The notes beneath the pieces are model-generated. The model had not been told where the DNA came from and searched no databases. It saw nothing but the letters and a program-made list of their open reading frames with translations. Source: Chromatiales bacterium (GTDB lineage: Bacteria; Pseudomonadota; Gammaproteobacteria; Granulosicoccales; Granulosicoccaceae). Taken from it: 35,958 nt of DNA. The stretch spans positions 1 to 35,958 of the forward strand of contig JAHDHK010000007.1 in the NCBI GenBank assembly GCA_020631335.1, written 5' to 3'. The position numbers and the translations under genes were made by a program. This document shows positions 1-35,958 of the stretch, piece by piece (position 1 is the first letter of the stretch; every line of letters starts with the position of its first letter).

Positions 1-1794
1 GCTGCACTGGTGGCTTTTCCCGAGCTGGGTATCAGTGGTTATACCTGTGAAGACTTGTTTTTCAATCAGGATATGGTAGAACAGTGCGAACAGGCGGTTG
101 CCAGAGTGGCGCAAGCCAGTGGCGAGCGTACCCTGGTGGTTGGAGCGCCATACAGGTTGCCGGACGGGCGTTTGATCAATGCCGCATTTGTCTGTCAGCA
201 GAACCGCGTGGTGGGGGCGGTGCCGAAAACCTCCAACCCCAACTATGGTGAGTTCTACGATAAGCGCTGGTTTGTATCCGGTAGCGACATAGACGTTGGT
301 ATCGACAGTCCGTTGCTGGGTAGCTTCCAGGTGTCGTGCAGGCAGCTGTTTCTGCTTGGGCACACGCGTTTCGGTATCGAGATATGTGAAGACCTGTGGC
401 ACCCGGCACCGCCTTACGTCAGCCACGTGCTGGCCGGCGCAGAACTGATAGTGAATCTGTCTGCCAGTAATGAACTGGTTTCCAAGGCGGATTACCGGCG
501 CGATCTGGTTCGAATGGCCAGTGCTCAGGGGGTTTGTGCCTATCTGTACGCATCTGCCGGTCCTACCGAGTCAACCCGTGATATCGTTTTCGGCGGCCAT
601 CATTTGTTTGCCGAGAACGGCGTGCTGCTGCAGGAGTCGGAACGCTTTTCACTGCATGGCTCTCAACTTGTTGCAGAGATGGACTGGCAACAACTCAGGC
701 ACGATCGCACCCGGAACAACACCTTTGCGTCGGCCACACGCCCGCAGGGTTATCGTAGCAGCGGCACATCCAGTGAGATTGTGTTGAATCAACTGGCCAG
801 ACAATACCGTGCACATCCGTTTGTTCCTGACGATGAGCATGAATTCTCCGCCCGGGCTGTTGATATTATGAGAATTCAGGCAACGGGGCTTGCGCGCAGA
901 ATGATCGCTTCTCATGCCCGCTCCCTGGTGCTCGGTTTATCCGGCGGGCTCGACTCCACACTGGCGTTACTTGTGTGTATTGAAACTCTCGATATTCTTG
1001 AACTTGAAGCCGACACGCTGCAGGTGATCACGATGCCGGGTCCTGCCACCAGTGAACACACCTTGCAAAGTGCCCGTATGCTTGCCGCAGCGGCAAACGC
1101 AAACCTGATCGAAATAAATATCGATAAAGCCGTGCAACAACATTTGTCCGATCTTGATCATCAGGGAGATCATGATGTGGTATTCGAAAACGCACAGGCC
1201 CGTGAGCGCACCCAGTTATTATTTGATATGGCCAATAAGTCGCAAGGCATTGTAGTTGGCACCGGCGACTTGTCCGAGCTGGCACTGGGGTGGTGTACCT
1301 ACAATGCTGATCACATGTCGAGTTACAACGTGAATGTCAGTGTGCCCAAGACCCTGGTCAAGTATCTATGTAGATGGTATGCGAAACATAAAGCGAATGA
1401 AGCACTCGGGGAGGCACTTGTCCGTGTGTTGGAAACACCGATTTCGCCTGAGCTTGTGCCATCGGATGACGATAACATTGCGCAGGAAACAGAGTCTATT
1501 ATCGGCCCCTATGAGCTGCATGATTTCTTTATCTATCACTATATGCGTAATGGTTTCGGTGCTGAAAAAATTTATCACCTCGCGCTTCGGGCATTTGACG
1601 ATAAGTATGATTCAAACACAGTAAAAAAATGGCTGAAACTTTTTTACCGGCGTTTTTATACCCAGCAATTTAAAAGAAGTACGTTGCCGGCAGGTCCAAA
1701 GGTAGGCAGTGTCAGTTTGTCTCCACGCGGGGACTGGCGTATGCCGGATGAAGCGAATGCAGACGCAGTGATCGCGCTGATTGATGCTTTATAG
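1..1794 (+). CDS. nadE: Glutamine-dependent NAD(+) synthetase, 5'-truncated by window edge
   Basis: This enzyme makes NAD+ from deamido-NAD, ATP and glutamine in the cytosol. The reading frame is open from base 1, and the family normally starts some 40-50 residues earlier, so the GTG at base 10 is an internal Val and not the start. Numbering from that Val, the N-terminal nitrilase-type glutaminase domain shows the catalytic triad: Glu5 in AFPELGISGYT, Lys73 in VPKTSNP, and Cys126 in GIEICEDLW. The C-terminal synthetase domain has the ATP-pyrophosphatase P-loop SGGLDS at 311-316 and GTGDLSELALGW further on. The two-domain length is typical of bacterial NadE enzymes that use glutamine rather than ammonia. 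The stop codon is followed directly, with no gap, by the ATG of the next gene, so the two are probably cotranscribed. Confidence 0.95.
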   Translation, partial: AALVAFPELGISGYTCEDLFFNQDMVEQCEQAVARVAQASGERTLVVGAPYRLPDGRLINAAFVCQQNRVVGAVPKTSNPNYGEFYDKRWFVSGSDIDVGIDSPLLGSFQVSCRQLFLLGHTRFGIEICEDLWHPAPPYVSHVLAGAELIVNLSASNELVSKADYRRDLVRMASAQGVCAYLYASAGPTESTRDIVFGGHHLFAENGVLLQESERFSLHGSQLVAEMDWQQLRHDRTRNNTFASATRPQGYRSSGTSSEIVLNQLARQYRAHPFVPDDEHEFSARAVDIMRIQATGLARRMIASHARSLVLGLSGGLDSTLALLVCIETLDILELEADTLQVITMPGPATSEHTLQSARMLAAAANANLIEINIDKAVQQHLSDLDHQGDHDVVFENAQARERTQLLFDMANKSQGIVVGTGDLSELALGWCTYNADHMSSYNVNVSVPKTLVKYLCRWYAKHKANEALGEALVRVLETPISPELVPSDDDNIAQETESIIGPYELHDFFIYHYMRNGFGAEKIYHLALRAFDDKYDSNTVKKWLKLFYRRFYTQQFKRSTLPAGPKVGSVSLSPRGDWRMPDEANADAVIALIDAL

Positions 1795-2937
1795 ATGAAC
1801 GCAAACACTGATAACGTAGTGATTGATTCGCACTTTGATGGTGGCAATATTCGCCGCTTGCAAAGTGATGACGACAATGTCATCCGCCTGTCTATAGAAC
1901 CGGATGCCGGGGGTCAATTCTTCCAGTGGTTTTTCTTTCGTGTCGTCGCACCGCGCAACACAGAATACCGTTTCCAAATCGAAAATGCTGCTGGTAGTTC
2001 TTATCCGGGCGGCTGGGAAAACTATCGTGTTGTCGTATCCAGTGACTTTAAGCAATGGGTGCGACGCGACGCCCGTTACGATGGCAGGTCACTGTCATTT
2101 GATATCTGTTCACCTGGTGATGTTACCTGGGTAGCGTATTTTGCGCCGTATACGCTGCATCAGCATCAACAGCTGATCACTCGATGTGCATCATGTGCCG
2201 GAGTAAATTTAACTGTGCTCGGCACGACTGTTGACGGTCGCAGTATTGATGCTCTGACAATCGGCGACCCCGACAAGCAACTGAAAATATGGACGATCGC
2301 GCGTCAGCATCCCGGTGAGACGATGGCCCAGTGGTGGATGGAGGGGTATCTTGATCGATTATGTGACGGCAACGATCCACTGGTAAATGCATTGCTAGAT
2401 AAAGCGGTGTTTTATGTGGTGCCCAACATGAATCCTGATGGCAGTTACCGGGGTTATCTGCGAACCAATGCCGCTGGAGTGAATCTTAATCGCGAATGGA
2501 ATGAGCCATCACGGCAGCATTCGCCCGAAGTGTTTTACGTACGTAAAATGATGCAGGAAACCGGTGTCAGCTTCAGCCTGGATGTCCACGGCGATGAAGC
2601 TCTGCCATACAACTTTGTGGCCGGTACCGAAGGTACCGCATCATGGAATGATCATCGATCCGAATTGCAAGATGCTTTTAAACAGAATTGGCAGTCGATT
2701 AATTCTGACTTTCAGACACAGGTCGGTTATCCGCTTACACCTGCCGGTCGAGCCAATTACGGAATTTGCAGCAACTACGTTGCAGAACATTTTGACTGCC
2801 TGGCCCTGACGCTTGAGATGCCGTTTAAAGATACCGAGCTGACTCCGGATGAGCATGAAGGTTGGTCTGTTTCACGCTCAAAAATGCTGGGCAGCACTTT
2901 CCTTGATGCACTTGATGGGATTATTGACCGGCTGTAG
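1795..2937 (+). CDS. M14-family zinc carboxypeptidase, cytosolic carboxypeptidase (CCP/Nna1) type
   Basis: Predicted zinc metallocarboxypeptidase of 380 residues with no signal peptide. Zinc ligands are visible as His172 and Glu175 (ARQHPGET) and His265 (LDVHGDE); substrate-binding Asn/Arg lie in GVNLNREW (232-233), and the likely catalytic Glu341 is in ALTLEMPFKD. Residues about 10-125 form a beta-rich region with FFFRV, YRFQIENA and WVAYFAPYT, which resembles the N-terminal domain of cytosolic carboxypeptidases. Eukaryotic CCPs trim C-terminal glutamates from tubulin; the bacterial substrate is not known to me. The ATG begins on the base after the nadE stop, implying translational coupling. 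It ends 9 bp from the convergent ybaK stop. Family assignment is firm; substrate is open. Confidence 0.88.
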   Translation: MNANTDNVVIDSHFDGGNIRRLQSDDDNVIRLSIEPDAGGQFFQWFFFRVVAPRNTEYRFQIENAAGSSYPGGWENYRVVVSSDFKQWVRRDARYDGRSLSFDICSPGDVTWVAYFAPYTLHQHQQLITRCASCAGVNLTVLGTTVDGRSIDALTIGDPDKQLKIWTIARQHPGETMAQWWMEGYLDRLCDGNDPLVNALLDKAVFYVVPNMNPDGSYRGYLRTNAAGVNLNREWNEPSRQHSPEVFYVRKMMQETGVSFSLDVHGDEALPYNFVAGTEGTASWNDHRSELQDAFKQNWQSINSDFQTQVGYPLTPAGRANYGICSNYVAEHFDCLALTLEMPFKDTELTPDEHEGWSVSRSKMLGSTFLDALDGIIDRL

Positions 2938-2946
2938 CAATACCCG

Positions 2947-3420
2947 TTATTTTGCAAGCGCGCAGTAGCGGGCGTCGAGCAGATCCAGTAAGTCATCAGG
3001 GGCAAGTTCGAGTTGTAACCCGCGCTTGCCTCCACTGATAAAAATTGACGGGTATTCCGCGGCACGCTGATCGATAAGGGTAATGTATTTTTGCTTTTGT
3101 CCCAATGGACTGATACCCCCGATCACATAACCGGTGCTGCGTTGAGCCTGTTGAGGGTCTGCCATTACTGCTTTGCGGCCATTACAGGCGGCTGCCAGTT
3201 TTTTAAGGTCCAGCTGATCGGTCACAGCCACCAGTGCCACCGCCGGGCTGCGCGTGTTGCCGTCGATGATACCTATGAGTGTTTTAAAAACCTGGCCTGT
3301 GTCCTGCCCGAGTGCTTTCGCTGCATGCTCGCCGAAGTGACGGAGTTCTTCGCCGGCGTCGTAGTGTCTGATCTGATAGTCAACCTTGTGCCGGTCGAGT
3401 AATTTGATTGCCGGTGTCAT
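2947..3420 (-). CDS. ybaK: Cys-tRNA(Pro)/Cys-tRNA(Cys) deacylase, YbaK/EbsC family
   Basis: A single-domain trans-editing factor of 157 residues that hydrolyses Cys mischarged on tRNA(Pro), a product of prolyl-tRNA synthetase misactivation. Family features visible are the N-terminal TPAIKLLDRHKVDYQIRHYD, the segment QVFKTLIGIIDG holding the catalytic-type Lys, the central VALVAVTDQLDLKKLAAACN, and the C-terminal GYVIGGISPLGQKQ and IFISGGKRGLQLELAPDDLL. Length matches the usual 155-160 residues. It is convergent with the carboxypeptidase gene and has no operon partner. Confidence 0.93.
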   Translation of the reverse strand: MTPAIKLLDRHKVDYQIRHYDAGEELRHFGEHAAKALGQDTGQVFKTLIGIIDGNTRSPAVALVAVTDQLDLKKLAAACNGRKAVMADPQQAQRSTGYVIGGISPLGQKQKYITLIDQRAAEYPSIFISGGKRGLQLELAPDDLLDLLDARYCALAK

Positions 3421-3569
3421 TGCAGTAATTGATAAATAGCGCTCAACCTATCTCACTTTGCGCAGTGTGTCACGGCTGTGCCTTGTTTTGTATAGTCAAA
3501 CTGCGTGCACTGTCTATTACTTCATCATAGCTTCAGGGCATGATTACAGGCTGATCACTTTTGTTTGTG

Positions 3570-3776
3570 CTAATCGAATGATCTGTGGTTAAAAACAGCG
3601 ATGGGGCTATCGCTACTGGCTTTTAAAACTGCCGGACGCAACTCAGCTTGACGGGATTTCGGTGCGCTGGCAAACCCACGGGTAAACTGCAGTTCAATCT
3701 GCAGACAGGGACTGGTGCGGGCTGACACCACAGTTAAAACAGCCGTTGGTTCGGGTGCTGTCGGTTTATCGATCAT
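3570..3776 (-). CDS. Possible small hypothetical protein
   Basis: A 68-codon reading frame beginning at an ATG (MIDKPTAPEPTAVL) in the otherwise empty gap between ybaK and lptM. Codon choice resembles neighbouring genes (CTG, CGT, AAA, GCC frequent), the only reason to list it. There is no clear Shine-Dalgarno sequence, no recognised domain and no membrane segment. Many gammaproteobacteria have cyaY (frataxin) in this position and orientation, but this product does not resemble CyaY. The frame stays open further upstream to a TTG at 3812. It may well be spurious. Confidence 0.22.
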   Translation of the reverse strand: MIDKPTAPEPTAVLTVVSARTSPCLQIELQFTRGFASAPKSRQAELRPAVLKASSDSPIAVFNHRSFD

Positions 3777-3825
3777 TTTGAATGCGATACACCTGATTCT
3801 TGTTAAACGCAATAATTAAGCAGTT

Positions 3826-3856
3826 CAGATTGAATCTGTCTCGATGTTGATATACT
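3826..3856 (+). promoter_or_regulatory. Candidate promoter and palindrome upstream of lptM
   Basis: A -10-like TATACT at 3851-3856 lies 15 bp after a -35-like TTGAAT at 3830-3835. The -35 overlaps a perfect inverted repeat, CAGATT-G-AATCTG (3826-3838). If transcription starts near 3863, the gene must use the ATG at 3874 or the GTG at 3883 and not the ATG at 3844. Spacing is short, so confidence is modest. Confidence 0.3.
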
Positions 3857-3873
3857 GCATTATTGCCGGATGG

Positions 3874-4116
3874 ATGATTGATGTGAAAAAAATACTCTCT
3901 ATAAGTTCTGTGTTACTGATAACCTCGGTGCTGGTAACCACAGGCTGTGGTTTTAAATCAGATTTGTACTTACCTAACCGGGCAGATTCTATATCTCAGC
4001 TCGATGCACCTGAGTTGCCACCACTGCCTTCGCTTGAAGATTTGAGTAACCCGGGTGTACCGATTGAAATACCACCGCTGAGTGAAGAGCTGCCCCTGAA
4101 ACAGAAGAAGAAATGA
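3874..4116 (+). CDS. lptM: LptM (YifL)-type lipoprotein
   Basis: Small lipoprotein of about 80 residues. A hydrophobic leader ends in the lipobox VTTGC (Cys25 from this start), followed at once by GFKSDLYLP, which matches the LptM signature CG-x-KGPLYLP. In E. coli LptM joins the LptDE translocon and helps it mature for lipopolysaccharide export. The rest is Pro- and Leu-rich and ends in a Lys tail. The ATG at 3874 is chosen because a candidate -10 at 3851 makes the upstream ATG at 3844 unlikely; GTG at 3883 (MKKILS...) is an equally good signal-peptide start. Its stop overlaps the lysA ATG (ATGA), the gene pair order seen in Pseudomonas-like gammaproteobacteria. Confidence 0.8.
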   Translation: MIDVKKILSISSVLLITSVLVTTGCGFKSDLYLPNRADSISQLDAPELPPLPSLEDLSNPGVPIEIPPLSEELPLKQKKK

Positions 4117-5360
4117 GCGGATTTGAACGCAGAAACGGCGAATTATTTGTTGAGTCTGTATCGTGCCAGTCATTGGCACAGCAGTACGGTACACCACTAT
4201 TTGTTTACTCCCGTGCGGCGATAGAACAGTCCTGGAAAGCCTTTGATGCAGCACTAGGTGACCGGCCTCATCTGGTGTGCTATGCGATGAAGGCGAACTC
4301 GAATATCGCCTTATTGCAGGTGCTTGCCGGTTTGGGTTCGGGGTTTGATATTGTCTCCGGCGGTGAGCTGAAAAGAGTTGAGGCAGCCGGTGGAGATCTC
4401 AAAAAAGTAGTGTTTTCCGGTGTTGGAAAAACCCGCGATGAAATGGCCATGGCGCTGGAAGCCGGGATCCTGTGCTTTAACGTCGAATCAATGGACGAAA
4501 TCGGAGAGTTGGCTGAAGTGGCAGCAGCGCATGGTGTTATCGCGCCTGTGTCAGTGCGTGTTAATCCGGACGTGGATGCCAAAACCCACCCTTACATCTC
4601 CACCGGCCTCAAAGATAACAAGTTCGGTATCGCCTTTGACGATGCGCAGAATGCGTATCGCCGAATCGCTGATTCAGCGTCACTGAACGTGATCGGAATG
4701 GACTGTCATATTGGTTCTCAGCTGACCGATATCGCGCCCTACCAGGATGCACTGAGCCGATTACTGGCGCTGTGTGATTTGCTGGAATCACAGGATATTG
4801 TGCTGAAACATCTCGACCTGGGTGGTGGTCAGGGCATTCGCTATAAAGATGAAGAAACTTTGAATCTTGATGCATGGGCGGCGGCGATGTTTCAAGAAAT
4901 AGGCGATCGAAACTATGAAATCATTGTTGAACCGGGCCGCAGTATCGTTGGCAATGCCGGTGCTCTGCTGACCAGCGTCAACGCCATCAAGCCGGGCGAA
5001 CATAAAAATTTTGCAATAGTCGATGCGGCAATGAACGATTTAATACGCCCGGCGCTCTACAGTGCCTGGCAGGAGATTGTGCCTGTCGTTGAGTCATCAG
5101 AGCCACAGAAACTCTATGATGTCGTCGGGCCGGTATGCGAATCTGCGGATTTCCTCGGTAAGGAACGGGAACTGGCGATTGAAAAAAATGACTTACTGGC
5201 GATTTTGTCCGCTGGTGCCTATAGCTTTTGTATGAGCTCGAATTACAACTCCCGTCCGCGTGCTGCGGAGGTCATGGTGGATGGAGATACGGCTCATCTG
5301 ATCCGGCAACGTGAGAGCCTGGAGTCGCTCTATGCGTCTGAGTCGCTGATCGCCAGCTAA
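4113..5360 (+). CDS. lysA: Diaminopimelate decarboxylase
   Basis: PLP enzyme that decarboxylates meso-diaminopimelate to L-lysine, the last step of lysine synthesis. It has 415 residues, a normal length. The fold III (alanine racemase-like) barrel carries the PLP lysine Lys60 in CYAMKANSN, followed by GSGFDIVSGGEL, the His motif MDCHIGSQ, the phosphate-binding GGGQGIRY and EPGRSIVGNAG. The C-terminal domain has GPVCESADFLGKER, whose Cys completes the active site of the dimer partner, and ends with GAYSFCMSSNYNSRPRAAEV. The ATG overlaps the lptM stop by 4 bases, so the two are translationally coupled. dapF, which makes its substrate, lies downstream after a gap of about 500 bp. Confidence 0.97.
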   Translation: MSGFERRNGELFVESVSCQSLAQQYGTPLFVYSRAAIEQSWKAFDAALGDRPHLVCYAMKANSNIALLQVLAGLGSGFDIVSGGELKRVEAAGGDLKKVVFSGVGKTRDEMAMALEAGILCFNVESMDEIGELAEVAAAHGVIAPVSVRVNPDVDAKTHPYISTGLKDNKFGIAFDDAQNAYRRIADSASLNVIGMDCHIGSQLTDIAPYQDALSRLLALCDLLESQDIVLKHLDLGGGQGIRYKDEETLNLDAWAAAMFQEIGDRNYEIIVEPGRSIVGNAGALLTSVNAIKPGEHKNFAIVDAAMNDLIRPALYSAWQEIVPVVESSEPQKLYDVVGPVCESADFLGKERELAIEKNDLLAILSAGAYSFCMSSNYNSRPRAAEVMVDGDTAHLIRQRESLESLYASESLIAS

Positions 5361-5625
5361 GCCCTCTTGCAGAACCTGCCGGGTGTGGTGACAACCTGAT
5401 ACTGCTTTCAACCCCCGCCGCATAAACAGTGGGGTGTCGCGCAGCATCGACTTCCAAACCACCGGTAACGGCTAACCATTGCTGGCCATATTGCCCGGCA
5501 GTTCGTGCAGGCTGCCTGTCTCTTAAACCCTCCCTCAAATTAGTGCGCCTGCGCATATATTTTCCATCCGCGCTGGCGTTTAGCGCTTTTGCTAACCCCT
5601 CTAAAAATTTTTGTTCACCGGACAT
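5272..5625 (-). CDS. Possible hypothetical protein antisense to the lysA 3' end
   Basis: A 117-codon reverse-strand frame beginning MSGEQKFLEGLAKALN that covers most of the 5361-5776 gap and overlaps the last 89 bases of lysA. I recognise no domain. The first 35 residues look like an amphipathic helix rich in Lys, Arg and Leu, while the C-terminal third is low-complexity and lies partly in lysA antisense. No good Shine-Dalgarno precedes the ATG. It could be a real small gene, a decayed one or chance; nothing else in the gap looks coding. Confidence 0.2.
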   Translation of the reverse strand: MSGEQKFLEGLAKALNASADGKYMRRRTNLREGLRDRQPARTAGQYGQQWLAVTGGLEVDAARHPTVYAAGVESSIRLSPHPAGSARGLSWRSATQTHRATPGSHVAGSDEPYLHPP

Positions 5626-5743
5626 GTTAATCCCGGGCTGACCGCTAATCGCCTGATTTACAGAAAAATCCTTGTTCTGTTCTATGGTTAGCGGATAGTC
5701 GCGGTCGTTTTTAGTTGATTCATCTGGTTAACGATTCTTACAA

Positions 5744-5791
5744 AAAGTAAAAAAAACAACAATCTAATCGTTAAAGGTGATTTTTTACTTT
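5744..5791. repeat. 11-bp inverted repeat upstream of dapF
   Basis: Perfect arms AAAGTAAAAAA (5744-5754) and TTTTTTACTTT (5781-5791) are separated by 26 bp in an AT-rich stretch just before dapF. The long spacer and A/T-only arms argue against a standard terminator. It could be a regulator site or a flexible promoter region. Confidence 0.4.
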
Positions 5792-5857
5792 AACATTCCG
5801 CGCACAACGTTCAGGCGGCACTGCCCGTCGATGGCGATCGAAATCACGGTGCTGCGG

Positions 5858-6685
5858 ATGCCAATTGAGTTCACCAAAATGCACGGTATTGGCAACGACT
5901 TTATTGTGATCAATGCCCTGTCCGGGCCAATGCCCTTGGATACAGATGCGATCAGGCGGCTGTCGCACCGGCGTTTCGGTATCGGGTTTGATCAGTTACT
6001 GGTGGTAGAACCGTCAACGAGCAAGGACGCGGAGTTCAACTATCGGATCTTCAACGCTGATGGCGGGGAAGTTGAAAACTGCGGTAATGGTGCAAGGTGT
6101 TTTGCCCGTTTTGTCAGGGACAAAGGTCTGACCACCAGCGAGCGTATTCCGGTGATGACTTCCACAGGGCTGATGACGCTTGCTGTGCTTGCAGACGGAC
6201 AGGTGACGGTATCAATGGATACCCCACGCCTGCACCCGGATGAGGTGCCCTTTATCGCTGATGCCGAGGCTAGTTATTACCAGCTCGAAGTCGACGGTGA
6301 ATGTGTGCAGGTCGGTGTAGCGTCCATCGGAAATCCGCATGTGGTGCTACAGGTTGATTCAGTGGATGAAGCTCCGCTGGAAAAAATCGGGCCTTTAGTT
6401 GAGTCACATCAGCGCTTTCCCGAGCGGGTCAATGTCGGGTTTATGCAAGTGATGCAGCCGGACGAAATAGCACTTCGCGTTTTTGAACGAGGAGTGGGTG
6501 AAACACTGGCGTGCGGCACGGGGGCTTGCGCGGCGGTGGCGGTAGGTATCAATCAGGGATTGCTGGATCGCGAGGTCACAGTACATCTCAGAGGCGGTGA
6601 TCTCAATGTGCACTGGGCGGATAAGCAGGCACCGGTACTGATGACCGGCCCGTGTGAAACAGTTTTTGAAGGCAGACTAGAATAA
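5858..6685 (+). CDS. dapF: Diaminopimelate epimerase
   Basis: Converts LL- to meso-diaminopimelate, needed for lysine and peptidoglycan. From this start the protein has 275 residues, typical of the family. The two-base mechanism cysteines are both present: Cys75 in ENCGNGARC and the second in GETLACGTGAC. Other conserved pieces are TKMHGIGNDF at the N-terminus, IFNADGGE and ASIGNPHVV. The ATG at 5858 is chosen because MPIEFTKMHG aligns with the usual N-terminus; in-frame ATGs at 5831 and 5777 would add residues without family similarity, and no Shine-Dalgarno clearly decides. The TAA overlaps the next ATG (TAATG), so dapF and the DUF484 gene are coupled. Confidence 0.95.
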   Translation: MPIEFTKMHGIGNDFIVINALSGPMPLDTDAIRRLSHRRFGIGFDQLLVVEPSTSKDAEFNYRIFNADGGEVENCGNGARCFARFVRDKGLTTSERIPVMTSTGLMTLAVLADGQVTVSMDTPRLHPDEVPFIADAEASYYQLEVDGECVQVGVASIGNPHVVLQVDSVDEAPLEKIGPLVESHQRFPERVNVGFMQVMQPDEIALRVFERGVGETLACGTGACAAVAVGINQGLLDREVTVHLRGGDLNVHWADKQAPVLMTGPCETVFEGRLE

Positions 6686-7428
6686 TGATAAGCAACAAAC
6701 AAAGAGCGTATGCCGATAATCAACATTTCGATTACATCGAGAAAGTTGCTGAACAGGACGGACAGGTTGTTGCTTATTTGCGCAGCAGTCCCGATTTCTT
6801 CTCTCGCAACCCGCAGCTTCTGATGGAAATTGAAGTACCGCACTACGAGCGTGGCGCGGTATCACTGGTGGAAAAGCGCATGGCGCTGCATCGCGAGCAG
6901 TATGACGATCTGCGTGAGCGTCTCAGTGAAATTGTCGATGTCGCACACCGCAACGATTACCTTGCGGATTTGCTCCATGAGTATTCGATGTCACTAATCG
7001 GTGCTGAATCTATTGCCGATGTGCTGGAGATTACCCGTACAACCCTGATAACCCGGCTGAACTGCAGTGAATCCAAAACGGTGATACTCCGCAATGAAGT
7101 GGTAGAACTTTGTCTGGATGAAGATATAGATAACGTTGTGGTTGCTGATGCCACTGACTATGTATCACTTGCAGATTGTCATGTGAGAAGTTCCGTGTAT
7201 TGTGGTCCGGCAACACCGGCACGAATCGCCCGTTTCTTTAATGATGCACAAACTGATATACGTTCAGTGGCAATAATCAGGCTTCAGCATCGTGGCTCCA
7301 ACGCACCGGATATAGGCTACCTGGCACTGGCCAGTGATGACAAAAAGCGTTTTGCTCCGCACATGGCAACAGACTTTTTACAGAGATTCGGTGAGTTGCT
7401 GAGTGCCAGACTTGCAGTCTTCTATTGA
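6685..7428 (+). CDS. DUF484 (GAF-like) family protein
   Basis: A 247-residue cytosolic protein of the DUF484 family, known between dapF and xerC in many gammaproteobacteria (YigA in E. coli). Recognisable parts are the N-terminal QVVAYLRSSPDFFSRNPQLL and VPHYERGAVSLVEKRMALHRE, then a helical linker, then a GAF-like domain from about residue 100 to the end, including GYLALASDDKKRFAPHMATDFLQRFGELL. Its molecular role is unknown; a ligand-sensing or scaffolding role is only inferred from the fold. It is translationally coupled to dapF and is followed 75 bp later by xerC. Confidence 0.9.
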   Translation: MISNKQRAYADNQHFDYIEKVAEQDGQVVAYLRSSPDFFSRNPQLLMEIEVPHYERGAVSLVEKRMALHREQYDDLRERLSEIVDVAHRNDYLADLLHEYSMSLIGAESIADVLEITRTTLITRLNCSESKTVILRNEVVELCLDEDIDNVVVADATDYVSLADCHVRSSVYCGPATPARIARFFNDAQTDIRSVAIIRLQHRGSNAPDIGYLALASDDKKRFAPHMATDFLQRFGELLSARLAVFY

Positions 7429-7503
7429 TAATGTAGTCTGGTTGACGTCAGTTGATGATTAACCGCCCAGAGAATAGATAATGCGGCCTGTATTGCGATT
7501 CCC

Positions 7504-8424
7504 ATGACGCAGGTGGTTGCTTTTGAGTCGGCAATTAATGAATTTTGTGAGTACCTGGAAGTACAGCGAAGGTACTCGCCACATACGATAAAAAATTATC
7601 GGCGTGATCTCAACGCGGTGGTGGTGTCTCTAAAAGACATGAAAGTCTCGAATTGGGCGGAGGCCAACGCATTTAATATGCGTAAGGTTATCGCGGGACA
7701 ACATGCGCAGGGATTGTCCGGTCGTAGCTTGTCCCGCCGGCTATCATCGGTCAGGTCATTGTTCACCTATTTAATCAGGCAGAAGCGCATTGAGGTTAAT
7801 CCTGTGGCGGAAGTCCCGGCGCCAAAAGATGAAAAAGGGTTGCCTGAAACACTGCAAATAGAAGAAATACAGCGGCTTTTTGCGCTGGAGGACGATAACG
7901 TTCTGCTGTTGCGTGACCGCGCTATTTTTGAATTGATCTATTCATCCGGGTTGCGATTGTCAGAGGTGGTACAACTGGACCTGGACAGTATCGATAAACC
8001 TCAGGCACAGGTCCGGGTCACAGGTAAGGGCAATAAAACCCGCATTCTGCCGATAGGAAAACCGGCGATGAAAGCGATCAAGCGCTGGACCGAGAAAAGG
8101 CAGGAGCTTGCCCGTGGTAACGGACAGGAAGCAGCACTTTTTATCAGTCGGCGTGGTACCAGAATTTCAACCCGCAGTATTCAACAGAGACTGAAAAACC
8201 TGGCGCTGCGCACCGGCATTGATCAGAACGTCTATCCACATTTGCTGCGACATTCGTTCGCCAGTCACCTGCTCGAGTCCAGTGGTGATCTGCGGGCCGT
8301 GCAGGAGTTGCTAGGGCATGCAGATATCAGTAGTACCCAGGTCTATACCCATCTGGATTTTCAGCATTTGGCCAAAGTCTACGAGAGAGCCCATCCCCGT
8401 GCGGTTAAAAAGGCTTTGAAATAG
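7504..8424 (+). CDS. xerC: Site-specific tyrosine recombinase XerC
   Basis: With XerD, XerC resolves chromosome dimers at the dif site. At 306 residues it has the normal length. The N-terminal SAM-like core-binding domain (about 5-95) includes VQRRYSPHTIKNYRRDL. The catalytic domain shows the full set: Arg151 (SSGLRLSEV), Lys175 (GKGNKTR), His246 and Arg249 (HLLRHSFASHLL), His272 (LGHADISSTQ) and nucleophile Tyr281 (VYTHLDF). Placement after dapF and DUF484 matches the chromosomal XerC locus, so this is not a mobile-element integrase. The usual next gene (a HAD hydrolase, yigB) is absent and a reverse-strand gene follows. The Shine-Dalgarno before the ATG is weak. Confidence 0.96.
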   Translation: MTQVVAFESAINEFCEYLEVQRRYSPHTIKNYRRDLNAVVVSLKDMKVSNWAEANAFNMRKVIAGQHAQGLSGRSLSRRLSSVRSLFTYLIRQKRIEVNPVAEVPAPKDEKGLPETLQIEEIQRLFALEDDNVLLLRDRAIFELIYSSGLRLSEVVQLDLDSIDKPQAQVRVTGKGNKTRILPIGKPAMKAIKRWTEKRQELARGNGQEAALFISRRGTRISTRSIQQRLKNLALRTGIDQNVYPHLLRHSFASHLLESSGDLRAVQELLGHADISSTQVYTHLDFQHLAKVYERAHPRAVKKALK

Positions 8425-8455
8425 TTGTTTCCGATTAACAATGCGCAGAAAATCA

Positions 8456-10063
8456 TCACACCAAAGAGACTAGTTCTTCAGGTGTTTCTACTGCGACTCT
8501 TTGAATTCGAAAACATATAAAGGTGGCATCATAGTCAATGGCTTCAGCTAATTTGAAGCTTGAAAATGTTTCACTGTGATAAGAGTCATATATCCTGACG
8601 CTATCGCCCAGTCGGTACTGATCGGTTGATAAAATGATTGCGGTAGTGCCCTCACGGGCAGCAGCAGGTTTAAATATCAGGGCTTCATGTCGAGGCTCTC
8701 TGGCCTTGCCACCGGCCAAATGTTTTTCGCAAATTACCGGCCTGCCCCTGTTCGTCAATGTTTCTATACCTATTTGAACGTCTCTGGAATGAGATACATT
8801 TATCCAGCGTACAATGCCCGTGGATGGTCCAGCGGCAGCGTTTTCATGCAGCTGGCAGGAGATGAGGTCTCCAACATGCAGGTTGTGTGGCTGATCTGTT
8901 TTGCAGCGCAGACACAGTCCATCGTCACTGCGATTGATCAGTTGCCAGCCGTTACTTTTCAAAAACACGTTGTGCTTGTCTCGCTGCTGTTGCAGCAGCG
9001 CATGGCACTCTTTAAATCCCGTGTGTACAGTCGCTGCACCGTTGCTGATTGCCCGTGGTGCATGGCGTTGGCGTTGATTTCCCCAGATGTGCAGGATCTT
9101 CTGCACTTGTAGGCGGCTGAGCGTATTTTTGTCCGATGGAGACGGCTGCAACTCGGACAATGCCCGGGCAGCGGGGGCGAGTTCCAGGTAGCGCACCTGA
9201 TCTTCAGCAGTGTAGTTACAAAAACGATGCGATGAGGGTGCGTTTGCTGAGTTCAGCGCGGTGCTGTAGAGGGTATCGGTTGAGGGCGGACGGTGTTTCT
9301 GGAGTGGTACCCTTGCTGCAAGCCGCGACAGCGCGGCCATCAGTTGCTCCATATCTGCTGGCGGGAGATGGCTGCTTTTGCTCGAATGAAACATTGCAAG
9401 CGCAGTGTAGAGTTGTCCGATCGTTGGTGGAAAAAGCCCGTCTTTGCGGTTGGCGGCAAGAATTTCGTCGTTCGACGCGCCTTCTTTTTCTGCCAGCCAG
9501 TAGAGTGTGTTGATATCACGCCAGCACTTTGCCGGCCAGGGTTGATACGACTGGGCGTAGCGCAGACCCAGCTCGCCTAGACACCGCATCGCAAAATATA
9601 TCGCGTGGACTCTATCCAGCCGGTGGAGTCCGCTTCGTCTCAGCAATACGTCTACAATCGCTATCTTGTAGCCATAAGCCATTTCGCGAAGCAGGGTGGT
9701 GCTGCAGTCAAAAGACTGATTTACTTCATTGGTATAGGGTAATTCAGCATCGATGCACTGTTTTTTAAGCGACGGGATGACAGCGGTAACCTGAGTGTCA
9801 AACAGCGTGGTTATTTTCAATCTTTCAGTAGCGCTGTTGGACAGACGGTTGCTATGCTGCAGTGCGCGTGTCAACCCGTTTAGCTGATCGTGATAACTGG
9901 CAGACGTTTGCGTCGTCAGCCATTTAGCCACCGCATTGTATGATGTAGGGAAGCTGTTTTTACCGGGCTTCTTCTGTGTGGGAATAATCAGCGCAATGGC
10001 TTGTGTCGCATTGTGTCGGTGTCGTCGTGCGATCCGGTTGATCGTGTCTTGAACTTTGCCCAT
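8456..10063 (-). CDS. Large protein with C-terminal PilZ domain (putative c-di-GMP receptor)
   Basis: A cytosolic protein of about 535 residues from the ATG at 10063, the only candidate start with a purine-rich site (GTGGGAA) close upstream; ATG 10075 and TTG 10114 are alternatives. The N-terminal 320 residues are helical and unlike anything I recognise. Residues about 330-440 look like a PilZ domain: the c-di-GMP-binding RxxxR is RHAPR (333-337), and the second motif [D/N]xSxxG is NRSDDG (377-382), followed by VGDLISCQL, GIVRWI and QIGIETL. A second beta-rich segment follows to the C-terminus. PilZ proteins relay the second messenger to motility, adhesion or envelope functions; the target here is unknown. 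It is divergent from hslV. I am fairly sure of the domain and unsure of the role. Confidence 0.75.
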   Translation of the reverse strand: MGKVQDTINRIARRHRHNATQAIALIIPTQKKPGKNSFPTSYNAVAKWLTTQTSASYHDQLNGLTRALQHSNRLSNSATERLKITTLFDTQVTAVIPSLKKQCIDAELPYTNEVNQSFDCSTTLLREMAYGYKIAIVDVLLRRSGLHRLDRVHAIYFAMRCLGELGLRYAQSYQPWPAKCWRDINTLYWLAEKEGASNDEILAANRKDGLFPPTIGQLYTALAMFHSSKSSHLPPADMEQLMAALSRLAARVPLQKHRPPSTDTLYSTALNSANAPSSHRFCNYTAEDQVRYLELAPAARALSELQPSPSDKNTLSRLQVQKILHIWGNQRQRHAPRAISNGAATVHTGFKECHALLQQQRDKHNVFLKSNGWQLINRSDDGLCLRCKTDQPHNLHVGDLISCQLHENAAAGPSTGIVRWINVSHSRDVQIGIETLTNRGRPVICEKHLAGGKAREPRHEALIFKPAAAREGTTAIILSTDQYRLGDSVRIYDSYHSETFSSFKLAEAIDYDATFICFRIQRVAVETPEELVSLV

Positions 10064-10105
10064 TGATTCCCACATTTTCGGAAGCTTGAAGCGGGTTACT
10101 ACGCA

Positions 10106-10133
10106 AAAAACCAAATGCTTTGGAATGGTTTTT
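10106..10133. repeat. Nested inverted repeat between the PilZ gene and hslV
   Basis: Arms AAAAACCA (10106-10113) and TGGTTTTT (10126-10133) are perfect, and an inner CCAAA-TGC-TTTGG (10111-10123) offers an alternative small hairpin. It sits in the divergent promoter region. It may be a regulator site; its A/T tracts also resemble a weak bidirectional terminator, but both flanking genes read away from it. Confidence 0.35.
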
Positions 10134-10190
10134 CGAACCTATTCTAAAGTGTAGTGCAATCTCGAACGGGTTACATTCGGAGAACTTCCT

Positions 10191-10733
10191 TTGCAACAAT
10201 ATCGCGGTACTACCATTGTCTCGGTTCGCCGGGAAAATCAGGTGGTTATCGGTGGCGATGGTCAGGTAACACTGGGCAATGCGATCATGAAGGGCAACGC
10301 GCGTAAAGTGCGGCGACTCTACAAAGATCAGGTACTCGCCGGTTTTGCCGGTGGTACTGCCGATGCATTTACGCTTTTCGAACGATTCGAAGGAAAGCTT
10401 GAAGAGTATGGTGGCAATCTTACCCGGGCGGCGGTTGAAATGGCCAAAGACTGGCGGACTGATCGTATGCTTCGGCGTCTGGAGGCCCTGCTGGCGGTTG
10501 CCGATACCAACAGCTCGCTGGTGATCTCGGGTAATGGCGATGTCATTGAACCCGAGCACGGCCTGATTGCGATCGGCTCCGGTGGTGACTTCGCTAAAGC
10601 CTCTGCCAGAGCGCTGTTGGAACATACGGAGCTTGGCGCAGAGGAAATCGTCACCCACAGTTTGAACATTGCGGCTGATATCTGTATCTACACTAATGGC
10701 AATCTGACAGTGGAAACACTGGCTGTTAACTGA
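10191..10733 (+). CDS. hslV: ATP-dependent protease proteolytic subunit HslV (ClpQ)
   Basis: Proteasome-like threonine protease that forms a double hexamer capped by HslU and degrades misfolded or regulatory cytosolic proteins. The 180 residues closely match the family: [62 protein letters not shown] and DICIYTN. Translation probably starts at TTG 10191, which has GGAG about 7 bases upstream. The nucleophile Thr then follows a six-residue leader (MQQYRG), which must be cleaved, as in some other non-enteric gammaproteobacterial HslVs; E. coli has only Met. hslU follows after 39 bp. Confidence 0.95.
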
Positions 10734-10772
10734 CTGTTGCTTTTCTTTTTAATTTCGATACCGGACTAAAAC

Positions 10773-12092
10773 ATGTCGACGATGACTCCTCGCGAAATCG
10801 TGCAGGAACTCGATAAACACATCATCGGTCAACAGGACGCCAAGCGTGCTGTTGCCATTGCACTGCGCAACCGCTGGCGCCGGCAACAGGTAGACGAAAG
10901 TCTGCGCAATGAAATCACTCCGAAGAATATTTTAATGATCGGTCCGACCGGCGTTGGCAAGACCGAAATATCCCGGCGGCTGGCCAAACTGGCGAACGCC
11001 CCTTTTATCAAAGTGGAAGCAACCAAGTTCACCGAAGTGGGCTATGTTGGACGGGACGTTGAATCGATCATTCGCGATCTGGTCGATGCGTCGATCAAGC
11101 AGACCCGGGAAACAGAGATGGCGAAGGTCAGACACCGGGCGGAAGATGCCGCTGAGGAACGCATCTTGGATATTCTGCTGCGACCTGCGCAGGGTGCTTC
11201 AGATGATGAATCATCAACTCGTCAAAAATTCAGAAAAATGCTTCGCGAAGGCAAACTCGATGATAAAGATATCGAGATAGAAGTCAGTGCCGGTAACCTC
11301 GGAGTGGAGATTATGGCACCTCCCGGTATGGAGGAGATGACTCAGCAGTTGCAGGGTATGTTTCAGAATATGGGACGTGACAAAAAGCAGAATCGTGAGG
11401 TAAAAATTTCAGAAGCGATGCAACTGCTGACCGAGGAGGAAGCCTCCAAACTGGTCAAAGAAGACGACCTCAAGCAGATCGCTGTTGAAAATGTCGAGCA
11501 GAATGGCATTGTTTTTCTCGATGAAATCGACAAAGTAACCCGGCGCAGTGAATCCCACGGCGGTAGCGCCGATGTTTCGCGCGAAGGCGTACAGCGCGAT
11601 CTGCTGCCGCTGGTTGAGGGTTGTACGGTCAGTACCAAATACGGCATGGTCAAAACTGATCATATATTGTTTATTGCCTCGGGCGCCTTCCATTTGACCA
11701 AACCATCCGACCTTGTGCCCGAATTGCAGGGCAGACTGCCTATCCGGGTAGAACTCAGAGCACTGTCGGTAGAGGACTTTGAGCGCATTCTTACTGAACC
11801 CGACGCCTCCCTGTCGCGACAGTATCAGGCCTTGCTCAATACCGAGAATGTATCGTTAAAATTTACCGATGATGGCATACGACGTATCGCAGAGGTGGCC
11901 TGGCAGGTAAATGAAAAAACCGAAAATATCGGCGCAAGACGTTTGCACACAGTGATGGAGCGGTTACTTGACGATGCCTCATATGAAGCCTCGGACGCGT
12001 CGGGCAGCGAAATCGTGGTGGATGCGGATTACGTCAATAAGCAGCTGGACGATCTGGCACAGGATGAAGATCTCAGCCGCTATATTCTGTGA
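10773..12092 (+). CDS. hslU: ATP-dependent unfoldase HslU (ClpY)
   Basis: AAA+ unfoldase partner of HslV, 439 residues, full length. It has Walker A GPTGVGKT (57-64), the pore loop GYVGRD, Walker B in IVFLDEIDK, sensor-type [15 protein letters not shown] and [12 protein letters not shown], and the conserved C-terminal tail ending LSRYIL that inserts into HslV to activate it. The variable I-domain lies at about 110-240 and contains the methionine-rich stretch [19 protein letters not shown]. It forms an operon with hslV. Confidence 0.97.
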
Positions 12093-12109
12093 CCACCGGG
12101 CTCGCGGTG

Positions 12110-12135
12110 CCTGAACCGAATACCTGAACCGAATA
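12110..12135. repeat. Tandem 13-bp direct repeat
   Basis: CCTGAACCGAATA occurs twice back to back (12110-12122 and 12123-12135) just after hslU, ahead of the DUF971 gene. It is probably a local duplication; regulatory meaning is unproven. Confidence 0.6.
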
Positions 12136-12207
12136 GAGGATAAACCGGAAGGTTCATTCTTCTGTATTATGAATCTCCTGTCTGCGAATTATAAACAAGG
12201 CGCTGCT

Positions 12208-12582
12208 ATGCCCAAACCTACTGAAATCAAACTGCACCAGCGCAGCCGGGTGCTGGAGTTGCATTTTGACGATGGTTTCGAATGCAACCTGACCTGCGAA
12301 TATCTGCGTGTGCACTCTCCGTCCGCTGAAGTTCAGGGTCACGGACCCGGGCAGGAAGTGCTGCAAACAGGCAAGGAAGATGTCGGTATCGATCAAATTA
12401 TCCCGTCGGGGAACTATGCGATCAAAATAGCCTTTGATGACGGGCACGACTCAGGCATTTTCACCTGGAGTTACCTGCATGGTCTTGGCACTCATTATGA
12501 GCACAACTGGCAGGTTTATCTCGACAAGCTCAAAGCTGCCGGGCACGAGCGCAAAGAACGCCCGTCCGGTCCCAAGCAATAG
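12208..12582 (+). CDS. DUF971 (gamma-butyrobetaine hydroxylase N-terminal-like) protein
   Basis: A 124-residue stand-alone DUF971 domain. It shows the family pattern LHQRSRVLELHFDDGFECNLTCEYLRVHSPSAEV near the N-terminus, then GNYAIKIAFDDGHDSGIFTWSYLHGLG and a C-terminal YLDKLKAAG helix. The same domain is found at the N-terminus of gamma-butyrobetaine dioxygenases, and stand-alone copies commonly sit beside hslVU in proteobacteria. Its biochemical role is not established. The ATG at 12208 is preferred over 12169 because MPKPTEIKLH matches the usual N-terminus. Confidence 0.88.
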   Translation: MPKPTEIKLHQRSRVLELHFDDGFECNLTCEYLRVHSPSAEVQGHGPGQEVLQTGKEDVGIDQIIPSGNYAIKIAFDDGHDSGIFTWSYLHGLGTHYEHNWQVYLDKLKAAGHERKERPSGPKQ

Positions 12583-12648
12583 TCTTGCGGTACTGATGCA
12601 TTTTTTGCAAGCATCGTTGCCGCCTGTCCAGGATAGTGAGTAAAAGCT

Positions 12649-13392
12649 GTGACTGATAAAACCCACTTCGGCTTTCAAACTGTCGACAAAAACGACAAAC
12701 AGGCGCTGGTTGGCGAAGTCTTTGACTCTGTTGCCAGTCGTTATGATGTCATGAACGATCTGATGTCGCTCGGCATACATCGGATCTGGAAACGTATCAC
12801 CATCAATCAAAGTGGTGTCAGGGTCGGGCAATGTGTACTTGATCTCGCCGGTGGCACCGGAGATCTGGCGGCTAAGCTTAGCGAAAGAGCCGGTGATACC
12901 GGGTGTGTCGTGCTGGCAGATATCAATGAATCCATGTTGAGTGTTGGCCGTGACCGGATGATTGACCGGGGTCTCGTCGGCAATCTTCAATACACACTGG
13001 CAAACGCAGAGCAGCTGCCTTTTGCTGATAACAGTTTTAACTGCATTACGATGGCATTCGGGCTACGCAACGTCACCGAAAAACAGCAGGCACTGGAATC
13101 GATGTTCAGAGTGTTAAAGCCCGGTGGACGACTACTGATTCTTGAGTTTTCCAAACCGGTGTTGCCGCTGCTCAGTAAAGCCTATGATGCCTATTCCTTT
13201 ACAGCGTTGCCGGCACTGGGGAAACTGGTCGCCAATGATGCCGACAGTTATCGTTATCTGGCCGAATCTATTCGTAAGCATCCCGACCAGCAAACCTTGA
13301 AAGGTATGTTGGAGACGGCAGGATTCGAACGATGTGACTATCAGAATATGACCGCAGGCATTGTTGCCCTTCATAAGGGCTTTAAGCTGTGA
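12649..13392 (+). CDS. ubiE: Ubiquinone/menaquinone C-methyltransferase UbiE
   Basis: SAM-dependent C-methyltransferase that methylates the ring of demethylmenaquinone and the ubiquinone intermediate DDMQ. It has 247 residues from a GTG start. Conserved blocks are [21 protein letters not shown], the SAM-binding [34 protein letters not shown], and [18 protein letters not shown]. The stop codon overlaps an ATG (TGATG) that opens a 25-codon frame leading into ubiJ. The ubiE-ubiJ-ubiB order is conserved in gammaproteobacteria. Confidence 0.97.
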
Positions 13393-13469
13393 TGCAAAGC
13401 CAGTTGCACGCGATTACCGGGTTGCTGCCCGCCACGTACAGCCCTCGCGTCACGCCGGTAGAGTCGTGA
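13392..13469 (+). CDS. 25-codon ORF between ubiE and ubiJ
   Basis: [20 protein letters not shown]... begins at an ATG overlapping the ubiE stop (TGATG), and its TGA overlaps a GTG at 13466. It is in the same frame as the ubiJ body. It may be only the chance result of the damaged or misread ubiJ 5' region, or a short coupling ORF. No homology is recognised. Confidence 0.2.
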   Translation: MQSQLHAITGLLPATYSPRVTPVES

Positions 13470-13535
13470 AACTGCCTGCGCCGCTGGCAATGGACTGCCG
13501 GATTTAATCAATACCTTGCACTTGATGAAGAGACT

Positions 13536-14048
13536 GTGCCGAAGCTTGAGCGCTTCTACGGTAAGTTAATCAAAATTGAAATTACCGGTGTAAATGTGCA
13601 CTTGTATGTCCTGTTTCATCGTGATCGTGTAGAGGTGATTGAAGACTTTGCAGGTGATGCTGACGCGGTTATTCGAGGTGCACCTTTTTCAATGATCGCA
13701 TTGGCGAACGGCCACAGCGATATAGCTTCAGCCGGGGTGTCTATTCAGGGTGACGTCGAGCTAGCCGAGCGTTTCAACCGTGTATTACGCCAGGTAGACA
13801 TCGACTGGGAGGAACATCTATCGAAAATTACCGGTGATGCGATAGCCTATCAGCTTGGCAATTTTGCCCGGGGGATAACGGGGTATTTCGACAGAACGCG
13901 CACCCGAATGCGAGATAACAGTGGCGATTATCTGCGCGATGAAACAACACAGGTCCCACACGACTGGGAGGTGGAAGCATTCTGTCATCAGGTGGACGAC
14001 CTGCGCGACCGCGTCGATGCGCTGGCAGAAAAACTGTCGGGTCGCTGA
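13536..14048 (+). CDS. ubiJ: Ubiquinone biosynthesis accessory factor UbiJ (SCP2 domain), N-terminus uncertain
   Basis: UbiJ carries ubiquinone lipid intermediates in the soluble Ubi complex through an SCP2 sterol-carrier fold. The body is clear: [19 protein letters not shown], then [43 protein letters not shown] and a C-terminal helix with [15 protein letters not shown]. From GTG 13536 the protein is 170 residues, about 25-30 short of the family. The frame continues upstream to 13470 with family-like FNQYLALDEE but has no good start there, while a different frame gives a plausible start at GTG 13466 (MKLPAPLAM). This suggests a one-base frameshift, real or a sequencing error. Its stop overlaps the ubiB ATG (TGATG). 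Confidence 0.85.
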
Positions 14049-15667
14049 TGACTTTGCTTACTCGGTTGTCCAGACTGATCACCATTCAGCAGGTCTTTTT
14101 CAAGTACGCAATTGATGAGTTGCTTATACAGTTGTCCGGCTCACATATGCTGTCTATCTTCTGCAAGTTGTGGCCGGGCAAATTAAAGTATGGACGAACC
14201 CGTTCGCTGCCGAGAGGCGAGAGGCTCAGACTGGCACTGCAGGAACTGGGACCGGTGTTTATTAAGTTCGGACAAATGCTATCAACCCGCCGCGATTTAT
14301 TGCCGGATGATATCTCCGATCAGCTCGCGCTGTTGCAGGACAGTGTTGCCCCTTTCGAATCGTCCCGTGCTGTACGCATTGTAGAGCAGGCACTTGAAGC
14401 GCCCATTCAGGACCTTTTCCTGTCGTTTGAAACCGAACCGATGGCTGCCGCTTCAATTGCGCAGGTACATGGAGCGGTCCTGCACAGTGGTGAGTCTGTG
14501 GTGGTCAAGGTGCTGCGACCGGACATAGAAAAGGTTATTGAACGCGACCTGTCACTGATGCATTTGCTTGCGGTGCTTATGACATGGCTTTGGCGGGACG
14601 GTGTGAGATTGCGACCACGAGAAGTCGTCAGAGAGTATGAAAAGACGATTATCGATGAACTGGATATGCAGCGTGAGGCAGCTAATGCAGCACAGATGCG
14701 AAAAAACTGTGAAGACACTTCGGATCTTTATATTCCTGAAGTTTATTGGGATTACACGCGCGACAAGGTGTTGGTACTCGAACGCATACAGGGTGTGCCC
14801 ATTTCTCATATAGAAACGCTGAAAGACAAACAGGTTGATATTGAAAAACTGGCACAACGCTGCGTAAACATATTTTTTACCCAGGTCTTTCGTGATAACT
14901 TTTTTCACGCGGACATGCATCCGGGAAATATATTTGTCTCGGTCGAGCAGCCCGATGATCCACACTGCATTGCGGTGGACTTCGGCATCGTCGGCACACT
15001 GACTGAGCAGGACAGACACTATTTGTCGCAGAATCTGCTGGCGTTTTTCGAGCGTGACTATTACTCAGTGGCCAAGCTGCATATTGATAGCGGCTGGGTT
15101 CCATCTGACACGCGAGCCGAAGAATTCGAATCGGCCATAAGAACAGTCTGTGAGCCTATATTTGAAAAGCCACTGGAAGAGATCTCTTTTGCACAGGTGT
15201 TGTTGCGCCTGTTTCAAACAGCCCGTCGATTTAACATGGAAGTGCAGCCGCAACTGGTTTTGCTGCAAAAAACATTGCTGAACATTGAAGGTCTGGGGCG
15301 GCAGCTTTATCCGCAACTCGACTTATGGGCGACTGCAAGACCCATTCTGAAAAAATGGGTCGTTGAAAATTCCGGACCGTTATCAGTGTTAAAGGCATTG
15401 AAAAAAAACGCGCCGGAATGGGGACGATTATTGCCGGAAATGCCGATGCTGTTACATCAGGTCGCTGTTAACGGGGCGTTGCATAAACCGACTGGCGCAA
15501 ACAACCGACACACTGAGTCAATTGTCTATGCGATTTTTGCAGCCGCACTGTTTATCGCCGGTGTGCTGGTGTTAGTGTTAAAGACTACAGTGAATTCCCT
15601 GCCGATATTCGAAGTTTTGCTTTTTCTGGCCGCGGGTTACTGCGTTAAAAAATCGCTTCAACACTGA
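14048..15667 (+). CDS. ubiB: Ubiquinone biosynthesis regulatory kinase-like protein UbiB
   Basis: Membrane-anchored ABC1/ADCK family ATPase needed for ubiquinone synthesis. It has 539 residues, as usual. The signature KxGQ motif is in [18 protein letters not shown], followed by [13 protein letters not shown] (the family's alanine-rich nucleotide loop), [10 protein letters not shown] with the ATP lysine, the catalytic-loop [13 protein letters not shown] and the metal-binding DFGIVG. Two hydrophobic segments at the C-terminus (about 495-535) anchor it in the inner membrane. The ATG overlaps the ubiJ stop by one base. It ends the operon; a reverse-strand gene converges on it. Confidence 0.97.
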
Positions 15668-15690
15668 CCAATCCTTTGCATCAGTCGGTG
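15662..15690. terminator. Weak stem-loop between convergent genes
   Basis: CACTGAC (15662-15668) can pair with GTCGGTG (15684-15690), with one T-G wobble and TTT following on the forward strand. It overlaps the ubiB stop region. It may serve as a terminator for ubiB; the U-tract is short. Confidence 0.3.
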
Positions 15691-15711
15691 TTTGGTATCG
15701 AGCGATGGAAA

Positions 15712-16242
15712 TCAGGTATCGATTTTCTTTTCCTGAGTGCTTTTTTCGGTGATCCGCTTAAGCACTTCGGCCAGTTCTGAATCATCTCGAAAATGTTGAT
15801 GCAGAGGCTCTTCACGAAACTCCAGTTCCTGATCCAGTTCAAGCCTGAAACGATATAGCTGGCAGTTAAGCTGATACAGTCCGGCTTCAAACCTGGCGGT
15901 TTCCCGATATGCTGCCATAGGATCAGTTTTGCGCGGTGCCGGTGATGCTGCTTCGTCATCTTTGGTGTTCAGCAACTTATCGGCGGCTAATGTACTGTCA
16001 TCTATTTTGGCAGTCAGTGTCGGTATGTCGTGACTTTCAGCGTGGGTGCTGAGCGACTTTATGTCTGTGACCATCAGCGATTTAAATTTTTGTAAAATAC
16101 TTGCTAAATCACTGATACGCTGATCAAAATCGTCACGTATTTCCCGCTGTAGAGAATTGAGATCCCGGGTTATTCGACGTGACTTCTCGTCATGATTGTT
16201 GCGGCTGAATTCTGGCTGTGCACCAAAGGATGGTTTTGGCAT
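15712..16242 (-). CDS. Hypothetical coiled-coil protein
   Basis: A 176-residue charged, soluble protein with no signal peptide or membrane segment. Residues 20-65 (RRITRDLNSLQREIRDDFDQ, then LASILQKFKSL) and 110-165 (YRETARFEAGLYQLNCQLYR, then a Leu/Glu-rich run) have heptad-like spacing and should form helices or coiled coils, with an acidic linker between. I do not recognise the family. It lies alone on the reverse strand between ubiB and the ammonia-lyase gene. Confidence 0.7.
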   Translation of the reverse strand: MPKPSFGAQPEFSRNNHDEKSRRITRDLNSLQREIRDDFDQRISDLASILQKFKSLMVTDIKSLSTHAESHDIPTLTAKIDDSTLAADKLLNTKDDEAASPAPRKTDPMAAYRETARFEAGLYQLNCQLYRFRLELDQELEFREEPLHQHFRDDSELAEVLKRITEKSTQEKKIDT

Positions 16243-16333
16243 TTGTAAACCCGGTAAAAATACTCAACACGCAAAATGCGCCTCTCTGTGGGTGCTATCG
16301 GCCACTGTCAAAAACGATTGAATGCGTCAAAGG

Positions 16334-16356
16334 GTTGTCGACTGTAAGTTGTCGAC
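16334..16356. promoter_or_regulatory. Paired GTTGTCGAC sites upstream of the ammonia-lyase gene
   Basis: The 9-mer GTTGTCGAC is repeated at 16334-16342 and 16348-16356, a 14-bp period, each containing the palindrome GTCGAC. They lie about 70-90 bp before the start of the diaminopropionate ammonia-lyase gene, a normal place for a regulator binding site. Confidence 0.4.
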
Positions 16357-16423
16357 CAGGTAGGTATCGCCACGTGAATTCTCCAGCTAATGCCGCCTGC
16401 ATAGCTGTTTAGGGCTGATACGT

Positions 16424-17662
16424 ATGTCACACTATGTGTCTTTGGGAACCCGTTCCATGTCTGCTCTCAGCCGATTTGCCAGTGAAGTAGTACTCGCTGA
16501 CCATGTCAGTCGCTCATTGGTACGAACGCCATATCCATCAGCCGCAGAGAGTGTGCTGTCGGCAGAGCACATTAAAGATGCGCACGAAGAAATCACACTC
16601 TGGCCGGGTTATGAGATATCGCCGTTGCGTCAGCTGGAGCAATTGTCGTCAGAGCTTGGCTGCGGTGAGATTTACTACAAAGATGAATCGGCTAGATTCG
16701 GACTGGGCAGTTTTAAAGCACTGGGCGGGGCCTATGCGGTTTTATGGCTGGTTGCCCGTGAGTATGCAGCGCAGTTCAGCACACCGGTGACGCTCGAAGC
16801 TATTCGACGGGGTGATCACCGGGATTTCGCACGAACTCTGACCATCACCACCGCGACAGACGGCAACCATGGACGTTCCGTGGCCTGGGGTGCCCGCAAC
16901 GCCGGCTGTGCCTGTCGCATTTATATTCACCGGGAAGTCAGTGAAGGCCGTAAAGAGGCAATGCAGGCGCTGGGTGCTGAGGTGGTGCGTATTGACGGAG
17001 ACTACGATGAATCTGTCCGTTTGTGTGCCCGGGAGTCTGCGCAAAACGGCTGGTTTGTTGTCTCCGATACCTCTTATGAGGGTTACTCAGATGTGCCGCA
17101 AATGGTGATGGCCGGGTACACGGTGATGGCGAGCGAGGTGTTGTCTCAATTGCGCCAGCCTTTGACTCACGTGTTTATACAGGCAGGCGTAGGTGGCCTT
17201 GCCGCTGCCTTGTGTGCCCGGCTGTGGATGCACTACGGTGAGTCTCGGCCGCGCATCACGGTGGTAGAGTCCGAGCATGCGGCCTGTTGGCTCGACAGTA
17301 TCAAAGCGGGTGAACCCACCGCGGTTGCCATAGAGGCAGAGACGGTAATGGCCGGCTTATCCTGCGGAGAGGTGTCTGAGCTCGCCTGGCAAATCATGTC
17401 TGACTGTATTGATGATGTGGTGACCTTGTCCGACGACAAGGTTGCCGGTGCAATGAAGCTCTTTGCATCAGGACAAATGTGCCATGAAAAAATCGAAGCC
17501 GGTGAGTGCGCTGTGCCTGGTGTACTCGCATTAATGGCGGTGTGTCGGAAAAAAGATCTGAAGCAGACCTTTGGTCTGGATGAAAACAGCCGCATTCTGG
17601 TGATAGGGTGTGAGGGTGCAACCGATATCGAGGTCTATCAATCACTGCTGGAGTCGGTGTAA
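16424..17662 (+). CDS. dpaL: Diaminopropionate ammonia-lyase
   Basis: PLP fold-type II enzyme that cleaves 2,3-diaminopropionate to pyruvate and two ammonia, so it serves non-protein amino acid catabolism. The 412 residues follow E. coli YgeX: the PLP lysine is Lys98 in RFGLGSFKALGGAYA, preceded by YYKDESARFG; TTATDGNHGRSVAWGAR holds a catalytic Asp; SDTSYEGYSDVP holds the second; GVGGLAAAL is the phosphate-binding glycine loop. The N-terminal about 20 residues are extra, and the second Met (MSALSRFASE) could be the true start, but AGGG lies about 10 bases before the ATG at 16424. The gene stands alone, without a transporter or peptidase partner. Confidence 0.88.
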   Translation: MSHYVSLGTRSMSALSRFASEVVLADHVSRSLVRTPYPSAAESVLSAEHIKDAHEEITLWPGYEISPLRQLEQLSSELGCGEIYYKDESARFGLGSFKALGGAYAVLWLVAREYAAQFSTPVTLEAIRRGDHRDFARTLTITTATDGNHGRSVAWGARNAGCACRIYIHREVSEGRKEAMQALGAEVVRIDGDYDESVRLCARESAQNGWFVVSDTSYEGYSDVPQMVMAGYTVMASEVLSQLRQPLTHVFIQAGVGGLAAALCARLWMHYGESRPRITVVESEHAACWLDSIKAGEPTAVAIEAETVMAGLSCGEVSELAWQIMSDCIDDVVTLSDDKVAGAMKLFASGQMCHEKIEAGECAVPGVLALMAVCRKKDLKQTFGLDENSRILVIGCEGATDIEVYQSLLESV

Positions 17663-17770
17663 CCAGACCGTAGACGAACGACACAGTGGATTTTGTTGCG
17701 CGGTTGGCGTCAGGAACAGTCAGTAAACCGGCACATTGAAATATGGTAGTCTCTTTTTAAGGATGTCCCC

Positions 17771-17793
17771 TGCAGCAATGGGTGCTGCATTTT
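17771..17793 (+). terminator. Hairpin plus T-run between dpaL and selC
   Basis: A 7-bp stem TGCAGCA/TGCTGCA with a 5-base loop (17771-17789) is followed by TTTT. It could terminate dpaL transcription. It would leave under 40 bp for a selC promoter, so it might instead lie in the selC leader. Confidence 0.35.
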
Positions 17794-17830
17794 GATCGCC
17801 GACACACGGCCGATTAAGGTGCGGCATTCC

Positions 17831-17926
17831 GGAAGAGCGACCCGATCCGGTGACGGGTCCGGATTTCAAATCCGGTGAGACGCGTCAGACGTGTCTGGTG
17901 GGTTCGACTCCCACGCTCTTCCGCCA
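17831..17926 (+). tRNA. selC: tRNA-Sec (anticodon TCA)
   Basis: A 96-nt tRNA with every feature of the selenocysteine tRNA. The acceptor stem is 8 bp (GGAAGAGC with GCTCTTCC), followed by encoded GCCA. The D-stem is long (ACCCG with CGGGT). The anticodon stem-loop CCGGA-TTTCAAA-TCCGG gives anticodon TCA at 17866-17868, which reads UGA. There is a long variable arm (AGACG...CGTGTCT), and the T-arm is GTGGG-TTCGACT-CCCAC. It is charged with serine and converted to selenocysteine by SelA, then delivered by SelB. Neither selA nor selB is in the window. Confidence 0.97.
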
Positions 17927-18052
17927 ATAAAAATCCGCATTTACGCCGGTTTTGAGAAGTAATTCTTAAGCTTTGCGCCTCCAGTAGTTAAGTTGTCGCC
18001 CAGATCGTCGCCACAGTAACAATATTCCGCATTGTTATGACGAGTTGCCGAC

Positions 18053-18670
18053 ATGTCGCGTTCTTCAGATTCCATCTTTCCGATTGCGCTACTCAGGGAC
18101 AAGACGTTCCAGGCCAGAGAAATACGACGGGTGATCGCGTTTGCTTCGCTATACCTTGTCCTGACCACTATTATGCTCGGTGTCTTTTACCACCAAATGC
18201 TCGGGCAGCTGGTATCGGGCAAAGCACCGATGTTATTCGTGTCTGAAGACATGGCTATGCTGAACGAACAGATACCGAGTCTGGCCAGTGTGCTGGGTCG
18301 CTGGATAGTGATGATGATGGTGATGAACGTGGTGGTTACCAGCCTGATCAGTGTTTACATCATTCGCAAGCTGGGTGCTCCGCTGCTCGCGGTGAAGCGT
18401 GCCTTACATGAAATCGGCAACGGCAAGCTCAATGTCCGCATGCGTGCCTCAGACGATGAAGAGTTTGGTGAGATCACTCAGGCACTTGCAGGTGCAGTGA
18501 ATAGCATAAACCGACATGTCGCAGCGGCTAAAGGTGAAATGGAACAAATAGAAGCACTGCGGCAACAGCCTGCTGCCAATGCCGAGCAGCTCGACGCCTC
18601 GTTGACCAACTGCAAGATTGCACTCGACTATTTTGTTACCGATTCGGGCAGCCAGACTACTTCTGCGTAG
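18053..18670 (+). CDS. Two-TM membrane protein with HAMP domain and no output domain
   Basis: A 205-residue inner-membrane protein. The first TM is about residues 25-47 (VIAFASLYLVLTTIMLGVFY), a periplasmic segment follows to about 82, and the second TM is about 83-104 (WIVMMMVMNVVVTSLISVYI). The next 50 residues form a HAMP linker: RKLGAPLLAVKRALHEIGNG, then KLNVRMRASDDEEFGEITQAL. A short coiled-coil tail with Gln/Ala-rich sequence completes it, and no kinase, cyclase or chemotaxis signalling domain follows. It may pass a signal to another protein by helix packing. A lipoprotein gene follows 44 bp later on the same strand, probably as an operon. Confidence 0.8.
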   Translation: MSRSSDSIFPIALLRDKTFQAREIRRVIAFASLYLVLTTIMLGVFYHQMLGQLVSGKAPMLFVSEDMAMLNEQIPSLASVLGRWIVMMMVMNVVVTSLISVYIIRKLGAPLLAVKRALHEIGNGKLNVRMRASDDEEFGEITQALAGAVNSINRHVAAAKGEMEQIEALRQQPAANAEQLDASLTNCKIALDYFVTDSGSQTTSA

Positions 18671-18714
18671 TCACCGGTAGATACGGGGCAAACCGCGAAA
18701 CGGGGAACTGGCTG

Positions 18715-19755
18715 GTGATAAAACAAGATATAAGTAAACGCGCGAGCGTAGCCGCTATCCGGTATGCAGGTATTGTGATAGCCGCTGCCACGCTGGTGGT
18801 TGGTTGTGTTGCTGAAGAAGAAAGTGGCAAGCGCTCAGATGACGAAGACATCGTCGGGCTAAAACTGTCACTATCGGATTACCGTTTCGGTGTGCAGGAT
18901 GTCGGCAGCGACACCGCGCAGGTTTTCAAGCTGAGAAACGTCGGTGTGGATACCTATCCGATCAATTCTGTGGCGATATCCGGTGAAAATGCCGCTGACT
19001 TTACCGTTGACGTTGAAGAAGGTGTGACGCTCGAACCGGGTGATAAGCTGGATCTTAATGTGGCTTTTGTACCGGTAGGTGAAGGGCAGCGTGTCAGCTC
19101 GCTGGATATCGACTACGCAGTGATTGAGGGAGAAGGTTCTAATCGGGTGGAGGCACAGTATTATAGCGCTCGTGAGCTGGAAGATGCCGGAGATACGGTT
19201 GCTGCTGCACAGGAGTATCGCAACTATCTGAATGATGGTTCAACCACAGGCAACAAACCTCGCGCGATGATAAAACTGTCATTGCTCGAGGAGGCCGATG
19301 TCTATGGTATCGGTAAAGACTTCAATCTTTACAAGGCTGCGCTGAATATGCGTGATGACGGCGATATTGACGGCTCAATTGCAGCATTGGATACACTGAT
19401 TGCCGACTACAGTGACAGCTACCTGATTGATGATGCCAGATATATGCTTGGCTACATTAAACTGGTTGACCAGTCGAGCTATGCGGAGTCGATTGATTTA
19501 ATGCAGAGTGTTGTCGATCAGCATCCGGACAGTAACTACTATGATACGGCACTTTACAGCCAGGGAATTGCGGAGTACGAGCTTGGCAATCTGGAAAAGT
19601 CGGAAGAGATCTTTCTGTCACTGCGTGAGCGCCATACCGGAGTGCGGCTGGGGTTGTTCGAAATGCGCTGGCCCAAAGACAATTATGTATCGCGGCTCTG
19701 GTTTGATAAGGCGGATGAGCAGTTGGCGACTATAGATGAAGAACAGTCGTCCTGA
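18715..19755 (+). CDS. Lipoprotein with choice-of-anchor-type Ig domain and TPR repeats
   Basis: A 346-residue predicted lipoprotein from a GTG start with GGGGAA about 8 bases upstream. The leader ends in LVVGC (Cys31). Residues about 48-135 resemble the choice-of-anchor/ASH-like Ig fold: VQDVGSDTAQVFKLRNVGVD, then GENAADFTVDVEEGVTLEPGD and LNVAFVPVGEGQRVSSLDI. From about 150 to the end come TPR-like helices, with ARYMLGYIKLVDQSSYAESI and ALYSQGIAEYELGNLEKSEE like the BamD/YbgF tetratricopeptide type. A role in an envelope assembly complex is inferred only from the architecture. It follows the HAMP protein and converges on the kinase gene with a 7-bp gap. Confidence 0.8.
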   Translation: MIKQDISKRASVAAIRYAGIVIAAATLVVGCVAEEESGKRSDDEDIVGLKLSLSDYRFGVQDVGSDTAQVFKLRNVGVDTYPINSVAISGENAADFTVDVEEGVTLEPGDKLDLNVAFVPVGEGQRVSSLDIDYAVIEGEGSNRVEAQYYSARELEDAGDTVAAAQEYRNYLNDGSTTGNKPRAMIKLSLLEEADVYGIGKDFNLYKAALNMRDDGDIDGSIAALDTLIADYSDSYLIDDARYMLGYIKLVDQSSYAESIDLMQSVVDQHPDSNYYDTALYSQGIAEYELGNLEKSEEIFLSLRERHTGVRLGLFEMRWPKDNYVSRLWFDKADEQLATIDEEQSS

Positions 19756-19762
19756 ATATCCA

Positions 19763-20764
19763 TTAATTGCCAGACTGGATATCCGGGAATGCCGGCAGCA
19801 TGTCAAAAGTCTGCTCTGCCATGAGTCGGGTGTAGCGATGAATCTTGGTGTGTGTAGGCATCCAGCCCGATAGAAACCGGTAGAAGTCAGTCCAAGCCAC
19901 TGGAAAGAGCGCACGCCACTCCGCTTCTATGCTTTTTGCTCTGGCATTGTTACCAAGTGCGACAGTGAGCGTCGAGAAGTATCTGTTCAGAATGTCGTCG
20001 GCATAGGCGGCGCATTCATTCTCATCCAGACAACTACCGATAAAATAGGCAAGGTCTTTCATCCCGCAGCCACCGCCGACGTACTGGAAATCTACAGCGG
20101 CAACATCGCTGTGCCCGGCAAAACAGAAGTTGGCAACTTTGGCGTCACCGTGTACCAGCGTCTGGTGATGACAATGATTGAGTATGTGATCAATCTTTGT
20201 GGCGTGCTCTTTTAATTTACCTGCTTCCATCACACTGAATTCATCCGGCCTGGTGGCAAGGTGCCAGTAAGTGCCGGTCGTCCAGAGTCCGCTGGTATCG
20301 CTGCCCATAAAGCAGGCGTGGAAGTTCGCCAGCCAGTCAACACACCTCAGTACGCCGTCCAAATTCAAAGCACTGTATCTGTCCGGGTACCCGGACTGGT
20401 CAAGATCCTCCAGGACCAATACGCTCTGTTTTTCGTCTGATAGTGCGCCATGAAACACGGGTACACGGCAGGTCTTGCCGCATTGATGGCTTTGATGTTT
20501 ATACCAGTGGATTTCTGCTGCGTAGGATTTTAATTTTCTGGCAGTGGCGAAATCGCTGCCCCAGCCACGCGGGTGATTTGTGTTTCCATTGGGTGGTACG
20601 ACGTGTTTGACAATCAGCCGCGAGTTGTCGGCCTGTACTCTGAATACCGACCCGAACCCGCTCCACAAGCTCTGTACAGTTTCTACTTTCCGCGGGTTAT
20701 TGCATCCCGTTACCTGTTGTATCAGGTGCTTCCAGTCATCGTCTGCTGTAGAACCTACCTGCAT
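19763..20764 (-). CDS. EcKinase/aminoglycoside phosphotransferase-like small-molecule kinase
   Basis: A 333-residue protein with the eukaryotic-like kinase fold of the CHK/EcKinase-like group. Visible motifs are Lys53 in LIVKHV (ATP lysine), VLVLEDLD (hinge-like), the catalytic loop LVHGDAKVANF with His205, Asp207 and Asn212, and the metal-binding AAVDFQYVGGGCGMKDLAYF with Asp225. This family phosphorylates small hydroxylated compounds (choline, ecdysteroids, aminoglycosides); the substrate here cannot be read from sequence. It is divergent from the desaturase gene across a 230-bp region with a palindrome. Confidence 0.85.
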   Translation of the reverse strand: MQVGSTADDDWKHLIQQVTGCNNPRKVETVQSLWSGFGSVFRVQADNSRLIVKHVVPPNGNTNHPRGWGSDFATARKLKSYAAEIHWYKHQSHQCGKTCRVPVFHGALSDEKQSVLVLEDLDQSGYPDRYSALNLDGVLRCVDWLANFHACFMGSDTSGLWTTGTYWHLATRPDEFSVMEAGKLKEHATKIDHILNHCHHQTLVHGDAKVANFCFAGHSDVAAVDFQYVGGGCGMKDLAYFIGSCLDENECAAYADDILNRYFSTLTVALGNNARAKSIEAEWRALFPVAWTDFYRFLSGWMPTHTKIHRYTRLMAEQTFDMLPAFPDIQSGN

Positions 20765-20827
20765 AAATTGAATATCTCTAAAGGTGAGTGATACCGGTCA
20801 GAGTGTAATCCGACGATACAGATGTAG

Positions 20828-20841
20828 CTGATCGCGATCAG
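20828..20841. promoter_or_regulatory. 14-bp palindrome in a divergent promoter region
   Basis: CTGATCGCGATCAG is a perfect 14-bp palindrome within the 20765-20994 gap between the divergent kinase and desaturase genes. Position and symmetry fit a dimeric regulator's operator. Nothing else distinct is seen in that gap. Confidence 0.4.
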
Positions 20842-20994
20842 GATTCACGCAAAGCAGCGCTACGGACTGGACATCCGCTAATTATGCCAAAATTGATTTA
20901 CAGCGTTGAGGTTCAGCGCTAGTCTCACAGGAAAGTGCTGTGTTACAAGACAGTGCAAGGTGATATCGGTGGTCTATTAAACAAACGGAAATAA

Positions 20995-21888
20995 ATGAAC
21001 AAAGAACCGGTGCCTCAAATCGAGTGGCAGACCATCGGGCTCATGATCGCCAATTACTCAGTGTTCGGCCTGATGTGCTTACATTATCACTCTCTGCCCG
21101 TGTGGATAGTCGCAACTGTGGGTGCAATGGTGGTCTGCCTGCATGGGTCACTGCAGCATGAGGTGATTCACGGCCACCCCACGCGAACTCAATGGTTCAA
21201 CGAATGGCTGGTTTTTCCGTCTCTCGGGTTGTGGCTGCCTTACGGTGTATATCGTGAAACACACCTGAAACACCATATTGATGAATACATCACTGACCCC
21301 TATGAAGACCCGGAATCTTATTATGTGGCGGGTGTTGCCTGGAGTTGCGCCGGCCCGCTAAAACGTCGGTGTCTGCTGTGGAGGAATACCCTGGCAGGCA
21401 GGTTGCTTGCCGGTCCGCTGTGGGTCGTTACTGTGCTGCTAAAAACTGAAGGATCAGCTATTTTCAATGGAAACTACAAACATTTAGGTTTCTGGGGCTG
21501 GCACCTATTGTCCCTGGCCATTGTCATTAGCTGGCTGAACTACTGTGCAATACCACTATTCGAATATATTCTTCTCTGTGCCTATCCCGGTTTGTCATTA
21601 ACGCTCCTTCGGTCATTTTTAGAGCATCAGGCCGAAGTCGATCCGGCAAGGCGAACCGCGGTAGTTGAAAGTGGCACACTGATGGGTTTGCTGTTTTTGA
21701 ATAACAACCTCCATGCGCTACATCACGAAAAGCCCGGTATGCCCTGGTATCGTCTTCCGGCAGAATACCGGCAACAAGCTAAAGCTATTCTCAGCCGTAA
21801 CGGCGGCTATTATTATCGTGGGTACCTGAAAATCATACGTCGATATCTGCTATCTCCCAGGAGCCACCCGCGCCATCCTTTTGTATAG
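20995..21888 (+). CDS. Membrane fatty acid desaturase family protein
   Basis: A 297-residue integral membrane di-iron oxygenase of the FA_desaturase type. Its three histidine boxes are HEVIHGH (55-61), HLKHH (90-94) and HALHH (240-244), with an extra EHQ at 210-212. Hydrophobic segments at about 15-50, 70-85, 135-150 and 165-205 fit the usual four-helix topology with the boxes in the cytoplasm. The C-terminal NNNLHALHHEKPGMPWYRLP is a typical third-box context. The lipid substrate is unknown; fatty-acid, carotenoid-like or sphingoid-type substrates are possible. It converges on the following lipoprotein gene. Confidence 0.88.
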   Translation: MNKEPVPQIEWQTIGLMIANYSVFGLMCLHYHSLPVWIVATVGAMVVCLHGSLQHEVIHGHPTRTQWFNEWLVFPSLGLWLPYGVYRETHLKHHIDEYITDPYEDPESYYVAGVAWSCAGPLKRRCLLWRNTLAGRLLAGPLWVVTVLLKTEGSAIFNGNYKHLGFWGWHLLSLAIVISWLNYCAIPLFEYILLCAYPGLSLTLLRSFLEHQAEVDPARRTAVVESGTLMGLLFLNNNLHALHHEKPGMPWYRLPAEYRQQAKAILSRNGGYYYRGYLKIIRRYLLSPRSHPRHPFV

Positions 21889-21908
21889 ATACTGTCGGTT
21901 AAACCGGC

Positions 21909-23048
21909 TTACGGGAGTAAACCGGCAGCTTCCAGAAAGTCCTGTTTGAAAGCATCCAGTGCTTCAATATTAATCGAGAACGTTTCTTCGTTGAACATCG
22001 CCCTGGACTTGGCTGATTCTCTTTCCACTGAGCCGGGTCTGTAGCCACTGACCAGTCGTATTGCACGTGGCATTAAACCCGGTAACGTTACATAGTCTGC
22101 CCCCGGTGGTCCGTCTCTGCCCGGCAGCAATCGCAATTTACCCAAATGGCCCTTGAACTGGTAGAAGGCATCTGTTTGAGGCAGTGTTTGCAGTGTGTAG
22201 TCAATTTCGTATTCACCGCGAGTAATGTCATATCCTGCCATCACAGGTTTGTTGCGCCCTGTTTTAATGAACTCAAGATTTTTTGCTGAAACAAACGACA
22301 CAGCCGGGTGGCGTTGCTCGGCTTCGCTATGCAGGTAAAGTTCGTTCGAGCGCATCGCAATATCCACAGCTACTCTATTATCATCGGGGAGTTGAAGATC
22401 GGTTCCAAATAAGTAAGTTGTCTGATAGTTATGTTGTTGCAGCATTAGTGCAAGTGGTCGCTGCTCCATCAGCACCACACTGAGACCTACGTAGTGATCA
22501 AGTTGATGCCAGTCTGTCAGATTGCCGATAATTTCCAGTCCAACAGAGGATAGTAACCCCATTCCCTCAATCAGGCCGCTGGTGGGAAACACCAGATTGT
22601 AAGTGAGAAACTGAAAATCGAAACTCTTACCCTGATAGGTCAGTGTATCGGTATCTATCCTTGCGTAGACCGTTGCGTCTGCGTCCACCATGGATTTGCC
22701 GGTATATTGAAACATCGCATCCGGGTTGTCGCGATACTGGTTTAACTGTTGAGCTGTCACATCGGTTGATAAGCGTTTTCCCTGTACTTCTAAAATGCCT
22801 GATGAGATGTACTGTCGATAAAAATCAACGGGTCCCTGTTGCCCCTGTGCTTTGTATATGCGAGGCCGGTACTTTTGTAACAACGCCTGTGCTGATTTAT
22901 CGGGTTGCTGCTGTTCGGGAGGATATTGATTGAAGTACTCAGTGAAACCCGGCCTTAGTGCAAAAGATTCACTGGCGCAGCCGGCACATAGGAAGCCGAG
23001 CAGTAGTAGTGTCGGCAATAATCTTAAATGGCGCAGTCTCATGGTCAT
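21909..23048 (-). CDS. Hypothetical large lipoprotein
   Basis: A 379-residue predicted lipoprotein. A basic N-terminus (MTMRLRHLR) and hydrophobic core LLPTLLLLGFLCAGC give a lipobox ending at Cys24. The mature part is beta-rich with Gln-rich stretches and no domain I recognise; features include KSFDFQFLTYNLVFPTSGL, a possible short amphipathic helix around GLLSSVGLEIIG, and the block DHYVGLSVVLMEQRPLALML. Its ATG overlaps the stop of the RraA-family gene (ATGA), so the two are translationally coupled. Start could also be the third codon (Met). Confidence 0.75.
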   Translation of the reverse strand: MTMRLRHLRLLPTLLLLGFLCAGCASESFALRPGFTEYFNQYPPEQQQPDKSAQALLQKYRPRIYKAQGQQGPVDFYRQYISSGILEVQGKRLSTDVTAQQLNQYRDNPDAMFQYTGKSMVDADATVYARIDTDTLTYQGKSFDFQFLTYNLVFPTSGLIEGMGLLSSVGLEIIGNLTDWHQLDHYVGLSVVLMEQRPLALMLQQHNYQTTYLFGTDLQLPDDNRVAVDIAMRSNELYLHSEAEQRHPAVSFVSAKNLEFIKTGRNKPVMAGYDITRGEYEIDYTLQTLPQTDAFYQFKGHLGKLRLLPGRDGPPGADYVTLPGLMPRAIRLVSGYRPGSVERESAKSRAMFNEETFSINIEALDAFKQDFLEAAGLLP

Positions 23049-23740
23049 TGCGTGTTATTGGCTTGCGCCATCGCAGCGCGCAATTTTTCAAAATTGAAGC
23101 CCTGTTTTTTTGCCGCACCGATAATGATTGCTTCCTTGCGAGAAATTTTTGCTATTGCATCGGGCAGCTTGAGTACTGCTTCCACAGGTACTACGACAGC
23201 ACCGTGCTGATCCATGTGGATGATGTCGCCATCCCGTACAGACATTCCATGAACAGACACTGTCTTGCCGTAAGTTTCAACATGGACATTGGCATGGCTC
23301 GGGCAGACACTGCCAGCCAGTATCTGGAAACCCGGTGCCGCATCAGGCAGGTCACGCATGGAGCCGTTTGTTACGCACCCCTGTACACCCAGTCCGGAAT
23401 GTATGCTGGTATTCACTTCGCCCCAGAAAGCACCTATGCCAGGGTGCTCGTCGCGATCTTCGATAACCACGATGGACGGATTTTGTCCATTGGCAACATA
23501 TTCGTAGTATTGCATTCGCAATGCCTGACTGTCAGTGGACGATGAAGGGTGCAGCGATCGGATGGTGGCGGTGCGGGCGTATCCGATGGCAGGCGTCAAA
23601 GAGGGTTGAAGGCAGACAAAAGGCTTGAAGCTAAAGCCGGTGTTTCTGCTTTGTGGGTTGATTATTTCCAGCCCGTTGCAAATAGTAGGTGTGTCCCATT
23701 GTTGTAACTGGAGCAATTGTTCCCGGGAAAAATCTGTCAT
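23045..23740 (-). CDS. RraA-family protein (HMG/CHA aldolase or oxaloacetate decarboxylase-like)
   Basis: A 231-residue member of the RraA/dimethylmenaquinone methyltransferase-like family. The signature region is GAFWGEVNTSIHSGLGVQG followed by CVTNGSMRD (Arg129, Asp130), which in class II aldolases of this fold binds the pyruvyl enolate and divalent metal; HGMSVRDGDIIHMDQHGAVV and VPVEAVLKLPDAI follow. Members act as 4-hydroxy-4-methyl-2-oxoglutarate aldolases and oxaloacetate decarboxylases, or, in E. coli RraA, inhibit RNase E. An enzymatic role fits better given the nearby oxoacid genes. It heads a two-gene reverse operon with the lipoprotein and is divergent from the dehydrogenase operon. 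Confidence 0.85.
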   Translation of the reverse strand: MTDFSREQLLQLQQWDTPTICNGLEIINPQSRNTGFSFKPFVCLQPSLTPAIGYARTATIRSLHPSSSTDSQALRMQYYEYVANGQNPSIVVIEDRDEHPGIGAFWGEVNTSIHSGLGVQGCVTNGSMRDLPDAAPGFQILAGSVCPSHANVHVETYGKTVSVHGMSVRDGDIIHMDQHGAVVVPVEAVLKLPDAIAKISRKEAIIIGAAKKQGFNFEKLRAAMAQANNTQ

Positions 23741-23803
23741 GCGGTTGGACCCATTTGATCAAAGTGAGTTTAAATTCTTGTTGGAATAGTGTGAATTGTG
23801 TGT

Positions 23804-23843
23804 GCCGGCGGGTCAAACCAAGCAAGAAATTCTGTCCGCCGGC
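23804..23843. promoter_or_regulatory. GC-rich inverted repeat in the RraA/dehydrogenase divergent region
   Basis: Perfect 8-bp arms GCCGGCGG (23804-23811) and CCGCCGGC (23836-23843), separated by 24 bp, lie in the divergent promoter region. A TATAAT at 23875-23880 lies downstream, just ahead of the AAGGAG ribosome-binding site. The repeat could be an operator acting on both operons. Confidence 0.4.
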
Positions 23844-23899
23844 GTTGCCCGCAAGCTATTCATAGTGCTGAATATATAATCCGTTTTAAGGAGCGGCCA

Positions 23900-24865
23900 T
23901 TGAAAAAAGTGGTGATCACCGAGCCCCTGCACGAAGCCGGGCAGGAGTTATTGTTAGGGCGGGCTGACGTGCAGCCGGTGTTTCTGCAAGGTGACAAGCA
24001 CGCAGTACTGCAGGAATTGCAAGATGCGGCAGCGGTGCTGGTGCGTACGATGGAGCTGAGCGCGGAGGATTTAAGCAGGGCACCGGCACTTGAAGTGGTA
24101 TCAAGGCACGGTGTGGGTTGTGACAATATTGATACCGCCTACTGTACACAGAGATCTCTACCGGTAGCAATCGCCACTGATTCGAACACTATTTCAGTGG
24201 TCGAGCATGTATTAATGATGATGCTGGCGCTGAATAAACGCACTGTGCTTTATGATGCACTGACCCGGGCGGACAGGTTTGATCAGCGTTGTCAGCATCA
24301 CACCAGTGAGCTGTATGGCAAGCATGTTGTGATAGTGGGCTTTGGTCGTATCGGTAAGCAACTGGCACCGCTATGCAAGGCGTTTGGCATGCGTGTGACT
24401 GTTGCCGATATTGCGCTGGACTATGCGGCGGCAGATGAGATCGGCGTTGAAACAACCGGTGATTTCAGGTCACTGCTGTCCCGAACGGACTACCTTACCA
24501 TGCATGTTCCGCTGGATGACAGCACCCGGGGGATGATCGCCGCGGCAGAACTGGCAGCATTGCCACCGCATGCGATTGTCATTAACTGTGCACGTGGCGG
24601 GGTGGTGGATGAAGTCGCATTGGCAGAAGCGTTGCAGGCGGGCAGTATTGCCGGTGCTGGCGTGGACGTCTTTGCCAGCGAACCTCCTGTATCCGAGCAT
24701 CCGCTATTCAGCTGTCAAAATACTATCCTTACACCACATAATGCTGCCAGTACCGAGGAAGGTCTCAGTCGGATGGCAAGTTATGCAGCGCAGAATATAC
24801 TGGATACCTTTGACGGTTGTCTGGCTGCGGAACGCGTGTTCAATCCTTCAGTACTGCAAAGATAA
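23900..24865 (+). CDS. D-2-hydroxyacid dehydrogenase (phosphoglycerate dehydrogenase-like)
   Basis: A 321-residue NAD(P)-dependent oxidoreductase. Start is TTG 23900, decided by a strong AAGGAG six bases upstream; the frame is open further upstream, but that part lacks similarity. Motifs are VVSRHGVGCDNIDT, the Rossmann GFGRIGKQLAPLCKAFGMRV, TDYLTMHVPLDDSTRGMI, NCARGGVVDEVALAEAL with the substrate Arg, AGVDVFASEPP with the Glu partner, and TPHNAAST with the catalytic His. There is no ACT regulatory domain, so it is unlikely to be the main SerA. It begins an operon with an HpaI aldolase and a HAD phosphatase, suggesting catabolism of hydroxy or oxo acids. Confidence 0.9.
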   Translation: MKKVVITEPLHEAGQELLLGRADVQPVFLQGDKHAVLQELQDAAAVLVRTMELSAEDLSRAPALEVVSRHGVGCDNIDTAYCTQRSLPVAIATDSNTISVVEHVLMMMLALNKRTVLYDALTRADRFDQRCQHHTSELYGKHVVIVGFGRIGKQLAPLCKAFGMRVTVADIALDYAAADEIGVETTGDFRSLLSRTDYLTMHVPLDDSTRGMIAAAELAALPPHAIVINCARGGVVDEVALAEALQAGSIAGAGVDVFASEPPVSEHPLFSCQNTILTPHNAASTEEGLSRMASYAAQNILDTFDGCLAAERVFNPSVLQR

Positions 24866-24876
24866 CGGGGCACTCT

Positions 24877-25638
24877 ATGAATGACACTCAAACTTTAAAA
24901 CAGCGTATGGCCGCCGGTGAATTGCTTACCGGAACGTTTTTAAAGACACCGGCCTATGAGCTGGTTGAAGTGCTGGCCGTCTCCGGTCTGGATTTTATCT
25001 GCCTGGATGCCGAGCATGCACCATTTGACCGGGCCAGGCTCGATGCGTGTCTGGCCATTGCGCGGGCCAAGGGGCTGCCGGCGCTCGTCAGGGTTGCAAC
25101 CGGGGACAGGCATGAAATACTGCAGTCACTGGACAGTGGTGCGACAGGAGTCGTGGTGCCTCATGTCGACTCGGTAGAAAAAGCACAGGATATTGCCAGA
25201 TGGGGCCGTTTCGGGCACGGCGGTCGTGGCTACGCGGGGTCCACCAGATGGGCCGGGTTTACCACTCGTCGTATGCCGGAATTATTGCAGCAGAGTACCG
25301 ATGAAACGATAGTGATCGCCCAGATTGAAGAACCTGAGGGCGTGGCTCAGAGTGCGCAAATCGCTGCTATAAAAGGTATTGACGGACTTTTTGTCGGGCC
25401 TGCCGATCTGGCGGTTTGTCTCGGAGTGCAGGACCTGAATGATCAGCAGGTCCTCGATTCGATAAAGCGGGTTGGGCAGGCCTGCCACCAACAACATTGT
25501 TGTTGTATGACTTTTGTGCCCGATACCGCAAAGGTCAGTGCGTTACATGATCTGGGGGTCAGTATGTTTTTTGTTTCGTCAGAGCACGGCTTTATATTGC
25601 AGGGGGTACGTTCTGTGATGCAGGGAATTGAACCCTGA
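24877..25638 (+). CDS. HpcH/HpaI family class II aldolase
   Basis: A 253-residue metal-dependent aldolase that cleaves 2-oxo-4-hydroxy acids to pyruvate and an aldehyde. Visible are the N-terminal LLTGTFLKTPAYELVEVLAV, GLDFICLDAEHAPFDRARLD holding the base region, the active-site Arg in ALVRVATGD, SGATGVVVPHVDS, GYAGSTRWAGF, the metal ligands in IAQIEEPEG (Glu) and GPADLAVCLG (Asp), and FVSSEHGFI. Known members act on 2,4-dihydroxyhept-2-enedioate, 2-keto-3-deoxyrhamnonate and related acids. It starts 11 bp after the dehydrogenase gene; its TGA overlaps the ATG of the HAD gene. Confidence 0.9.
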   Translation: MNDTQTLKQRMAAGELLTGTFLKTPAYELVEVLAVSGLDFICLDAEHAPFDRARLDACLAIARAKGLPALVRVATGDRHEILQSLDSGATGVVVPHVDSVEKAQDIARWGRFGHGGRGYAGSTRWAGFTTRRMPELLQQSTDETIVIAQIEEPEGVAQSAQIAAIKGIDGLFVGPADLAVCLGVQDLNDQQVLDSIKRVGQACHQQHCCCMTFVPDTAKVSALHDLGVSMFFVSSEHGFILQGVRSVMQGIEP

Positions 25639-26255
25639 TGCCAAATGTAAAAATTGCTTTGTGGGATCTGGGCAATGTCGTGGTGCGCTGGGAACCTGAA
25701 ACCATACTTGAACTTTGCCGCTGTGACGCTGAGCAAACTGATTTTCTGCGTCGTGAGTTCCTGGGACATACCGATTGGCTGAAGCTGGATCAGGGATTGA
25801 TTACAGAGCGCGAGTTTGCCGGGCGTCTGATTGAGCAGTCGACATTAAGCAGGGCACAGGTGTTGCGCTGTTTTGATGTGGTTCGCGAGTCGCTGACTGA
25901 CCTTTCACCTTCGATTGAGATGATTCAACAAATGCACAATGCAGGCATACCGATGTATGTGCTTTCAAACATGTCTCTCGATAATGCCAGCTATCTGCGA
26001 GAGCGGGAATACTTCCAGTACTTTGACGGAGTGATGATTTCGGCAGAAGAAAATCTTAACAAACCAGATCCGGAATTATTCAAACGGTTATTGAACAAAT
26101 TTTCTTTGCAGGCTGAAGATGTGTATTTTATCGATGATAGTCAGCCGAATATCGAAACCGCATTATCCCTGGGTTTTAGCGCTCAACATTTTCACCGAAC
26201 TCCGCATTGTTACCAGGAAATCCGGCGTGTGTTTCAACTGCCGGATGGTGGATAG
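25638..26255 (+). CDS. HAD-superfamily hydrolase, YihX-like sugar phosphatase
   Basis: A 205-residue HAD phosphatase. Motif I is WDLGNVVVRW with nucleophile Asp10; motif II is VLSNMS; the Lys of motif III is in NKPDPELF; motif IV is FIDDSQPNIE. A helical cap lies at about 15-85 (class C1). The LGN after the nucleophile is typical of the YihX (glucose-1-phosphatase) group. The TGATG overlap with the aldolase gene implies coupling, so its substrate could be a phosphorylated intermediate of the same pathway. Confidence 0.88.
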   Translation: MPNVKIALWDLGNVVVRWEPETILELCRCDAEQTDFLRREFLGHTDWLKLDQGLITEREFAGRLIEQSTLSRAQVLRCFDVVRESLTDLSPSIEMIQQMHNAGIPMYVLSNMSLDNASYLREREYFQYFDGVMISAEENLNKPDPELFKRLLNKFSLQAEDVYFIDDSQPNIETALSLGFSAQHFHRTPHCYQEIRRVFQLPDGG

Positions 26256-26319
26256 CTTGCACTTATGGACAACCATTCCGTTCTGACTGCGCAAGGTTTA
26301 CATAACCATTCAGTGCAAG
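26256..26319. repeat. 8-bp inverted repeat between convergent genes
   Basis: CTTGCACT (26256-26263) and AGTGCAAG (26312-26319) are perfect complements flanking 48 bp between the convergent HAD and AruI-like genes, with TTTTATT shortly after. It may form part of a shared termination structure. Confidence 0.3.
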
Positions 26320-26325
26320 AGTGTT

Positions 26326-27930
26326 TTATTGCATAATCTCTGCTTCTTCCATTTCGATCAGCACCGGCTCACAGTTGTCCAATGAGATGGCAAGTTGTTC
26401 ACACAGTGAATCGATGGTGTCTGCTCTGAATGATCTTATACCGTAGGATTCTGCAACCTTGAGATAGTCCGGTACGCAGAACTCCACCCCCACAGTCTTC
26501 ACGCCGGCCTGCTCCATCGTGGTTTTTATTTCCCGGTACCCGTTGTTACGCCAGACCAGAATAGCGACCGGCTGACCGGCATCTCTTAGTGTACCAAGCT
26601 CTCCCAGTACAAATTGAAGACCGCCGTCGCCAATGAGACATATCACCGGGTTTCCTCTTTTAGCAATGGATGCACCGATAGCAGCGGGCAGGGCGTAACC
26701 CAGCGTGCCAAAACCCACGGAAGAATTGAACCAGTGATTAGGCCTTGCTGTGTTAAACAGCATATTGCCGCTATAGATAAGCTGTGTTGAGTCACCGACA
26801 AATATCGCATCGGGCACGGTTGTTCGAACACGTTCAAGCAGTGATAAATGTCTACTCATCTCTGTCGTGAGTTCCTGATGTGCGTCCGTTATCACCGTGC
26901 GGCAGCGTTCACTGCCATTACCTTGCTTGCGTGTTGTCTTGCTAATCAAAGCGTTTGCAAAATGCTGCGAATCTGCCACAACACCGATGTCAGACAGATA
27001 GTTATTGTTAATTTGCAAAGGATCTATATCACAACGGACAAGTGTTCCATTGATATAAAATTCATCATTTTTATATTGATCGTAGTCGGTGGCGGCAAGC
27101 TCAGTGCCGATGGCTATTACCAGATCACTCGCCGCAATGGCGGTTCTTGCAGCCTTCATTGTACCGCTGGCAGAAACAGATAATGGATGTGCCGGTGGCA
27201 ACACACCACGTGCATTGATGGTGAGAAAAACGGGTGCATCGAGGTGTTCTGCCAGTTGTTGTATTGCACTTGCCGCCTGTCGGCAACCACCACCGGCAAG
27301 AATAACCGGAGAGTGACACTTATCTATAGCCTTAGCTGCTGCTGCCAGGCTGGAAGGATCAGGTGCCGGTCGGGTCGCTTGTCGACGACTTTGCATCGGT
27401 GTCAGGTGGCAGGTTTTGCCCAGCATGGAGACAGGAATTTGCAGATGCACAGGCCCCGGACGTGCACTTGAGAATACATCAAACGCGCGTGCAAGTGCCG
27501 ATGTCAGTTCTGTTTCACTGTGGATGGTTTGACTGAACCGGGTCAAGGTAGCAGACAGCGCGAGCTGGTCCGGCATTTCATGCAGCATCCCCTGTGCCTG
27601 CGGTGTGTTCAGTGTGTCGTTCACGCTGGAGATCACCAGCATGGGAATGGAATCGGCCAGCGCCTGTCCCATCGGTGTAGCGATATTGGTCAGCCCGGGT
27701 CCTGTAATCACAAAACATACCCCCGGTTTGCCACTGACGCGAGCGTATCCGTCTGCCATAAAACCCGCTCCCTGTTCATGTCGCGGGGTATGGTGGGTAA
27801 TCGAACTATCAGCGAGTCCACGATACAATTCGATAGTGTGTACACCAGGAATGCCAAAAACATGTTCGACACCATAGCGCTGTAACAACGCTATTAGTGC
27901 GACACCGAGAGTTGTCTGTTGATCTGCCAT
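26326..27930 (-). CDS. aruI: ThDP-dependent decarboxylase, AruI-like (5-guanidino-2-oxopentanoate decarboxylase)
   Basis: A 534-residue thiamine diphosphate enzyme of the acetolactate synthase superfamily. The N-terminal domain has YGVEHVFGIPGVHTIELYRG, TPRHEQGAGFMADGYARVSG with the ThDP-activating Glu, and the FVITGPGLTNIATPMGQALA block. The C-terminal ThDP/Mg motif is GDGGLQF ... WRNNGYREIK. The combination PGVHTIELYRGL plus RHEQGAGFMADGYARV is what I recall of Pseudomonas AruI, which decarboxylates 2-ketoarginine to 4-guanidinobutanal in the arginine transaminase pathway. It lies 5 bp after a class III aminotransferase, which fits a transaminate-then-decarboxylate sequence. It could instead act on another 2-oxo acid. 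Confidence 0.7.
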   Translation of the reverse strand: MADQQTTLGVALIALLQRYGVEHVFGIPGVHTIELYRGLADSSITHHTPRHEQGAGFMADGYARVSGKPGVCFVITGPGLTNIATPMGQALADSIPMLVISSVNDTLNTPQAQGMLHEMPDQLALSATLTRFSQTIHSETELTSALARAFDVFSSARPGPVHLQIPVSMLGKTCHLTPMQSRRQATRPAPDPSSLAAAAKAIDKCHSPVILAGGGCRQAASAIQQLAEHLDAPVFLTINARGVLPPAHPLSVSASGTMKAARTAIAASDLVIAIGTELAATDYDQYKNDEFYINGTLVRCDIDPLQINNNYLSDIGVVADSQHFANALISKTTRKQGNGSERCRTVITDAHQELTTEMSRHLSLLERVRTTVPDAIFVGDSTQLIYSGNMLFNTARPNHWFNSSVGFGTLGYALPAAIGASIAKRGNPVICLIGDGGLQFVLGELGTLRDAGQPVAILVWRNNGYREIKTTMEQAGVKTVGVEFCVPDYLKVAESYGIRSFRADTIDSLCEQLAISLDNCEPVLIEMEEAEIMQ

Positions 27931-27935
27931 AAGCC

Positions 27936-29351
27936 TCAGGACAAGTGCCCCTCTTTTTTCAACTGTACAGTGGCCTCTTCGATGCTTTCACGAAGTGTCT
28001 CTACCACAAAGTCTATTTGTTGTTTATCGATTATCAGTGGCGGGGACATCACATTGAGATTAATAATCGGTCGCACCAGTAGCCCTTTTTTATCAGCGAT
28101 AGCAGAAATAGTTTTGCTGATATCAATGTGGTCCGGAAAAACTGCTTTGGTGCTTTTGTCGGCGACAAACTCTACGCATTGCATAAGACTGACACCTCTA
28201 ATTTCGCCGACAATCTCAAGGTCATTCAGGGTTTGTAATTTTTTTTCAAAGTACTGGCCAACGTCTTTGACATGTTCAAACAGATTTTCACGTTCCATGA
28301 TTTCGATATTTTTTAATGCGGCCGCACACGATACAGGATGCCCGGAGTAGGTGTATCCGTTGGAAAAATACCGTCCATGGCCCGGTTCACTGATCACATC
28401 GTGTATATGTGACGAGTATATGGTTGCCCCCAGTGGCAGATACCCCGAGGTAATGCCTTTGGCGCAGGTAATGATATCGGGCTGCAGACCGAAAACGTCT
28501 TTCGATGCAAACCAGTGACCGAGTCGCCCGAATGCGGTGACTACTTCATCTGATACATACAGAACGTCATGTGCTTTACAGATTTCCATAGTGCGTTGGT
28601 GGTAGCCATCTGGCGGAACCACTACACCGCCGGCGCCCAGAATCGGTTCAGCAAAAAATGCGGCGACGTTATCTGCGCCCAGCTCAACTATTTTCTGTTC
28701 CAGTTCATCAACAAGAAAGTCCAGATATTGTGACTCACTTTGTCCGTCGCCGTTGCGATAGTAGTTAGGACTTGATATGTGGTGAATCGTGTCACGGATA
28801 TAATCAAACTCGGGTGGATGATCTGCTTTTTTCCCACCGATTGACATAGACACATAAGTAGACCCGTGATACGAGGCATCTCTGGCAATAATGTGTTTTT
28901 TGTTTCGTTTTCCACGGCAGTTCTGGTAATACTGAATCAGACGGAAAGCTGAATCGTTGGCGGTCGAGCCTCCGCAACTGAACATGACATGGTTGAGGTC
29001 GCCCGGTGCCAATTCGGCAAGCTTCGCTGCCAGCTCTGCTGCCGGTGCATTGGTCATGTCAACGAAAGGGCTGGCGTAGGTCATTTTCAGCATTTGTTCT
29101 GCGACCGCTTCAACCATTTCGCTTCTGCCCTGGCCGATGTTGGTACACCACAAGCCACCAACAGAGTCGAGGTAACGGTTGCCATCGATATCGTAAAGCC
29201 AGGCACCTTCAGCACGATCCATAACCATTGCGCCTTCCTCGTGGAAGCTGTCGAATAGCTGCCAGGGGTGCAGGTGATGATCCTTGTCTTTTTGCCAGAT
29301 TTCTCTGGCGTAGTTGTGCGAGCTGCCCGGTGTCATGTTGTGTTCGACCAT
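27936..29351 (-). CDS. Class III PLP-dependent aminotransferase
   Basis: A 471-residue omega-type aminotransferase. Motifs are WLYDIDGNRYLDSVGGLW at the N-terminus, FSCGGSTANDSAFRLIQYY, RDASYHGSTYVSMSIGG, AAFFAEPILGAGGVVVPPDG, the cofactor-binding Asp in VSDEVVTAFGRLG, the Schiff-base Lys in TCAKGITSGYLPLGA, and NGYTYSGHPVSCAAAL. The family includes putrescine-pyruvate, taurine-pyruvate and beta-alanine-pyruvate transaminases. It is first in an operon with the AruI-like decarboxylase. Pseudomonas arginine-pyruvate transaminase (AruH) is class I, so this enzyme may act on a different substrate or a later amine. Start at ATG 29351; the ATG at 29336 is an alternative. Confidence 0.88.
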   Translation of the reverse strand: MVEHNMTPGSSHNYAREIWQKDKDHHLHPWQLFDSFHEEGAMVMDRAEGAWLYDIDGNRYLDSVGGLWCTNIGQGRSEMVEAVAEQMLKMTYASPFVDMTNAPAAELAAKLAELAPGDLNHVMFSCGGSTANDSAFRLIQYYQNCRGKRNKKHIIARDASYHGSTYVSMSIGGKKADHPPEFDYIRDTIHHISSPNYYRNGDGQSESQYLDFLVDELEQKIVELGADNVAAFFAEPILGAGGVVVPPDGYHQRTMEICKAHDVLYVSDEVVTAFGRLGHWFASKDVFGLQPDIITCAKGITSGYLPLGATIYSSHIHDVISEPGHGRYFSNGYTYSGHPVSCAAALKNIEIMERENLFEHVKDVGQYFEKKLQTLNDLEIVGEIRGVSLMQCVEFVADKSTKAVFPDHIDISKTISAIADKKGLLVRPIINLNVMSPPLIIDKQQIDFVVETLRESIEEATVQLKKEGHLS

Positions 29352-29529
29352 TGTATTGTCAGTCTTTCATTGTAGGGGTAATCAGCTGAGTGCGCTAAAG
29401 CAGCTACGCCATTTCCAACGGGCTTGTGTGCCGGAACCGTGTTACGGTTGACGACAGCCAGGCTTGCAGCCATCAGACAAGCCTGTTATCCAATACGGCA
29501 CGGTTTCATCACCCGCAAAGAGAATTGTC

Positions 29530-29817
29530 ATGTCTACCCGACCCCCGGCTGTTCCGACTGTACAGGTTAAAAATGAACGTGTAATTGTAACCGAATGGCG
29601 TTTTCCACCCGGAGGTGAGACCGGCTGGCATCGCCACGGATACGATTATGTAGTGGTGCCGCAGTCTACCGGTAAACTGTTGCTCGAAACGCGGGAGGGT
29701 AATACAGAAGCTTCTCTGGTTGCCGGTCAGGCGTATTACCGGGCTGAAGGCGTTGAGCACAATGTTGTGAACGCTAATGACTATGAATTTGTATTTGTTG
29801 AAACTGAGATTCTATAG
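29530..29817 (+). CDS. Small cupin-domain protein
   Basis: A 95-residue single cupin barrel. Motif 1 includes RFPPGGETGWHRHGYDYVVV with the HxH metal ligands, and motif 2 is YYRAEGVEHNVVN with another His. Function cannot be assigned; small cupins act as isomerases, dioxygenases or ligand-binding proteins. The ATG at 29530 follows AAAGAGAA at a good distance; an in-frame ATG at 29464 would add 22 residues. It is divergent from the aminotransferase operon, so its product may be linked to that pathway. Confidence 0.75.
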   Translation: MSTRPPAVPTVQVKNERVIVTEWRFPPGGETGWHRHGYDYVVVPQSTGKLLLETREGNTEASLVAGQAYYRAEGVEHNVVNANDYEFVFVETEIL

Positions 29818-29862
29818 AGTGGCTGTGACGGGATAAACCGACTGAACAGCTGTGATTTCTGT

Positions 29863-30297
29863 TTATACAGAGACATCCTGCGACGCTTCAACGCTCAGGT
29901 TTTCCTTTATCCAGGAGGGGACAGGGACTGCAATCAGTTTTCCATGGTCATCCGTACCACCCCAAACCCTGACTTCTTTCCCGCTACAAAGAAGTGTATC
30001 GTCGCGACAGAAACGGTGGGCGATATCAAAAGATTTATTACCGAACCTGGTGACGCTGCTGGACAGTATTAAATGGTCTCCGAGATAGGCAGGTGAGTGA
30101 AATTCTGCCGAGCTTGTCACCAGCGGGCACGCTTTGAAGTCAGGGTCGTTTATGTGGTCTTTCAGATCCAGCCCGGCGATTCTAAGCAGCGAATGTGAGC
30201 AGTGATCCATCCATATATAGTAATGCGGGTTGTAGATGATTTTGGCCGGATCACAGTGGCCCCATTCGACTCTGATTCTCAGTCTGGCTTCCAGCAT
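29863..30297 (-). CDS. Acyl-CoA thioesterase, 4-hydroxybenzoyl-CoA thioesterase (hot-dog) family
   Basis: A 144-residue single hot-dog domain. The signature is RVEWGHCDPAKIIYNPHYYI with the catalytic-type Asp16, continuing WMDHCSHSLLRIAGL; later SAEFHSPAYLGDHLILSSSV and KSFDIAHRF are typical beta-strand blocks. It probably hydrolyses an aryl- or acyl-CoA thioester in the cytosol. It converges on the cupin gene and stands alone on its strand. Confidence 0.87.
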   Translation of the reverse strand: MLEARLRIRVEWGHCDPAKIIYNPHYYIWMDHCSHSLLRIAGLDLKDHINDPDFKACPLVTSSAEFHSPAYLGDHLILSSSVTRFGNKSFDIAHRFCRDDTLLCSGKEVRVWGGTDDHGKLIAVPVPSWIKENLSVEASQDVSV

Positions 30298-30542
30298 TGG
30301 ATCTTTCCGGTGTTTCTGCGATTAGCTCAAGTGTAGTGCAGACACGGCACCGAAGAGAATACCTGTGCCCTGTGCATGCGTTAAGTGAACATATTGAGTC
30401 TGTGTTGTTTCGAGCTTCTCCCGGCTTGACTGTTCGTGTGGCTGATCAACCCATATAGATAGATTGTGAATGGCCAATGGATCCCTTGCAGCGCGTGGTT
30501 TGCAGGGGTAGTCTGCGGCAGATCCAACAACTGTTACAGCTC

Positions 30543-31127
30543 ATGGCAAAGCTCTACTTTTACTATTCTTCGATGAACGCGGGAAAATCAACCTCGTTAT
30601 TGCAATCCAGCTACAACTACCGCGAGCGCGGAATGCATACCATGGTGCTGGCACCGGCTATTGATAATCGCTATGGCGAGGGGATGGTTGCATCGAGAAT
30701 CGGGTTGCAGACCGAGGCGAGTATTTTTGATCCTCAGCATAATTTGTTCGACTTGATAGAGACCGAACATACAAAAAAAACACTCAGTTGTGTATTGGTA
30801 GATGAGGCACAGTTTTTAAATCGTGATCAGGTTTTCCAGTTGAGTGAAGTATGCGATAAGCTCGATGTGCCGGTGCTGGCCTATGGTATCCGCACCGATT
30901 TTCAGGGAGAGCCGTTTGAAGGAAGCAAGTACCTGCTGGCGTGGGCGGATAACCTGAAGGAGCTGAAAGCGATTTGTTTCTGCGGACGCAAAGCTACCAT
31001 GGTTATTCGTCGCGATGAAAACGGTAACGCGGTCACCGAGGGTGCTCAAATCGAAATCGGTGGTAATGACCGTTATGAGTCGACCTGTCGTCTGCATTTC
31101 AAACAAGCCTATTTTTCCAGTGAATAA
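30543..31127 (+). CDS. tdk: Thymidine kinase
   Basis: Type II thymidine kinase of 194 residues that salvages thymidine to dTMP. The P-loop is MNAGKST (11-17) after the typical [10 protein letters not shown] start; LVDEAQFL is the Walker B-like DEAQ motif; [24 protein letters not shown] is the thymidine lid region; zinc ligands are in CFCGRKA and the later STCRLHF (third Cys and His). The ATG at 30543 is chosen because it gives the standard N-terminus; an upstream in-frame ATG at 30477 adds 22 residues without similarity. Confidence 0.96.
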
Positions 31128-31163
31128 ACTTGATTGGCTACCCTGGTGTTTAAGGACTTTTTC

Positions 31164-31313
31164 TAGCTCAACCAGGTCTTCGCAGAAATTCTGTCACTGA
31201 ATACATACCTTTGGAACGGTGCCGGAGACGTTGCGCTGGCCGGGCTGATCGCACACACCATCGGGAGATGGGTGGCACAGCCGATCACTCACGGCGACTA
31301 CTGAGCCGCCTAT
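31164..31313 (+). pseudogene. Possible gene remnant downstream of tdk
   Basis: After a TAG at 31164, 45 codons read LNQVFAEILSLNTYLWNGAG then DVALAGLIAHTIGRWVAQPI and THGDY before TGA. The composition is protein-like (a hydrophobic helix flanked by polar ends), but there is no start codon of note, and the frame upstream of the TAG also reads plausibly (LVFKDFF). It may be a decayed gene end. I do not recognise a parent family. The rest of 31128-31427 holds only a palindrome. Confidence 0.2.
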
Positions 31314-31355
31314 GAGACATAACCTGTAAGTCTACATACTAAGGTTCGCGGCGTC

Positions 31356-31375
31356 GTACCCGGTATTCCGGGTAC
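31356..31375. terminator. 8-bp hairpin 3' of the AOR gene
   Basis: GTACCCGG and CCGGGTAC form a perfect 8-bp stem around TATT, 53 bp past the AOR stop on the reverse strand. There is no T-run, so it may stabilise the mRNA 3' end or be a factor-dependent terminator. Confidence 0.35.
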
Positions 31376-31427
31376 ATCGGGCCGGACATTGGTGCAAGCG
31401 CTAAAGCACTTCTATACCGGTTTTGTG

Positions 31428-33152
31428 TCAGGCGTTTGTATGTTGCTGCCACCAGGATTCTGCTGACGGTTTAACTTCCTTGCCGTGAAAACGTGCGAGC
31501 TTGCCGGTGGGTGCCAGTGCTTCTTTATAAAAGAATTCCGGCAGGTCATCGTCATCAACCAGGAATCCGGCTTGTTGATTAAATTCGTTTTCAAGTTTCA
31601 GTGCTTCGGTGCCAAGCTGCTGATAAAAATCCGGCGTTAATTGCGTGCCGTGTGCATCGTTCAGCGCATTCACCATAAAATCTATCTGCTCGTTGGTGAC
31701 TGATCTTCCGAAGATGCACAGACCCAGTGAGTCGGCTGCTGCGGTCAGTACCTGTGCTTCAAGGCTGGCGTGCACCAACTCTTCCACTTCCTTGCCTTCG
31801 CATTCGTAGGTAGGCAGATTGCCAGCGGTGTGGTCAGCCCCCTGTGCGGTCATCATCATCGTGATACCGGTGACCTCTATCACTCTCGGGTCGTAGGCGC
31901 TGATCGTTTGTTTTTTGATCACCGGCACACGCTCGATACCATAGTGTTCACCGACGCGTGCGGCGCCCTGTGCGATGATTTTGCCCAGGTCACTGCCGGT
32001 GCGCATTTCATCGCACATCTTTTCCATAAAGGCAGCATCACCGAATTCACCGTGACCGGCATCCATTAACACCCCGAGCGTGCCACCGAGTTCGATGGTA
32101 TCGACACCGAGATCATTGGCGTGCCAGTTAACCCGTGCCAGATCATCCGGGTCTTTCAGGCCACAGTTGGTACCGACCAGTCCTATCGTTTCATACTCTA
32201 TTGGCGAGACGACTTCGTTACCGTCTTCGTCAGCGTAAACGTTGCTGCACTGAATAAGACAGCCGGGCATACAGGCGTGGGTTGTCTCGCCTCCTCTGGC
32301 TATATTTTGTTCTCGCAGGTAGTCGCCACTTAGTTTGTAGGTTTCTTTGCTGGTATCGGCGGCACGCCCGCCGGTAAAGTTTCTAACCGGAATTCCGCCG
32401 AGCTGATTGATAACATCTGACATCATCGCTGTGCCGGTTTTGGCAAAGTTGTCGATAGCGGGTTCAGCTTTCAACATTTTGTTGTATTCGCGCACCGCCC
32501 CCATTAGTTTCTTGCGCTCATGGAAGGAGGGCATTTTGTGTAGATCTACAACAATGGCTTTGACTTTCTTGCTACCCATGACGGCACCGACACCACCCCG
32601 GGCACTGAGGCGCGAGGGTCGTAAATCCACATCGCTAAACGATATTCCAGCCAACAGCCCCTGATACTCGCCTACCGGCCCGCAGAGTCCGATACTGCAT
32701 TTTCTACCGTAGACCTCGTGCAGTTTTTCGGCAGTGTCAAAGTTGCCCATGCCCAGATAAGCCTCTGCAGGTGCAAAATCAATCGATCCGTCCTTCTTGA
32801 AGTGAATAATGACCCATTCATCTGATGCGTTGTGCAGGGTAAATCCGGCAAGCTCAAGTTGCCCGAGGGCAAAACCGAATGTTCCGCCTGAATTGGCTTC
32901 TTTAATACCACCTGTCAATGGGCTTTTACAGCCGACACTGGTGCGATTGGCATTGGAAAAATTACTGCCGGCAAAAGGACCTGCGGAAAAAATCAACGGG
33001 TTTTGCGGGGACAGAGGATCGACATCAGCCACTCCCTGATCAAGTAGTGTGCGAGCGATAAGATGCCGGCCGGCACGGATGATATCTTCGCCGTGCAGTG
33101 CTTCTTTTTTGATACTTTGATCGCTTAGATCAATATGGCAGTAGGTTCTCAT
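31428..33152 (-). CDS. Aldehyde ferredoxin oxidoreductase-family tungsto/molybdopterin enzyme
   Basis: A 574-residue cytosolic protein of the AOR family, enzymes that hold a bis-pyranopterin tungsten (sometimes molybdenum) cofactor and a [4Fe-4S] cluster and oxidise aldehydes to acids with ferredoxin-type acceptors. Visible are the N-terminal NPLIFSAGPFAGS and the cofactor-domain RLSARGGVGAVMGSKKVKAI. Cys294, Cys298 and Cys302 in ACMPGCLIQC and Cys479 in DSLGLCIF are the likely cluster ligands, and QGADHTAGNLP follows the family pattern. Cysteine spacing is C-x3-C-x3-C instead of C-x2-C-x3-C of archaeal AOR. The ATG at 33152 has AAGGAG eight bases upstream, so an upstream frame start at 33176 is rejected. 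No iron-sulfur partner subunit or cofactor gene is adjacent. Confidence 0.9.
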   Translation of the reverse strand: MRTYCHIDLSDQSIKKEALHGEDIIRAGRHLIARTLLDQGVADVDPLSPQNPLIFSAGPFAGSNFSNANRTSVGCKSPLTGGIKEANSGGTFGFALGQLELAGFTLHNASDEWVIIHFKKDGSIDFAPAEAYLGMGNFDTAEKLHEVYGRKCSIGLCGPVGEYQGLLAGISFSDVDLRPSRLSARGGVGAVMGSKKVKAIVVDLHKMPSFHERKKLMGAVREYNKMLKAEPAIDNFAKTGTAMMSDVINQLGGIPVRNFTGGRAADTSKETYKLSGDYLREQNIARGGETTHACMPGCLIQCSNVYADEDGNEVVSPIEYETIGLVGTNCGLKDPDDLARVNWHANDLGVDTIELGGTLGVLMDAGHGEFGDAAFMEKMCDEMRTGSDLGKIIAQGAARVGEHYGIERVPVIKKQTISAYDPRVIEVTGITMMMTAQGADHTAGNLPTYECEGKEVEELVHASLEAQVLTAAADSLGLCIFGRSVTNEQIDFMVNALNDAHGTQLTPDFYQQLGTEALKLENEFNQQAGFLVDDDDLPEFFYKEALAPTGKLARFHGKEVKPSAESWWQQHTNA

Positions 33153-33269
33153 GGCCGTTCTCCTTGTCGGGGACAATATTGGGGCTGGCTGTTCGGGGAC
33201 CGCATAGCACGAATGGCATATCGCAAACGGCTGATTCCGGTTTATGTGCCCAGTATAAAGGACGATAGG

Positions 33270-33291
33270 GACGGTGTTGGCTTACACCGTC
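33270..33291. terminator. Hairpin between the beta-barrel and AOR genes
   Basis: GACGGTGT (33270-33277) and ACACCGTC (33284-33291) form a perfect 8-bp stem around a 6-base loop, with no T-run. It lies just past the beta-barrel stop and before the AOR start on the same strand, so it could partly terminate or protect the upstream message. A reverse-strand TATACT (33252-33257) after it is a weak candidate -10 for AOR alone. Confidence 0.35.
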
Positions 33292-33314
33292 ACGTTCGCC
33301 AGTTGGTACAACCG

Positions 33315-33869
33315 CTAACGCCAGTAAAACCGAACACCCAGACCGATGACTGAGTCATCTCCGAGGCTGGTTTGAAGCAATGCGGAAAACCCCGGTGAGA
33401 CCTCATACAGGCCCGCCAGCAGAATATTCAGATCGGTATCAAAAACTGTGTTGAATTCAAGCGCCGCGTTCAGCTCGATAACATCGTTGAACGCATAGCG
33501 TGTACCCACGGATGCGAAGATACCGCCTTCGTCTTCAACCCGATCAAGACCGGCTGAAAAATTCAGATCCGCCCGAGGATAGCGCTGTGACTGCTTGTAA
33601 TAGGTGGCGCCGAGCCTTAAGGCATCGTTGTCATTGTCGGCACTGAGATAGTCGACCCGCAGGGCGATGTTGTCGCGAATGTCGCCAGAGCCTGTCAGTC
33701 CGAAGCCGTCGGCTCCATCCGCATCAAGATATTTGATCTCGGCGAAGTTATAGTTGAAGACGCTGGGACCCTTGCTGAACAGATCCGCTGCGTGTGAAGC
33801 ACTGTAAAGCGAGGATACAGCCAGTAAAGAAGCGGCTGCGACGCAGTGGGTCAACGTTGCTTTTTTCAA
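33315..33869 (-). CDS. Small outer-membrane beta-barrel protein
   Basis: A secreted protein of about 184 residues. The signal peptide is KKATLTHCVAAASLLAVSSL followed by YSASHA, with cleavage after SHA. The mature part alternates hydrophobic and polar residues in 8-10-residue strands (NIALRVDYLSAD, ALRLGATYYKQ, GIFASVGTRYAF, ELNAALEFNTV, VIGLGVRFYW) and ends in an aromatic strand, as expected for an 8-stranded barrel. TTG 33869 is chosen because GGAG lies exactly six bases before it; the ATG at 33875 would abut GGAG with no spacer. Function (transport, adhesion or structural) is unknown. It lies 146 bp after the micro-ORF and 162 bp before AOR, all on one strand. Confidence 0.8.
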   Translation of the reverse strand: MKKATLTHCVAAASLLAVSSLYSASHAADLFSKGPSVFNYNFAEIKYLDADGADGFGLTGSGDIRDNIALRVDYLSADNDNDALRLGATYYKQSQRYPRADLNFSAGLDRVEDEGGIFASVGTRYAFNDVIELNAALEFNTVFDTDLNILLAGLYEVSPGFSALLQTSLGDDSVIGLGVRFYWR

Positions 33870-34015
33870 ATTCATCTCCGGGTGGTGGGCAACCAGGCGT
33901 TGCGCGACCGGATGATGTTAACTGACGAACAGGCTATTTGTCTTGTATTAGAGGTGTCGGGAAGGGCTGTTTGTTAGGGCGGGTGGGTTAATGGAAACCT
34001 GGTGAAGGCAGGGTG

Positions 34016-34102
34016 CTAGTCTGCGTCTACAGACAGATTATGATCGTGCGCGGGTGAACGTAATACATGAAAAATGAAAGCAATAATTAAACAGGCGTAC
34101 AT
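34016..34102 (-). CDS. 28-codon micro-ORF (hydrophobic leader or small membrane peptide)
   Basis: ATG at 34102 follows a clear Shine-Dalgarno (TTTAGGAGAGACCCC) and opens a 28-residue frame: MYACLIIAFIFHVLRSPAHD then HNLSVDAD. The first 14 residues are hydrophobic and could span or insert into the membrane; the rest is polar. It is the first reading frame after the operator-flanked promoter at 34119-34157, upstream of the beta-barrel gene. It could be a regulatory leader peptide or a small protein. The support is ribosome-binding site, promoter and order only; no homolog is known to me. Confidence 0.45.
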   Translation of the reverse strand: MYACLIIAFIFHVLRSPAHDHNLSVDAD

Positions 34103-34118
34103 GGGGTCTCTCCTAAAT

Positions 34119-34157
34119 TTGTCATGACACTATAATGCATGTATCGTGTCATGACAA
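34119..34157 (-). promoter_or_regulatory. Sigma70-type promoter flanked by duplicate palindromic operators
   Basis: On the reverse strand a -35 TTGTCA (34152-34157), a 17-bp spacer and a -10 TATAGT (34129-34134) give a near-consensus promoter. Perfect 12-bp arms TTGTCATGACAC (34119-34130) and GTGTCATGACAA (34146-34157) surround a 15-bp centre, and each arm contains the 10-bp palindrome TGTCATGACA. One copy covers the -35, the other the -10 and start region, the layout of a repressor-blocked promoter. It points at the micro-ORF, the beta-barrel gene and AOR. A forward TATAAT is also present at 34131-34136 but has no -35. Confidence 0.7.
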
Positions 34158-34565
34158 GAGAGCTGAGGCCTGATAACAGCCGTTGCTACGCTTGTTTACA
34201 TTGGTCTCCGTGTGGTTACGGATCGCTGGGAAATGACATCAAATTACCTCCCGGATCGAGTGTACGGGCCGTTGCGCCCCCAAATCTTTCCAAATCGTAT
34301 GAAATTCAGCAGCCACGATGTAAACTTGTGGGGATAGTGACAGGTTGGGGATTTACCCGCAGCCGCCTGGTGCTATTAACTACAGACTGATCGTCAGAGC
34401 CTTCGATAATTGCGTGAGCGCGCTAAAAATTAAAATATCCAACTGCACAACCCCTGCGGGTTTGCCCCCCGCATCGTCTGCGCAAATTACACCGTATGCC
34501 ACCTCCAGTGGTGCCGGATCTGAACATCGGGTATCACGGTGCTGTGGTCCGACCGGGTGTTGCCG
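34158..34565. other. Intergenic stretch without a supported gene
   Basis: Between the operator region and the OmpA-family gene I see no convincing coding frame. Frames exist on both strands but lack ribosome-binding sites and protein-like composition, and the region is a likely place for the promoter of the next gene. Confidence 0.5.
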
Positions 34566-35958
34566 ATGAGTGTCGACACCGACGAGGCGCCTGTGGACAC
34601 GGGGTGGGCGGCATTCGTGCCACCCGGACGCAGCGGGCAATGGCCGTGGAAAACGTCATCGACAGTGTTTTTCGGTTTGTTTCTACTGCTCTCACTGGCG
34701 TGTTTTACTGCCTGGTGGGGCACTGGCCACTTCGAGCAGGCGCTGGATAAGAGCGCGCGAGCTGACCTTGCCAGCGCCGGAGTCAATCTCGATAGTCTCG
34801 AATTTGACTGGGATTACCGGAATCTATCGCTAACCGGAGATTTGTCGGCGGAAGTGACTGAGCAACAAGTCATTAATGTGCTTCGTGATACCGCTTCCGG
34901 AGGGGTTCGGAATATCAGTCTGCAACTCGCCAGAGCAGCGCCACCGCCCGAATTGCAACAGGAAAAGGGCACGATTGATCTGACAGCCACATTAAGTGAT
35001 GGTCAGATGATTTTACGCGGCACAGTGCTGACTGAATCTCAGAGAACCCGCATCTATGAGGCGGCAGCCTCGGCACTGGGTGCTGATAACATAGTGCGTC
35101 AGATTGGCGTGTCCGGTTTGCAGGAGGCTATACCCGGCGCGGACCAGCGAGTTGAGAGCTTCGCAAACTCTATTGCAGGTCTGGATGCAGATACCGAGGC
35201 CGATGCAACATTGTCAGCCACGGATTTCCGATTCAATGCAACTGTTGACGATGAAAATAAACTGGTCGATTTGCTGCAACGACGCGGTGGTGCCGGCGAT
35301 GTTGGACTGGTCATCAGTGGCGATATCATCGCTAAAAAGAGTGCGCCGGGTGCGGTGTTTGATGTACGTGCGAAAAAGACGGAAGGTCGTGTCACGCTAA
35401 GCGGTGTGGTGGTTAGCGAGCAACAGCAATCGCAATTGCTCGAAGCCGCAGCACGGGCGGCTTCCGGCGGTGCGGTCATTGATGAGCTGAAGATTGCGGC
35501 CAGTGAAGTTAACAACGAAGAAACAGCAGAGCGTATGACGCTCATACTGGCGGCGCTCGACACTTTTGCTAACGCAGAGGAAGCGGATGCACACATCACT
35601 GGAAATTTGTTTGAGTTCGACTCACTGGTTGAATTTGAAGAAGACAGCGCACCGATGCTGGCGGTGCGTCAGTCTGCGTCTGATAACGGTATGCAAGTGT
35701 CCGGGGTGATCGAGTCGCGCAAGATTTCACTTTCCCGTGAAGTCGTTTTGCTGCAGCAGGAAATTGATTTACTGGCTGATGAAATACGTGAAACAGTAGT
35801 GTTTGACTCATCTCGTAAAGACCTGGGTTTCGATGCCAAGCAGACACTGGATAAAGTCGTTGACGCCATGAATCGATATCAGCGCCCGGTCGTGTTGATA
35901 TCGGGACATACCGACAGCAGTGGTTCGAGTATTGACAATGAATTGCTCAGTCTGGAAC
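34566..35958 (+). CDS. Membrane-anchored BON-like/OmpA-family protein, truncated by window end
   Basis: An open frame of 464 codons from ATG 34566 runs through the last base. Residues about 34-55 (TVFFGLFLLLSLACFTAWWG) form one membrane anchor. Two repeats resemble BON-type modules: ATLSDGQMILRGTVLTESQR with YEAAASALGADNIV, and AKKTEGRVTLSGVVVSEQQQ with LLEAAARAASGGAV. After a helical linker, the end carries an OmpA-like peptidoglycan-binding domain: ETVVFDSSRKDLGFDAKQTL and VVLISGHTDSSGS, where HTDSSG is the core of the motif. The anchor-BON-OmpA order recalls mycobacterial ArfA/OmpATb. It probably ties the inner membrane to the cell wall. The C-terminus and neighbours lie outside the window. 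Confidence 0.85.
   Translation, partial: MSVDTDEAPVDTGWAAFVPPGRSGQWPWKTSSTVFFGLFLLLSLACFTAWWGTGHFEQALDKSARADLASAGVNLDSLEFDWDYRNLSLTGDLSAEVTEQQVINVLRDTASGGVRNISLQLARAAPPPELQQEKGTIDLTATLSDGQMILRGTVLTESQRTRIYEAAASALGADNIVRQIGVSGLQEAIPGADQRVESFANSIAGLDADTEADATLSATDFRFNATVDDENKLVDLLQRRGGAGDVGLVISGDIIAKKSAPGAVFDVRAKKTEGRVTLSGVVVSEQQQSQLLEAAARAASGGAVIDELKIAASEVNNEETAERMTLILAALDTFANAEEADAHITGNLFEFDSLVEFEEDSAPMLAVRQSASDNGMQVSGVIESRKISLSREVVLLQQEIDLLADEIRETVVFDSSRKDLGFDAKQTLDKVVDAMNRYQRPVVLISGHTDSSGSSIDNELLSLE

Follow-up and report, generated by a model that had tools for sequence, protein, structure and literature searches.

Twin palindromes over an AOR-family promoter mark a genus-wide set of secreted and glycan-related genes, probably under a clade-specific repressor, in Granulosicoccaceae

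Throughout one genus of the Granulosicoccaceae, secreted and glycan-related genes form a regulon that is marked by the palindrome TGTCATGACA. This regulon was overlooked in a preliminary description of one locus, and the single-promoter interpretation given there was therefore too narrow. Our preferred reading (probability roughly 0.78) is that a clade-specific repressor blocks RNA polymerase at a cell-surface and glycan regulon, among whose targets the AOR operon is the most conserved. What was computed is where the sites lie, how well they are conserved, how near they are to promoters and which classes of genes they precede.

Genomes and nomenclature

The window, i.e. the whole stretch of DNA that was analysed, comprised 35,958 nt of contig JAHDHK010000007.1 (G000:C92:1-35958) from a Granulosicoccaceae MAG with a draft genome of 5.58 Mb. 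Its relatives in the named genome collection were Granulosicoccaceae MAGs and the Bugula neritina symbiont AB1-2. Genomes are labelled with G-numbers (G001, G017 and so on) and loci with L-numbers (L057, L194 and so on).

Twin palindromes and promoter geometry

The features of the locus are listed in Table 1. The reverse strand reads TTGTCATGACACGATACATGCATTATAGTGTCATGACA, that is TTGTCA, 17 bp and TATAGT: the near-consensus promoter proposed in the preliminary description is present, sigma70-like, and carries 10 of the 12 consensus bases. Likewise, the two palindromes reported as identical were found to be exact copies of TGTCATGACA, with both their centres and their starts 27 bp apart.

Table 1. 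Positions of the promoter elements, palindromes and downstream genes in the window
Feature	Position	Strand	Remarks
-35 hexamer TTGTCA	34152..34157	-	same hexamer in nearly all orthologues
Distal operator TGTCATGACA	34147..34156	no strand	shares 5 of 6 bases with the -35; core GTCATGAC
-10 hexamer TATAGT	34129..34134	-	TATAGT, TATATT, TATTAT, TATGAT or TATTGT in orthologues, same 17-bp spacing
Proximal operator TGTCATGACA	34120..34129	no strand	from the last -10 base across the expected start; invariant stretch TGTCATGAC
Micro-ORF, 28 aa, MYACLIIAFIFHVLRSPAHDHNLSVDAD	34016..34102	-	single hydrophobic segment; AGGAG upstream
Small outer-membrane beta-barrel, 186 aa	33315..33875	-	signal segment; 10 predicted strands
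AOR-family protein (aldehyde:ferredoxin oxidoreductase), 574 aa from ATG	31428..33152	-	Pfam and structure matches

The window has no further copy, and tolerating one mismatch added none; the count of one-mismatch matches (2 against 1.74 expected) is unremarkable, yet both are exact and lie 27 bp apart. Across the whole genome (5.58 Mb), nine copies were counted against two for the reversed control, and the genome-wide search for pairs returned two close pairs against none for the control. Promoter-like matches in the region were not above chance (2 found, 2.9 expected), so the case for the promoter and operators rests on conservation. No match to Rfam was obtained, so that a known RNA element was not seen.

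The palindromes had been said to cover both the -35 and the -10. The distal copy does overlap the -35, whereas the proximal copy begins at the final T of the -10 and thus spans about -7 to +3 rather than the -10 itself. Palindromes in these positions, across most of the -35, the last base of the -10 and the start site, are placed as the operators of a repressor acting by steric block at a sigma70 promoter.

Conservation of the operators

Each of the 14 genomes of the genus has an AOR orthologue, and orthologues also occur in other genera. Both operators were present in 15 of the 15 genomes holding the region: 12 genus genomes directly, two others (G001, G002) in which the region is split between contigs, and the sister-genus genome G017 (the distal copy of G010 being CGTCATGACG). 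In an alignment of 14 promoters, little was invariant apart from eight bases of the distal core, nine proximal bases and the ATG, and mean column conservation was 0.97 in the operators against 0.67 in the other ungapped columns. The palindromes were thus conserved in orthologous upstream regions, where their absence had been named as grounds for refutation. A third palindrome lies 31-32 bp upstream in at least five genomes (G003, G004, G005, G006, G007, G012; some copies with base changes). As judged from these comparisons of relatives, conservation clearly lifts the putative twin-operator promoter above chance. Adjoining the distal operator, the motif CG.TAA (34130-34146) was nearly invariant across the AOR promoters, and these bases may belong to a -10 on the forward strand.

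The spacing had been considered suited to cooperative repression, which our results contradict. A distance of 27 bp corresponds to 2.57 helical turns and would thus place the dimers on nearly opposite faces of the DNA. Orthologues had spacings of 24, 25, 27, 28 or 29 bp, and pairs at other loci 15-48 bp; helical phasing was slight (phase resultant R = 0.20 over 50 operator pairs), and the constant spacing near whole turns of a lambda-type phased cooperative pair was not found. In 14 of the 15 orthologues, all but G010, a 17-bp spacer could be read after a TTGTCA -35 (the spacers of G001 and G002 were read straight from the printed sequence). Because the operator spacing varies while the 17-bp promoter spacer is kept, the design rule appears to be overlap with the promoter and not helical phase.

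Genes downstream of the promoter

The micro-ORF, the outer-membrane barrel and the AOR gene that the promoter was said to face all lie downstream of it. The intergenic gaps in this run (140 and 163 bp) allow internal promoters, so the three-gene operon is only putative.

Orthologues of the micro-ORF (n=14, 24-31 aa) share the motif M..CL.[IV]AF.F.VLR[SA]PAHD. Over 20 codons, pS was 0.85 and pN 0.12 (pN/pS 0.14), a pattern of substitution that suggests a translated gene rather than a free leader sequence. Among AOR loci, the micro-ORF occurs only together with the operators. A wider microprotein family (22-31 aa, M..CL..AF.F...R.PA[HY]D) includes diverged paralogues beyond the AOR operon (L235 about 3254-3325, L236, L237); one of these paralogues has an amtB-like ammonium transporter gene on one side and a peptidyl-prolyl isomerase-like gene on the other, both named from sequence only.

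The barrel had no Pfam or NCBIfam match. Thirteen barrel sequences were aligned. An AlphaFold2 model (pLDDT 84.6) gave weak fold matches to the small porins KdgM, NanC and OmpW, to which the predicted barrel may be similar. The AOR protein carries both domains of its family (Pfam AFOR_N 2e-51, AFOR_C 3e-60) and matches solved AORs, with 1aor as the best match (E 1.6e-55). Like the tungsten AORs, of which 1aor is the nearest solved relative, it thus has both AOR domains; unlike them, it has an outer-membrane barrel and a microprotein as partners, and its tungsten cofactor and aldehyde oxidation are putative.

In other genera, the AOR loci lack the barrel, the microprotein and the operators, so these three appear to have joined the AOR gene in this clade. 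The AOR orthologue of other genera was seen directly after glcD, glcE and glcF (L057 1553-7713) or near their homologues (L080), a neighbourhood hinting at a role for the AOR in glycolate or aldehyde metabolism.

Genus-wide distribution of the sites

In the 14 genomes of the genus, 180 sites of TGTCATGACA were counted (5-27 per genome), against 42 for the reversed control. When a TWW prefix was included (both strands), the genus held 114 sites against 6 for the control and G017 held 7 against 0, while 33 other genomes of the family together held 28 against 10. Among 370 gammaproteobacterial genomes, no other one had more than two copies of the flanked form WWWTGTCATGACAWWW, compared with four here. 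Among the lineages searched, such enrichment appears confined to this clade, no other lineage with it having been found.

Of the 146 sites in the fetched loci, 120 (82%) were noncoding, where 21% would be expected (p about 3e-55). A/T-rich sequence flanks the site on either side, and the operator is roughly WWWTGTCATGACAWWW. A second perfect core within 60 bp was present in 16 of 74 regulon promoters, against 0.09 expected. The variant CGTCATGACA was rejected as an independent operator (89 genome-wide against 71 for the control); it is credible only beside a perfect site.

A TATAAT-like hexamer ended at the first base of the site in 59% of 59 sites, compared with about 5-10% at most other offsets. 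The orientation-specificity of this TATA excess was not clear in single-gene promoters (p 0.33), and part of it is therefore the A/T flank of the operator itself. Regulon promoters with a single site had weak -35 elements.

The same site stands ahead of related genes, in excess over the control. Secreted-like products (assigned by a simple hydrophobicity rule) were encoded by 65 of 87 downstream genes (those within 160 bp) against 9 of 63 neighbours reading away (p 7e-14), and GWGW repeats were found in 46 of the 87 against 2 of the 63. The Pfam families among the targets included CBM_10, CBM9_1, GH12, GT87, SASA esterases, polysaccharide-synthesis enzymes such as Polysacc_synt_2, EamA transporters, and N-formylglutamate amidohydrolase with glutamine amidotransferase. 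The recurrent neighbours of sites were a GT87-type gene (nine genomes) and the N-formylglutamate amidohydrolase/amidotransferase pair (six genomes). Many secreted proteins with (D)GDGWGW(E/D)N repeats were also observed (L101, L108, L112, L138, L165 and others), mostly without Pfam match and some with weak CBM_10.

Search for the regulator

As the preliminary description had stated, no regulator gene adjoins the AOR locus, in this genome or in its relatives. An autoregulated regulator was sought at about 130 site loci in 15 genomes, and no recurrent regulator gene was found; in the fetched neighbourhoods, no GntR gene was linked to the sites and no MarR gene was seen by them. UTRA (HutC) genes were present in 43 of 48 genomes of the family, with and without the regulon, and their single-copy orthology was ambiguous; one genome with 17 sites had a single UTRA gene, adjoining an oxidoreductase-like gene.

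Upstream of a LacI-type gene (L194 around 2952, G007; named from sequence) lies the longer palindrome ACCGATGTCATGACATCGGT, with the decamer inside it. This gene was rejected as the regulator: ACCGATGTCATGACATCGGT is a different palindrome and was seen once.

Comparison with known operators

The GntR family often controls sugar-related genes. The dre-sites of its members NagR and DasR resemble the present operator in being short contiguous palindromes with a half-site G-T-C beside the dyad. The crystallised NagR site is GTGGTCTAGACCAC (PMC4333415), and the same paper remarks that a T is frequent in place of G at -5; the crystallised site shares G-4, T-3 and C-2 with TGTCATGACA, that is three of the five half-site bases (half-site TGTCA). 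In contrast, the centre of TGTCATGACA is AT instead of TA, and the outer bases are unlike. As a lead only, and by analogy, a GntR-type winged-helix protein would best fit the compact palindrome.

MarR/SlyA repressors bind palindromes of about 12 bp (TTG-N6-CAA) over promoters. The sites described here are also palindromes over a promoter; they differ in that no MarR gene was seen by them. FleQ, which controls surface and exopolysaccharide genes, recognises the box GTCA-N6-TGAC. Its half-sites GTCA/TGAC and its surface and exopolysaccharide targets are common to both systems, whereas the half-sites abut here, without the 6-bp spacer.

The operator and regulon had been presumed undescribed, and neither was found in the open-access literature searched; the one match joining GTCATGAC with operator and palindrome was a scrambled control oligo. 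As a phenomenon this is ordinary bacterial regulation; for the operator, regulon and operon as such, the open-access papers that were searched contained no earlier account.

Proposed mechanism and alternative explanations

We propose that a single DNA-binding protein, most likely a homodimeric repressor whose gene lies elsewhere in the genome, has TGTCATGACA and its A/T-rich flanks as its operator. At the AOR promoter, one dimer on the distal site would mask the -35 and a second, on the proximal site, would mask the last part of the -10 together with the start site; RNA polymerase would thereby be excluded until some signal releases the repressor. The microprotein, outer-membrane barrel and AOR genes would then be transcribed together. 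The same operator would control secreted or lipid-anchored proteins, often carbohydrate-binding, together with glycan-processing enzymes and envelope-polysaccharide genes; the putative sites are doubled at the AOR promoter and tripled in some relatives. Protein binding, repression in preference to activation, the signal, the co-transcription of the three genes and the family of the regulator are what we infer here. The interpretation in the preliminary description is partly supported: it was right in kind and wrong on phased cooperativity.

An addition to this mechanism would be a face-to-face double promoter, with one repressor locking both directions. A forward-strand match (TTGTCA-17-TATCGT, 34119-34147, 9 of 12 consensus bases) points toward a divergent BON/OmpA gene that is itself conserved, and the nearly invariant CG.TAA is part of the forward -10. 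However, that -10 is weak in orthologues, the forward -35 is lost in several and the BON/OmpA gene starts about 380 bp off, which makes the addition doubtful.

Replacing the repressor with an activator, whose distal-bound form would contact RNA polymerase at otherwise weak promoters, seems quite unlikely. The distal site does overlap the -35 of the AOR promoter, and the weak -35 elements of single-site regulon promoters suggest that activation may occur at some targets. Against this, the proximal site overlaps the -10 end and the start in all orthologues, where activators seldom work, and the -35 and -10 of the AOR promoter are themselves near-consensus.

Binding by an enhancer-binding protein of the sigma54 type, combining a PAS domain with a Fis-type HTH, was judged highly improbable and was rejected. 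The idea came from PAS-Sigma54-HTH_8 genes near TGTCATGACA in two other gammaproteobacterial families (G343, L246 456-1877; G176, L255 695-2050), and a full-length homologue lies near the only TWW-type site of G018; that site, however, falls inside a neighbouring coding sequence. No full-length homologue was found in the regulon-bearing genomes of the genus, the matches listed covering the shared AAA region only, and a search with the HTH as query in seven genomes of the genus and sister genus gave nothing above noise. In addition, the sites abut sigma70-like -10 boxes and not sigma54 promoters.

Chance palindromes kept by the common descent of very close genomes, for which the unremarkable one-mismatch count in the window might speak, are refuted: the operator cores are invariant although the AOR proteins are only 75-87% identical and the synonymous sites of the micro-ORF nearly saturated (pS 0.85), and the genus-wide site excess, noncoding bias and target bias likewise leave this explanation a negligible probability.

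Significance

With a clade-specific repressor as the preferred reading, a single promoter opens up, in an uncultured marine lineage, a regulon that can be tested across the genome. The operator (form TTATGTCATGACATAA) can serve as bait for the regulator, and the site list provides a set of co-controlled secreted proteins, most of them without assigned function. The locus is also an entry point to the roles of an AOR-family enzyme, a small barrel and a 24-31 aa microprotein in these bacteria. A bolder version, which we regard as unlikely, is that a clade-specific master repressor of an unrecognised family governs the extracellular proteins with which host- or alga-associated Granulosicoccaceae bind glycans. 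It would also link these proteins to a membrane microprotein, a barrel and a tungsten-type oxidoreductase acting together. If that were true, the three proteins may handle aldehydes from plant or algal polymers.
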